DNA of 52,297 bases from Candidatus Gastranaerophilales bacterium (GTDB lineage Bacteria; Cyanobacteriota; Vampirovibrionia; Gastranaerophilales; Gastranaerophilaceae). Both the position numbers and the translations under genes were made by a program. This document shows positions 1-52,297 of this stretch, piece by piece. Numbering within the stretch: the stretch's first letter is position 1; each line of letters starts with the position of its first letter. The stretch covers positions 1 to 52,297 of the forward strand of contig CALUPY010000018.1 in NCBI GenBank assembly GCA_944322755.1, read 5' to 3'. The notes beneath the pieces were generated by a model. The model did not search any database. It saw only the letters and a program-made list of their open reading frames with translations, and was not told where the DNA came from.

Positions 1-453
1 GTCTTGGATTTCCTTCACGCTCAGCTCTGCCGCTCGTTTGGCTTCGCCAGTGCTCGCTTCGAGCTTCGCTCACCGGGCTGGGTTCACTTCGTTCACACGG
101 CGCCCGTACGGAAATCCGCGTCTTGGATTACGGGCGCTCGCAAAAAGCGTGGTTTTTGCTCGCATGGGCACTTGCTTCGCATCGTGCCCGCCCGAATCCG
201 CCTTCTTTACTCCATAACCTTTTTTCTATTCCTTTGTCAACGAACGATACGGGGGATTTCACTATTCGCCGCAGCTTTGCGACTAACTCTCTTCTTCTTC
301 TTCTTTCCTGTTTATCGAGATTCTTTCCCTCTATTATATTATCTTACCTCTCTCTATCTTTGTGAATTGAACTTTAGTTTGAACTTTTTTATACTTTGGT
401 TGGGTTTTTAGTAAGAAGGAATATTTTCACATTCTGTTTTTTCTTACTAGTAC
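1..453. other. Gene-free region: GC-rich hairpin cluster and pyrimidine-rich tract
   Basis: I see no convincing gene here. Roughly positions 1-240 are visibly richer in G and C than the rest of the window and contain several short perfect hairpins, such as GGCTTCGCC near 40, GCTCGCTTCGAGC near 53, and GGGCAC paired with GTGCCC around 167-190. The phrase GTCTTGGATT occurs twice, at 1 and about 120. From about 285 to 360 the plus strand is strongly pyrimidine-rich, with repeated CTT. AGTAAGAA (410-417) and TTCTTACT (441-448) form an 8-bp inverted repeat. Open frames exist in the first 400 bases, but their translations look like low-complexity noise. Function is unknown: it could be a dispersed repeat, a structured RNA or a remnant. 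Confidence 0.5.
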
Positions 454-482
454 TTGTTAGTGTTTTTAAAAATTTGTATAAT
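454..482 (+). promoter_or_regulatory. Probable housekeeping promoter of ychF
   Basis: TTGTTA (454-459) and TATAAT (477-482) are separated by exactly 17 bases, a close match to the sigma-70 consensus. Transcription would start near 489, leaving a leader of about 57 bases before the ychF start. Confidence 0.6.
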
Positions 483-545
483 TTCAGTCTTTTTTATAAT
501 ATGATTTAGAAAGATGAAATAAAAAACAAGGAAGAGGAAAAGAAA

Positions 546-1643
546 TTGTTAAGAGCAGGTATCGTAGGACTACCGAATGTCGGAAAATCAACATTGTTTA
601 ATGCACTGACTTCAACCAGCAATGCACAAAGTGCAAACTATCCGTTTTGCACAATAGAACCCAACATCGGTGTTGTTACCGTTCCTGATGAAAGACTTTA
701 TATCTTAAAAGATATGGTTAAAACAGATACTGTAATTCCGACAGCAATTGAGTTTGTCGATATTGCAGGCCTTGTTAAAGGAGCAAGCAAAGGCGAAGGA
801 CTCGGTAACCAGTTCCTTGCAAACATCAGGGAAGTTGATGCGATTATTCAGGTTGTACGCTGCTTTGACGACCCGAACACAATTCACGTTTCAGGGAAAG
901 TCAACCCCACAGATGATATAGAAACAATAAATACAGAGCTGGCTCTGGCTGATATTGCAAGCCTTGAAAAACGTCAGGCAAGAGTATCAAAAGTGGCAAA
1001 AACAGGCGACAAAGAAGCTGTAGTAGAAAATAATATTGTAACAAAACTCCTCGACCTTTTATCTGCAGGACGTTTTATCAATGTAAAAGACCACTTTGAT
1101 GAAGACGAACTTCCCATCATAAAAAATATGCATCTTATGATGACGAAACCTGTTATCTATGCTGCTAATGTTTCAGAAACTGACCTTGCTTCAGGAAATG
1201 CTTATGTTGATGAAGTCAGAGAGTATGCAAAAACCCACAATGCAGATGTTGTTGTCATTTCAGCAAAAATTGAAGCTGAACTTGCCGAACTTGGTGAAGA
1301 AGAAGCAAAAGACTATCTCCAAGAACTCGGTGTGGAAAATTCCGGTATAGAAAGAATGATTAAGGCTGCATATCATCTGCTTGATTTAAGAACTTTTATT
1401 ACTGCAGGTGAAAAAGAAGTTCGCGCCTGGACTATTCCAGCCGGGGCAAAAGCACCTCAGGCTGCCGGTGTCATTCATACTGATTTTGAAAAAGGGTTTA
1501 TTCGTGCTGAAGTAACAGGCTATGAAGACTTTGTAAAATGCGGTTCTTATGCTGCCGCTAAAGAAAAAGGGCTGACAAGACTTGAAGGCAAAGACTATAT
1601 TGTGCAGGATGGGGATATTGTTCATTTTAGATTTGCCGTTTAA
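546..1643 (+). CDS. ychF: Redox-regulated ribosome-associated ATPase YchF (Obg/OLA1 family)
   Basis: YchF binds ribosomes and hydrolyses ATP in preference to GTP; it is linked to translation and oxidative stress. The protein is 365 residues, the usual family length. The P-loop GLPNVGKS is at residues 8-15, the switch region has [10 protein letters not shown], and the nucleotide-specificity motif reads NVSE, of the NxxE type expected for ATP-preferring members instead of NKxD. The C-terminal part ends in the TGS-like domain. The start is a TTG preceded by a purine-rich ribosome site (GGAAGAGGAAA). No ATG is available before the essential P-loop, so the TTG start is well supported. A good promoter lies upstream, and it appears to be transcribed alone. 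Confidence 0.95.
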
Positions 1644-1695
1644 AATTAGACGTTAATACAATATAATTTTCGAAGTTGTAATGTAGACTGTTTTT

Positions 1696-2085
1696 ATGCA
1701 GAATATGGAATGGTATCACAGTCTCAATCAACCGTCACTTCATCCGCCGGACTGGGTGTTTGCACCGGTTTGGAGTATTTTATATATACTCATGTTTCTC
1801 TCTCTTTTTCTGTTTTTAGAATCGGATAAAAAAGGGGATAAGTCAGCACCGCTTGCTGTCTTTGTTATACAGCTTCTTCTTAATTTAAGCTGGAGTCCTG
1901 TATTTTTCGGGCTGAAAAATATTGAAGCAGCATTGATTATTCTTGTAATGTTATGGATATTTACAGCTGTTGTAACAGTGATGTTTTACAGGCACTCTAA
2001 AATGGCAGCATTACTGCTTTTACCGTATTTTTTCTGGACAACCTTCGCACTTTATCTTAACTATCAAATTTTCAGGCTGAATTAG
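1696..2085 (+). CDS. Short TspO/MBR family (tryptophan-rich sensory) membrane protein
   Basis: TspO proteins are five-helix membrane proteins that bind porphyrins and related ligands. This one matches the family from WYxxLxxPxxxPPxWVFAPVW onward and carries NLSWSPVFFG, the characteristic second signature. It is only 129 residues, whereas the family is usually about 150-160, and it begins where transmembrane helix 1 should already have ended. An in-frame TAG at 1684-1686 rules out a longer upstream start, so the first helix is missing from this reading frame. The ribosome site is weak. The 3' end overlaps the convergent dnaB gene by 4 bases. Family assignment is confident, but whether the four-helix form folds and works is unknown. 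Confidence 0.8.
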   Translation: MQNMEWYHSLNQPSLHPPDWVFAPVWSILYILMFLSLFLFLESDKKGDKSAPLAVFVIQLLLNLSWSPVFFGLKNIEAALIILVMLWIFTAVVTVMFYRHSKMAALLLLPYFFWTTFALYLNYQIFRLN

Positions 2086-3443
2086 AATACAGCTGTTTTG
2101 GTTACGTTTTTGAATTTTGTAATATTAGCCTGGAACAGCAAATCTACAGAGCCGACAGGCCCGTTTCTGTGTTTTGCGATAATAACTTCGGCTTTACCCC
2201 GGTTGTCGCTCTCTTCTTTTCTATAGTATTCATCACGGTAAATAAACATAACTATATCCGCGTCTTGCTCAATAGCGCCTGATTCTCGCAAGTCAGAAAG
2301 CATAGGTTTTTTGTCATTTCTTTGTTCCACGGCACGTGAAAGCTGCGACAAGGCTATAACCGGAACCCCTAATTCTCTTGCAAGTGTTTTAAGACCTCTT
2401 GAAATAGAAGAAATCTGCTGGAATCGGTCTTCCTTCTCCGAACCGGACATGAGCTGCAAATAGTCTATTACAATCAATCCGAGCTCTTTTGTTTCCATCA
2501 TAAGCCTTCTGCATTTTGCACGAATATCCATAACAGTCGCCCCAGCGCAGTCGTCTATATAAATAGGAGCTTCTGCAAAAACGTTCATTGTCGTAGTCAG
2601 TTTTTCCCAGTCTTTTGCCTGCATAAGACCTGTTTTCAAACGCTGGGTATCCACCTCAGCCTCTGAACACAGCATACGCTGAACCAGCTGTTCTTTAGGC
2701 ATTTCAAGTGAAAATATTGCGACAGCCTTATTTGCCCTCAACGCAACATTCTGCGCAATATTCAAAGCAAAAGCAGTCTTACCCATAGACGGACGTGCCG
2801 CAAGAATAATAAGGTCAGACTTTTGCAGACCTGAGGTCATCATATCTATATCATAAAATCCGGTCGGCACACCGATTAGTTCGTCTCTGTGATTGTATCT
2901 GAATTCTATCTGTTCATAGCTTTTTAAAACGAGTTCCTCAATCGGAACAAGGTCAGTTGTCGCCTTCTGCTGGGCTATATTAAAAATAAGCTTCTCTGCG
3001 TTATCCAGTGTGGTTTCCATAGAGTTGTTTTCATAAGCCATTTCTACAATTTCAGAACCGGCATTTATGAGATTTCTTTTTATTGCTTTTTCCTGAACGA
3101 TTTTTGCGTAATACTCTATGTTTGCTGTCGTAACAACATTCAATGCTAAATCATTTACATAAGCCCTGCCGCCTACAAGATCCAGCTTTTCTGTTTCACT
3201 CAGTCTTTCTGAAACCGTAACGATATCTATTGCCTGATTTTTTCCGAAAAGATCCAGCACTGCTTCATAAATCAGACGGTTAGCAGGTTTGTAAAAACTT
3301 TCTGGAGTAATCAAATCCGCTATTTTATTAAGACATATAGGATTTGTAAGAACAGCACCAAGTATCGCCTCTTCCGCCTCTAAATTTTGTGGAGGAATAC
3401 GCTGTATCTTTCCATCTTCAGTTTTCATTAAACTGTTTGCCAT
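2082..3443 (-). CDS. dnaB: Replicative DNA helicase DnaB
   Basis: DnaB is the hexameric 5'-3' helicase that unwinds DNA ahead of the replisome. At 453 residues it has normal length. The N-terminal DnaB domain (about residues 14-115) begins with PPQNLEAEEAILGAVL. The RecA-like domain carries Walker A ARPSMGKT (216-223), FSLEMPKEQL after the first strands, and Walker B IVIDYLQ (324-330), followed by DLRESGAIEQDAD. No intein interrupts it. A ribosome site AGGAAA precedes the ATG. A TATAAT lies on the minus strand at 3473-3478, so it probably has its own promoter rather than depending on argS, 81 bases upstream. Confidence 0.97.
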   Translation of the reverse strand: MANSLMKTEDGKIQRIPPQNLEAEEAILGAVLTNPICLNKIADLITPESFYKPANRLIYEAVLDLFGKNQAIDIVTVSERLSETEKLDLVGGRAYVNDLALNVVTTANIEYYAKIVQEKAIKRNLINAGSEIVEMAYENNSMETTLDNAEKLIFNIAQQKATTDLVPIEELVLKSYEQIEFRYNHRDELIGVPTGFYDIDMMTSGLQKSDLIILAARPSMGKTAFALNIAQNVALRANKAVAIFSLEMPKEQLVQRMLCSEAEVDTQRLKTGLMQAKDWEKLTTTMNVFAEAPIYIDDCAGATVMDIRAKCRRLMMETKELGLIVIDYLQLMSGSEKEDRFQQISSISRGLKTLARELGVPVIALSQLSRAVEQRNDKKPMLSDLRESGAIEQDADIVMFIYRDEYYRKEESDNRGKAEVIIAKHRNGPVGSVDLLFQANITKFKNVTKTAVF

Positions 3444-3472
3444 TCAAATTTCCTGACTGAATACACAGTAAT

Positions 3473-3478
3473 ATTATA
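3473..3478 (-). promoter_or_regulatory. Probable -10 element for dnaB
   Basis: The minus strand reads TATAAT here, about 30 bases before the dnaB start codon, with a poor -35 match (TTTAAA) 16 bases upstream. Confidence 0.35.
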
Positions 3479-3524
3479 GTCTTACAAATTCTGATTTAAA
3501 AGTATTCTTTAAGTTCTTTAAACT

Positions 3525-5279
3525 CTACATTCTTTCCGGTGCACTGACGGCCAGTATATTCAATGCCGAACGTATAACCGTGGATACGGAACGAACAAGA
3601 GCTAGTCTCGCAACTGTTACAGCTTTGTCATCTGTAATGACTCTCGTAAACGTATAGAACTGATGGAATGCTCCCGACAGTTCCTGTAAATACTTACAAA
3701 TCATATATGGTGCTCTGTTTTTCGCAGCGGAAAGGATTAACGGTTTATATTCCTCAAGCTTCAATATAAGTTTTTTTATCGACGAAGCAGATTTTTCATC
3801 CGTACCTTTCCATAAAAGACTAACATCAGCATCCATTATGAGTTTCTCAAGTTCATCTTTATCAAACAGGGCAGGTATTATTTCCTTTGTTTCAACATTG
3901 ACCCGTTCATTGACAGCATTCCTGAAAATAGAGCAGGCTCTGGCATGAGCATACTGTACATAGAAGACAGGATTTTCGTCTGTATTAGACTTAGCCAGTT
4001 CAATATCAAAGTCAAGAGTAGTATCAATGCTTCTCAGTATCATCCAGTATCTTGTCGCATCCACCCCGACTTCATTTATAAGGTCTTCTAATGTAACCAT
4101 ATTTTTTCTTTTGCCCATTCTGACCTGTTCACCTTTGATAACAAGGTTCACAAGCTGTCCGAGGAGAACTTCGAGTTTGTCGGGATTGTCGCCGAGGGCT
4201 TCAATAGACGCTCTGATTCTTGCAACATAACCGTGGTGGTCAGCACCCCAGATGTTTATTAATTTATCGAAACCTCTCTGTATTTTATCGTGGTGATATG
4301 CGATATCAGCTGTCAGATAGGTGTTTGAACCGTCTGATTTTTTTATCACTCTGTCCTGGTCATCGCCGTATTCAGAAGATTTAAACCACAGAGCATCTTC
4401 TTTTTCGTATAAAAGCCCTTTTTCTTTCAACAGATTTACACATTTTTCAACTTTACCGGATTTATGCAATTCAGTTTCAGAATAAAAATTGTCAAAATGT
4501 GTATGAAAACCGTTCAGTAAATCTTTTTGAAGCTGCAGCATTTTTGCTTTAGCAAAGTCTGAAAGCATTTTCAACTGTTCCGGTTTCAAATCCTCATCCA
4601 GTGCCTTTGCATCATCAGGCTTTTCTTCAATAAACTGTTTTGCAATGGGAATCAAATAGTCACCCGGGTAGTAGTTTTTTCTTTCAACTTCATCTGACGG
4701 GAAATCAATTTTGTGCCCTAATTCCTGCAGAACTCTGATATGTAGAGACTTACCAAGATTTTTAATCTGGTTTCCGGCGTCATTTATATAAAATTCTTGA
4801 AAAACATCATATCCGGAAAATCTCAAGAGATTAGCCAGCGCACTGCCCATTGCTGCCCATCTGCCATGTCCGATATGGAAAGGTCCTGTGGGATTGGCAG
4901 AAACGTATTCAAGTATAACCTTTTGACCTTGACCGTAAGTGTTTTTTCCAAACTCTTCTTTTTCATTCAAGATATCAGCAACTATTGTTTCAAGAAAACT
5001 TTTGCCGAGTTTGAAATTTATAAAACCGGCTACAGTATTCACTTCCAGATCATTGCATTTTATATATTGTGCAATGTTTTGTGCTATCTGCGCAGGCGAA
5101 AGTTTTGCAAACCTTGCAAATGATGAAACATTTACTGCAAAATCTCCGAACTCTTCATTTTTTGGCGTTTCAGGAGACAAAGTATATTTGTCATCCGCTG
5201 TCATATTCCCTAACTTATTCTCTTTAACAGCGTCCTGAACAGCGCCGTCAACAAGTTCCAATATATAATCTTTAAGCAT
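3525..5279 (-). CDS. argS: Arginyl-tRNA synthetase
   Basis: This class I synthetase charges tRNA-Arg. It is 584 residues, within the normal range. The N-terminal Add-1 type domain precedes the catalytic core. The HIGH signature is intact at 135-138 within NPTGPFHIGHGR, followed by YINDAGNQ. The KMSKS-loop equivalent reads RMGKRKN, a divergence common in ArgS. The C-terminal anticodon-binding domain ends with SALNILAVSAPERM, a typical ArgS tail. It is divergent from the exported protein gene at 5400 and upstream of dnaB on the same strand. Confidence 0.97.
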   Translation of the reverse strand: MLKDYILELVDGAVQDAVKENKLGNMTADDKYTLSPETPKNEEFGDFAVNVSSFARFAKLSPAQIAQNIAQYIKCNDLEVNTVAGFINFKLGKSFLETIVADILNEKEEFGKNTYGQGQKVILEYVSANPTGPFHIGHGRWAAMGSALANLLRFSGYDVFQEFYINDAGNQIKNLGKSLHIRVLQELGHKIDFPSDEVERKNYYPGDYLIPIAKQFIEEKPDDAKALDEDLKPEQLKMLSDFAKAKMLQLQKDLLNGFHTHFDNFYSETELHKSGKVEKCVNLLKEKGLLYEKEDALWFKSSEYGDDQDRVIKKSDGSNTYLTADIAYHHDKIQRGFDKLINIWGADHHGYVARIRASIEALGDNPDKLEVLLGQLVNLVIKGEQVRMGKRKNMVTLEDLINEVGVDATRYWMILRSIDTTLDFDIELAKSNTDENPVFYVQYAHARACSIFRNAVNERVNVETKEIIPALFDKDELEKLIMDADVSLLWKGTDEKSASSIKKLILKLEEYKPLILSAAKNRAPYMICKYLQELSGAFHQFYTFTRVITDDKAVTVARLALVRSVSTVIRSALNILAVSAPERM

Positions 5280-5381
5280 ACATCAATTATATACAAAACA
5301 TAATTTCTTTGTAAACCTGTGCTGAGTTCATTATTGTATGGGGGATAAGCAAAAATATAAAAAATTTGATTTTTCAAAAAA

Positions 5382-5394
5382 AATCATTATCATT
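5382..5394. promoter_or_regulatory. Possible Fur-like box (weak)
   Basis: AATCATTATCATT just before the 5400 start resembles part of the GATAATGATAATCATTATC Fur consensus. The surroundings are very AT-rich, so chance is a serious alternative. Confidence 0.15.
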
Positions 5395-5399
5395 GAAGT

Positions 5400-5978
5400 A
5401 TGAAGAAGTTTTTGAAAAATTTTTTGTTTTTAGTTATTTTTACATTATTTTTATGCGCCCCGGCTATGGCGTCCGAGAGTTATGCCGAATTATATAAAAA
5501 TGCACAACCCGCAGATTTCGAACTCATAAACGGAATTGACCCTTATCAAAATGAGGACTATTACAAATTTGCATACTCACCATACCCTCTCTTCAGACTT
5601 GCACTGGATATAAAGTTCAAAAATCTGACAATCCCGGCAGGATATTATATTTTGACACCGAGAAATATGCATGACAGGGATTTTGTATTTTTTAAAGAGA
5701 ACGGGAAAGTAAAGTATATTGTACCTGTTGTAAAAAAAGAAGTTGTGGAACCAGGGTTTTATGAAACCAATATCCCGACACCCCAGCTCACAAAATGGCA
5801 GACCTTCTGCAAGAATACAAAAGAGGGTTTTTATAAATTATTTAAAAATTCTTCAAAAAAATCTCCTCCGCCACAGTCATTTATCAGAACAGAATATATT
5901 GAAGGAAACATGTTCCTGATAATCCTTTACTACGGCTCTTTTAAATACCATCTTGTATTCAGATCGGGAAATTATTAA
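5400..5978 (+). CDS. Exported protein of unknown function
   Basis: I do not recognise this family. The 192-residue protein opens with a clear signal peptide: Lys-rich start, a hydrophobic core around residues 9-20, and a likely cleavage after AMA in APAMASESY. The mature part has a mixed alpha/beta look with no transmembrane segment, and a Lys/Ser/Pro-rich loop near residues 145-160. It is probably periplasmic or surface-exposed. It is divergent from argS. Upstream there is an AT-rich region with a weak Fur-like sequence but no obvious ribosome site. Confidence 0.75.
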   Translation: MKKFLKNFLFLVIFTLFLCAPAMASESYAELYKNAQPADFELINGIDPYQNEDYYKFAYSPYPLFRLALDIKFKNLTIPAGYYILTPRNMHDRDFVFFKENGKVKYIVPVVKKEVVEPGFYETNIPTPQLTKWQTFCKNTKEGFYKLFKNSSKKSPPPQSFIRTEYIEGNMFLIILYYGSFKYHLVFRSGNY

Positions 5979-6061
5979 GTTGCCTGTTCGGGTAATCAAA
6001 ACGAGCAATTAAACTTTTTAATTCTGTAGAAAACGGTAATGTTTTTATCTCCATCCGATTT

Positions 6062-6067
6062 TATACT
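6062..6067 (+). promoter_or_regulatory. -10-like element immediately before the 6074 start (possible leaderless mRNA)
   Basis: TATACT sits 6 bases ahead of the ATG at 6074, and there is no ribosome site between them. If used, the transcript would begin at or next to the start codon. No good -35 element is visible. Confidence 0.25.
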
Positions 6068-6073
6068 CCGGAT

Positions 6074-7480
6074 ATGGAAGAAATTAATACAATACAACAA
6101 GATTATAATAAACTGGTCTCAGAACTGTATAGTCAAAGGTTCTGGGAATCTCCGGTAAACAGAATGCTAAAAACAGATTCCGGCTCAACAGTTCTTCACT
6201 ATGATGAATGGACAAAACAGCATGCGTATCAAGGAGTCGGCGAAGCTGCCGCGAAAAAATGGATAGCAAAAATTACTCCCCACACTTTATTAAAAAGAAC
6301 GCTTAAACAGGCTGTAGAATCTATTTTAACATTAAATGAAAACGGTAAATTTTACAGATATGTTCCTGACAATATACAGTCTCCTGATTACGGAGACAAA
6401 TGGGGCAGAAATGCCAACTATATAGAGATAAATAACAGAGCAATTGCGAAAATGAAAGACAACAGATGCTTTGACGGGATTTTGAGCGCGATAAAGCTGC
6501 TGCCTGCAATCCCTCCTTCTGCAAAAAGCTGGGCAAATTGTGTTATATTATCTCAAATTTTTCCGAATATATACGGAGACGGCTATAACAAACCTGTATG
6601 GGAAGAAAATTCTTTGTACGGGATAAAATTAAACGCAGGGATAAGTGAAAATGTTTACTCAAAAAAACTTGTCTCTGCTAAAGAAGCCGTCTCCGCGGAA
6701 GAGCAGATTAAAATATTTAATGACCTTGCGCATATTCGCGGGCTAAAAACAGGTTTTCGTACTCTTATATCTGAAGACCAGCTAAAAATTGCCCATCCTT
6801 ACAGAGAAGATGAAGCTTTTCACTGGAACAACAAGAATCATGCAGAGCTATACATTGATGAAATGGTAAAAATAATAAAACTTGGATTTGATGCGATATT
6901 TATTGATTCAGCAAAGCATGTGAACGGATTTGAACCCTGGTATTACACCGGCGTAGGCGCTACTCCGGAATACGACCAGATGCAGTACATTATTTTTATG
7001 ATAAGAAAGAAATCCGGTAATGAAAGCCTCAGCTTTATTGGCGAAAGATGTGACATTGATATTGTACGATACAAAGAAATGGGGCTTACCGCAGGAACCG
7101 CCTGGGGAAACGCAAATGACATAAATGACATCAAACACTGGTCCGACACATACAAATATTCCAGAGATTATGCACCGGGCCCTGAAGTCTCAAACGACAA
7201 TGATGAAGGCGGTAGTACATACGAAGAACGACTCAACAAAATGAGAACATGCCTGTTCGGATTTGAATATCCCACAGACAAGCTTCCCAGTTTTATGCAG
7301 ATGCATGACCTGTTTCCGCTAAGATACGACACAACAACTCATGCACTTATGATGACCAATCCGTCATACTCAACAGACAATACACCGGAAAGTCACTGGT
7401 ATAACCTGTTTACACATGATGACGGCATGTGGCACAATCATAATACAGCAGAAATTTTTGCATATGCCCTGAATTTTTAG
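6074..7480 (+). CDS. Divergent alpha-amylase-like (GH13-type) TIM-barrel protein, cytoplasmic
   Basis: Function is inferred from scattered glycosidase signatures. GFDAIFIDSAKHV (residues 271-283) resembles GH13 region II with D278 in the nucleophile position, but the usual Arg two residues earlier is Phe. FIGERCD supplies E324 in the general acid position, and MQMHD gives H411-D412 like region IV. Region I (DxVxNH) is not evident. The protein has 468 residues and no signal peptide, so it is probably cytoplasmic. It has no obvious ribosome site. Its last codons form half of a terminator hairpin that also separates it from the convergent serA gene. It could be a glycosidase, a transglycosidase or a non-catalytic relative; the substrate is unknown. 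Confidence 0.5.
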   Translation: MEEINTIQQDYNKLVSELYSQRFWESPVNRMLKTDSGSTVLHYDEWTKQHAYQGVGEAAAKKWIAKITPHTLLKRTLKQAVESILTLNENGKFYRYVPDNIQSPDYGDKWGRNANYIEINNRAIAKMKDNRCFDGILSAIKLLPAIPPSAKSWANCVILSQIFPNIYGDGYNKPVWEENSLYGIKLNAGISENVYSKKLVSAKEAVSAEEQIKIFNDLAHIRGLKTGFRTLISEDQLKIAHPYREDEAFHWNNKNHAELYIDEMVKIIKLGFDAIFIDSAKHVNGFEPWYYTGVGATPEYDQMQYIIFMIRKKSGNESLSFIGERCDIDIVRYKEMGLTAGTAWGNANDINDIKHWSDTYKYSRDYAPGPEVSNDNDEGGSTYEERLNKMRTCLFGFEYPTDKLPSFMQMHDLFPLRYDTTTHALMMTNPSYSTDNTPESHWYNLFTHDDGMWHNHNTAEIFAYALNF

Positions 7481-7490
7481 GGCATATCTT
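7462..7490 (+). terminator. Rho-independent terminator overlapping the stop codon
   Basis: ATATGCCCT (7462-7470) pairs with AGGGCATAT (7479-7487), followed by CTTTT. The stop TAG (7478-7480) lies within the hairpin. Confidence 0.65.
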
Positions 7491-9083
7491 TTATGCGCTG
7501 AGTTTTATATATTTTGCTTCATTTACACCGTCTATTGCGTTAATTGCGGCAATTGCGTTATCGTCAACATCAGAACCTGTATTTATAATCATAATCGACA
7601 CATTATCATTATTTATTGATTTTTGCGCAACATTCATTCTGCTAATATTAATACCATTATCACCCAGAACAGTCGCTACTTTAGCAACCATAGACGGTTT
7701 GTTTTCATGAGGTACCAGCAGCATATGTTTTTCCGGCTCAATACTTGTATCATAGTCATTGATTTTTACGATTCTCGGCATACCTTTTGCTATCAGTGCC
7801 CCTGAAACTACCGTTTCTTCTTTATCTGTTGTGAGTTTTACCGTAATAGATCCGATGTAATCACAGCTTTTTTGTGATTTTGTCGTGGTAACGTCAAGTC
7901 CTTTGTTTTTTGCAATAATAGGAGCGTTGACATAATTTACATCAACCATAAATGAAGAGAATACGCCTTTAAGAATTGCTGTTTCAAGCGGTGATACATC
8001 TAAATCTGCCAAATTACCGTTAACTGTTATTGCAATGGATTTTAAAGTTCCTGATGAATTTTGCATTGCGAGTTCGCCGATATTTTCAGCAAGCTGCATA
8101 TATTCTTTGACCGGCTCGAGTTTTTGAGGTTTTAAAGAGGGGATATTTACTGCAGCTCTTGCAGAACCGCCTGAAAGAACTTCTTTTATCTGCTCTGCAA
8201 CATCAATTGCAACATTCAACTGCGCCTCTTCCGTACTTGCTCCAAGGTGAGGAGTCAATAGAATATCGCCTGTTGTTTTTACCAGAGGATTTTCAGAAAT
8301 ATCAGGCTCGCCCTCAAAGACATCAACAGCAGCCTGGGCTACCTGACCTGACTCAAGCGCCTCTTTTAAAGCGGCTTCTTCAATGATTCCGCCTCTTGCG
8401 CAGTTGATAAGTCTGACCCCTTTTTTCATTCTGTTTATTGTATTTCTGTTAATAAGATATGCCGTTTCTTTAGTTTTCGGAGTATGGACTGTTATATAAT
8501 CAGGTATTCCCCAGAATTCATCCAACGTCTTTATATATTTTGCACCGTGTTTTTCAACAACTTCTTTTGATGTATACGGGTCAAATACATAAACCTCCAT
8601 ACCGAGCGCCTGCGCAACTTTTGCAACATGAGAACCGATTTTACCGAATCCGATTATTCCGAGAGACTTATGGAAAACTTCATGTCCTGTGAACTTTGAA
8701 CGTTCCCAAAGCCCCTGTTTTGTAGAAGCGGCTGCTTTTGCAATATTTCTGCTCATTGCAAGCATAAGAGCAATCGTATGTTCTGCGGCAGCCATTGTAT
8801 TGCCGTCAGGTGAATTCACGACGATAATACCTTTCTGAGTGGCTTTTTCAACATCAATATTATCTACACCGACGCCGGCTCTGCCTATGATTTTTAAATT
8901 TTTACCGGCTTCCAGAACTTTTTCGGTAACCTTTGTCTGGCTTCTTACCATTAATGCATCGTATTCACCAATGATTTTGCAAAGTTCGTCTTCGGGCATT
9001 GTTGGCAGCAAGTCTGCCTCAGCTACCTCTTCAATAATTTTTTTTGCTGTTTCATTAATTTTGTCCGTAATTAATACTTTCAT
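7491..9083 (-). CDS. serA: D-3-phosphoglycerate dehydrogenase (long form with ACT domain)
   Basis: SerA oxidises 3-phosphoglycerate with NAD+, the first step of serine biosynthesis. At 530 residues this is the long form. The order is N-terminal substrate domain, a Rossmann domain with GFGKIG (145-150) and NCARGG, an intervening ASB domain, and a C-terminal ACT domain (about 455-530) that senses serine in other members. It lies 36 bases downstream of glyS on the same strand, with an AGGGG ribosome site before the ATG, so the two are probably co-transcribed. Serine and glycine metabolism recur in the window (glyA, serS), but those genes are far away. Confidence 0.97.
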   Translation of the reverse strand: MKVLITDKINETAKKIIEEVAEADLLPTMPEDELCKIIGEYDALMVRSQTKVTEKVLEAGKNLKIIGRAGVGVDNIDVEKATQKGIIVVNSPDGNTMAAAEHTIALMLAMSRNIAKAAASTKQGLWERSKFTGHEVFHKSLGIIGFGKIGSHVAKVAQALGMEVYVFDPYTSKEVVEKHGAKYIKTLDEFWGIPDYITVHTPKTKETAYLINRNTINRMKKGVRLINCARGGIIEEAALKEALESGQVAQAAVDVFEGEPDISENPLVKTTGDILLTPHLGASTEEAQLNVAIDVAEQIKEVLSGGSARAAVNIPSLKPQKLEPVKEYMQLAENIGELAMQNSSGTLKSIAITVNGNLADLDVSPLETAILKGVFSSFMVDVNYVNAPIIAKNKGLDVTTTKSQKSCDYIGSITVKLTTDKEETVVSGALIAKGMPRIVKINDYDTSIEPEKHMLLVPHENKPSMVAKVATVLGDNGINISRMNVAQKSINNDNVSIMIINTGSDVDDNAIAAINAIDGVNEAKYIKLSA

Positions 9084-9119
9084 ATTAAACCCCTATCTGC
9101 TTAATGTACGTTTATCAAT

Positions 9120-11144
9120 TTAGCCGGCAATTTTACTAAAATCAGCAATTTTGTCGAACTTAAGCTTTAATGAATTTATTAAAGCCATACGATTTTCTTT
9201 AATCTTTTCGTCTTTATCCATAACAAGAACATTATCAAAGAAACTGTTTACACAAGGTACAGAAGCTTTAAGTTCTTTGTACAATGTTTTGTAGTCCTGT
9301 GCTTTTACATTCAAAATGCAGTCGTACAATTTTTGTTCATATTCATTCACAAACAACGATTTATCAACAGATGACTTGATATCTTTGTCTTTTATAAGCC
9401 GTATTATTCTGTTCGCCGCTTCATTAAATGCTCCGAAATCAGAGTCTTTTACTATTTCTGATACAAACTGCAGCCTTTCAATAAAATCACCCAGGTCAGT
9501 AAGAGAAGATTTGTTGCTGATACAAGCTTCTACAATATCATGGGCATACTGCTCAGAACACAGTATATTTAACCTTTGTTCAAAAAACATTTTAACCTCA
9601 TCAATTGTTTTTTCAGGGTCTGAGGTTTTTACCGGCAGAAGATTTACAGATTTTCTAATGAGTTCTTCAAGATTTATTTTCAGCTGTTTTTGAATGATAG
9701 TCTTTATAATACCGAGGGTTGCACGTCTTACGCCCAGCGGGTCTGCAGAACCTGTAGGTTTTTTGCCTTCTGCAAAAACAGCACAGATTGTGTCAATTTT
9801 ATCGGCAATTCCGACAATCTGTCCCTCTATTGATTCAGCAAGCTCCGAGTCGGCCCCCAGAGGGAAATAGTGTTCTTTTATACCTTTGACAACTTCCGGT
9901 TTTTCACCTGCATTCAGTGCATAATCAGAACCGATAAAACCTTGAAGTTCTGTAAATTCAAATACCAGGCTTGTGACCAAATCAGCCTTGCACAGCAGCG
10001 CCGTTCTTTCTATCGTCTCTGAATTTTGAACTTTTAATTCATTCGACAGATATTTAGACAGTTCAATGATACGCATTGTCTTATCATAGACACTTCCCAT
10101 ACCTTTCTGGAAGGTTATGCCTTTAAGTTTTTCAACATTTTCCGAGAAAGGCTTTTTCGTATCTTCATTGAAGAAGAAAATTGCGTCATCGAGCCTTGCA
10201 ACAACAACCCTCTCATTACCTGCTTTAATATTTTCAAATTCATTTCCGATATAATTAGTCATGGTAATAAATTTGTTCAACAGTTTGCCGTCTTTATACA
10301 TAGGGAAATATCTCTGATGAACCGCCATAACAGTGACTGTGACTTTATCTGGAATGGTCAGGTATTTTTCGTCAAATCCGCAAATCACAGGAACCGGCCA
10401 TTCACAAAGGTTCGTAACTTCTTCGACCAACGCGTAATCAAGATAGACTTCTGCATTGATTTCTGAAGCTTTTTTCTTTGCTGATTCAATGACATGCTGT
10501 TTTCTTTTTTCCTGATTAGCCATTACATTTGCATCAAAAAGAGCTTTTTCATAGCTGTCGGGATTTTTTATTTCTACTTTGTCTGACTTGAATCTGTGCC
10601 CTCTTGAGTATGCACCTGATTCAACTTCTGCAATTTTTATTTTTACTTCTTTATCGTCAAGAAGAGAAACAATCCATCTGATTGGTCTCTGGAATTTCAC
10701 ATCCAGCTCCGCCCAGCGCATAAAATACGGCCCTTGCAGTTTCAATACGGCAGCTTCAGCGTTTTCTTTAAGCACTTCAGCAATTTCTTTACCTTTTATA
10801 AGAACTTTTGCCCATACATAATTGTCTTGTTGAAAAAGCTCTTTCTCTGATACATTGTTTTTTTTAGCAAAGCCAATGCCCGCCGGTGAGAGTGAACCGT
10901 CTTCCTTAAATGCAATATTAGCAACCGGGCCCTTAACGATTTTTTCAGTATCAGGCTGTTTTTCTGAAAGTCCGTCTATAATAAGAGCAAGCCTTCTTGG
11001 AGTAGAATAGGTTTTTATTTCAGAGTATTCAATTTTGTTATCGTTTAATAATTTTTCAAAGTTTGATTTTAATTGTGCTATACCGCTTTTTATAAATTTA
11101 TGCGGCAATTCTTCTGTTCCTATTTCCAGTAAATATTTGCTCAT
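9120..11144 (-). CDS. glyS: Glycyl-tRNA synthetase beta subunit
   Basis: This is the beta subunit of the alpha2-beta2 bacterial GlyRS, involved in tRNA binding; the alpha subunit (glyQ) is not in this window. The 674-residue protein begins LLEIGTEELPHKF, the usual GlyS opening, and contains FQRPIRWIVSL and the HD-like DKIDTICAVF segment. The C-terminal region is the DALR-type anticodon-binding domain. It is probably the first gene of a glyS-serA unit. The divergent intergenic region to the 11255 gene must hold both promoters. Confidence 0.96.
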   Translation of the reverse strand: MSKYLLEIGTEELPHKFIKSGIAQLKSNFEKLLNDNKIEYSEIKTYSTPRRLALIIDGLSEKQPDTEKIVKGPVANIAFKEDGSLSPAGIGFAKKNNVSEKELFQQDNYVWAKVLIKGKEIAEVLKENAEAAVLKLQGPYFMRWAELDVKFQRPIRWIVSLLDDKEVKIKIAEVESGAYSRGHRFKSDKVEIKNPDSYEKALFDANVMANQEKRKQHVIESAKKKASEINAEVYLDYALVEEVTNLCEWPVPVICGFDEKYLTIPDKVTVTVMAVHQRYFPMYKDGKLLNKFITMTNYIGNEFENIKAGNERVVVARLDDAIFFFNEDTKKPFSENVEKLKGITFQKGMGSVYDKTMRIIELSKYLSNELKVQNSETIERTALLCKADLVTSLVFEFTELQGFIGSDYALNAGEKPEVVKGIKEHYFPLGADSELAESIEGQIVGIADKIDTICAVFAEGKKPTGSADPLGVRRATLGIIKTIIQKQLKINLEELIRKSVNLLPVKTSDPEKTIDEVKMFFEQRLNILCSEQYAHDIVEACISNKSSLTDLGDFIERLQFVSEIVKDSDFGAFNEAANRIIRLIKDKDIKSSVDKSLFVNEYEQKLYDCILNVKAQDYKTLYKELKASVPCVNSFFDNVLVMDKDEKIKENRMALINSLKLKFDKIADFSKIAG

Positions 11145-11226
11145 TTTCTTTTCCTTACAAAGAATATTATTACTATATTTGCATTAATTATAATATAAAC
11201 ATATTTTTCATGAATTTTTTTGATGT

Positions 11227-11232
11227 TATAAT
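11227..11232 (+). promoter_or_regulatory. -10 element for the 11255-12431 pair
   Basis: A perfect TATAAT is followed by GTAAAC, then AGAGG at about 11242 as ribosome site for the 11255 start. There is no clear -35 hexamer. Confidence 0.45.
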
Positions 11233-11254
11233 GTAAACATTAGAGGATTGAATA

Positions 11255-11566
11255 ATGAAAAAACGCTGGTACGATAGAGACGCAACAGTTAGTCTTGCTG
11301 TCAGCCTGATACAAAACACATCACCTAATATACAACGAACATGTGCGGATATGATTATATCCAAAGCTCAGGACATGGGCGTGAGTCTAGAACATGGAAT
11401 AGTTGATGCTATTGGTTATGTCATGCTCCGCTGGTATGATGCGAACGAAAAACTGTCCACTGCGTTTGAATATTTGAGACAGTCAGATGATGACTTAAAA
11501 AAAGATATTGCATTAGAAATTATTGCGTTTTTAGAAAAAGCAGAAACAAAAGATGAAGTATTGTAA
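11255..11566 (+). CDS. Small helical protein of unknown function
   Basis: I do not recognise the family. The 103-residue protein is predicted to be all-helical by eye, with no signal peptide or membrane segment. It opens MKKRWYDRDATVSLAVSLI, followed by amphipathic helices and an acidic tail. An AGAGG ribosome site precedes the ATG. It overlaps the next gene (SpoIID-like) by 14 bases, so the two are translationally coupled, suggesting a joint role or at least joint expression. Its compact size and helical repeats would fit a regulatory or adaptor protein, but nothing in the sequence proves that. Confidence 0.75.
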   Translation: MKKRWYDRDATVSLAVSLIQNTSPNIQRTCADMIISKAQDMGVSLEHGIVDAIGYVMLRWYDANEKLSTAFEYLRQSDDDLKKDIALEIIAFLEKAETKDEVL

Positions 11567-12431
11567 GTTTTTAGTTTTAATTTTGTTATTTATTTGTTTT
11601 ATGCCGCTTCGTGCCGAGGCAATGAAAATCGGACTCCTTGACGGTGTAAAAGAAGCCACAATCGGCACAAGCACTACAGGTGTTTTAATAAACGCCGCTG
11701 ACAATAATCCTTTTTATAAAATAACACCGATGAAGCCCTACGTATTCAGAGCCAAAGGTGACGGGCTGTCTGTCTCAATAGGCGGACGGTTTTATAATCT
11801 AAATGTAGCAAGAGTAATTATTAAGCCGACAGGCAAAGGTTACATTACAGCCAAAAAACGCTGGTACAGAGGTTCTTTAATAGTTGAAAACAGGGGCGGA
11901 AATATTGTTGTAATAAATGATTTACCGCTTGAAGATTATATTCTCGGAGTTGTACCGTCAGAAATGCCCTCAAAATGGAGTTACGAAGCGCTGAAAGCGC
12001 AGGCAATTGCCGCAAGAAGCTATGCAATCGCAAACAGAGGCAAACGCGCATCACGCGGGTATGACCTCAAAGATACACCTGAAGATCAGGCATACGGCGG
12101 GGCTTCAAGTGAAACATACTCCACAAACAAAGCTGTTATAGAAACAAAAGGGATTGTTGTAACTTATAATAAAAAAGTAATTCCTGCTTATTACTCCGCC
12201 TCAGCAGGCGGTCACACAGTGAATTCCGGACAGGTTTGGAACAGAGATTTACCGTATTTGCGTGCTGTTCCGTCTTTTGATGAAGGGATTTCAAAAAACG
12301 GGCATGGCATAGGTATGAGTCAGCATGGTGCAAACAATCTTGCAAAACAAGGATACAACGCTTATCAAATTTTAACTTATTTTTACAATAACGTAAAATT
12401 TGGCAGACTTGACCCGTCGTGGACTTTATAG
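11553..12431 (+). CDS. Exported SpoIID/LytB-domain protein (putative peptidoglycan lytic transglycosylase)
   Basis: SpoIID-family proteins cleave glycan strands lacking stem peptides; in non-sporulating bacteria they serve in wall remodelling or daughter-cell separation. The 292-residue protein has a signal peptide ending near AEA (residues 21-23). The SpoIID domain follows, with LPLEDYILGVVPSEMP, ALKAQAIAARSYA, then YYSASAGGHT and the signature HGIGMSQHGA (251-260). These residues match the catalytic core of the family. It overlaps the small helical gene upstream. No sporulation genes are visible, so a vegetative cell-wall role is inferred. Confidence 0.9.
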   Translation: MKYCKFLVLILLFICFMPLRAEAMKIGLLDGVKEATIGTSTTGVLINAADNNPFYKITPMKPYVFRAKGDGLSVSIGGRFYNLNVARVIIKPTGKGYITAKKRWYRGSLIVENRGGNIVVINDLPLEDYILGVVPSEMPSKWSYEALKAQAIAARSYAIANRGKRASRGYDLKDTPEDQAYGGASSETYSTNKAVIETKGIVVTYNKKVIPAYYSASAGGHTVNSGQVWNRDLPYLRAVPSFDEGISKNGHGIGMSQHGANNLAKQGYNAYQILTYFYNNVKFGRLDPSWTL

Positions 12432-12538
12432 TCTTATTTTCACTGAAAACCATTGTAAATACAGCATTCTAAAGTTATACACATACCTTGTTTCCTTGAA
12501 AAACTTTATTTTTGAGAAAACAATTTTAATAAAAATGC

Positions 12539-12566
12539 TTGCTAAAATGCGAAAAATATATATAAT
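12539..12566 (+). promoter_or_regulatory. Strong promoter of the HU gene
   Basis: TTGCTA (12539-12544) and TATAAT (12561-12566) have a 16-base spacer; transcription would begin near 12573. A strong ribosome site AAAGGAGG follows at 12581-12588. Confidence 0.6.
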
Positions 12567-12593
12567 ATCTCATGTAATATAAAGGAGGTTCTT

Positions 12594-12866
12594 ATGAACA
12601 AAGAAGAATTAGTAAAAGAAGTTTCAAAAAAATCAAAAGTTTCACAGAAAGCTGCTGCTGATGTAATCGCTGCAACTCTCGAAACTATCACAAAATCAGT
12701 TGCTAAAGGACAAAAAGTTACTTTAGTTGGTTTTGGTACTTTCGAACCCAGAAAAAGAGCTGCACGTTCTGGTCGTAACCCTCAAACAGGTGCTACAATC
12801 AAAATCGCTGCAAAAACAGTTCCTGCATTCTCAGCTGGTAAAAAATTCAAAGATGCTGTTAAGTAG
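12594..12866 (+). CDS. hup: HU-type nucleoid DNA-binding protein
   Basis: HU dimers bend and compact DNA and assist replication and recombination. The 90-residue protein is full length. It starts MNKEELVKEVSKKSKVS, has VTLVGFGTFEPRKRAAR leading into the DNA-gripping arm, and the conserved RSGRNPQTG tip followed by IKIAAKTVPAFSAGKKFK. The AAAGGAGG ribosome site and near-consensus promoter suggest high expression. A strong bidirectional-looking terminator follows, so it is a single-gene unit. Confidence 0.97.
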   Translation: MNKEELVKEVSKKSKVSQKAAADVIAATLETITKSVAKGQKVTLVGFGTFEPRKRAARSGRNPQTGATIKIAAKTVPAFSAGKKFKDAVK

Positions 12867-12883
12867 TTCTTTGTAACAAATAG

Positions 12884-12924
12884 AAAAGGGAATCCTGAAA
12901 TTCGGGATTCCCTTTTTATTTTTT
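12884..12924 (+). terminator. Strong rho-independent terminator after HU
   Basis: AAAAGGGAATCC (12884-12895) pairs perfectly with GGATTCCCTTTT (12905-12916), followed by a T-rich run. Confidence 0.9.
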
Positions 12925-13294
12925 GCTTTGCCAATAAATACTATATCTAATATTCTAAATCTTACGAACAAAAACTGCATAAAGCGACAAAGCTCGAACT
13001 TTTTGAAGTGGATAAAAGACCTGATAGAAAAACTCAAAAAATAAGATACTGTTTCGATTATAGAACTATTTGATGTTTATATACAAACACAAATATCATC
13101 CTAAATTCACACCAGATAACAAATTAAATTCAAAAGTGGTAAGATACAGAACCAAGATTCTATTGAAAAAGTCTAATACTTTACGTATCCAAACATATTC
13201 AGTTCACCTACAGTATAACTTTTACAGATATAGTTCCACTGGTTAATCTTTATTGGATTAATGATAAATCAATCTTCTTCTGTTAATTTTTGTA
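12925..13294. other. Intergenic stretch with two short open frames of unclear status
   Basis: No recognised gene. Two consecutive plus-strand frames are open and look partly protein-like. One is a 40-codon frame without ATG (12951-13073) containing ELFEVDKRPDRKTQKIRY, faintly like the tail of a site-specific recombinase. The other is a 57-residue ATG frame (13073-13246), rich in Lys, Tyr and Ser. They meet at TGATG. Neither has a ribosome site. They may be remnants of a larger gene, perhaps the missing 5' part of the RTX gene or a mobile element, or chance in AT-rich DNA. Confidence 0.35.
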
Positions 13295-14512
13295 TTGATT
13301 AGTTTTACTTCTTATACATTACGAGTTCAGTATGACAAAATAGGCCTGACAGAAACAGAATCCGGAGATCTTGTATTAGATCTCTCTGAGGTAAAAGACT
13401 ACATTTCGAATGCTATCACGACAGATGAGCAAGCTGGGCAGGTTTTACTGACAGACTTTAGCCAGACATTCGTAAAAATGGGATACAAAGAATGAAGCAA
13501 CTACAATGAGTTCTATGACTACTTCTGCTCCCTTGGGCAGGATTACCAAATGCTGATGGAATCTGCAGACAAAACAGTAAAATACGGAACAGAAAATTCA
13601 GACAACATACAAGGAACAGCCGAAGAAGAAGCAGTTTTTGCTGGAGGCGGAAATGATACAATATACTTCGGAGACGGATTTACCTCGGAGAATATAATAT
13701 TCAGCGGCTATGATACAACCAGAGTAAAAATTACATTCAACAACTCCGAAGACTCAATTATTCTGGAAAATGCCCTTCATTCGGACGGGAAGAAAATAGA
13801 AAAGTTTGTGTTCACGGATGGAACAGTGCTTACATCCGCAGATATGCTGAATAACCTTACAACATACGGAACCTCAACCGGTGAAAATATATCAGGCTCA
13901 ATGGGTGCAGAAAAAATATATGGCTATGACGGAGATGATACAATTAATTCCGGAGAAGGCTATGATACAATCTACGGCGGAAACGGCAATGACTCCATTA
14001 GTAACAATTCAGGCCCGGGCTATCTATACGGAGAAGCCGGCAATGATACTTTAATGGGCAGCAATAGCGGTAATACGTTTATAGGAGGTTTTGACAATGA
14101 CCTGCTGTACGGCAATTCCGGTAATGATATATATCAGTTTAATCTAGGAGATGGACAAGACACGATTCAAGATTCAGGAGGAACAGACAGAATTGAATTT
14201 GGTGAATCAGTGGAAAGAACGGGAATAGCATTGTATATGGATTCAAATAGAAATCTGATAGTAGACTATGGAACAGAATCAGGCACAGATGTAATATGTG
14301 CAAATAATCAACAAAATGGAACAATCAACGAGCTAAGAGTCAATGAAGGAAATAGCACATATACAATGAGCGATACAGCAATAAATCAGCTAATTCAGGA
14401 TATGTCGTCATATGCAACAGAACAGGGAATAAGTCTGACATCAGTAGAAGATGTGAAGAACAATGCAGACCTCATGAATATGGTCAACAGCGCCTGGACT
14501 CAGGCTGCGTAG
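13295..14512 (+). pseudogene. RTX-type calcium-binding exported protein, 5'-truncated with an in-frame TGA
   Basis: The translation carries hemolysin-type nonapeptide repeats (GGGNDTIYF, YGYDGDDTI, GGNGNDSI, GEAGNDTLMG, YGNSGNDIY), the hallmark of RTX proteins secreted unfolded by type I systems and folded with Ca2+ outside. The repeats lie in the 13550-14512 part. The same frame is open back to 13268 apart from one TGA at 13493-13495. A single G-to-A change from TGG (Trp) would explain it, since the sequence on both sides reads as continuous protein. In-frame stops at 13265 and upstream show that the 5' end is also missing. The C-terminus presumably held the uncleaved secretion signal. Its partners (TolC-like, ABC, HlyD) follow directly. 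A shorter product from ATG 13550 is possible but has no ribosome site. Confidence 0.7.
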
Positions 14513-14522
14513 GTGTCAAATA

Positions 14523-14550
14523 AAAAGGGAGTATTCTACTCCCTTTTGCT
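14523..14550 (+). terminator. Rho-independent terminator between the RTX gene and the secretion genes
   Basis: AAAAGGGAGTA (14523-14533) pairs perfectly with TACTCCCTTTT (14537-14547) around a TTC loop. It lies only 15 bases before the TolC-like start, so it may partly insulate or attenuate expression of the exporter from the RTX promoter. Confidence 0.75.
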
Positions 14551-14564
14551 TTCAAGATTAGGGA

Positions 14565-15914
14565 ATGATGAGAATATTTGGAATCTGGTTAGCTTTATTT
14601 TTGTTTGTTGCTCTCCCTGTGTGCGGAGAGGAACTAAGTTTTAATGACTTCCTTTCTACTGCACTCACAAACTCATATCAGCTTAGAATTTCTAAAATAA
14701 ATACACAGATTGCAAAGAAAGGCGTCAAAGAAACACGTGCAGGATATCTTCCCACTGTCAGTGCTTTTGCAACAACTGAAAGATACAATGATCTTACTGA
14801 CGGGAAATCTCAATTGACTGCGGTTGGCAACGATATCTTTCTGAACAGAAGCTATTATCAGGATATGGCGGCTGTTGGTTTGTCTTACAATGTTTTTGAT
14901 TTCGGGGTTAGGAAAAAACAGCTTGAAATCGCTAAAGCGGATGACAAGCAAAAAGAAATTGTGCTTTTGAAAGATACAAAAGATTTAAAACTTGAGGCTG
15001 TTGAAATTTATGCTCAGGCTTTAAGTTTATACAAACAGGCAAAAATTAAAAGCAATATGTTGAAACTGGAAAAAGAGCTCCTGGATATACAAAAAAGATT
15101 AAGAACTGCAGGTGAGGCTTCTGAAATTGATGTAGTTGACTCTGAAATTAAGGTTTCAGAACTTAAAAGTGAACTGGATGAGATAAATAATAATCTTGCG
15201 AAAAAACTCACAGAAGTTTCTTATTACACTCAAAAACCTTATGATATGAATAATCTGCAGATTAAAGACTTTCCGCCGGAACCTTAGAATATTACTGCAG
15301 ATGCAGACGGGATTGTGCGTCTGGCTGCAGAGGTTACTACGCTTGTGCCTGAATGCTCTCCAGAGGTTCGGGCTTATGATTTGGAGATATTTAAAAAGAG
15401 CAAAGAGTATGAAATCCAGAAAAAGGCAAACTTTCCAAAGCTCAGGTTTGATACACGATATAATTTGTACGGGTCTGACCCGAGTAATTTATTAAACGGT
15501 ATTGGTGATATTAGTCAAAGAAGTTACAGCATCAGGCTTTCAACTTCTTTTGTTTTATTTGACGGTTTGAAAAATATTAATACAATTGCTAAATCAAAAA
15601 TGGAAGTTGAGAAATTGAAAATTGAAAAAGAAAAACAGATTGCGGAATTAAAGAAAAAATATGCGCAGATTCAGCTTGATTCAAAAAATGCACTTGTCCA
15701 GAGCGAAAATAATTCAAAAACTCTTGCTTTGGTTGACAAAAATTTAGGAATGCTTGAACGACTTAATACGAATGGTATTGTTGACAAATCAAATTGTATA
15801 AAAAAACAGCTCGATTTGCTTGATAAAAAATTAAATCTTGAAGAAAACCAGATAAAAATTTTTACAGCGCATTATAAACTGCAAGTACTAAAACAAGAAG
15901 AGGTTCAATTATAA
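14565..15914 (+). pseudogene. TolC-like outer-membrane efflux protein, split by an in-frame TAG
   Basis: TolC-family proteins form the outer-membrane duct of type I secretion. The N-terminal part (14565-15287) has a signal peptide ending near VCG and the first outer-membrane efflux repeat: YLPTVSAFATTERYND, then GLSYNVFDFGVRKKQL. The C-terminal part (from about 15288) carries the second repeat with FPKLRFDTRYNLYG, STSFVLFDGLKN and long coiled-coil helices. Both parts lie in one frame, 450 codons in all, the normal family length, interrupted only by TAG at 15285-15287. A GTG at 15315 could restart translation but lacks a convincing ribosome site. Recent nonsense mutation is the simplest reading; a split duct, stop readthrough or a sequencing error are alternatives. 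The 3' end abuts the ABC exporter start. Confidence 0.75.
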
Positions 15915-18037
15915 TGCAGACAGGACTTATTGCTTTTGATGCAATTGCAAAAATTAACGGAATAAATATAGATATCCGCTCTGTAATAAGAGAACACAGC
16001 CTGAGCGATAAAGAAATTGAAGTCGAAGAATTGCTCAGGATTATGAAACAGTTTGAGTTCAAAGCGAAAATGAAAGAATTGTCTGTAGATGTTATAGCCG
16101 AAAAATATCCGCTGCCTGCAATTTTTTTGAAAAAAGACGGCTCATATGGCGTACTTCTAAAAGTTGACAGGGAAAAACAGCACACTTTAATCTATAAAGT
16201 AGAAGAAGGCAAAACAGCTGATGTTTCTTATAATGAACTGGCAGAATTTACTGATAACAAATTTATTATCCTTTCACATAAACTTATTAATTCACAAATA
16301 GCCTTTGGCTTTAAATGGTTTTTCAATGAAATTTTGACATACAAGCAGGTCATAGGCGAAGTAATGCTCGGGTCTTTTATTGTCCAGCTGTTCGGGCTTG
16401 TAACACCTTTGTTTACACAGGTTATTCTCGATAAAGTTATTGTTCACAGGAGCATAATGACGCTTGACGTGCTTGCATTTGGATTTGTTGTTGTAATGGT
16501 ATTTGAACTGCTGTTGAACTTTTCCCGCAAATATATATTTTTGCATACAGCCTGCAAAATAGATGCAAAACTCGGCGCAAAATTGTTTAAACATCTGTTT
16601 TCATTGCCATTTACATATTTTGAAAGCAGAAAAGTGGGTAATATTATTACAAGAGTCCGAGAGTTAGATCAGATTAGAGAATTTATTACAAACAAATCTG
16701 TTTCAGTTATTTTGGATTTGTTCTTCTCTTTTGTATTTATCATAATGATGCTGCTTTACAGCACGGTATTAACAATGCTGGTACTAGGCTTTGTAATAGT
16801 AATAGCCTTGTTATATCTGATAATAACCCCTGAACTGCGTTCACGCCTTGAAAAAAAATTTCAGATGGGTGCTCAGTCAAATTCATACCTTGTCGAATCG
16901 GTGACAGGTATTCAGACTGTTAAATCACTGGCAATAGAAGGCGGAATGCAAAGAAAATGGGAAGATTATCTGGCAAGATACATAAATTCCTCTTTCAAAC
17001 TTTCAAATATGGGAAATATCGCAGGAGCATTATCCGGTATGCTTCAAAAAGCAATGACAATCAGCATTCTTTATTTTGGTGTAAAACTTGTTATAGATAA
17101 TAAATTAACAATCGGTCAATTGATTGCATTTCAGATGTTTTCTAACCAGTTTTCAGCCCCTGTACTGAGACTTGTCAATCTGTGGAATGAATTTCAGCAG
17201 TGCCTGCTCGGTGTTGACAGATTAGGAGATATTTTAAATAATCCGGTTGAAGTCCAATCCTCACAGGCAATAACGCTGCCTCAAATTCAAGGAGCGGTGA
17301 AGTTTGATAATATTTGTTTTAAATACTCTCCCAATGCGCCATATGTAATTAATAATTTCAGTTATTTTGTAAAACCCGGAATGAGTGTAGGAATAGTAGG
17401 ACGAAGCGGAAGCGGAAAAAGTACGATTACTAAACTCATTCAGCGTCTATATCTTTGTAATGAAGGGACTGCATATATTGACGGTGTAGATGTAAGACAG
17501 ATGAATCCCAGCTGGCTCAGGTATAACATAGGTGTTGTATTGCAGGAGAATTACCTTTTTGCCGGAACAATTAGAGAAAACATATCACTGCCAAAACCTG
17601 ATGCTCCTATTGAATTAATAATGAATGTTGCTAAAATGGCAGGTGCTCACGAGTTTATTTCAGAGTTTCCGGAAGGTTACGATACACAGGTTGGAGAAAG
17701 AGGCTCGACACTTTCAGGCGGACAAAGACAAAGAATAGCAATAGCCCGTGCATTGATTACAAATCCGCGCATATTTATTATGGATGAAGCTACATCAGCT
17801 CTTGATTATGAATCAGAGAGAATAATACTTAACAATATGAGTAAAATTACAAAAGGCAGAACAACATTTATTATTGCCCACAGACTTTCTGCTGTTAGAC
17901 ACTGTGATGTAATACTTGTTATGGATAAAGGCAGGATTATCGAAGCAGGCAGACATGATGAACTAATGCAGCACGAAAAAGGCTATTACAGATTTTTATA
18001 CAGCCAGCAGAAGGTTGTAAATGCTAACTCAAATTAA
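15914..18037 (+). CDS. Type I secretion ABC exporter with C39-like domain (HlyB type)
   Basis: This exporter drives one-step secretion of RTX-type substrates across both membranes. The 707-residue protein has an N-terminal C39-like domain (about 1-130) that begins TGLIAFDAIAKING. The catalytic Cys of C39 peptidases is absent, as in HlyB, so it should bind the substrate rather than process it. A six-helix transmembrane domain follows (about 140-440). The nucleotide-binding domain has Walker A GRSGSGKST (496-504), signature LSGGQ (600-604), Walker B IFIMDEA (620-626) and an AHRLS H-loop. It abuts the TolC-like gene and overlaps the HlyD-type gene by 17 bases. Fully intact, unlike its two upstream partners. 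Confidence 0.93.
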   Translation: MQTGLIAFDAIAKINGINIDIRSVIREHSLSDKEIEVEELLRIMKQFEFKAKMKELSVDVIAEKYPLPAIFLKKDGSYGVLLKVDREKQHTLIYKVEEGKTADVSYNELAEFTDNKFIILSHKLINSQIAFGFKWFFNEILTYKQVIGEVMLGSFIVQLFGLVTPLFTQVILDKVIVHRSIMTLDVLAFGFVVVMVFELLLNFSRKYIFLHTACKIDAKLGAKLFKHLFSLPFTYFESRKVGNIITRVRELDQIREFITNKSVSVILDLFFSFVFIIMMLLYSTVLTMLVLGFVIVIALLYLIITPELRSRLEKKFQMGAQSNSYLVESVTGIQTVKSLAIEGGMQRKWEDYLARYINSSFKLSNMGNIAGALSGMLQKAMTISILYFGVKLVIDNKLTIGQLIAFQMFSNQFSAPVLRLVNLWNEFQQCLLGVDRLGDILNNPVEVQSSQAITLPQIQGAVKFDNICFKYSPNAPYVINNFSYFVKPGMSVGIVGRSGSGKSTITKLIQRLYLCNEGTAYIDGVDVRQMNPSWLRYNIGVVLQENYLFAGTIRENISLPKPDAPIELIMNVAKMAGAHEFISEFPEGYDTQVGERGSTLSGGQRQRIAIARALITNPRIFIMDEATSALDYESERIILNNMSKITKGRTTFIIAHRLSAVRHCDVILVMDKGRIIEAGRHDELMQHEKGYYRFLYSQQKVVNANSN

Positions 18038-19367
18038 AGACAAAATACTTGATTGTGTAAAAAACATAAACGATTCATATGAATTTAAACCACTATTGAG
18101 TGAAATAGAAGATTCTCCTGTCAGCCCCTTAGGCAGGTTTACATTTTGGACGGTGACGGCACTTATCATTATTACCGTATTGTGGCTGGTTATAGGGAAA
18201 ATCGATATTGTTGTAAACGCAAGAGGTATTGTAATTCCTGACGGCGAAGCAAAAATTATTCAGCCGCTTGAAACAGGTGTTGTAAAACAAATACTTGTTA
18301 AAGAAGGCGATTTTGTAAAAAAAGGTCAATTACTAATTTCTGTTGATACCTCGACAACTGATGCGCAGCTAAAAAGCGTAAGTAAAAATTTAGAGCAGAG
18401 TAAAATAGAAGCAGAACGTTTGAAATCAAGCGGCAATAACAGTGAGTTCTCTGCTAAATCAGATAATAAAGAACTGTCAGAAGAACTTGAAACCCAGCAA
18501 AGACTTTATCAGGAAAATCTCGCAGCAATGAACAGTCAGGTTATGGCAAAACAGCAGGAAATTGCTCAATTATCAAACCAAATATCTTCTGCTATTGCGC
18601 AAAAAAGAGATTACCAGTCCCAGTTAAACTCTGCCATAGATAGAGAAAGACGACTCAAAAATGTAATTGATGTTATTGCATATAATGATTATCAGGATGC
18701 GCAGAATAAAGTTACAAGTTTGAAAGAATCCGTAAACAGAACCGATGCAGAAATCAGAAGGCTGAAAGCTCAGCAAAGTCAGGTTCAAAGTGAAATAGCA
18801 CAGATAAAAGCTGACTTCAAGGCACAAAATCTAAATACTTTAGCAAGCACTCAAAAACAAATTAGTGAACTTGAAGCGAATAAAGAGCAGATTGCATTTA
18901 GCAATGAAAATCAAAAAATCACAGCTCCTTGTGACGGATATATAGATAAACTGCTTATTCATACAATAGGAGGTGTTGTAACCCCTGCCCAGGAACTAAT
19001 TGCGCTGACTCCGGTCGAACAGCCGTTACTCATTAAGGCTCAAGTTTTAAATAGAGATATCGGCTTTATTAAAGTAGGAATGCCTGTTTCAATAAAAATA
19101 GATACATTTGAATTTCAAAAGTACGGCATTTTGCATGGGACAGTTAAATCAATTTCTCAAAACAGTATAAAAGATGAAAAACTCGGAGAAGTTTATGAGG
19201 TTTATATAACCCCGAAAGAACATACGTTAATGGTTGAAGGAAAAGAAAAACAACTGTCTACGGGTATGACTCTTAACGCAGAAATTGAGATAAATAAAAG
19301 ACGTATAATCGAATTCTTTATCTATCCGCTTATTAAATATCTTGATGAGGGTATAAGTGTTAGGTAA
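18021..19367 (+). CDS. Type I secretion membrane fusion protein (HlyD family)
   Basis: HlyD-type adaptors bridge the inner-membrane ABC exporter and the TolC duct. The 448-residue protein has a short cytoplasmic N-terminus, one transmembrane helix (about residues 35-58), a lipoyl-like half beginning IVIPDGEAKIIQPLETG, and a long coiled-coil hairpin (about 110-290, rich in Gln, Lys and Glu). The second lipoyl half is IAFSNENQKITAPCDGYI, and a C-terminal beta-barrel domain follows. It overlaps the ABC gene, consistent with one transcript. Intact. Confidence 0.93.
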   Translation: MLTQIKDKILDCVKNINDSYEFKPLLSEIEDSPVSPLGRFTFWTVTALIIITVLWLVIGKIDIVVNARGIVIPDGEAKIIQPLETGVVKQILVKEGDFVKKGQLLISVDTSTTDAQLKSVSKNLEQSKIEAERLKSSGNNSEFSAKSDNKELSEELETQQRLYQENLAAMNSQVMAKQQEIAQLSNQISSAIAQKRDYQSQLNSAIDRERRLKNVIDVIAYNDYQDAQNKVTSLKESVNRTDAEIRRLKAQQSQVQSEIAQIKADFKAQNLNTLASTQKQISELEANKEQIAFSNENQKITAPCDGYIDKLLIHTIGGVVTPAQELIALTPVEQPLLIKAQVLNRDIGFIKVGMPVSIKIDTFEFQKYGILHGTVKSISQNSIKDEKLGEVYEVYITPKEHTLMVEGKEKQLSTGMTLNAEIEINKRRIIEFFIYPLIKYLDEGISVR

Positions 19368-19660
19368 TTATTGTAAATAATCAGTAATGGCATCAATCAT
19401 ATTTTTCATTTTATTGCAGCAAAGAAGATACGGACGAGCAGGAATTTTAAGCTATTTGTTTTTACCTGCCTGTCCACCTAATTGGTGAACTGCAGCGTAT
19501 TCAAGATTTGAACCTGTAGTGCTAAATCATTGTCATAAAAAGTATTAACAGAAGATGACAGCTGTCCTGTAACCTGTAAAATTTATGCAGTTCGTGTCCC
19601 TTTTTTCTTGTCGTTTTTTAGTTGATTCTGTAAGGTCAATCCATTTGTCAGGTCACCCTT
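19368..19660 (-). pseudogene. Relic of a Mu-like phage virion morphogenesis protein (gpG / PF05069 type)
   Basis: Read on the minus strand across frameshifts, the conserved core of the Mu gpG family can be pieced together: PDKWIDLTESTKKR, then HKILQVTGQLSSSVN, then GSNLEYAAVHQLGGQAG, a TAG stop, then LKIPARPYL and a C-terminal helix ending DAITDYLQ. The family signature (TGxLxxS, YAxxHQxGG, IPARPyL) is unmistakable, but at least two frameshifts and one stop destroy it. Its end is directly back-to-back with the hlyD-like stop. It shows that a Mu-type prophage once occupied this spot. Confidence 0.75.
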
Positions 19661-19890
19661 AACTATGCAAACAAGGATCTGTAGATATTGGTTTTAATCG
19701 AACAATAAAAACACATCCGATAGTCTTATAAACTGGTGCAGGTATTGAGGATAGCATTATTCTCTAAATTTACAATAAATAAATTCAATATTGCCTGTTA
19801 TTGTAAATATAATATTAAAATTTTACATTCTAAATTAATAATTGCCATAATTAAAATAATTTAATGTACGTACGGTAATAACTATAAATA

Positions 19891-20022
19891 ATGAAAATTT
19901 CACGAATTAGAATAAATAATTTTAGGAACTACAACGATACAACGATTAGTCTAAAAGATAACATAAATGTTGTTATCTGACCGAATAATGCCGGAAAGAC
20001 AAAATTTTTAAAAGTAATTTAA
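19891..20022 (+). pseudogene. Fragment of a RecF/OLD-type AAA ATPase
   Basis: Translation from ATG 19891 gives MKISRIRINNFRNYN, the typical opening of OLD/RecF-like SMC-family ATPases, and then reaches NVVI*PNNAGKTKFLKVI*. The first Gly of the Walker A (GPNNAGKT) is replaced by TGA at 19978-19980, a GGA-to-TGA change. A TAA follows at 20020, with more stops beyond. A further coding-looking scrap, LTDLLGKTLTEPVFDSLIQ, lies near 20101-20160. Such ATPases occur in defence systems and phages; this copy is dead. Confidence 0.65.
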
Positions 20023-20246
20023 TTTTAACCCTAATTTACATGCTATTTCATGTTTGTAAGAATTTTCAATGAAATCTAAATCACAAAATGTCGAAATAGC
20101 TTAACGGATTTGCTGGGAAAAACATTAACAGAACCTGTATTTGATTCATTAATACAGTATGACGGATAATCAGCATAAAAAAGAAAAGACAAATTCTCTT
20201 TTTAAACAAACGATTGGAAAAGCACGCACAGTGCGATTTTTTGCAC
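20023..20246. other. Degenerate intergenic DNA
   Basis: Apart from the possible ATPase scrap near 20101-20160, I see no gene. A short palindrome around 20222-20235 (CGCACAGTGCG) lies downstream of the tRNA terminator. Confidence 0.35.
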
Positions 20247-20274
20247 TAAAAAAGAGGCTTTAAACAAGCCTCTT
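20247..20274 (-). terminator. Terminator of tRNA-Val (minus strand)
   Basis: AAGAGGCTT (20252-20260) and AAGCCTCTT (20266-20274) form a 9-bp stem. On the minus strand it is followed by a run of T, directly after the tRNA 3' end. Confidence 0.8.
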
Positions 20275-20281
20275 GATTAAA

Positions 20282-20357
20282 TGGTGGGCGATACTGGACT
20301 CGAACCAGCGACCCCCACAATGTCAATGTGATGCGCTACCAACTGCGCCAACCGCCC
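20282..20357 (-). tRNA. tRNA-Val (anticodon GAC)
   Basis: The minus strand folds as a complete cloverleaf of 76 bases with an encoded CCA. The acceptor stem is GGGCGGT/ATCGCCC, the D stem is GCGC/GCGC, the anticodon loop TTGACAT gives anticodon GAC for valine, and the T arm contains the loop TTCGAGT. A terminator follows. Immediately upstream are tandem units made partly of this tRNA's 5' portion. Confidence 0.95.
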
Positions 20358-20590
20358 ATTTTTTTTTAGTCAAAGCCTTCGGCTTTGAGATGCGCTACCA
20401 CCCTCTCACAAAACCTGACATTTAGTCAGCTTTTGTTCGGCAGAGTGCCAACCGCCCATTTTTTTTTAGTCAAAGCCTTCAGCTTTGAGATGCGCTACCA
20501 CCCTCTCACAAAACCTGACATTTAGTCAGCTTTTGTTCGGCAGAGTGCCAACCGCCCATTTTTTTTAGTCAAAGCCTTCGGCTTTAAATA
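20358..20590 (-). repeat. Tandem 100-bp units derived from the 5' part of tRNA-Val
   Basis: The acceptor-strand sequence ACCGCCCA (plus strand) recurs at 20351, 20451 and 20551, an exact 100-base period, giving two full units and one partial unit upstream of the tRNA. On the minus strand each full unit reads TGGGCGGTTGGCA, then an inserted hairpin (ACAAAAGCTGAC pairing with GTCAGGTTTTGT, one mismatch), then TGGTAGCGCATC from the tRNA D arm. A second hairpin TCAAAGCC-GAA-GGCTTTGA and an A-run follow. Only 5' tRNA sequence is present; the anticodon and T arms are absent. One of the few differences between units turns a G-C pair into G-U and keeps the second hairpin. Confidence 0.85.
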
Positions 20591-20672
20591 AATCATACCT
20601 GAAACTTATATATATAGTCAACCTAATATTTTTTGATATGTGTTTAATGTAAAATAAACACAAGGAGATTTT

Positions 20673-21152
20673 ATGCAAGACTACAAAATACAATTGGATA
20701 ATGGTATAGAACTTATACACTGTAGCAAGTTTCAGGATGCGGTTGATAGTATTTCAAAATCCATAGAACTAAAAAATGACTGGGATATTTCTTATTTTTA
20801 CCGTGCTGTTGCACTGCACGCTATGGAAAAGTTTGATGACGCAATACTGGACTATACGAAGGCTATACAGTTAAATGAAAAAATGACAGATGCCTATTAT
20901 AATAGAGCGAAAATCATTCTTTCACGTAAGGATATAGAAAATCCGAATATTGAACAGGCTGTCAAAGACTTAGAAAAAGCACTGGAGCTGGATGAAAAAT
21001 TTTTGGATGCGCTTTTCGCAATGGCAGCTGCGCATAAGAAACTTGGAAATTATAAAACAGCACTGGAATATCTTGAAAAGCTTTTAAAAATTGAACCGGA
21101 AGCTGTAAATGCCCGTGCGTTTAAAAAACTGCTGCTTCAAAAGTACTTGTAA
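20673..21152 (+). CDS. Tetratricopeptide repeat protein
   Basis: The 159-residue protein is built almost wholly of TPR motifs, which mediate protein-protein contacts. Repeats are visible at about residues 5-37, 38-71 (AVALHAMEKFDDAILDYTKAIQLN), 72-108 and 110-145 (AAAHKKLGNYKTALEYLEKLLKIEP). There is no signal peptide or other domain, so it is probably a cytoplasmic adaptor. AAGGAGA precedes the ATG with good spacing. An 8-bp inverted repeat (TTACTGAT/ATCAGTAA, 21172-21195) lies between it and the next gene. The specific partner is unknown. Confidence 0.85.
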   Translation: MQDYKIQLDNGIELIHCSKFQDAVDSISKSIELKNDWDISYFYRAVALHAMEKFDDAILDYTKAIQLNEKMTDAYYNRAKIILSRKDIENPNIEQAVKDLEKALELDEKFLDALFAMAAAHKKLGNYKTALEYLEKLLKIEPEAVNARAFKKLLLQKYL

Positions 21153-21227
21153 GCTGCCGGTTTACTGATGACAAAATTTGATGTAAAATCAGTAACATAA
21201 ACTGTATTTATACAAAAGGAGTTCAAA

Positions 21228-22058
21228 ATGCCTGATTTTTCTCATACCTATGAAGTCGTTATTTTTTCAATCGGTGATACAAAAGCCGGTACTAAAATGG
21301 GAAAACTTCAGCTAAAAGATCTGACTGACGAGTCGATACTAAACTGTATACTTTGGGAAGAAACGCTTAACAGGCTTGATTCTAAAGTTTTTAGAGCAGG
21401 CAATCAGTTGAAAATTCTTGCCGGTTCTTACAATGAAAAATACAATAACTGTCTTATCTCTAATTTGGAGCTTATTAAAGAAGCAAAACTCGGGCTTTCG
21501 AAAGAAGAAAGAGACGATATTTTTAATAAGATTGTTGTATATGCAAATAAAATAAAGGATGAAAAACTGCAAAATTTTGTTACAGCACTTTTGTTTGAAC
21601 ATGAAGAAAAATTCAAAATATCTCCGGCAGCGCGTCTTATGCATCATAACTATCTGGGCGGGCTGGTTGAGCATACTTACGAATGTCTTGAGTTTGCATC
21701 TGCAGTTTTGCCAAAATTTCATAAAAAAGTAGAAGACGATTTAGTTTATGCGGCGTGCATACTCCATGATTTTGGGAAAATTTTTGAATATAAAATAGAT
21801 ATGGAAACCGGGCTTATTGACTATGAAGAATCATTTCAGAAAGAGTGGCTTACACATTCTCAATGGGGTTTTTCAATGTGCATGACCCATGGCTTTAAAA
21901 CTGTTGCGAAAATGATTGCGGCACATCATGGAAGAACAGAGTGGGGTGCAATTGTGGATTTGAACGAAAAAGATCTGGATCCTTTATTTTATCTAATACA
22001 TCATATTGATGATTTAAGCGCAAAGTTTGGCAAAACAACTATAAGTGATTTGGGTTAA
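21228..22058 (+). CDS. YhaM-like 3'-5' exonuclease (OB-fold plus HD domain)
   Basis: Proteins of this type combine an N-terminal OB-fold nucleic-acid-binding domain with a metal-dependent HD phosphohydrolase domain; YhaM of Gram-positives degrades RNA and DNA 3' to 5'. In this 276-residue protein the OB part occupies about 1-90. The HD part shows HHNYLGGLVEHTYE, the diagnostic HDFGK, AAHHGR and HHIDD, all characteristic of YhaM-type HD domains. AAGGAG precedes the ATG. Length is somewhat shorter than YhaM (about 310). The exact substrate is inferred by similarity only. Confidence 0.8.
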   Translation: MPDFSHTYEVVIFSIGDTKAGTKMGKLQLKDLTDESILNCILWEETLNRLDSKVFRAGNQLKILAGSYNEKYNNCLISNLELIKEAKLGLSKEERDDIFNKIVVYANKIKDEKLQNFVTALLFEHEEKFKISPAARLMHHNYLGGLVEHTYECLEFASAVLPKFHKKVEDDLVYAACILHDFGKIFEYKIDMETGLIDYEESFQKEWLTHSQWGFSMCMTHGFKTVAKMIAAHHGRTEWGAIVDLNEKDLDPLFYLIHHIDDLSAKFGKTTISDLG

Positions 22059-22212
22059 CAGCTGATATGTTTTTTTTAGAAATTCTTGGTCAGCTTATTT
22101 CCAGCATTTGTATAATTTTTTCCGGTTAAAACACATCGCTGTATTTGAAAATACATCAGAAAAACGCAAGAATGCACATCTACTTCAGATTTTTATATCA
22201 TTAAACTGGAAA

Positions 22213-24687
22213 CTATACCAGTTCTTGTCTTTCAACTTCTTCTGTTGTTGAGACTTGGATTATGTCGCCTTCTTGAATGTCATTAAATTTACCAAAGGAA
22301 ATACCGCATTCAAAACCGGTTGCAACTTCTTTAACATCATCTTTAAAGCGTTTAAGCTGATCTATTTGACCACGGAAGATTTCTTTTCCGCCTCTTGTCA
22401 CTAACGCTGTTTTTCCACGGACAATTTTGCCCTCTGTTACATAGCAGCCGGCGATTTTTCCATTCTTACCAATATTAAATACCTGTCTAACTTCAGCCTT
22501 ACCAAGTTCAACTTCTTTAATTTCAGGTTGTAACAGGCTTAGCATTGTCTGTTCCAAATCTTCGAGTATCTGGTAGATAATGTCGAATTTTTTAATTACT
22601 ACATGTTCTCTTTGTGCAGCAATTTCAGCATTCGAATCTTCTCTAACCGTAAAGCCAAGGATAATTGCATTACTTGCTGCAGCGAGCATAACATCTGCTT
22701 CCGATATATCACCTACTCCGGCATGCACAATTTTCAGTACTATTTCTTTTGATTTGAATTGGTTTATTGCCTGCGATAGGGCTTCTGCAGAACCATGCGT
22801 GTTTGCTTTGATGATAAGGTTTAGATGTTGAACACCGTCGTCTTTTTCACCGATAAGATCATTTATAATGTGAGTAGGCGTCATTGCCTCAAGTCTGGTA
22901 TTGCGTTCTTTTTCTTTTCGTTCTGCAACAATTGATTTCATTTCCTTATCTGTTGCAACTACCTCAAATCTGTCACCTGCCTGAGGTACTTCTGTAAGAC
23001 CGAGAATTTCTACAGGTGTAGACGGACCGGCCTTTTTAACTCTTTCACCAGAATCCAGAAGCAGTGCCCTGACTTTGCCGCCGACTGTACCAACTACAAC
23101 ACAATCGCCTGTTTTTAATGTACCATTTTGAACAAGCAGTGTAGCAACAGGCCCCTTGCCTTTATCAAGATTTGCCTCGATAACAACACCGGAAGCAAGA
23201 GCATCAGGATTTGCTTTCAAATCCTGCACTTCCGCAATCAGGAGAATATATTCAAGCAGTTCATCAATACCTGTTCCCTGAATTGCACTAACTTTTACAC
23301 ATACGGTATCTCCGCCCCATTCTTCGGGAACGAGACCATGTTCGGTTAACTGCTGCATAATTTTGTCAGGGTTTGCATCGGGTTTGTCGATTTTATTTAT
23401 TGCAACAATAATCGGCACCTCTGCTGCACGAGCGTGGCTTATTGCTTCAATTGTCTGCGGCATTATACCGTCATCTGCTGCCACTACAAGAATAGCGATA
23501 TCTGTAGATTTTGCACCGCGGGCTCTCATTTCTGTAAAAGCTTCGTGACCAGGTGTGTCTATAAAAACAATTTTTTTGTTGTTTAAATGTACGGTATATG
23601 CACCAATAGATTGCGTTATACCGCCGACTTCCGTTGATACAATTTTATGTTTTGAAGCACGTATAGAGTCAAGGAGAGTTGTCTTTCCGTGGTCAACGTG
23701 TCCCATAATGCTTACAACAGGAGCTCTTGGTTTTAAAAGTTTTTCATCTACTTCTGAAAGAATTTTTTGTTTTTCTTCTTTTTTAAGTTCTTCTTCTATA
23801 TACGCATCAAGGTCTTCTTCAAGTACCTCAATATCAAAACTTTCACAGACTTTTTTTGCTGTCGGGACATCAATAACTTCATTAACTGTTGCTAAAATTC
23901 CCTGCATCATTAGGTATTTAACTATTTCTGCCGGAGCTTTTTTTATTTTTGCAGCAAGGTCTCCAACGGTAATCGGTTGATTAACAACGACCTGCTTAAC
24001 ATCTTCCTGTACTTCTTCGGCATGTGTGCGTTTTTTGTGTTTTTGTGCACTTGCTTTCTCAAGACTTATTCTTTCTTGTTCTTCTTCTTTAGAACGATAG
24101 ATTTTTTCTTTTTTCTTTCCGCCTTTTTTCTTCATACCTCCGGCTTTTCCGTCATATATATCCTGAGGTATCATATGTCTTTGTATAGGCTTCTTTTCGG
24201 CTTCTGCTACAACTTTTTTCTTGTCTTCTTTTTTTACTTCTTTTGTTTTTTCCGCAGGGCGTTTAGTTTCTTGTCGGTTAGGGACAGAATTAGTTTTAGG
24301 TATTTCTTTACGCGGAGCGGTTTTTTTTTCTGTTTTAAAAACTTTTCTTTCTGCTGCAGATACAGGACCAAGGACAACTTTTTCTATAACTTTTTGTTGT
24401 GGAATTTCAATTTTTTTAGCCAGCTCATCTTTTTGCTGCTCTGGTTCCGGAACAGGCGCGGAAGCCGGCTTAGTTTTTTTCACAATAAATGCTTTAGGCT
24501 TTTTGGACGGTTCTTTTTTAGGCTCACGAACAATTTCTCTCATTCGGTTAGCCTGAACTTCTGTGATCGCGCTGGAGTGAGACTTTACTTTCACCCCCAT
24601 TTCCGTTTCCAATTTTTCGATTAATTCCTTATTTGAAAGATTCAGCTCTTTTGCTAAATCATAGATTCTGATTGTATCTGCTGGCAT
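22213..24687 (-). CDS. infB: Translation initiation factor IF-2
   Basis: IF-2 is the GTPase that brings fMet-tRNA to the 30S subunit and promotes subunit joining. The 824-residue protein has an N-terminal IF2_N module (IRIYDLAKELNLSNKELIEK), a long Lys/Glu/Pro-rich linker (about 50-240) and a second IF2_N-like module. The G domain has GHVDHGKT (329-336), DTPGHE and NKID, and domains II-IV end in the C-terminal fMet-tRNA-binding barrel. It stands alone here, without the usual nusA or rbfA neighbours. The linker's low complexity explains long open antisense frames on the other strand, which I do not regard as genes. Confidence 0.97.
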   Translation of the reverse strand: MPADTIRIYDLAKELNLSNKELIEKLETEMGVKVKSHSSAITEVQANRMREIVREPKKEPSKKPKAFIVKKTKPASAPVPEPEQQKDELAKKIEIPQQKVIEKVVLGPVSAAERKVFKTEKKTAPRKEIPKTNSVPNRQETKRPAEKTKEVKKEDKKKVVAEAEKKPIQRHMIPQDIYDGKAGGMKKKGGKKKEKIYRSKEEEQERISLEKASAQKHKKRTHAEEVQEDVKQVVVNQPITVGDLAAKIKKAPAEIVKYLMMQGILATVNEVIDVPTAKKVCESFDIEVLEEDLDAYIEEELKKEEKQKILSEVDEKLLKPRAPVVSIMGHVDHGKTTLLDSIRASKHKIVSTEVGGITQSIGAYTVHLNNKKIVFIDTPGHEAFTEMRARGAKSTDIAILVVAADDGIMPQTIEAISHARAAEVPIIVAINKIDKPDANPDKIMQQLTEHGLVPEEWGGDTVCVKVSAIQGTGIDELLEYILLIAEVQDLKANPDALASGVVIEANLDKGKGPVATLLVQNGTLKTGDCVVVGTVGGKVRALLLDSGERVKKAGPSTPVEILGLTEVPQAGDRFEVVATDKEMKSIVAERKEKERNTRLEAMTPTHIINDLIGEKDDGVQHLNLIIKANTHGSAEALSQAINQFKSKEIVLKIVHAGVGDISEADVMLAAASNAIILGFTVREDSNAEIAAQREHVVIKKFDIIYQILEDLEQTMLSLLQPEIKEVELGKAEVRQVFNIGKNGKIAGCYVTEGKIVRGKTALVTRGGKEIFRGQIDQLKRFKDDVKEVATGFECGISFGKFNDIQEGDIIQVSTTEEVERQELV

Positions 24688-24846
24688 TACTTTAACTTTT
24701 CTCCACGTTTTTCATTTGTCCACCGATATACCGGCGTGTTTATCCTTACATGCATAGTAACACAATCATATTTTCAAGTACAGTACTGTCTAAAACAACT
24801 GTAGCTACTGAGTTTTTAGCAAGTTTCAATATAAATTTGACCTGAA

Positions 24847-24869
24847 TTAATGAATCATTAAATTATAAT
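24847..24869 (+). promoter_or_regulatory. clpB promoter region with palindrome over the spacer
   Basis: A perfect interrupted palindrome TTAATGA-A-TCATTAA (24847-24861) lies directly before TATAAT (24864-24869), where a repressor would block the promoter. No CIRCE or CtsR box is visible. It could be the operator of an unrecognised heat-shock repressor, or AT-rich chance. Confidence 0.3.
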
Positions 24870-24938
24870 TAATTTTTCCTGATTTTTTCAAAACTGTCCT
24901 TAAAATGTAAATATGAAAGAAATTAATAAGGGGGGCAT

Positions 24939-27542
24939 ATGATAGATTTTAACAGATTAACAAACAATGCTCAGGAAATATTATTTTCGGCACAGCAGCT
25001 AATGTCGAAATTTCAAAATACACAGATGGAACCGGAGCACATAGTGCTCGCTATGGAAGAAGACAAAGAGGGGATTTCAAAAGATTATCTAAACGAGCTT
25101 AAGATTGATAATCCAAACTTTCGGGATTCTCTGATGTCTTTGATTAACAACAGACCGACCTTGAGCAATCCTGTTCCGTCGCAGCAGCTGTATTTGTCAA
25201 ATGACACAATAAAAATGTTTGACCTTGCAAAGGACAATGCAGAGGCTCTCAAGGATTCTTTTATCAGTATTGAGCATATCCTGCTGGCAATTACGGAATT
25301 GTCTAACACACAGATTAAATCACTGTTTGACAGATATAATATTACAAAGGATAAAATCCTTAATGCAATGAAAAAAATAAGGGGGCATAATAAAGTGGAC
25401 TCTAAAGATTCAGAAGAAAATTATAAAGCACTTGAAAAGTATTCAACAAACCTAACTGACCTTGCAAAACGAGGCAAGCTCGATCCGGTAATCGGCAGAG
25501 ATGAGGAGGTAAGAAGAATTATTCAGGTATTAAACAGACGTACAAAAAACAATCCTGTTCTCATAGGCGAGCCTGGTGTAGGTAAGACAGCTATTGTAGA
25601 AGGGCTTGCGCAGAGAATCATCAGAGGAGATGTGCCGGAAAGTCTCAAAAATACCCAGCTCATAGCTCTTGATATGGGAGCACTCGTTGCCGGAGCAAAA
25701 TTCAGAGGTGAGTTCGAAGAGAGACTCAAGGCAGTTTTAAAAGAAGTTGAGGCGTCTGACGGTGAAATCGTTCTGTTTATTGATGAACTCCATACTGTCG
25801 TCGGTGCCGGTGCAACAGAAGGGTCTATGGACGCAGGAAACCTGTTAAAACCGCTTCTTGCAAGAGGTGTCCTGAGAACTGTCGGCGCTACTACAATAAA
25901 TGAATACAGAAAATACATTGAAAAAGATCCGGCCTTAGAAAGACGTTTTCAGCCTGTTATGGTAAACGAACCGTCTGTTGAGGATACAATAAGCATTTTA
26001 AGAGGCTTAAAAGAACGCTACGAAGTTCATCACGGTATACGAATTAAGGATGCTGCGCTTGTTGCTGCGGCAAAACTTTCTGACAGATATATTACAGACA
26101 GATTCTTGCCGGATAAGGCTATTGACCTTATTGATGAAGCGGCTTCTTCTTTAAGAATAGAGATAGATTCAATGCCAGAGGAGCTTGACTCGCTGGTAAG
26201 ACAGAAAATGCAGCTTGAAATCGAACGTCAGGCAATAAAGAAAGAAGACCCGTCAGACGAAAACACTAACAAAATCGAGGCTCTGACAAAGCTTATTGAT
26301 GAACTTGACGGAAAAATTTCTGTATTAAAAACGCAGTGGGAAGCTGAAAAGAGCACTATTACAAACGAAGCTCAATTAAAAGAGGAAATTGAAAAAGTCA
26401 AAGTCCAGATAGAAAAAGCAGAAAGGGATACAGACCTTGAAAAAGCGGCAGAATTGAAGTACGGAAAACTTATTGAACTTCAAAAACAGCTTCAGGCAGC
26501 ACAAAAGGGCGAAAAAAATGTAAAACACACGCTGTTAAAAGAAGAGGTCGATGAAGATGATATAGCGGAAATCGTTAGCAAATGGACAGGTATTGAAGTT
26601 TCAAGACTTGTTGAAAGCGAGATGATGAAACTTTTGAGAATGGAAGATTACCTGCACAAGAGGGTTATCGGCCAGGAAGAAGCTGTGGATACGGTTTCTG
26701 ATGCTATCAGACGTGCCCGTTCTGGTTTAAAAGATCCCAAAAGACCTATCGGTTCGTTTATCTTCCTTGGCCCGACCGGAGTGGGAAAGACAGAGCTTGC
26801 AAAATCACTTGCTGAATTTCTGTTCAACGATGAGGATGCTCTGATACGTATTGATATGTCAGAGTATATGGAGAAACACTCTGTTGCAAGACTTGTCGGT
26901 GCACCTCCCGGATATGTCGGTTACGACGAAGGCGGTCAGCTGACAGAAGCTGTCAGAAGAAAACCCTATTCAGTTATACTGTTCGATGAAATAGAAAAAG
27001 CTCATCCGGATGTGTTTAACATTATGCTTCAGATACTTGATGACGGACGTCTTACTGATTCAAAAGGTAGAACAGTTGATTTTAAAAACACGCTTATCAT
27101 CATGACCAGCAATATCGGCAGTTCTATAATTCTCGAAAACAGTCTGAATTCAATGATGTCAGACAGTGAATTTAATGACACAAAGGAAAAAGTTATGGAG
27201 CTTATGAAAGCTCACTTTAAACCTGAATTTTTGAACAGGATTGATGAAATAATATTCTTTAAAGCTTTGACTCTTGGTGAATTGACGCAGATTGTTGATA
27301 TTTACTTTGAGGGATTGAAAAAACTGTTTGCCGATAAAGACATAAAGATTGAAATCACTGAAGATGCAAAAGATTTGCTTGCAACACGCGGATTTAATCC
27401 TGTATACGGCGCTCGTCCACTGAAACGAACTATACGCCAGATGGTCGAAAACCCGCTTGCTAAGGATATTCTTGCGCAAAAATTCAAAGCCGGTGATACA
27501 ATTACGATTGATGCAAAAAATGACGAAATTGTGTTTCATTAA
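24939..27542 (+). CDS. clpB: Chaperone ClpB (Hsp100 disaggregase)
   Basis: ClpB extracts polypeptides from aggregates together with DnaK. The 867-residue protein has an N-terminal Clp repeat domain, AAA-1 with Walker A GEPGVGKT (210-217) and LFIDELHT, and a middle coiled-coil domain (about 400-530) that distinguishes ClpB from ClpA/ClpC. AAA-2 has GPTGVGKT (611-618) and LFDEIEKAH, and the C-terminal domain contains GARPLKRTI. No ClpP-binding IGF-type loop was noticed. The ribosome site AAGGGGGG is strong. A bidirectional terminator follows. Confidence 0.95.
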
Positions 27543-27569
27543 TGCAGCTAATGTGAAAAATCTCGCAAT

Positions 27570-27600
27570 AAAAAAGGAGTCCCAATAGGACTCCTTTTTT
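27570..27600. terminator. Bidirectional terminator between clpB and the 28717 gene
   Basis: AAAAAAGGAGTCC pairs with GGACTCCTTTTTT around CAATA, with A and T runs on both sides, so it can serve both convergent genes. Confidence 0.9.
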
Positions 27601-28717
27601 ATTTATCACCGTATTCTTTATATATGCGTTTAACTGCCTCAAATCTTTCTGACAGTATTTCAAGAACTGTATTAAGTTTATCTTGTTCATCTTGTTTTTG
27701 TCGTAAATATGAGTTTTTAATATCTACGTACCTGTCATATTCATGCTGTAGTTCTTTGCTTTTTTCTATATTATCCCGGCGTTGATTTTCAAGGTATGTT
27801 CTGTGATAGTAAGTTTGAGAAGGCGGATAGCTTGTATTGTAAGAAGGACCCCATTGTTGTCTTTCTGCCTCCTCTCTCTTGTTTACTTCTTGTATTTCTT
27901 TTTGTATTTTTTCTGTGCGTTCATCAAGAAGATATTTTTCAACTTCTATCTCTTTTAGCCTTTTTTCTGTATCCTGAATATTGCTATTTATAGATTCAAT
28001 GGTATTAGCTATTTTATCTCTTCTTGAAAAGTCATTTTCACTCATAGCAAGCGCTACTTTAACTTCGTGCGCTAATAATTGTCTGTCTATAGTTTTTTTA
28101 CACAATTCTTTGTTTTCATCTATATTTTGCCGGGCATTGAGAGCCTTTTTGAATAAATTAATAATATCTATAGGTCTGCAGTTCTGATAAGAATCGTAGT
28201 TTGCTGTTTCTTTTTTATATTCTTCTAGGAAGTTTTCTGATTTTTTAATTTCCTTTTTCGCAACCAAATTCAGCCTGTTGTTATAAAGCTGGCTAAAATT
28301 TGCATCTTTGCTGTAATCTTTTAAAACTGCTTTTCTTGACTTGAATTTGTGTTCCAGCTGTTCTAACGTTGGCATTTGGGGCTCTTCGTCATACACTACA
28401 TAAGAATGTGTCAATGCAATACTCGAATCAATTTCTTCTTTTGGGTCTGCAATGTAAATCAAGCTGCTGTCACCGTTGCCTATTTTTTGAAATTTATGAT
28501 ACGGATCGTAGACTTTTGATTTGTATACTTCTATGTAATCATCAAGAGAGCTCGCTTTTCCATCTGCAAGTTTTGATACATTCGTATCCAATATTTCCAC
28601 ATAAGTATTTCCGTTTTTATCTTTTTTTATTGGATTTTCTGTTCTTCCCTGAAACGAAGGTTTTGCATTATTTGAAGGTGATGAAGCTCTGTAAATATTG
28701 ACCGGCAAAATTCTCAT
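27599..28717 (-). CDS. Coiled-coil protein of unknown function with N-terminal SFQG motif
   Basis: I do not recognise the family. The 372-residue protein has no signal peptide or transmembrane segment. Residues 1-110 look globular or disordered, with a PSFQG motif near residue 22. Residues about 110-370 are highly charged and helical with several coiled-coil stretches, interrupted by a Tyr/Pro/Gln-rich segment (PSYNTSYPPSQTYYH, about 292-306). An AAGGAG site precedes the ATG. The upstream region contains TTGTAAA (28800-28806) and TTTACAA (28813-28819), an operator-like repeat. It may be a scaffolding or cytoskeletal-type protein, but that is a guess from shape alone. Confidence 0.7.
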   Translation of the reverse strand: MRILPVNIYRASSPSNNAKPSFQGRTENPIKKDKNGNTYVEILDTNVSKLADGKASSLDDYIEVYKSKVYDPYHKFQKIGNGDSSLIYIADPKEEIDSSIALTHSYVVYDEEPQMPTLEQLEHKFKSRKAVLKDYSKDANFSQLYNNRLNLVAKKEIKKSENFLEEYKKETANYDSYQNCRPIDIINLFKKALNARQNIDENKELCKKTIDRQLLAHEVKVALAMSENDFSRRDKIANTIESINSNIQDTEKRLKEIEVEKYLLDERTEKIQKEIQEVNKREEAERQQWGPSYNTSYPPSQTYYHRTYLENQRRDNIEKSKELQHEYDRYVDIKNSYLRQKQDEQDKLNTVLEILSERFEAVKRIYKEYGDK

Positions 28718-28938
28718 TTGTGATTCTCCTTATTTTTTGAAATGCAAATTTCTTGATATAAAGACACTGAACAAAAAGTTTTGCTAATTTAAAAATTAAT
28801 TGTAAATATTTTTTTACAAATTCTCTTTTATATAAAAAGTTTAATTGTCTGTCCGTCTAAAACATATGTGCATTAAAAAGTACTTTTTCTGCCTCAATAA
28901 TGTGAAAAAATGAGTGAGAGCAAAAGAGGAGCAGAGAA

Positions 28939-29655
28939 GTGAAACATTTTTTGTGCATGTTTTTAATGGTTATTACCTTTGGTTTTTCTATACAAAACGG
29001 AGAAGCAGCAATAATCAATTTAACGAAAACAGATGAAGATTCTGCAATAACAGACATTTACGAACGAATTACACCGGCAATTGTTGTAGTAGATGCAGAA
29101 ATGAAAGACGGTACCTCAAGCGGAACCGGATGCATTATTGATTCTAAGGGAATTATTTTAACGAGTTCGCATGTTATTTCTAATGCTACAGATATTCAAA
29201 TAACTATCTCATCAGGCGAGGTCTATAAAGGAGAAACTATTTCTGTATTAGGAAAGGATAATGACCTTGCACTCATTAAGATAAATCCCAAACGAGAGCT
29301 TCCGACTCTGAAACTCGGAGATTCTGCAAAAGTAAAAGTAGGGCAGAGGGTTCTTGCTATAGGAAATCCCTTTGGCTTCAACGGAACACTTACGACCGGC
29401 ATAATATCAAGAATAGACTATACAAGAAACAAACTCCAGACCGATGCAGCGATAAATCCCGGCAACTCCGGAGGCCCAATAGTGAACATAAAAGGAGAAG
29501 TTATCGGCATAAGCCAGTCGATTTACAACCCTGACAATAATGTATCTAACATTGGTATAGGTTTTGCAGTTCCTATTAATGAAGCAAAAAGTTTTATAAA
29601 GTTGACCCTCTCTGATTCATTTCTCAGTAAATCTCAGGATGTGAAGGAACAGTAA
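28939..29655 (+). CDS. Exported trypsin-like serine protease (HtrA/Deg-like, no PDZ domain)
   Basis: Deg-type proteases degrade or refold damaged periplasmic proteins. The 238-residue protein has a signal peptide ending near GEA. The catalytic triad is visible: H in LTSSHVIS, D in DNDLALIKI, S in NPGNSGGPIV. It stops right after the protease domain, so the PDZ domains of DegP/DegS are missing, which means allosteric control by peptide binding is unlikely. The start is GTG, preceded by an AGAGGAG ribosome site; no better ATG is available before the signal peptide. A terminator follows. Confidence 0.9.
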   Translation: MKHFLCMFLMVITFGFSIQNGEAAIINLTKTDEDSAITDIYERITPAIVVVDAEMKDGTSSGTGCIIDSKGIILTSSHVISNATDIQITISSGEVYKGETISVLGKDNDLALIKINPKRELPTLKLGDSAKVKVGQRVLAIGNPFGFNGTLTTGIISRIDYTRNKLQTDAAINPGNSGGPIVNIKGEVIGISQSIYNPDNNVSNIGIGFAVPINEAKSFIKLTLSDSFLSKSQDVKEQ

Positions 29656-29663
29656 GTAAGACA

Positions 29664-29690
29664 TAAGCGCACTTAAAAAGTGCGCTTACC
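29664..29690 (+). terminator. Hairpin terminator after the HtrA-like gene
   Basis: TAAGCGCACTT (29664-29674) and AAGTGCGCTTA (29678-29688) pair perfectly with an AAA loop; the following T-run is short (CCTTTCTTTC). Confidence 0.6.
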
Positions 29691-29716
29691 TTTCTTTCGA
29701 AACCATATATACAGTC

Positions 29717-32266
29717 TTAGTCTTTATTGCTGATATCTATCTGTTGTGAAAAGACAGGTGACGGGAAAAATTTGGTGTAATCCGCAATTGTAGAGGCGTC
29801 ACCGGTAAGAACATTCAGGTATTTTTCTGCTCTTGATACAGCTACATAAAACAGCCTTAATGCTTCGTTTTTCTCTCTCGGCTTTCTCCAGATTTCATTA
29901 TAGACAAGTGCTTTTGCTGTCGGATTTCCTTCGAATTTTCTTATCAGAATTCCGTGTCCGGGTTTGTTTCCGTATTGAAAATCGAAGTTTATGTTTGTAT
30001 CCTGTTTTGACGGGTTAGAAAGCAATGAAAGAACAAATACATACGGAAATTCCAGCCCTTTGCTGGCATGGATGGTGAGCAGCTGAACAGCATCAGGAGT
30101 GGAGGACGCAATCGACGGAAACTCAAAATTTCTGTCCTCTTTAATTTTCTCAATATAGTCAAGAAAGTTTTTTGCGCTGACATAGTTGTCTGATTCTATA
30201 TAATCTGAGAGAATTTTTTCAAAAACTCTTAAATTCCTTTCCGAAAGCCGGTTTTCTGTTTGTGTTGATGGAACATACGGCTGGATTGAATTTATAAGTT
30301 TGTAATAACATTGAAGCAAAGAAAAACTTTTGCGTTTGAGTTTAACAGCGTTCATTGTCTCAAAAATCTGTTTTACATAGTTTTTTGTTTGTTCTTCCAG
30401 GTCAGTCAGGTCAGTTTCACTATTTAAGAGAACAAATCTCAATTTGTCACAGAAGTTCATTCTTTTGAGTTCATCAAATTCTTTTGTTTCAAGAATTTTT
30501 TTGTCGAGTGATAGTTTTAAACGATAGACCTGCGCATCTGAAAGCTTTATTTTAAAAATTCTTATGAGAGCTATTTCATCGGTTGCATCTGAAAAATACC
30601 TTAAAAGTGCAATGGCATTTTTTATAACAGGCTCGTTAAAAAATCCAGTGTTTACTTTTTTTACGGAAGGAATACCTGATTTTGCCAGATATTTTTCCAC
30701 AAGCTCTGCCTGTGCATGGGATTTTACCAGAACTGCAAAATCTTTAAAATTTGCTTTGTCCTGTTCTTTTAGTTTTAAAATTTCCTGTGCAATGTATTGT
30801 GCTTCAGCTATTTTGTGCTCGTTTCTGTCCGCTGCATTGCAGAATTCCGTGTATTTTACGTATTTGTTTTCTCCGTCTGCTTTTTTAAAGGCTTCAAGTG
30901 CCTCATCGAGCTGTAAATGTTCTTCTGTCACGTAGTTTACTGCGTCGAGTACGTAGTTTGTGGAGCGGTAGTTTGTTTTCAGACGGATTTCTTCATATTT
31001 TTTACCGTATTTCTGTTCAATATATTTGTGAAGAACTTCGAGGTTTTCCATCTGCGCAAATCGGAATCCGTAAATGGATTGCTTTCTGTCTCCTACAAAA
31101 GTTATATCAGCATCATCAGGAGAGAGAAGAAGTTTTATCAGCTCCAGCTGAGATCCGTTTGTGTCCTGAAATTCGTCTATAATAAGATGCTTAAAATATT
31201 TTGAATAGTATGTTCTCAAAAGTTCATTGTGCTTAAAAATATATATGGTTTTGTTAATAAGGTCATCAAAGTCTATCAAATCTGCGTTTTCAAGCTCTTT
31301 GCAGTATACAGCATAAATGAGTGCAATAACCTGTGCAAGATACCTTTCATACGGTGCAATTTTTTCAAGACATTCCGGAAAACCAGAGGCATATCCCCAG
31401 TTTTCAGCTTTGGCTTTTCCGTTTTTGTCGAGTATAAGCTTTGCGGAGGCAATAGCTGAAAATGCACCTTTGTCAGAGTTTTTGCCTTTTGCATCTGTTT
31501 TTATATCCTCAAATTTGCAAAAACTGTCAGAATATGGCTTTAGGTGTTCTTCCCAGCTGTTTATATAACTATCTTTGTCAGTAAATCCGAAAGACAAAGT
31601 TTCAAGAGTTTTTGAAAAGTCGGAAGTTGAACGGAGGGCTTTATCAAGAAATTCTTCCGGTTCAAGGCCGAGTGATTTTATTTTTTTTATAACAAAATAT
31701 ATTTCATCAAAAATTGTGTCCAGATTATCGATTTTGTTTAGGATTTTCAGATTGTGTGCACTCAAAATATCGGGCTCCACACCGAGTTCTGCCGCAATAG
31801 TTGTTATGTTATCTATAGTTTTGTACTCATTGTATTTTATGCGTTTTATTATATTTGAATATATTTTTTCCAGTTCCTGCTCTTCCCCCATTTTAAAAGC
31901 GGGTGAAAGACCTGCTTCAATGGAATGCTTTTTTAAAATCCTGCTGCAAAAACTGTGAAAAGTGGAAACCCACAGGTCATTTGCTTCTATGCCGTTTTCA
32001 TCGAGTTCTTTTACTATTCTGCTTTTCATCTCGCCTGCAGCTTTGTCCGTAAATGTGATGACCAGAAGCCGTTGGGGCGCATCTTCTACTCCTGTTTTCA
32101 TCAGGTCAAAGACCAGCTTAACAAAACGTTTCGAGATGATTTTTGTTTTTCCTGTGCCTGCACCGGCAACAATTTTTGTGCAGGAGTTTATCGGATTTTC
32201 AACAGCTTTTTTCTGCTCTGCGTTAAGACCTTCCGTGAACTGTTCAATAGAAAAATTAATCATCAT
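29717..32266 (-). CDS. UvrD/AddA-family helicase without nuclease domain
   Basis: This is a superfamily 1A 3'-5' helicase, likely the motor partner of the AddB-like protein encoded just upstream. Walker A is AGAGTGKT (34-41), and the other helicase motifs are present: FTDKAAGEMKSRI, IIDEFQDTN, VGDRKQSIYGFR, LLTIHASKGLEFP and LFYVAVSRA. At about 850 residues it ends soon after motif VI, so the C-terminal PD-(D/E)XK nuclease of true AddA is absent. I chose the ATG at 32266 (or the next one at 32263) because GGAGGAA precedes it; an upstream ATG at 32290 would lie inside the AddB-like gene without a ribosome site. The overlap ATGATGATTAA indicates translational coupling. Confidence 0.85.
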   Translation of the reverse strand: MMINFSIEQFTEGLNAEQKKAVENPINSCTKIVAGAGTGKTKIISKRFVKLVFDLMKTGVEDAPQRLLVITFTDKAAGEMKSRIVKELDENGIEANDLWVSTFHSFCSRILKKHSIEAGLSPAFKMGEEQELEKIYSNIIKRIKYNEYKTIDNITTIAAELGVEPDILSAHNLKILNKIDNLDTIFDEIYFVIKKIKSLGLEPEEFLDKALRSTSDFSKTLETLSFGFTDKDSYINSWEEHLKPYSDSFCKFEDIKTDAKGKNSDKGAFSAIASAKLILDKNGKAKAENWGYASGFPECLEKIAPYERYLAQVIALIYAVYCKELENADLIDFDDLINKTIYIFKHNELLRTYYSKYFKHLIIDEFQDTNGSQLELIKLLLSPDDADITFVGDRKQSIYGFRFAQMENLEVLHKYIEQKYGKKYEEIRLKTNYRSTNYVLDAVNYVTEEHLQLDEALEAFKKADGENKYVKYTEFCNAADRNEHKIAEAQYIAQEILKLKEQDKANFKDFAVLVKSHAQAELVEKYLAKSGIPSVKKVNTGFFNEPVIKNAIALLRYFSDATDEIALIRIFKIKLSDAQVYRLKLSLDKKILETKEFDELKRMNFCDKLRFVLLNSETDLTDLEEQTKNYVKQIFETMNAVKLKRKSFSLLQCYYKLINSIQPYVPSTQTENRLSERNLRVFEKILSDYIESDNYVSAKNFLDYIEKIKEDRNFEFPSIASSTPDAVQLLTIHASKGLEFPYVFVLSLLSNPSKQDTNINFDFQYGNKPGHGILIRKFEGNPTAKALVYNEIWRKPREKNEALRLFYVAVSRAEKYLNVLTGDASTIADYTKFFPSPVFSQQIDISNKD

Positions 32267-35123
32267 TTCCTCCGTCGCACAAAAATTCATACGGGCAGTT
32301 TTTGCATTTGAAGTTGTCTTTTTCAGGTTTAAAATTCGAGGTTTCTCTTATTTTGTCAGCAACTTCTGTTTTCAGGTTTTTTAATATCCTGTCTGAGTAT
32401 TGCCGGAGCGTATCAGCTGATACAACATCGTCAACACAGCCTCCGTCAATTGCTGGTCTTATGTATTTTAGTCCGAGCGTACACAGCTTATCTTTTATAT
32501 TCTCAAGATTCTTTGCATACAGAGAAGCTATGTAATACAGGGGAACCTGATAAGGATATTCTTTTTTCAGGTTTTCGGGATTGCCTTTGCCGGTTTTTGT
32601 CTTAAAAGAAACTCCGTTTTCACTTACATAATGAGAAAGCATTTCTCTGTTTTGCATGCCTGTTTTGTAATCAAACAGTGAATATTGACCGTCTTTTTCT
32701 GTTATTATGTCTATTCTTCCGTCGAATTCTGTATTCGGGATTTCATCTGTTTTAAACCGGAATTCTGTTTCAGCAATTGCGCTGTCCGGCACGTCATTAA
32801 AAAATCCGTGTTTTTCTAGCTCTTCGATTGCAGAGATAAAGTACTCTCTCATTTCTTCCCTGCTAAGCATATCCGAGGTCAAAAGCGTTTCTATATCATT
32901 TTCGCTGAAACCTGCTTCAATCGCATTATCCGGTTCTGTCTCGCAGTTGAAATATGCGTTTGTAATATTCATAAGGGTTTCTTTTGTGAATGATTTCAGA
33001 TATTTTTCTAAAAATACCTGCATAATGGTATGCACAGCAGTACCGTATGATGCAAAAAACGTTCCTCTGTCTTTGAGGTTAAGCAGGTTCGCAAGATAGT
33101 ATTTTCTCGGGCAGGTCTGAAAATGTCTTATTGCGGAGGCATTAAGTTTCAGGATATCATCTGCAGGAATAACTTTTGATGAAGGCATAAATTCCATCCG
33201 GTCTTTCACGGTAGTTTCCTGCTCGATTGTTTCTTTCTGTATAGTGATTTCTTTTGTTCTGTCAGGATTAACAGAAGAAATTCTGTTAAAGAAAACAGAC
33301 GGCTGAATCTGTTTTTTGTCCTCATATACATGGGTTGAGACAGTTAGTGTCGCTGATGCTCTTGTCATTCCGAGGTACATAAGAGCACTTTCTTCTGCCA
33401 TTACTGTTTTTTCATCCGGAATGATTTTTCCGAAGCAGGGATTTATTTTTTGCAGGTTATTTGAGACTTCTGTGTTTGCATATACTGATATAAACTGTGT
33501 AAATCTGTCCTGCGCAGGCAGTGATTTTTCGGTCAGAGACGGGATATACACATGTTTAAATGTCATTCCTTTTGCTCTGAAAAACGGTAGTACACGGACA
33601 TAATCCGTGTTTTTTAACTCTCTTTCAACAGGCTGATTTATAACATCAAGAATAATTGAAAGAGACGGCTTTTTGTTCAGAAGACTTCCGTATAAAAACT
33701 CAATGTCTTTGATTTTTCCGGCAAGCATTTTTATCTCCGGACGGTTCGGGTCAATGGTTTCTTTTTCTTTTGACGCACAGAAAAAGATAATATCAGTAAA
33801 ACGGTTTTCTCTGTATAGTTCATATATTTTTGCAATTGCGCCGAATTCCATAGCCAGTGCTTTAGCGTCAGTGTCAGACAGAGTTTTTATGTTTTCGTAT
33901 ATCACATTAAGCAGAGACGGTTTGTTATGCTCCTGTTTTATACTGAGGAGTCTGTCCGCTGCGTAACTGTTTTCTATCGTGTCATAGAGTATATTTTCTG
34001 TGTACAAATCCAGTTCTTCAAAAATAATCTCTCTGTCTGAACGTGGCATAACTCCGATTGAGTTAAAGTCATTTTTTGAAAATGCATCCATATTAAGCTT
34101 TTCAAAAATCATACAGATATTGATATAGCGTGTGAGTTTCAGTTTGAAATTATTCAGGTTTTCGTCATAAATTTCAATACCTGCCGGTATTTCATTAACC
34201 TTGAAAAAGTCCAGTATCTTTTGCTTAAAACTGTTTTCACGGATAAGAACAGCGTAGTCGCTGTATTTACCTTCGCCTGCATTTACTTTTTCTTTTATTT
34301 CCCCTGAAATATAGCTAAGTTCGTCGTGTAAGTCCTGAAATATCAAACAGGATACGGTATTCTTAGAAGGCACGAAGTTTTTGTCCGTAAGAAACAGTGC
34401 CTGAGATACTATATTTTCGCTTCTGTAAATTTTATCAGCATTCTGTTTTTCAAAATCGTCAAAATTTGCATTTACACCGGAAGTGAGCCTTATTTTTGCG
34501 TGTTCATCTGCACAGAAGAGGAGCTCTTTGCCGAGTTTTTTTATTAGTTCCGTCTGTGCATATGACATATCCTGCACTCCGTCAACAGCTATAAAATCAT
34601 ACTCCGGCAGCTTTTCCAGATTCATCGCAATACCCGCAGATTCTCTGTAGTCTAAGAGATTGTGCTCTTTTAAAAACGCATTATATTTTTCATAGACTTC
34701 ACACACAAGCAGTAATCTGTTTTTGTCAATGTCTGAAATATCTGCATTTTGAACGGCATTTTGTAAATCATCAGGAGATAGAAGATTGTTTTTTAATGCA
34801 CCGAACAAATTATACAATTCCGAGGAAAATCGTGAAGATTTTGTCAGGGCAAAAAGTGTGGGATTTTTCTTAAACACATCTTTTGAAATATTTAAAATAA
34901 TATCAATGCCCAGAAAATCAGACAGTATTTTCTTTTCATAACCGTTTTCCGTAAAAATCCTTTGAATAAGATTTTCAATAGAAACAGGTTTGAAATTTTC
35001 TGTTTGTTCGTTTAATGAAAATGTAAGAGCAAGTTTTTTGCCCTCATACTGAGCGGCTGTGTTTTTTATATATTCTGTTTTTCCGCTTCCTGCTGCCCCG
35101 TTTATATATAATCTTTTCTGCAT
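32256..35123 (-). CDS. AddB-like helicase-nuclease subunit with Fe-S cluster
   Basis: AddB subunits join AddA to process double-strand breaks for RecA loading. The 955-residue protein starts with Walker A GAAGSGKT (9-16), has a degenerate UvrD-like core, and carries a C-terminal PD-(D/E)XK nuclease with FDGRIDIITE and DYK (818-820). Four cysteines, C671 in TCPRKYYL and C940/C943/C949 in CKNCPYEFLC, match the AddB spacing (CX2CX5C plus one distant Cys) for a 4Fe-4S staple around the nuclease. It is shorter than Bacillus AddB (about 1160). The next gene encodes the helicase partner, overlapping by 11 bases. Confident as AddB-like; whether it acts on Chi sites is unknown. Confidence 0.85.
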   Translation of the reverse strand: MQKRLYINGAAGSGKTEYIKNTAAQYEGKKLALTFSLNEQTENFKPVSIENLIQRIFTENGYEKKILSDFLGIDIILNISKDVFKKNPTLFALTKSSRFSSELYNLFGALKNNLLSPDDLQNAVQNADISDIDKNRLLLVCEVYEKYNAFLKEHNLLDYRESAGIAMNLEKLPEYDFIAVDGVQDMSYAQTELIKKLGKELLFCADEHAKIRLTSGVNANFDDFEKQNADKIYRSENIVSQALFLTDKNFVPSKNTVSCLIFQDLHDELSYISGEIKEKVNAGEGKYSDYAVLIRENSFKQKILDFFKVNEIPAGIEIYDENLNNFKLKLTRYINICMIFEKLNMDAFSKNDFNSIGVMPRSDREIIFEELDLYTENILYDTIENSYAADRLLSIKQEHNKPSLLNVIYENIKTLSDTDAKALAMEFGAIAKIYELYRENRFTDIIFFCASKEKETIDPNRPEIKMLAGKIKDIEFLYGSLLNKKPSLSIILDVINQPVERELKNTDYVRVLPFFRAKGMTFKHVYIPSLTEKSLPAQDRFTQFISVYANTEVSNNLQKINPCFGKIIPDEKTVMAEESALMYLGMTRASATLTVSTHVYEDKKQIQPSVFFNRISSVNPDRTKEITIQKETIEQETTVKDRMEFMPSSKVIPADDILKLNASAIRHFQTCPRKYYLANLLNLKDRGTFFASYGTAVHTIMQVFLEKYLKSFTKETLMNITNAYFNCETEPDNAIEAGFSENDIETLLTSDMLSREEMREYFISAIEELEKHGFFNDVPDSAIAETEFRFKTDEIPNTEFDGRIDIITEKDGQYSLFDYKTGMQNREMLSHYVSENGVSFKTKTGKGNPENLKKEYPYQVPLYYIASLYAKNLENIKDKLCTLGLKYIRPAIDGGCVDDVVSADTLRQYSDRILKNLKTEVADKIRETSNFKPEKDNFKCKNCPYEFLCDGGNDD

Positions 35124-35254
35124 GGTATAAATTTTAGCATATTTTATACAGTATTTGTTAATTTTTTCTAAAATAAAGGGTTAGTACATGTATTTAATTC
35201 ATTTTTGTCAGATAATCGTTTATGATATGCAGGTAATTTTTAAGGAGAATTGCC

Positions 35255-35395
35255 ATGCAAAAATATGAATGTTTAGTATGTATGTACGTCTATGACCCCG
35301 CTGAAAACAATAATGTAGCATTTGAAGATTTGCCTGAGGACTGGACATGTCCTTTGTGCGGTGCGTCAAAAGACCAATTTACAAAAACAGAATAG
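35255..35395 (+). CDS. Rubredoxin
   Basis: A 46-residue one-iron electron carrier. Two CxxC pairs are visible, CLVC near residue 6 and CPLCG near residue 35, with the conserved [11 protein letters not shown] and C-terminal acidic-polar tail of classical rubredoxins. The ribosome site TAAGGAG precedes the ATG. It lies 27 bases upstream of the flavodiiron gene on the same strand and is its likely electron donor for reducing O2 or NO. Confidence 0.95.
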
Positions 35396-35422
35396 AATTA
35401 AATAAGAGAAGGAGAAAAAGAT

Positions 35423-36598
35423 ATGAAAATGCTTCCGATAAAAAATAATGTATATTATCTGGGTTCAAAAGATATTAACAGAAAGCTTTTTGACCAGCTT
35501 ATACCGCTGCCGCAGGGTACTACCTACAACTCTTATCTCGTTGTCGGCAGTGAAAAAACAGCTCTGGTTGATACAATGTATCCTAAAAAAATACATGAGC
35601 TTATCGACAAACTGGATGCAGAGGGAATCAAAAAGGTAGATTACATTATTGCAAATCACGGTGAACAGGATCACTCAGGCGCACTGCCGACACTTGTTGC
35701 AAAATACCCTGACGCAAAAATAGTCACAAACGCAAAATGCAAAGATATCGTTCAGAATCTTTTACATCTTGATGAAGAAAAATTTCATGTTGTAGGGGAC
35801 GGTGATGAACTTTCTCTGGGAGACAAAACTGTTAAATTCATTCTCGCTCCATGGGTGCACTGGCCTGATACAATGTTCAGCTATTTAAAAGAAGATAAAA
35901 TGCTTTTCACCTGCGACTTTTTAGGTGCACATTATACGAAAAACGACCTTTTTGCGGATTACACGGATGAGCTTGTTGAAGCTGCAAAAAGATATTATGC
36001 GGAAATTATTATGCCGTTTAGAAATTTTGCTAAAAAATATACACAAATGGTTAAAGGAATGGATGTTGAAATTATTATGCCGAGCCACGGGCCTGTGTAT
36101 GATAAACCTGAATTTATTCTTAATCTCTATGATTTATGGACATCAGACAAGGTAGAAAACAAAGTTGTTATTCCGTATGTTTCGATGTATGAAAGTACAA
36201 AAATGCTTGTGGATGAACTGGCAACGCATTTAAGAGCGAAAAATATCGACGTGAAACTTTTTGACCTTGTAAACTGCGATGAAGGCGAGCTGACTATGGA
36301 GCTTGTTGACGCTGCGACTGTTGTGTTCGGTGCTTCTATGGTTCTTGCAGGGCCCCATCCTGCTGCTGTTACCGCTGCATATCTTGTAAATGCAATAAGA
36401 CCGAAAGTTAAATATTATGCAATAGTAGGTTCATACGGCTGGGGCGGAAAACTTACGGAAACTCTGGAGAGCATGCTGACTATAATTAAGCCTGAAAAAC
36501 TTGATTATATAGTAGTAAAAGGCAAACCTACCGAAGATGATTTGAAAAAGGCAGCGGATCTTGCAGCACTTATTGCGGAAAAACATAAAACATTATAA
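35423..36598 (+). CDS. Flavodiiron protein (FprA-type O2/NO reductase)
   Basis: Flavodiiron proteins reduce O2 to water (or NO to N2O) in anaerobes. The 391-residue protein has the N-terminal metallo-beta-lactamase-like domain with diiron ligands H79, E81, D83 and H84 (NHGEQDH), H146, D165 and H222, all canonical, and a C-terminal flavodoxin domain (about 250-391) with a Gly-rich SYGWGGK FMN loop. GGAG lies before the ATG. It is co-transcribed with rubredoxin and ends in a strong terminator. No C-terminal rubredoxin or flavin reductase fusion is present, so the separate rubredoxin is needed. Confidence 0.95.
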   Translation: MKMLPIKNNVYYLGSKDINRKLFDQLIPLPQGTTYNSYLVVGSEKTALVDTMYPKKIHELIDKLDAEGIKKVDYIIANHGEQDHSGALPTLVAKYPDAKIVTNAKCKDIVQNLLHLDEEKFHVVGDGDELSLGDKTVKFILAPWVHWPDTMFSYLKEDKMLFTCDFLGAHYTKNDLFADYTDELVEAAKRYYAEIIMPFRNFAKKYTQMVKGMDVEIIMPSHGPVYDKPEFILNLYDLWTSDKVENKVVIPYVSMYESTKMLVDELATHLRAKNIDVKLFDLVNCDEGELTMELVDAATVVFGASMVLAGPHPAAVTAAYLVNAIRPKVKYYAIVGSYGWGGKLTETLESMLTIIKPEKLDYIVVKGKPTEDDLKKAADLAALIAEKHKTL

Positions 36599-36610
36599 TT
36601 TTAATAACAA

Positions 36611-36644
36611 AAACGCCGGATGTTTTGAAATCCGGCGTTTTTTT
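36611..36644. terminator. Strong bidirectional terminator after the flavodiiron gene
   Basis: AAACGCCGGAT (36611-36621) pairs with ATCCGGCGTTT (36630-36640), followed by TTTT; it also suits the convergent hpf gene. Confidence 0.9.
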
Positions 36645-36662
36645 GTAAATAGAAATTTTGGC

Positions 36663-37043
36663 TTATTCTGCGCTAACTTCTTCTGCTTCTGCAGTTTCTT
36701 GTTCAGGAACAACATCTGTTCTGATTGAATTTGTTTTTGCTTTTGATTTTAAGTTTTTGTCTTTAAATTTTTTAACCTGTCTGTCTAATTTGTCAGCAAC
36801 AAGGTCGATACTTGCATACATAGATTCAGCTGATTCCGTAACATGAACGGAGCCGCCTACAAATTTACAGGTAACTTCTGCCGTATGACTCTGCGCCACG
36901 CTGGGATTTTTGATGACAGATAATACTACATCAATACCCTCAATCTGGTCGTAGTGGTTGGCTACCTTACCAATTTTTTCTTTCGCATAAGCTTTAATTG
37001 CGTCTGTGATTTCAATGTTTCTACCGTTTACGTATATGCGCAT
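36663..37043 (-). CDS. hpf: Ribosome hibernation promoting factor (HPF/YfiA family)
   Basis: HPF binds the 30S decoding region and parks ribosomes in stationary phase. I chose the ATG at 37043 because GGAGG precedes it by 5 bases and the product then begins MRIYVNGRNIEITDAIKAY, the usual opening. The frame extends further upstream only through the ribosome site itself. The 126-residue protein covers the HPF core (beta-alpha-beta with VHVTESAESMYASIDLVADKL) and ends in a charged, Ala/Glu-rich tail without the long-form C-terminal dimerisation domain. Confidence 0.93.
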   Translation of the reverse strand: MRIYVNGRNIEITDAIKAYAKEKIGKVANHYDQIEGIDVVLSVIKNPSVAQSHTAEVTCKFVGGSVHVTESAESMYASIDLVADKLDRQVKKFKDKNLKSKAKTNSIRTDVVPEQETAEAEEVSAE

Positions 37044-37182
37044 ACAAGCCTCCAATAAAATGATACCTATCTAGTATAACTCAATTTTTCAATAGTTGCA
37101 ACGATAATCTCCCTGATGATATAATTTTGTTTAGGAACTTTTATGATTATTAGTTTATTAAAGAGACTTACGGGGGATTTAT

Positions 37183-38721
37183 ATGAAAAAAAAGATAAGT
37201 TTGTTATTCATGAGTTTATTATTAAGTGCTCCTGCATTTGCCCAAAACGGTTTGTGGGTAAATGATTTAAGAACTTTATTTGATAAAAATCAGGCAATTA
37301 TTATGGCCGTGAACATCCGCACCTTCAATGCTCAGGACAAAAACGGAAATGAAATCATCGAGATAGAAAAAGGCGAAACTCCGGGAAATTTTGTCAATGC
37401 GGTACAAAGGCTGGACGGGCTTAAAAAACTCGGAATCAATACAATTCACCTTTTACCGGTGACACCGGTCGGTAAGGTAAAAGCAATAGGAACTGCCGGT
37501 TCTTTATATGCTATTTCGGGGTTTAATGAGTTGAATCCCCAGCTGGATGACAAAACAAATAACCTGACAGTAAAACAGGAAGCTGCAAATTTTGTGAAAG
37601 AATGCCACAAAAGAGGAATAAGAGTAATAATTGACCTCCCAAGCTGCGGCTCTTATGATATGTATCTAGCCAATCCGAATCTGTTTGAAACAGACTCGGC
37701 AAAACAGCCTCAGGTTCCGGCTGACTGGACAGATGTAAGAATGTTCAAGACACAAAATGCGGACGGGTCTTTGAATGAAGATGTCTATAATTTATACAAA
37801 CAGTTCGTTGATATGGCTCTGCAGCTGGACATAGACGGAATCAGAGCAGATGTTGCAACTTCAAAACCATATGCTTTCTGGGAAAGACTGATAAAATATA
37901 CCAGAGAAAAAAGTCCTCAGTTCCTGTTTTTAGCGGAAGCTTCTGAAAGCTGGACAGAGCCGGCAACAAAAACTGCACCGTTTACGCCTTATGACAAACT
38001 TCTGGAGGCAGGATTCGACGGATATTACGGAAGCTTTTTTAATTTCAAAGACTGGAAAACCTCAGATGAGTTTGAAAAACAGATGAACCTGGTTTCTTCT
38101 ATACAAAAACAGTACAATTATCAAAGAAGCGTTATTGGCAGTTTTTCAACGCACGATGAAATTAGTCCGATAGTATTAGGCGGTCCGCAGCTGACAAAAC
38201 AGATTATCTGGCTGCAAGCTACGCTGCCGGTAAATTCTTATTTTGTTGACGGTTTTCAGTCCGGAGATGCATACCTCTACAAATATGCTAACCAGAAAGC
38301 TTCAAAAACATATACAGATGATGACTACTATTATGTACATAAAGGAAAGATTGATATCTTTAATTTTTCTCGCCGCCCCGGAGGAAAAGATTCTCTGATT
38401 CAGGATGAATTTATAATTGCAAACTCTATTAAAGCACAGGCTACAGAGCTTCTGCAGAAAGGCACTTTGACCTTTTTGAACACAACAAATCCTGATGTTT
38501 TTGCATATATGGTTACTTATGATAAATCATCTATAATCGTTATTTTTAATAAAAATCTTCAAAGAAGCAATGCTGCTGACATAAAATGTAATGTAACAAA
38601 GAAAACGCTTATTACTCCGGTAAGGACACCTGCTGCACCTTCTGTGCAAAACGGTAAGCTGTCCGTAAATATACCGGCAGGAGAAATTATTGTTATGCTG
38701 GCAGACCTTTCTAAAAAATAG
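37183..38721 (+). CDS. Exported alpha-amylase-family (GH13) protein
   Basis: This 512-residue protein has a clear signal peptide (cleavage near AFA-QN, residue 20) and an alpha-amylase-type barrel: LKKLGINTIHLLPVTP, region II DGIRADVA (nucleophile candidate D223, with R221 retained), region III LAEAS (E252) and region IV STHDE. Region I is eroded: IIDLPSCGSYD lacks the usual NH pair. The C-terminal beta domain ends in a typical GH13 fold (VNIPAGEIIVMLA). The probable role is starch or oligosaccharide hydrolysis or transfer in the periplasm or outside. The ribosome site is GGGGGA. It is convergent with the M14 and solute-binding protein genes. Confidence 0.8.
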   Translation: MKKKISLLFMSLLLSAPAFAQNGLWVNDLRTLFDKNQAIIMAVNIRTFNAQDKNGNEIIEIEKGETPGNFVNAVQRLDGLKKLGINTIHLLPVTPVGKVKAIGTAGSLYAISGFNELNPQLDDKTNNLTVKQEAANFVKECHKRGIRVIIDLPSCGSYDMYLANPNLFETDSAKQPQVPADWTDVRMFKTQNADGSLNEDVYNLYKQFVDMALQLDIDGIRADVATSKPYAFWERLIKYTREKSPQFLFLAEASESWTEPATKTAPFTPYDKLLEAGFDGYYGSFFNFKDWKTSDEFEKQMNLVSSIQKQYNYQRSVIGSFSTHDEISPIVLGGPQLTKQIIWLQATLPVNSYFVDGFQSGDAYLYKYANQKASKTYTDDDYYYVHKGKIDIFNFSRRPGGKDSLIQDEFIIANSIKAQATELLQKGTLTFLNTTNPDVFAYMVTYDKSSIIVIFNKNLQRSNAADIKCNVTKKTLITPVRTPAAPSVQNGKLSVNIPAGEIIVMLADLSKK

Positions 38722-38723
38722 AA

Positions 38724-39389
38724 CTAAAATTCTGCTAAAAAGTTCATAACTTTTTCATAGAGACACCAGAGTTTTTCAGGTGTCTCTATTGGTAATACTG
38801 CATCTTCACTTTCTATCGTTGGTGCAAATTCAAGAGTAATAACGGGTATATGCCTTTCAATTCCGCAATATGTACCGAAACTGCCCGGAGTGGGATAGCC
38901 TATACTTTCTTCTGTTTTGTAACCTGTTATTTCGCTGATTTTTTCTGCTATATCTTGTGCCGGCCCGTCATAATTTACGATACGGTATGGTTCATGCAGC
39001 GTCAATATCAAATCAGGCCTGTAGTTTTCTATAATGTTAATTAAAAATTTTGTTTCAATCTCTCCAGCCGGACTTTCTCCTCCAAAGTACTTGTTTTTTT
39101 CAGACAGCTGCCAGTTTTTTGTTGGAAAATTTCTGTTTAAATCCACGCCGTTTGCATTTCCCCGTGTTCCTGCGAACAGTCCGTCCGGATTCAGACATGG
39201 TATAAAAAGCAGCCTGTTTTTTGTTTTTTTGATATTTTTCAGGTATTTTTCAATAAGGTATTTTCCGGAAGGCTCGTCTCCGTGAAAAACGCCGATTGTG
39301 AGAATTGTTTTGCCTGTTCCTCCTGCGTCCAGCAGGCTGATTTCATTACCATTGACGGTTTTTTGCTGTTCAAGAACTGTTTTAATCAT
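38724..39389 (-). CDS. M14-family zinc peptidase, MpaA-like murein peptide amidase
   Basis: M14 enzymes use a Zn ligated by two His and a Glu. The 221-residue protein shows H36xxE39 in GVFHGDE, NPDG, substrate-binding DLNRNFP (R86), H132 in LTLHEP and the catalytic Glu E187 in VITLEFAP. The compact size and GTRGNANGVDLNRNFP match MpaA-type gamma-D-Glu-diaminopimelate amidases that recycle murein peptides. No signal peptide, so cytoplasmic like MpaA. It overlaps the solute-binding protein gene by 4 bases, and could process peptides imported with that system. An inverted repeat (38760-38786) lies in its 3' end. Confidence 0.8.
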   Translation of the reverse strand: MIKTVLEQQKTVNGNEISLLDAGGTGKTILTIGVFHGDEPSGKYLIEKYLKNIKKTKNRLLFIPCLNPDGLFAGTRGNANGVDLNRNFPTKNWQLSEKNKYFGGESPAGEIETKFLINIIENYRPDLILTLHEPYRIVNYDGPAQDIAEKISEITGYKTEESIGYPTPGSFGTYCGIERHIPVITLEFAPTIESEDAVLPIETPEKLWCLYEKVMNFLAEF

Positions 39390-40606
39390 TTTTGCTCCAG
39401 TATTTTCCAGCTTTCTGCTGTTTTTTCCAGAGTTGTTTTTAAATCACGTTCGCCTAGCAAAATTTGCTGAACAGTTGTATTTAAAATAGTCAGAAATTCT
39501 TTTCTGTTTCTCTCAAACTGTATTTGTGATTCAAGGTTATTCAACTGGGAGGCACTTATTTTTCTTGCTTTTGAGATAACATCGTTGTCGTCAGCCTTTG
39601 TAAAATATGTATCGCTCAAAGCATCTTTGTTTACGGGAAGAATAGTAGTCAGTTTTGCAAGTTCAAGCTGGTTTTGCTTGTTTGTCAGAAAAAGGGCAAA
39701 TCTTAATGCACCGTCCTTATGCCGGGCTTTGACCGGTATAACGAGATTCATAATAGAAACATCGTACTTTCCTGTATCTCCGACCAGCTGATTTGATACG
39801 TCTGTATGTTTATACACCTGAGGTGCATTTTCTTTTACAATATTCAAAAAATTTGCACCTGATTGTATGAACACAAGCTGTCCTGACATATATTTTTCTA
39901 AAGCTTCCCTGTGTGTCTGGGTTATTGACTCTTTTGGAATCAGGTCTTTTTGATAAAGCATTTTGTAGTCAGAAAAAATTTTTTGACTTTTTTCAGAGGC
40001 AAGTGTTTCTGGCGTGTTAATATCGTATTTGTTCAAAATTTTTAGCATTGTGTCATTTTCCGCAACAGTTGGCATTGTTGCAAAAACATTGGTTTTTGCT
40101 TTTATTGCTGCAGCATCTCTGTTTAAATCGTCATATGTGACCGGTAATTTTTGAAGACCTGACTTTTTAAACAGTTCTTTGTTGTAAAAAGTAAGCGAAG
40201 ACGTTGCATAAAACGGTATAGCGTAGCATTTGCCCTGATATTTGAGATCATTTACAATTTCGCTGTTGAAAGCAGAAAGTTTTTCACAATCCAGAAATTC
40301 AAGAGCCTGTTTTTGTGCAAGCACGCTGGAAAAATCCGGTGTCAGGTTTACAAGGTCAGGCGGAGTATTGCTCAAAATAGACGCAAGCGTTCTTTTTTCG
40401 CCTTCTGAATATGGGACGTCTATCCATTTTATTTTGACATCCGGATTTTTTGCCTCAAATTCAGCAATGACTCCGTTCATATATTTGTCAAAAGTTCCCA
40501 TCTGTAATGTCCAGAAAACGACTTCATTTGAGGATTCAGATGGCTTTATAAAAAACAGTCCGCCTGAAAGTATAATTATTGCAGCAATTATTAAAAATTT
40601 TTTCAT
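39386..40606 (-). CDS. Extracellular solute-binding protein (family 1, sugar type), membrane-anchored
   Basis: Family 1 binding proteins capture sugars for ABC importers. The 406-residue protein has an N-terminal hydrophobic segment (residues 4-20) without a lipobox Cys, so it is either a cleaved or an uncleaved anchor. The body shows EVVFWTLQMGTFDKYMNGVIAEFEAKNPDVKIKW, PDLVNLTPDFSSVLAQK, YAIPFYATSSLTFYNKELFKKSGL, and later the usual cluster ending in helices. No permease or ATPase genes are in the window, so it would need a distant partner. It begins right at the stop of the exported unknown gene (AAATAAATG) and overlaps the M14 gene downstream. Confidence 0.85.
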   Translation of the reverse strand: MKKFLIIAAIIILSGGLFFIKPSESSNEVVFWTLQMGTFDKYMNGVIAEFEAKNPDVKIKWIDVPYSEGEKRTLASILSNTPPDLVNLTPDFSSVLAQKQALEFLDCEKLSAFNSEIVNDLKYQGKCYAIPFYATSSLTFYNKELFKKSGLQKLPVTYDDLNRDAAAIKAKTNVFATMPTVAENDTMLKILNKYDINTPETLASEKSQKIFSDYKMLYQKDLIPKESITQTHREALEKYMSGQLVFIQSGANFLNIVKENAPQVYKHTDVSNQLVGDTGKYDVSIMNLVIPVKARHKDGALRFALFLTNKQNQLELAKLTTILPVNKDALSDTYFTKADDNDVISKARKISASQLNNLESQIQFERNRKEFLTILNTTVQQILLGERDLKTTLEKTAESWKILEQK

Positions 40607-41185
40607 TTATTTATCCTTATACGGGAATAGTTTCACATCACTGTTCATAACGAACGTGACTTCTTCCCCGGCTTTAATGACAGTCGGTTTGCCAAAGTAG
40701 CGGATACTCGTAGGTACAAACTGCAGCACTCCTTTTTTCCATGTGCCAGGATAATGGGGCATCCTGGTGTAATATTGAACTTCTGCCAGGTCTCCGCCGA
40801 CTGTTGTTGTATTGTTCCAGTATAGATATGCATCGAGCTTATACTGTTTTTCAGTGGGTGTAATTACCTTAAACACTCTTATTTTCATTGCGGCATTAAT
40901 CCCTTCTACTGCTTCGGTTACGGATTCAATACGCGCCACATATATAGAGTTTTTGGGGATAATGTTAGATTCGCCCATAAAAACATCAACGGGGCTTATA
41001 AAATATTCCAAATCCCCTGCATGTACAGTAGATGTCGAAATTTCCCGCTGGCTGATTGCTTTTAAAAAAGTACCTTTTGCAAGCGAGGCAGGCTTGTAGC
41101 CTCTGAGCTGCGCCTCTGCAAAACACAGTCCGCTGCTAAATACAATAAGAAAAATAACAGTCAAAAATTTAATAATACACTTCAT
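40607..41185 (-). CDS. Exported protein of unknown function
   Basis: I do not recognise the family. The 192-residue protein has a signal peptide (hydrophobic residues 5-20, cleavage near CFA-EA). The mature part is beta-rich with KGTFLKAISQREIST, FISPVDVFMGESNIIPKNS and AGEEVTFVMNSDVKLF, resembling a secretin-like or outer-membrane-associated beta domain. First gene of a minus-strand unit with the solute-binding protein and the M14 peptidase, all closely packed. Function is unknown; an envelope location is likely. Confidence 0.7.
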   Translation of the reverse strand: MKCIIKFLTVIFLIVFSSGLCFAEAQLRGYKPASLAKGTFLKAISQREISTSTVHAGDLEYFISPVDVFMGESNIIPKNSIYVARIESVTEAVEGINAAMKIRVFKVITPTEKQYKLDAYLYWNNTTTVGGDLAEVQYYTRMPHYPGTWKKGVLQFVPTSIRYFGKPTVIKAGEEVTFVMNSDVKLFPYKDK

Positions 41186-41270
41186 TCTTTAATGATAATA
41201 AATTATCTGGATTTTTCAACCTGTTTTTACTAAAATTAAGGCATGTATTGTAGAAATGAGGATATGAATT

Positions 41271-42536
41271 ATGTTGGATATTAAACTTGTCAGAGAGAAT
41301 CCCGAAAAGATAAACGAACTTTTAAAAAGAAGAAATCCGGAACTGTCGGTTGATAAGGTTCTTGAAATCGATGTAGAAAGAAGAAAAGTCCAGACAGAAG
41401 CTGATGAACTTCGCGCACTCAGAAAATCAGAATCCCAAAAAATCGGCGAGCTCAAAAAACAAGGACAGGATACAACAAAAATTCAGGAAGAGGTACGAGA
41501 AATCGGAGACAAAATTAAAGTACTTGAGGAGAAAGAATCAGAACTCGACTCAAAACAGAGAGAACTTCTGCTTACTATCCCCAACATACCTGATGAAAAT
41601 ATTGCAATAGGAACAAGTGATGCGGACAATGTCGTCAAAAAATATGTCGGTGAACCGGCAAAACCGAATTTTGAACAAAAAGCACACTGGGATATAGTAA
41701 CAGAAAAAGATATTGTTGATTTTGAGCGTGGCGTCAAGATTTCACAGTCAAGATTTTATATTTACAAAAACAAAGGAGCAAGACTGGAAAGAGCTATAAT
41801 TAACTTTTTCTTAGACCTGCATACGACAAAACACGGATATGAGGAAATTCTTCCGCCGGTTCTTGTTAACTCTGCAGCTATGACAGGCACAGGTCAGCTT
41901 CCGAAATTTGCAGAAGATATGTACAAATGTGTTGATGAAGATTTGTATCTTATACCGACCGCGGAAGTTCCTGTGACAAATATTTACTGCAATGAAATCC
42001 TATCAGAAGATGATCTGCCCCGCTGCATGACGGCATATACTCCTTGTTTCAGAAGAGAAGCAGGTTCTGCCGGAAAAGATACAAGAGGGCTAATCAGAGT
42101 ACACCAGTTTAACAAAGTAGAGCTGGTTAAACTAACCACTCCTGAACAGGCATCGGAAGAACATGAAAAACTGACTCGGGACGCAGAAGAAGCTCTCGAA
42201 CTGCTCGGACTTCCTTTCAGACGAGTAGAACTCTGCACTGGTGACATAGGATTTTCTGCAAGAAAATGCTATGACCTTGAAGTCTGGATGCCGTCATACA
42301 ACAACTACAAAGAAATCTCAAGCTGCTCTGTGTTCGGTGATTTCCAAGCAAGAAGAGCAGGTTTAAAATACAGAAGCAAATCAACCGGAAAAGTTAATTA
42401 CTGTTATACAATGAACGGTTCCGGACTGGCAGTTGGCAGAACTTTTGCTGCAATAATTGAAAACTTCCAGCAGGAAGACGGTTCGGTAATCATACCGGAG
42501 GTTTTAAGACAGTACACAGGATTTGACAGATTGTAA
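41271..42536 (+). CDS. serS: Seryl-tRNA synthetase
   Basis: Class II synthetase that charges tRNA-Ser. The 421-residue protein has the N-terminal coiled-coil arm (about 28-105) that grips the tRNA long variable arm, motif 2 around [22 protein letters not shown], and motif 3 with GSGLAVGRT. Length is normal. It is followed after 2 bases by tmk, so the two are co-transcribed. It is divergent from the exported gene at 41185. Confidence 0.97.
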
Positions 42537-42538
42537 TT

Positions 42539-43159
42539 ATGAATAAAAAAGGCTGTTTTATTACATTTGAGGGCGCTGACGGCTGTGGAAAGACTACCCA
42601 GTCAGAGCTTGTTCAGAAATATCTTGAAGAATTCGGCAGAAAAACTCTCTGGACTCGAGAACCCGGCGGTGCTGCGCTCGGCAAAGAATTAAGGAAGATA
42701 CTTTTGCATTATGACGGGTATGTTGCGCCGGAATGTGAAGCGTTTCTCTTTTTAGCGGACAGAGCACAGCATGTTGAAACGGTTATAAAGCCAGCTGTAA
42801 ACAATGGCATAATTGTACTTTGCGACCGTTATACTGATTCGACCGCAGCATATCAGGGATATGGAAAAGGCATTGACCTTACCCGCATAAATTATCTGAA
42901 TGACCTTGCGACAGGCAAATTTTATCCGGATTTAACTCTTGTTTTTGATGTTGACTCGGAGGTTGCCCAGAAAAGAGTCGGTGCAGAAAAAGACAGACTG
43001 GAATCTGAGGGTATGGAATTTCATAAAAAGGTCAGATACGGTTATCTTGAGCTTGCACAAATCTATCCGTACAGAATTAAGGTTATTAATGCGAATAATC
43101 CGATTGAGAAAGTATTTGAAGATACAAAAAAAGTTATTGATGAATTTTTGAATCATTAG
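42539..43159 (+). CDS. tmk: Thymidylate kinase
   Basis: Tmk phosphorylates dTMP to dTDP. The 206-residue protein has P-loop EGADGCGKTTQ (14-24), the DR motif TREPGG, and CDRYTDSTAAYQGYG with the conserved DRY and LID-region features. Downstream of serS with a 2-base gap. Convergent with the matrixin gene; no terminator is visible in the 40-base gap. Confidence 0.96.
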   Translation: MNKKGCFITFEGADGCGKTTQSELVQKYLEEFGRKTLWTREPGGAALGKELRKILLHYDGYVAPECEAFLFLADRAQHVETVIKPAVNNGIIVLCDRYTDSTAAYQGYGKGIDLTRINYLNDLATGKFYPDLTLVFDVDSEVAQKRVGAEKDRLESEGMEFHKKVRYGYLELAQIYPYRIKVINANNPIEKVFEDTKKVIDEFLNH

Positions 43160-43199
43160 AGATTTAAATAAACAGGACAAAAAGTAACAGTTTTTGTAT

Positions 43200-44468
43200 C
43201 TATTCTGCTTTTATTTCGGAAATTAGTGATTGAATTTCCGGATTGTTGCTGATAGATTGTGCCTGATGTGCATAGTTCAGTGCACCTTTTTTATCTCCTT
43301 TTTCCATATACAGGACAGCGAGATTATAATAAATTAAATATTTTTCCATATTGTTTTTAGAAACACTCATTCCTCTGTCAAGAGTCGTTTCAGCGCTGTC
43401 AAAATCTTCAATTCTTGCATACAAAACTGCTAAGTCAATATATCCGCTTACCTGAAAAGGCGCTTTTTTTATGTAGGTTTGCGCTTCTTCAATTTTCCTT
43501 TTTATTATATCTTTTTCAGACCCCAGCACAACCGGTGCATATATCTGTCCTTTTGTATCATAATTTGTTGAGTTTGTTATATCAGGCACCAATGTGTACA
43601 GAAGATACAAAGTATTCAAATCTGCCCGGCTAATTCCAGCTTCTATTCCTGTTGCAACTGTTGCCATATTTGACATGTACATAAGGTCATTAGCGTTCTG
43701 GCTGTGCCCCATAACGCCGAGAGCATGCGCTATTTCATGCAGAACAAAAGTGTACACTGCATCCTGGGGATAATATCGGGAATGCCTGTCTCTGTCGTGC
43801 ACAAATATTGTCATTTTTTTTAGTTTTCCGTTTTCTATAAGCGGTGTCGTAAAAGCCGGATTTCCCAAATGTCCCTGTTCTCCCCTGGCAGAAAGCCCCA
43901 ATGGGACAAATTTTACCTCAATGTCTGCATCTCCGTTTGTATATTCAAATTTGAAAAATCCGTCTGACATCCGCTGCCAAGTATCAAAAGCTGTTCTGGC
44001 TTTCATTTCATAATAAGATGGTACAGATACTTCCTGAGAAAAGCTCACGCTCAGCGGAAAAGAGTTTTTGTCCCAATGAATTACTTTTGCATCCATCGGT
44101 GCATTTTGTATATAATTTTCTCCGGATTTTTGAAGAGCAAAGTTTCGCCATTGAAAAATTTTTTCTTCTGCAAGTCTGTCTGCTTCATCATTTTGTTTTG
44201 ACTGTGTAAAATCAAAAATAGCCTTTTGTGTTGCATATGATGGCGGCAACCGCAAAAGAGCTTTTATATACGCTAGCCTTGCTTCTCTGTTTTCCGGTTC
44301 CAGATAAAGTGCGGTATCAGCAAGTTTCACAGCACCTTTGTAATTCTTTTTTTCTAAATTATTGACAGCAAGAGAGGTGAAAACTTCTGCACCGAAAAAC
44401 TTCATTCCGAGCAGGAAAATAAGTGCACATAAAAGCGGTATTATAAATCTTTTTCTGATTGTAGCCAT
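43200..44468 (-). CDS. Membrane-anchored TPR-matrixin metalloprotease
   Basis: The 422-residue protein has an N-terminal transmembrane segment (about 8-28), a TPR-like region (about 35-75), a central metzincin domain with HEIAHALGVMGHS (H244, H248, H255; the form with an extra residue before the third His, as in bacterial HExxHxxGxxGHS matrixins), then NDLMYMS as a Met-turn region, and C-terminal TPR repeats (about 345-420). It is therefore a predicted Zn protease facing the periplasm, tethered to the inner membrane and flanked by protein-interaction repeats. Downstream of the WecA-like gene by 21 bases. Substrate unknown. Confidence 0.85.
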   Translation of the reverse strand: MATIRKRFIIPLLCALIFLLGMKFFGAEVFTSLAVNNLEKKNYKGAVKLADTALYLEPENREARLAYIKALLRLPPSYATQKAIFDFTQSKQNDEADRLAEEKIFQWRNFALQKSGENYIQNAPMDAKVIHWDKNSFPLSVSFSQEVSVPSYYEMKARTAFDTWQRMSDGFFKFEYTNGDADIEVKFVPLGLSARGEQGHLGNPAFTTPLIENGKLKKMTIFVHDRDRHSRYYPQDAVYTFVLHEIAHALGVMGHSQNANDLMYMSNMATVATGIEAGISRADLNTLYLLYTLVPDITNSTNYDTKGQIYAPVVLGSEKDIIKRKIEEAQTYIKKAPFQVSGYIDLAVLYARIEDFDSAETTLDRGMSVSKNNMEKYLIYYNLAVLYMEKGDKKGALNYAHQAQSISNNPEIQSLISEIKAE

Positions 44469-44489
44469 GAGTATTTAATTCTATTTTTC

Positions 44490-45548
44490 TTATTCTTTTT
44501 CTCCGCGTTTTATCCTGCTGGATAGGAAACTTAAAAACAGCATAATTGCAGAAATGCCGATTGCATAAATAAAGTATTTTGTGACTGAAGAACTAACAAT
44601 AAAACTTGCTATTGCACCGGAAACGACAGCCACTGTAGCAAGAGTCAGAACCGTCTGATTCTGGGAAAATCCGGCATGTAGCAGTTTGTGATGAATATGC
44701 TCTGCGTCAGGCGTGAACGGAGATTTCCCTTTCATAATCCTTCTAAGTGACGAAAATGTAATATCCAGAATCGGAACAGAAAGGATGAATACAGGCACAA
44801 TCATTGTCAGCGCAGGTGTTTTCATCACTCCGGTAATGGAGAGTGTTGCCAGTAAGAAACCAGAAAACAAAGCACCGGAATCGCCCATAAATATTTTTGC
44901 CGGATGAAAATTGTAGGTCAAAAAAGAAAGCATAGAACCGGCAAGAATGAAAGCAATGAGTGCACTGATTGCGTTAGTCGGCGCGATAGTAACAGCTATG
45001 AGACCAAGCGTTACCGCGCTAATTGTAACAATAGAACCGGCAAGCCCGTCAACTCCGTCTATGAAGTTTAGTGCATTACTTACTCCGACAATCCACAGAA
45101 CAGTTATGATGTATGATGCAGCCGCATTGAGCTGAAACGGATCTCCAAACGGATTGTAAATCGCTGTGACACTGACTCCCAGGAGGAATACGATAGTTGC
45201 AATTGATATTTGTATAAGCAGTTTAAATTTTGCATTCAAACCGAAAACATCATCGACAAGCCCCAGTAAAAACATAAGAGAGCTGCCTAGGAGTATTCCC
45301 GAAAGGAGTTTTCCGTATGGATAGTAACTCAATACTACAAGCATTAGAAATGTCAGCATTGCGCTAAGCCAGATAGCAATACCTCCGAGACGTGAAATCG
45401 GTGCATGATGAATTTTTCTTTCATTTGGCTTATCCACAAGATTGTTGACTTTTGAAAAATAGATTACGAACGGAACAATAAACACGCCGAGCAGGTATGA
45501 AATTATTGCTCCGATTATTTGTGCGTCTGTGAGTTTAAAATCAAACAT
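44490..45548 (-). CDS. Undecaprenyl-phosphate sugar-1-phosphate transferase (WecA/TagO family)
   Basis: These polytopic enzymes start envelope polysaccharides by placing GlcNAc-1-P (or a related sugar) on undecaprenyl phosphate. The 352-residue protein has about ten transmembrane segments. Diagnostic cytoplasmic motifs are DKPNERKIHHAPISRLGGIA, DDVFGLNAKFK, NFIDGVDGLAG and HIHHKLLHAG. Sited between glyA and the matrixin gene on the same strand with 21-base gaps, so probably part of one transcript. The end product could be O-antigen, enterobacterial common antigen-like or a wall polymer; the nearby GT2 gene at 51143 may or may not be related. Confidence 0.9.
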   Translation of the reverse strand: MFDFKLTDAQIIGAIISYLLGVFIVPFVIYFSKVNNLVDKPNERKIHHAPISRLGGIAIWLSAMLTFLMLVVLSYYPYGKLLSGILLGSSLMFLLGLVDDVFGLNAKFKLLIQISIATIVFLLGVSVTAIYNPFGDPFQLNAAASYIITVLWIVGVSNALNFIDGVDGLAGSIVTISAVTLGLIAVTIAPTNAISALIAFILAGSMLSFLTYNFHPAKIFMGDSGALFSGFLLATLSITGVMKTPALTMIVPVFILSVPILDITFSSLRRIMKGKSPFTPDAEHIHHKLLHAGFSQNQTVLTLATVAVVSGAIASFIVSSSVTKYFIYAIGISAIMLFLSFLSSRIKRGEKE

Positions 45549-45569
45549 TTTTATTTCCTTTTTGGCTGG

Positions 45570-46820
45570 TTATGCTTTCATATCCGGATACAACGGGTAT
45601 TTTTTGCATAATTTCAAAGAGCGTTCTTTGAGGTTTTGAAGTGCAATTTCATTGTCTGAAGCTGTTACCGCAGAAGCAATGATTTTTCCGACTTCAACCA
45701 TATCATCTTCCTTAAAACCTCTTGTTGTGACAGCAGCAGCCCCTAGTCTTACACCGCTGGTAACAAACGGACTCTGCGGGTCGTTGGGTACAGTGTTTTT
45801 ATTTGCAGTGATACCTACTTTTTCAAGCACATTAGCAATATCTTTTCCTGTTTTATTGAATTTTCTCAAATCAAGAGTCATCAGGTGATTTTCAGTACCG
45901 TTGCCGACAATGTCCATACCTTCGTCCATAAGTGAATTCGCAAGAGCTTTTGCATTTTTTATAATTTGCGCTGCATATTCTTTGAATTCGGGTTGTAATG
46001 CTTCTTTCAGGGCTACAGCTTTACCTGCAATAATATGTTCAAGCGGGCCTCCCTGAATACCGGGGAAGACTGCTTTATCAATACCGAGAGCATGTTCATT
46101 GTCGCACATAATTATACCACCTCTGGGGCCTCTGAGGGTTTTGTGGGTTGTTGTTGTGACAAAATGAGCATAACCGGCAGGGGACGGGTGGACACCGCCA
46201 GCAACGAGGGCTGCAATATGAGCAATATCAGCCATAAGGTATGCACCGACTTTGTCTGCTATTTCTCTGAAACGTTTAAAATCAATAATTTTTGAGTAGT
46301 TGCTTGCGCCCGCGATAATTAATTTCGGCTTGTTTTCAATAGCAAGTCTTTCTACTTCATCGTAGTCGATACATCCTTCTTCATTCACTCCGTAACTGAC
46401 TATATTGTAAAAAAGACCTGAAAAGTTAACAGGTGAACCATGTGAGAGATGTCCTCCGTTGGATAAATCCATACCCAAAACAGTATCTCCATGCTCAAGA
46501 GCGTACATAAATACAGCCATATTCGCCTGTGCTCCGCTATGAGGCTGGACATTTGCGTGATCCATTTTGAATAGTTCACATGCCCTTTTTTGTGCAAGCT
46601 CTTCGATTACATCCACATTTTCACAGCCGTTGTAGAATCTTTTGTGCGGTTTGCCTTCTGCATATTTGTTGGTCAATACACTGCCGCAGGCTGCCATTAC
46701 AGCTTCTGATGTAAAGTTTTCGCTTGCGATAAGTTCTATGGTATTTTGCTGTCTTTCAAGTTCTTTTACGATATATTCAGCGACCTCGGGGTCTTCTTTT
46801 CTTATTTTATCAAGTTCCAT
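45570..46820 (-). CDS. glyA: Serine hydroxymethyltransferase
   Basis: GlyA interconverts serine and glycine while loading one-carbon units on tetrahydrofolate; PLP-dependent. I chose the ATG at 46820 because GGGAGAGAG lies just before it; an in-frame ATG at 46838 lies upstream of that site. The product is 416 residues, the usual length, beginning [17 protein letters not shown]. The PLP Lys lies in [14 protein letters not shown]. Other typical segments are [10 protein letters not shown] and [20 protein letters not shown]. It heads a minus-strand run with the WecA-like and matrixin genes. Confidence 0.97.
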
Positions 46821-46883
46821 TATCTCTCTCCCTATCATTGGCTATTAAAAAACAATTATATTTATATTACAACAAGAGAAAGG

Positions 46884-46919
46884 AAAATAAAAAAAGTTCA
46901 CATTTTGACACATGAAACT
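46884..46919 (-). terminator. Probable terminator after the GspE-like gene (minus strand)
   Basis: On the minus strand, the complement of 46896-46918 can fold as an imperfect hairpin (TTCATG with TGTGAA, including wobble pairs), followed by TTTTTTTATTTT. Confidence 0.45.
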
Positions 46920-46932
46920 GAATATTGGAGCG

Positions 46933-48318
46933 TTATGCAAAATATTTTTCAAGTGCCGTCTTATCAAAAACTTCAATACTGTCTTTGCTGTGGATAAAAA
47001 TCAGGCAGTTCAGAAGAGATTTGAACATTGAAAACTCAGGCAGCGACATTTTCTTCATCAAATCCGCAATATTTTCTGCCATAAATTCTGTAATAATCGT
47101 TTTATCTTTCAAAACAAGCGACGTAAAGTAATCAAGCCCTTCTTTTGTATTTATTCCTTCAAAATAGAGAATGTCCGGAGATTGAAACTCAATAAACCTC
47201 ATGGCTTTATCGAGATTAAACCCTATATTTTCGTTTAGTTCGCACTGGTTTACGTTCAAAAGATCATATTTTGTGATAGATTCTATTGTCATGACATTTT
47301 TATGTTCTGTTGCTGTATCAAGGAGTATGGAATAGACCATGTGCGTTTTGCCGCTCAGACCGGTACCGCATACAACAACAATACCCGGTGTGTTAACAGC
47401 CTCTTTAATTATTGAAATTTGTTTTTCATTCAAACCTGTTGCCTTAAGTGTTTTAGGCGGTTTGTATATTTTCAGGGATATTCTTTCTCCATGTATTGTC
47501 GGGAAAGCTGAAATGCTTGCGATAAGAGGAATGTTCTCGACTTTGAAACACAGTTTTCCCAGCTGCGGCAGTTCTGAAACCGTAGGATCAAGATTTGAGA
47601 GTGTTTTTAATCTGGCGATAAAAGAAGAAACAAGAATAGACGGAATTTCTCCGGTTGAATAAATTTGCGAGTTTTTCTTAAAATTAACGCTTAATCCGTT
47701 GGGAATATGTTCCAGAAATAGCTCATGAATATCTTCTGAAATTGCCTGTTTCAAAATTGCGCGAATGAGTTTTTGTATATGTTCATCAGACAAATCTTCA
47801 CTGTGAAGTTCATTGCGCCAGTCATATTTTGGTTGATTATCATCGTTTATGAATATTTGCCCCACTGAACTTGTACTGTGGTAATACTCTTCAATTTTTT
47901 TTAAGACTGCATTTTCTGAAGAAATTACCGGCTCTATTTCGCATTTTGCATCTTCTACGATTTTGTCTATTGCAAACAAGTCAAGAGGATCTGACATTGC
48001 AACAGTAAGAATTCCTTCTATTTCAAACAACGGTATAACTTTGTATTTTTTTGCATTGTTGAAATTTATATAACTGAGGCATTTTTTGTCTAACGAATAA
48101 TCATCAAGATTTACATATGGTATGTGAAGTTTAGATTCCAAAAATTTCAGAAGAGTTTCTTCCTGAATAATTCCAGAATTTATAAGCACCTGTCCGAGAT
48201 TTATGTTCTGAACTTTTGCTACCTGTTCGGCAGTTTCTAGATCTTCATATTTTATAAGATTGTCACGGACAAGGTCATATTTAAGCTTCTCAAGCGTTTT
48301 GTTTCTCGTGAATTCCAT
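46933..48318 (-). CDS. Degenerate GspE/PilB-family ATPase with MshEN-type N-terminal domain
   Basis: GspE/PilB ATPases power type II secretion and type IV pili. The 461-residue protein has the N-terminal GspE (MshEN) domain (about 15-150; in MshE this domain binds c-di-GMP) and a C-terminal ATPase domain with a recognisable Walker A CGTGLSGKT. The other catalytic parts are eroded. The Asp-box region reads TIESITK instead of TIEDPVE, Walker B VGEIRD is FEGINT, the His-box LSTLHTN is ITEFMAE, and the tetracysteine is absent. It may bind but scarcely hydrolyse ATP. The start TAATG overlaps the response regulator stop, so it is coupled to the sensor system. A regulatory pseudo-ATPase is my inference. 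Confidence 0.75.
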   Translation of the reverse strand: MEFTRNKTLEKLKYDLVRDNLIKYEDLETAEQVAKVQNINLGQVLINSGIIQEETLLKFLESKLHIPYVNLDDYSLDKKCLSYINFNNAKKYKVIPLFEIEGILTVAMSDPLDLFAIDKIVEDAKCEIEPVISSENAVLKKIEEYYHSTSSVGQIFINDDNQPKYDWRNELHSEDLSDEHIQKLIRAILKQAISEDIHELFLEHIPNGLSVNFKKNSQIYSTGEIPSILVSSFIARLKTLSNLDPTVSELPQLGKLCFKVENIPLIASISAFPTIHGERISLKIYKPPKTLKATGLNEKQISIIKEAVNTPGIVVVCGTGLSGKTHMVYSILLDTATEHKNVMTIESITKYDLLNVNQCELNENIGFNLDKAMRFIEFQSPDILYFEGINTKEGLDYFTSLVLKDKTIITEFMAENIADLMKKMSLPEFSMFKSLLNCLIFIHSKDSIEVFDKTALEKYFA

Positions 48319-48692
48319 TATTTTCCCAAATACTCGTTTACTTTTTTAATAATATCATCCAGCTCAAACGGCTTTGTTATATACTCATTTACACCTGTTT
48401 CCTGCCCGATTAGTTTGTCTTCTTCCTGAGAGCGGGCAGTAACCATGATAATAGGAATATCTTTGTATTTTGAATCATATTTTAAGAGGCGGCTGATTTT
48501 GTATCCATTGATTTTGGGCATCATCACATCCAGAATCATCAAATCAGGTATAATTTCTTTCGCAAGGCTGAGACCAGTTTCACCATCATAGGCGCAAAAG
48601 CATTCGTAGCCTTCGGCTTCAAGCATAAATTTCAAAGTTTCAACTATATCCTGCTCGTCGTCCACTATGAGAATTTTTTTTGCCTCACTCAT
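48318..48692 (-). CDS. Single-domain response regulator (CheY/PilH-like)
   Basis: A receiver domain without output. With the start at 48692 (AAGGGG before the ATG) it has 124 residues: acidic pair DDE (11-13), phosphoacceptor D55 in LMILDVMMPK, the conserved T in VTAR, and K in YITKPFELDD. An alternative in-frame ATG at 48713 overlaps the kinase stop in an ATGA arrangement but has no ribosome site. It sits between the hybrid kinase and the GspE-like gene with overlapping ends, so it likely relays phosphate from the kinase, perhaps to affect the ATPase or a pilus motor. Confidence 0.9.
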   Translation of the reverse strand: MSEAKKILIVDDEQDIVETLKFMLEAEGYECFCAYDGETGLSLAKEIIPDLMILDVMMPKINGYKISRLLKYDSKYKDIPIIMVTARSQEEDKLIGQETGVNEYITKPFELDDIIKKVNEYLGK

Positions 48693-48709
48693 TTTGTCCC
48701 CTTTTTGTT

Positions 48710-50782
48710 TCATTTAATTAACTCATCTGTCTTTTTTAATAATTCTTCCGGGCTGTTTCCATCATCAGGAAAGAGTACCGTTGAATATACTATATCATAT
48801 TTTTCAGAGCCGGTCTCTCCCTGAATATAACTTTCTATTTTCTTTTCAATAAAGTTCTGGGCAAATTTATCAGCTTCCGGAATAAAAATCATTATGTTCT
48901 TTTTTCCGTCTTCTTTGTAGAAGATTTCTTTTGTATTCGTCGTTTTTCTTATTATGGAAATTTTATTTTCTTTAAGGTCATCAGACATAGAAGGGCTGTA
49001 TCCGTCGGTTTCCTGTATTTTTAGTAGCAGGAGGTTATGATTTGAGTTTTTGCTTTTTTCAACAGCCTCAGCAAAATCCTGTTCAAATTTTTCTTTTTCA
49101 CTTAAAACAGGAATTACAAAACTAAAAGTAGTGCCGCAATTCAGCTCGCTTTCCACCCATATAAATCCTGAATGTGCTTCGATAAGCTGTTTTGCGATAG
49201 GAAGCCCGAGCCCTGTGCCTCCGTTTTTTCTACTCAATGAATTTTCTATCTGCTGAAATTTATCAAAGACTTTCGGAATATCATCCTGTGCAATTCCTAT
49301 ACCGCTGTCAGTAACCGATACTTTTACATATTGTTTGTAGAATACCGGATTTTTTACCTCGAATAGTTTGTCTTTGTCTATATCTTCATCTGATACCGTT
49401 TCAGTTTTAATCAGGATACGTCCGTTTTCGTTTGTGAATTTTACTGCATTTGACACAAGGTTTGTGATAACCTGTTCGAGACGCTGCGTATCTATATATG
49501 TTTCGGGGAGCCCGGGTTCTGTTTCGGCCAGAAGGGTAATATTTTTTTCTTTTGCAAGATTTTCAAAGGTATTTTTTACAAATTCAACAGGCGCATTTAT
49601 GCTTGCTTTTTCAAATCTGAAATCCATTTTTCCTGCCTCGACTTTAGTCAGGTCTAGCAGGTCATTTATAATTCCTGAAAGTCTGGTTACATTACGTTTT
49701 GCCATATCAAGAAATTTGTTCATAGCCGGAGTTGTTTCTCCTGTTTTTCCGCTTAGCATTATATCAAGAGAGTTTTTTATTGCAGTAAGCGGAGTTCTAA
49801 GTTCGTGGGAAACAATCGACGTGAACTCTGATTTCAAACGTTCAAGTTTTTCCAGTTTTGTGTTTGTATTTTTTATTTCTTCATACAGTGCCGCATTTTC
49901 AAGAGGTAAAGACACCTGCCTTGCAAGAGTTTGAAAACAAGTTGTATCCTCCTGTGAAAATTCGACATCTCTGAATACTTCAATAAGTCCGAAAAATTTT
50001 TCACCTACTTTTATCGGGGCAAAAAGGTTGTCAAACTTTAATATATTCAAATCATATTCTTCAAGCGGATGTTTTATATTTTTTATAACATTTATGTCAT
50101 CCACATCTATATCATACGGTGTTTCTTTTTTGTCAAAAAGTGCTTTATAACTCAGTATTGCTCTCATTTTTAACGAATGCAAAAGGCGCGGCGAAATGTC
50201 ATTGAGCGAGTTAATAATTAAATCCACCTTTTCTTCACTGTTAAATACAAGAGTATAAGAAAGTGAAAAACTCAAACTCTTATCCAGCCCGTCAATTAAA
50301 ATATTAATCAGCTTTTGCTTGTCGAGCGAACCTGCGAATTGTGCACTTGTATTATATAAAACATCGAGCTGATAAAGGCTTTTTGCCAGTTCGCTGTTAT
50401 TTTGGGCAAGAATGTCCAATGATTTTTTAAGTTTCAGATTCGAATTAACCGTAGCGAGAAGAATTTTTTCATTAACCGGTTTTGTTATATAAGAATTCGT
50501 TGATTTGAGGATATCGAGATTGTCTTTTTCAGACTGCACAATAGCAATAACCAAAATATTCTCAAGATGTGTATAGCTTTTAAGCTTTCGGCTTAATATC
50601 AAAGCATCAAATTTTTGCATGCCTGCATCGAGTATTATTAAGCTTATCTGTTCATCTTCAAGCTTTTTAAATACATCATCTTCATCCTGTGATATGATGG
50701 TGGTTATTGAATTTTTCCCCAGTGCCGATTCAATGATTTTATTTTGTGCATCATCATCTCCGACTATTAAAACATTAGACAT
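48710..50782 (-). CDS. Hybrid sensor histidine kinase (REC-GAF-HisKA-HATPase plus GGDEF-like tail)
   Basis: The 690-residue, apparently soluble protein begins with a receiver domain (1-120; D9-D11 acidic cluster, D52 phosphoacceptor, K101). A GAF-like domain follows (about 135-300), then HisKA with SHELRTPL (phospho-His H326) and a HATPase with NLVSNAVKF, DSGIGI and GGTGLGLPIAK. After the ATPase, about 565-690 look like a degenerate GGDEF fold: LLLLKIQETDGY at the substrate-strand position and FPDDGNSPEELLKKTDELI as the usual C-terminal helix, without a GGDEF motif. No transmembrane helix, so it senses cytoplasmic cues or is driven by its own REC. Translationally coupled to the regulator and the GspE-like ATPase. 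Confidence 0.88.
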   Translation of the reverse strand: MSNVLIVGDDDAQNKIIESALGKNSITTIISQDEDDVFKKLEDEQISLIILDAGMQKFDALILSRKLKSYTHLENILVIAIVQSEKDNLDILKSTNSYITKPVNEKILLATVNSNLKLKKSLDILAQNNSELAKSLYQLDVLYNTSAQFAGSLDKQKLINILIDGLDKSLSFSLSYTLVFNSEEKVDLIINSLNDISPRLLHSLKMRAILSYKALFDKKETPYDIDVDDINVIKNIKHPLEEYDLNILKFDNLFAPIKVGEKFFGLIEVFRDVEFSQEDTTCFQTLARQVSLPLENAALYEEIKNTNTKLEKLERLKSEFTSIVSHELRTPLTAIKNSLDIMLSGKTGETTPAMNKFLDMAKRNVTRLSGIINDLLDLTKVEAGKMDFRFEKASINAPVEFVKNTFENLAKEKNITLLAETEPGLPETYIDTQRLEQVITNLVSNAVKFTNENGRILIKTETVSDEDIDKDKLFEVKNPVFYKQYVKVSVTDSGIGIAQDDIPKVFDKFQQIENSLSRKNGGTGLGLPIAKQLIEAHSGFIWVESELNCGTTFSFVIPVLSEKEKFEQDFAEAVEKSKNSNHNLLLLKIQETDGYSPSMSDDLKENKISIIRKTTNTKEIFYKEDGKKNIMIFIPEADKFAQNFIEKKIESYIQGETGSEKYDIVYSTVLFPDDGNSPEELLKKTDELIK

Positions 50783-51142
50783 ATTGTTATTCTAGCATAT
50801 CAATATTTTACGCGCCAAATTGTAATTTTTTGTAATTTGTTTTAATTGTTGTCTTTTTTATTTATTCATAACAAAATTACATTTCTTAAAGATAGGTTGA
50901 AGTAAATTTATTTGTGATATTATAAAATATAACGACGCAAAAATGCGTAATAAAATAATGTGATAGTTTAAAATTATCACAAGCTGGATTAGTGTTATAA
51001 AAGGTGAATATATATATTGAATAATAAAATTGCAAAATTTTATTTTCAATTTTAGTATAAATGCATATTGCAATGCTGCGATAGCACCTTATAATGTCTG
51101 ATTTCCGGGTATACATATTAAAATAGCTGGTACATAGAAGAA
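50783..51142. other. Intergenic region with a run of hairpins before the glycosyltransferase
   Basis: No gene seen. On the plus strand three stem-loops follow one another: ACGCA/TGCGT (50935-50948), TGTGATA/TATCACA (50959-50981) and AATAAAATT/AATTTTATT (51023-51044). They could form a structured leader for the glycosyltransferase mRNA, or terminators and operator sites for the divergent kinase promoter. It matches no riboswitch family I recognise. Confidence 0.4.
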
Positions 51143-52297
51143 ATGAAAAAATTTTCAATTATTATACCTGTATACAATGTAGAGAGGTATTTGTCCAAAA
51201 GTTTGGACAGTGTTATAAACCAAACTCTTAAAGACATTGAAATTATTTGTATTGACGACGGTTCGACTGACAATTCATTGAGAATTTTGAATGAATATGC
51301 AGCTAAAGATTCCAGAATAATTATAATAAAACAAGAAAATCATGGTCAGGGCATTGCGAGAAATAAGGGAGTGGATATAGCAAACGGACAGTATGTTTTG
51401 TTTGTAGATCCGGATGACTGGATTGAAGAAAATACACTCGATGTACTGTATAAAAAATTTACTGACTCAGGTGTGGATGTTATATTTTTTGATTACAAAA
51501 AGATAAATGAATATTCAGGAGAAGAAAAGTTATATACCTTCGCTAAAGAGATAAAAAAACAAAACTACAAACTGGACTTTGAAAAGAATCCTTATTTCAA
51601 CTGGAAAGCAATTAAGAAATACTGCCTCAACGGGCTGAGGTTAATGGTTTGGGACAAAGCTTATTCTCTTGACTTTCTTAGAAAATATAATATAAAATGT
51701 GCTCCGCATAAACACTCTGAGGATCATATATTTAGTATAACTACATGTTTAAAAGCAGATAAAATATTATATTTAAATGAATATTTCTATAATTACCGCT
51801 GCAGGCACGGTTCTGCAGTGAATATAAAATCTGATGAGAATTTTTGTATTTTTGATAATATTCAGTACATCACAGACTTTCTTGTCAAGGAAAATCTGCT
51901 TGATGAGTTGAAAAATGAATTTACAAACTATAAAATTGCAAATCTTTGGTGGCATTTTGAACGGATTCCTGATAAAAGCAGAGGAAAATACATAGAAATG
52001 TGTAAAAATGTGCTTTCTGCCGGTGACTACAAAAAACTCATAAAAAAAATCAGAAACAGAAACAAATCTTTTATAGAAAACATATTTTCCATAAAAAACA
52101 GAATAGTAAATGCCAGAAAATTTAAAATAGTTACTCTGTTTGGACAGGAAATAAAAATTTCTACGCACAGGAGCAAACACCTAAAGAAGCCGGGTTCTTC
52201 ACTTGTTTCAATAATCCTTCCTGTCTACAATGCTGAAAAAACAATCAAAAGATGCCTTAATGCTCTGATTGAACAAACTTATCCGAATATTGAAGTA
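51143..52297 (+). CDS. Tandem family 2 glycosyltransferase (3' end outside the window)
   Basis: GT2 enzymes transfer sugars from nucleotide donors to cell-surface glycans. The visible 385 residues include a full GT-A domain: FSIIIPVYNVERYL, IDDGSTDNS, QENHGQGIARNKG and the DxD-like DPDDW metal site. After a linker that includes KFKIVTLFGQEIKI, a second GT2 domain opens with VSIILPVYNAEKTIKR and runs off the edge. So this is a two-domain transferase, as found in capsule and O-antigen loci. The start ATG 51143 has a weak AGAAG site. Substrate unknown; the WecA-like gene could supply the lipid-linked primer. Confidence 0.85.
   Translation, partial: MKKFSIIIPVYNVERYLSKSLDSVINQTLKDIEIICIDDGSTDNSLRILNEYAAKDSRIIIIKQENHGQGIARNKGVDIANGQYVLFVDPDDWIEENTLDVLYKKFTDSGVDVIFFDYKKINEYSGEEKLYTFAKEIKKQNYKLDFEKNPYFNWKAIKKYCLNGLRLMVWDKAYSLDFLRKYNIKCAPHKHSEDHIFSITTCLKADKILYLNEYFYNYRCRHGSAVNIKSDENFCIFDNIQYITDFLVKENLLDELKNEFTNYKIANLWWHFERIPDKSRGKYIEMCKNVLSAGDYKKLIKKIRNRNKSFIENIFSIKNRIVNARKFKIVTLFGQEIKISTHRSKHLKKPGSSLVSIILPVYNAEKTIKRCLNALIEQTYPNIEV

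Follow-up and report, generated by a model that had tools for sequence, protein, structure and literature searches.

What is a tRNA gene doing behind a tandem array made from its own 5' end? Genomes normally keep their tRNA genes cleaner than most other parts. In the stretch of DNA analysed here (the window: 52,297 nucleotides of a Candidatus Gastranaerophilales bacterium, a member of a group living in the gut), an intact tRNA-Val(GAC) gene on the minus strand is preceded by repeated units, each combining pieces of that tRNA with hairpins (Table 1). The question raised by this locus is how such units arise beside a gene that remains intact.

Table 1. Features of the tRNA-Val(GAC) locus, listed along the minus strand in the direction of transcription.
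Feature	Position in window	Strand	Basis or remark
sigma70-like promoter, TTGACT-18-TATGAT	20592..20621	-	10/12 matches; suggestive only; adjoins array start
Partial first unit: second-type hairpin AAAGCCGAAGGCTTT and A-run	20558..20590	-	sequence reading, repeat finder
tRNA-Val nt 1-11, copy 1 (GGGCGGTTGGC)	20547..20557	-	sequence reading, repeat finder
Unit 1, core hairpin (ACTCTGCCGA..GAGAGG)	20502..20546	-	core pattern search, folding
Unit 1, rest of D arm (GTGGTAGCGCATC; tRNA GCAGT missing)	20489..20501	-	sequence; related units obey same rule
Unit 1, second hairpin (TCAAAGCTGAAGGCTTTGA), then A-run 20459-20467	20470..20488	-	sequence, folding
tRNA-Val nt 1-11, copy 2	20447..20457	-	sequence, repeat finder
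Unit 2, core hairpin	20402..20446	-	core pattern search, folding
Unit 2, rest of D arm	20389..20401	-	sequence
Unit 2, second hairpin (TCAAAGCCGAAGGCTTTGA), then A-run 20359-20367	20370..20388	-	sequence, folding
Intact tRNA-Val(GAC)	20282..20357	-	ARAGORN, Rfam
Terminator-like hairpin of tRNA-Val(GAC)	20252..20274	-	sequence scan

The first-pass annotation described two full units and one partial unit at a step of 100 bases, and both repeat searches agree. TRF delimits a period-100 array at positions 20347–20585 (2.4 copies, 97% match, score 464), and the repeat finder places the copies at 20347–20446 and 20447–20546, with a third copy, from 20547 on, that is incomplete and has an A-run shorter by one base. 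The content of the unit is likewise as first described. On the minus strand, the order is ATGGGCGGTTGGC (tRNA nucleotides 1–11 plus two leader bases), a 45-nt core hairpin (ACTCTGCCGAACAAAAGCTGACTAAATGTCAGGTTTTGTGAGAGG) standing in place of the tRNA's GCAGT, then what remains of the D arm, the second hairpin and finally the A-run. The anticodon and T arms are indeed absent from this array, though units at other tRNAs of the same genome retain the 5' strand of the anticodon arm. The C-to-T change in the second hairpin does preserve pairing, as G-U, and a single unit folds far better than its shuffled versions (-39.5 kcal/mol, z -5.2). At or above the gathering threshold, no Rfam family was matched except the tRNA itself.

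Do these units act as RNA? The promoter-like site lies directly before the array, and so the array would be transcribed as part of the pre-tRNA leader; the promoter is a consensus match, of a quality barely above chance (2 sites found versus 1.7 expected). It is this placement that bears on the first-pass suggestion of processed tRNA-fragment-like RNAs. On another reading the units would be selected RNA structures within the leader, for instance tRNA 5'-half decoys controlling folding or processing. The promoter-like sequence, the strong folding of the units, fold-back pieces that complement arms of the tRNA itself, and a motif (TGAAAATTNAATA) just before nucleotide 1 in many tRNAs all speak for such a role. 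We nevertheless consider it quite unlikely: besides the near-chance promoter match, the number of units at tRNA-Val varies from 0 to 4 among relatives (the first-pass annotation had proposed comparing copy number between strains), the hairpin family differs as well, comparable arrays are found at the 3' ends of genes, on the downstream side, and roughly half of the genome's tRNAs carry no units at all.

The leader motif is an observation in its own right. Either TGAAAATTNAATA or TGACAATTNAATA directly precedes nucleotide 1 in about half of the own-genome tRNAs (e.g., L339, L348, L335); others have a plain sigma70-like promoter instead. The motif TTGACAATTAAATA was considered as the right end of the element and discarded, since it is also present before Pro GGG, a tRNA that has no unit.

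The architecture extends well beyond tRNA-Val(GAC). Among the tRNAs within the retrieved genome stretches, 21 of 41 from the own genome and 14 of 24 from a second one, G012, have a truncated self-copy of one end within 400 nt; about half of the own-genome tRNAs thus lack a self-copy. Outgroups from other families gave one of 23 (order level), two of 39 (class level) and one of 23 (phylum level), and mismatched-pair controls 0–4%. The genes affected are those for tRNA-Val, Leu, Pro, Met, initiator Met, Lys, Thr, Ile, Phe, Gln, Glu and Arg, together with tmRNA and 5S. In each layout the copied end is either the 5' end, upstream, or the 3' end, downstream, and the intact gene adjoins; unit length is mostly 85–130 bp. 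In 75 of 170 contexts, an intact gene close by begins with the same sequence that lies to the left of the core; the other 95 have no nearby intact gene start that matches, partly because contigs end there. The core nearest to such a gene usually ends 32–93 nt before it. After the core, a reverse complement of the same gene end (at least 8 nt) follows in 22 of 48 units, versus 21 of 400 controls. Because this architecture is shared by many tRNAs in ~100 independent assemblies, an assembly artefact, one of the first-pass annotation's grounds for doubt, is unlikely.

Further hairpins occupy the same layout in the own genome, at tRNA-Gly(TCC), Val(TAC), Ala(TGC), Ile, Asp and Arg(ACG). One of them, form C (CCTA..hairpin..AGATAAAG), occurs in units of Gly(TCC) (L335), Val(TAC) (L324), Ile (L338), Ala (L336) and Arg (L343); a further family, form B (AAGGACTCCG..GGAGGCAGGCTAAG), is found at L018 and L035 as well as within other repeats.

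A simpler scenario, in which replication slippage duplicates tRNA edges in tandem, the copies decay, and hairpins insert only secondarily into these dispensable pseudo-copies, would account for the near-identity of the tandem units, and fits with half of the tRNAs being affected and with the involvement of several hairpin families. It is, in our judgement, very improbable, given that the truncated copies in the units examined had a hairpin at about the same place and that outgroups with ordinary tRNAs hardly show self-copies. The first-pass suggestion of repeated slippage at an integration scar may hold in its first part, as slippage could explain tandem growth; a scar would lack both an island and an integrase, the latter looked for by eye.

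If the hairpins are not incidental, how widely are they distributed? With the array as query, many partial matches were found in the own genome beyond the array itself, and 14 cores were recovered there with the strict core pattern. In a bacterial collection, matches to the core pattern fell mostly in Candidatus Gastranaerophilales or gut assemblies. The core is present in 41 of 59 genomes of the relatives set. In a phylum-wide sample it occurs in ~125 of 131 genomes of the own family (~95%), with up to 86 copies per genome, copy numbers being lower bounds because many copies lie at contig ends. Outside the family it was found in none of five sister-family genomes, and in at most one genome overall, ~155 other Cyanobacteriota included. 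With the pattern read backwards, this sample gave close to no matches. The search for the unit that the first-pass annotation had called for thus reveals a core that is lineage-wide. A phage origin was rejected for lack of matches to the strict pattern in IMG/VR and to the core in a phage collection. A tRNA-Met unit of the core family also turned up in a contig labelled Muribaculaceae (L057, JAMPCZ010000013.1), which is probably mis-binned.

The 108 distinct cores collected measure 37–47 nt, with two outliers of 56 and 59 nt. Their ends are fixed (ACTCTGCCGA and GAGAGG, in part imposed by the search pattern) and the stem varies on both sides: among 52 aligned 45-nt cores, 94% of pair cells are paired, versus 82% (maximum 85%) in 500 column shuffles. 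All 52 begin with ACTCTG, preceded by variable left flanks, and inverted complementarity between the core ends is limited to CTCT/AGAG. Two candidate identities were discarded. Firstly, an integron attC site, suggested by the palindrome GTTGGC-ACTCT-GCCGAAC, was dropped on the grounds that the left flank varies freely. Secondly, bridge or guide RNA logic found no support: both tRNA pieces flanking the core are sense, and a guide of that kind should have one arm in antisense.

Comparison of sites with and without the core indicates what insertion would do. The sites that cores occupy are of two kinds: truncated gene copies (tRNA, tmRNA and 5S), and two dispersed repeats that also exist without a core. 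In a ~150-bp dispersed repeat of G012, core-less AGACAGC|GCAGCCGCGG corresponds to core-bearing AGACAGC[core]TACGCGG; in a ~215-bp repeat of G001, core-less TTTTAC or TTTTGC followed by GGAAGTGACC (TTTTGCGGAAGTGACC-type) corresponds to TTTTGC[core]GTGACC. A related ~200-nt repeat in G198 carries cores at two different stems, and supplies further core-bearing and core-less sites. Across 64 readable tRNA and tmRNA junctions, the gene nucleotides missing at the core number five (38 junctions), six (23) or four (3). The replaced stretches are GCAGC, GTAGC, GGAATC, GCAGT, GGATTC and similar, mostly GNANY, and the commonest addition at core junctions is TA. No target-site duplication was seen at the core: core-bearing and core-less sites differ by the replacement of ~5 nt. 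The orientation of the core is constant relative to the copied gene end, either after the 5' end (sense) or after the 3' end (antisense). Core-less repeat copies could alternatively have originated by loss of the core, or by amplification of a single core-bearing copy.

Of the three origins offered by the first-pass annotation, small mobile hairpins that target the tRNA provide the best fit, given the dispersal of the core, the existence of counterpart sites that lack it, and its presence in copies of tRNA, tmRNA and 5S. Two amendments are required, in that the tRNA is not the sole target (dispersed structured repeats are used as well) and other hairpin families share the layout with the core. 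The annotation's overall interpretation is thus partly supported.

Several features of the host repeats were recorded alongside. The ~150-nt repeat (TGTCCGAG..GGCGGCGGAGAACTGCTTTT; L309:1949-2106 in G012) occurs with and without the core, and the structured ~200-nt repeat (TGTCTGAG..GTCAGTTGACTATATG; L302:1984-2198 and the G198 loci L409-L437) bears hairpins at several stems and had no Rfam match in L300-L306. At L313:55-96 and L314, a pilin-like reading frame (..AFTMAEILLSLTI) has the core and its flanking repeat at its start.

The explanation to which we give roughly even chances is a lineage-wide system of mobile hairpins, combined with structure-driven partial duplication of tRNA edges in which the intact gene is kept. 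A 37–47 nt hairpin with fixed ends and a covarying stem would insert into the arms of stem-loop DNA, where it would take the place of a short G-N-A-N-Y stretch and in most cases leave TA behind. The fold of the tRNA, or the insertion of the hairpin, would then trigger a template switch during replication or repair. This switch, which we infer from the arrangement of the sequences, would copy the edge of the gene together with the hairpin and a fold-back stretch before returning to the original leader, and through that return a functional gene would survive. Tandem units would arise afterwards, via slippage or unequal recombination. In the window, the process would have happened between the promoter and tRNA-Val, so that the pre-tRNA leader would include the two units. 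Because several other hairpin families occupy the same position in the unit, the core may not be the cause but a mere passenger. A more far-reaching version, advanced here tentatively, is that Gastranaerophilaceae possess a DNA rearrangement system with an enzyme of its own, which would recognise folded arms of tRNA, tmRNA and 5S, exchange GNANY for a hairpin and regenerate the intact gene beside the truncated copy, giving arrays at half of the tRNA genes.

The main rival to template switching is cassette-like, site-specific integration: each unit would be a tiny cassette, a recombinase would use the tRNA end as attachment site, the gene would be restored on one side, and repeated events would build the array. 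Integration at tRNA genes usually leaves a partial copy on one side and the gene intact on the other (PMC9897764). Moreover, unit types (insertion after nucleotide 11, insertion after nucleotide 18) are mixed within single tRNA-Val arrays at L027 and L109, as if added singly, and some pairs of units enclose cargo, which at tRNA-Phe (L115) amounts to 1.64 kb with a 220-aa ORF and near tmRNA (L020) to 1.95 kb with a 179-aa ORF. Integration remains unlikely in our view, since unit length is mostly 85–130 bp, the copied end is broken by a hairpin, and pieces of the gene's own tRNA lie on both sides of that hairpin in each unit. By eye, no integrase was recognised among the ORFs of the window region around the array or among the 56 nearest upstream ORFs at other units, and four cargo or neighbour ORFs tested contain no recombinase domain. 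The truncated tRNA copies at attR sites of integrative elements similarly lie near an intact gene, but there the copies bracket elements of ~9–23 kb or larger (PMC9897764), whereas here hairpin units of ~100 bp accompany half of the tRNAs. An ICE or prophage scar differs too: the unit is 100 bp, there is no kb-sized element, and no integrase was recognised by eye.

Two candidate enzymes were rejected because their presence or absence does not track core copy number. The Y1 transposase (PF01797) gave no matches in the own genome or three congeners (G000–G003), which hold 11–23 core pattern matches. Reverse transcriptase (RT) is missing from G008, G014 and G023, all with many cores, which sets the core apart from retroelement-driven insertion; the own genome has a weak, interrupted RT match only.

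Among known systems, REP/BIME hairpins, which are moved by RAYT (Y1) transposases, are similarly short, dispersed and oriented, with an imperfect stem. The core differs in the absence of a Y1 gene from the own genome and three congeners, and in its foot, ACTCTG rather than a GTAG-type tetranucleotide. Classical bacterial MITEs differ by a target-site duplication, in place of which the core shows replacement of ~5 nt; as to the terminal inverted repeats that MITEs share with an IS, the core ends offer CTCT/AGAG, and no partner IS came to notice. The YPAL/RU-2 elements of Yersinia are also small, non-coding mobile palindromes, and their targets span or adjoin dyad symmetry; they are 168 bp repeats with target duplications of 3–26 bp (PMC2229807), whereas the core is 37–47 nt, replaces 4–6 nt and is bound up with tRNA ends copied beside their own gene. 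Rickettsia palindromic elements are lineage-specific, dispersed palindromes with long stem-loops like the core, but at 105–146 bp they are longer than even its outliers of 56 and 59 nt, and the cited passages mention no arrays of truncated tRNA ends for them (PMC2229807). Repetitive hairpin-forming elements of sponge mitochondria, and the double-hairpin elements referred to in the same paper, likewise invade genomes repeatedly; they are mitochondrial and intergenic, and the cited excerpt mentions neither a replaced motif nor tRNA-edge arrays (PMC2800124). At the level of titles and abstracts, the open-access literature does not describe arrays of self-copied tRNA ends with motif-replacing hairpins in this group.

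These results place half of the tRNA genes of a whole bacterial family beside truncated, hairpin-bearing copies of themselves. The replaced motif and the core-less sites make this a testable case of small DNA hairpin movement and of partial duplication of structured genes. In practical terms, the arrays break short-read assemblies, as the many copies at contig ends attest, and could mislead tRNA annotation.

Two further observations concern genes in the window and near cargo. Firstly, the proteins encoded at window positions 27599-28717 (minus strand), L020:2690-3229 and L115:2187-2849 share a short N-terminal stretch, x-F-x-A/G-K/R (PSFQGR, CFGAKF, PSFNAK), which is possibly a sorting signal; none of these proteins matched a Pfam family above its cut-off. 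Secondly, an outer-membrane-efflux-like gene at window positions 14565-15914 (plus strand) is apparently split into two frames, and adjoins genes for an RTX-like protein, an ABC exporter and an HlyD-like protein.
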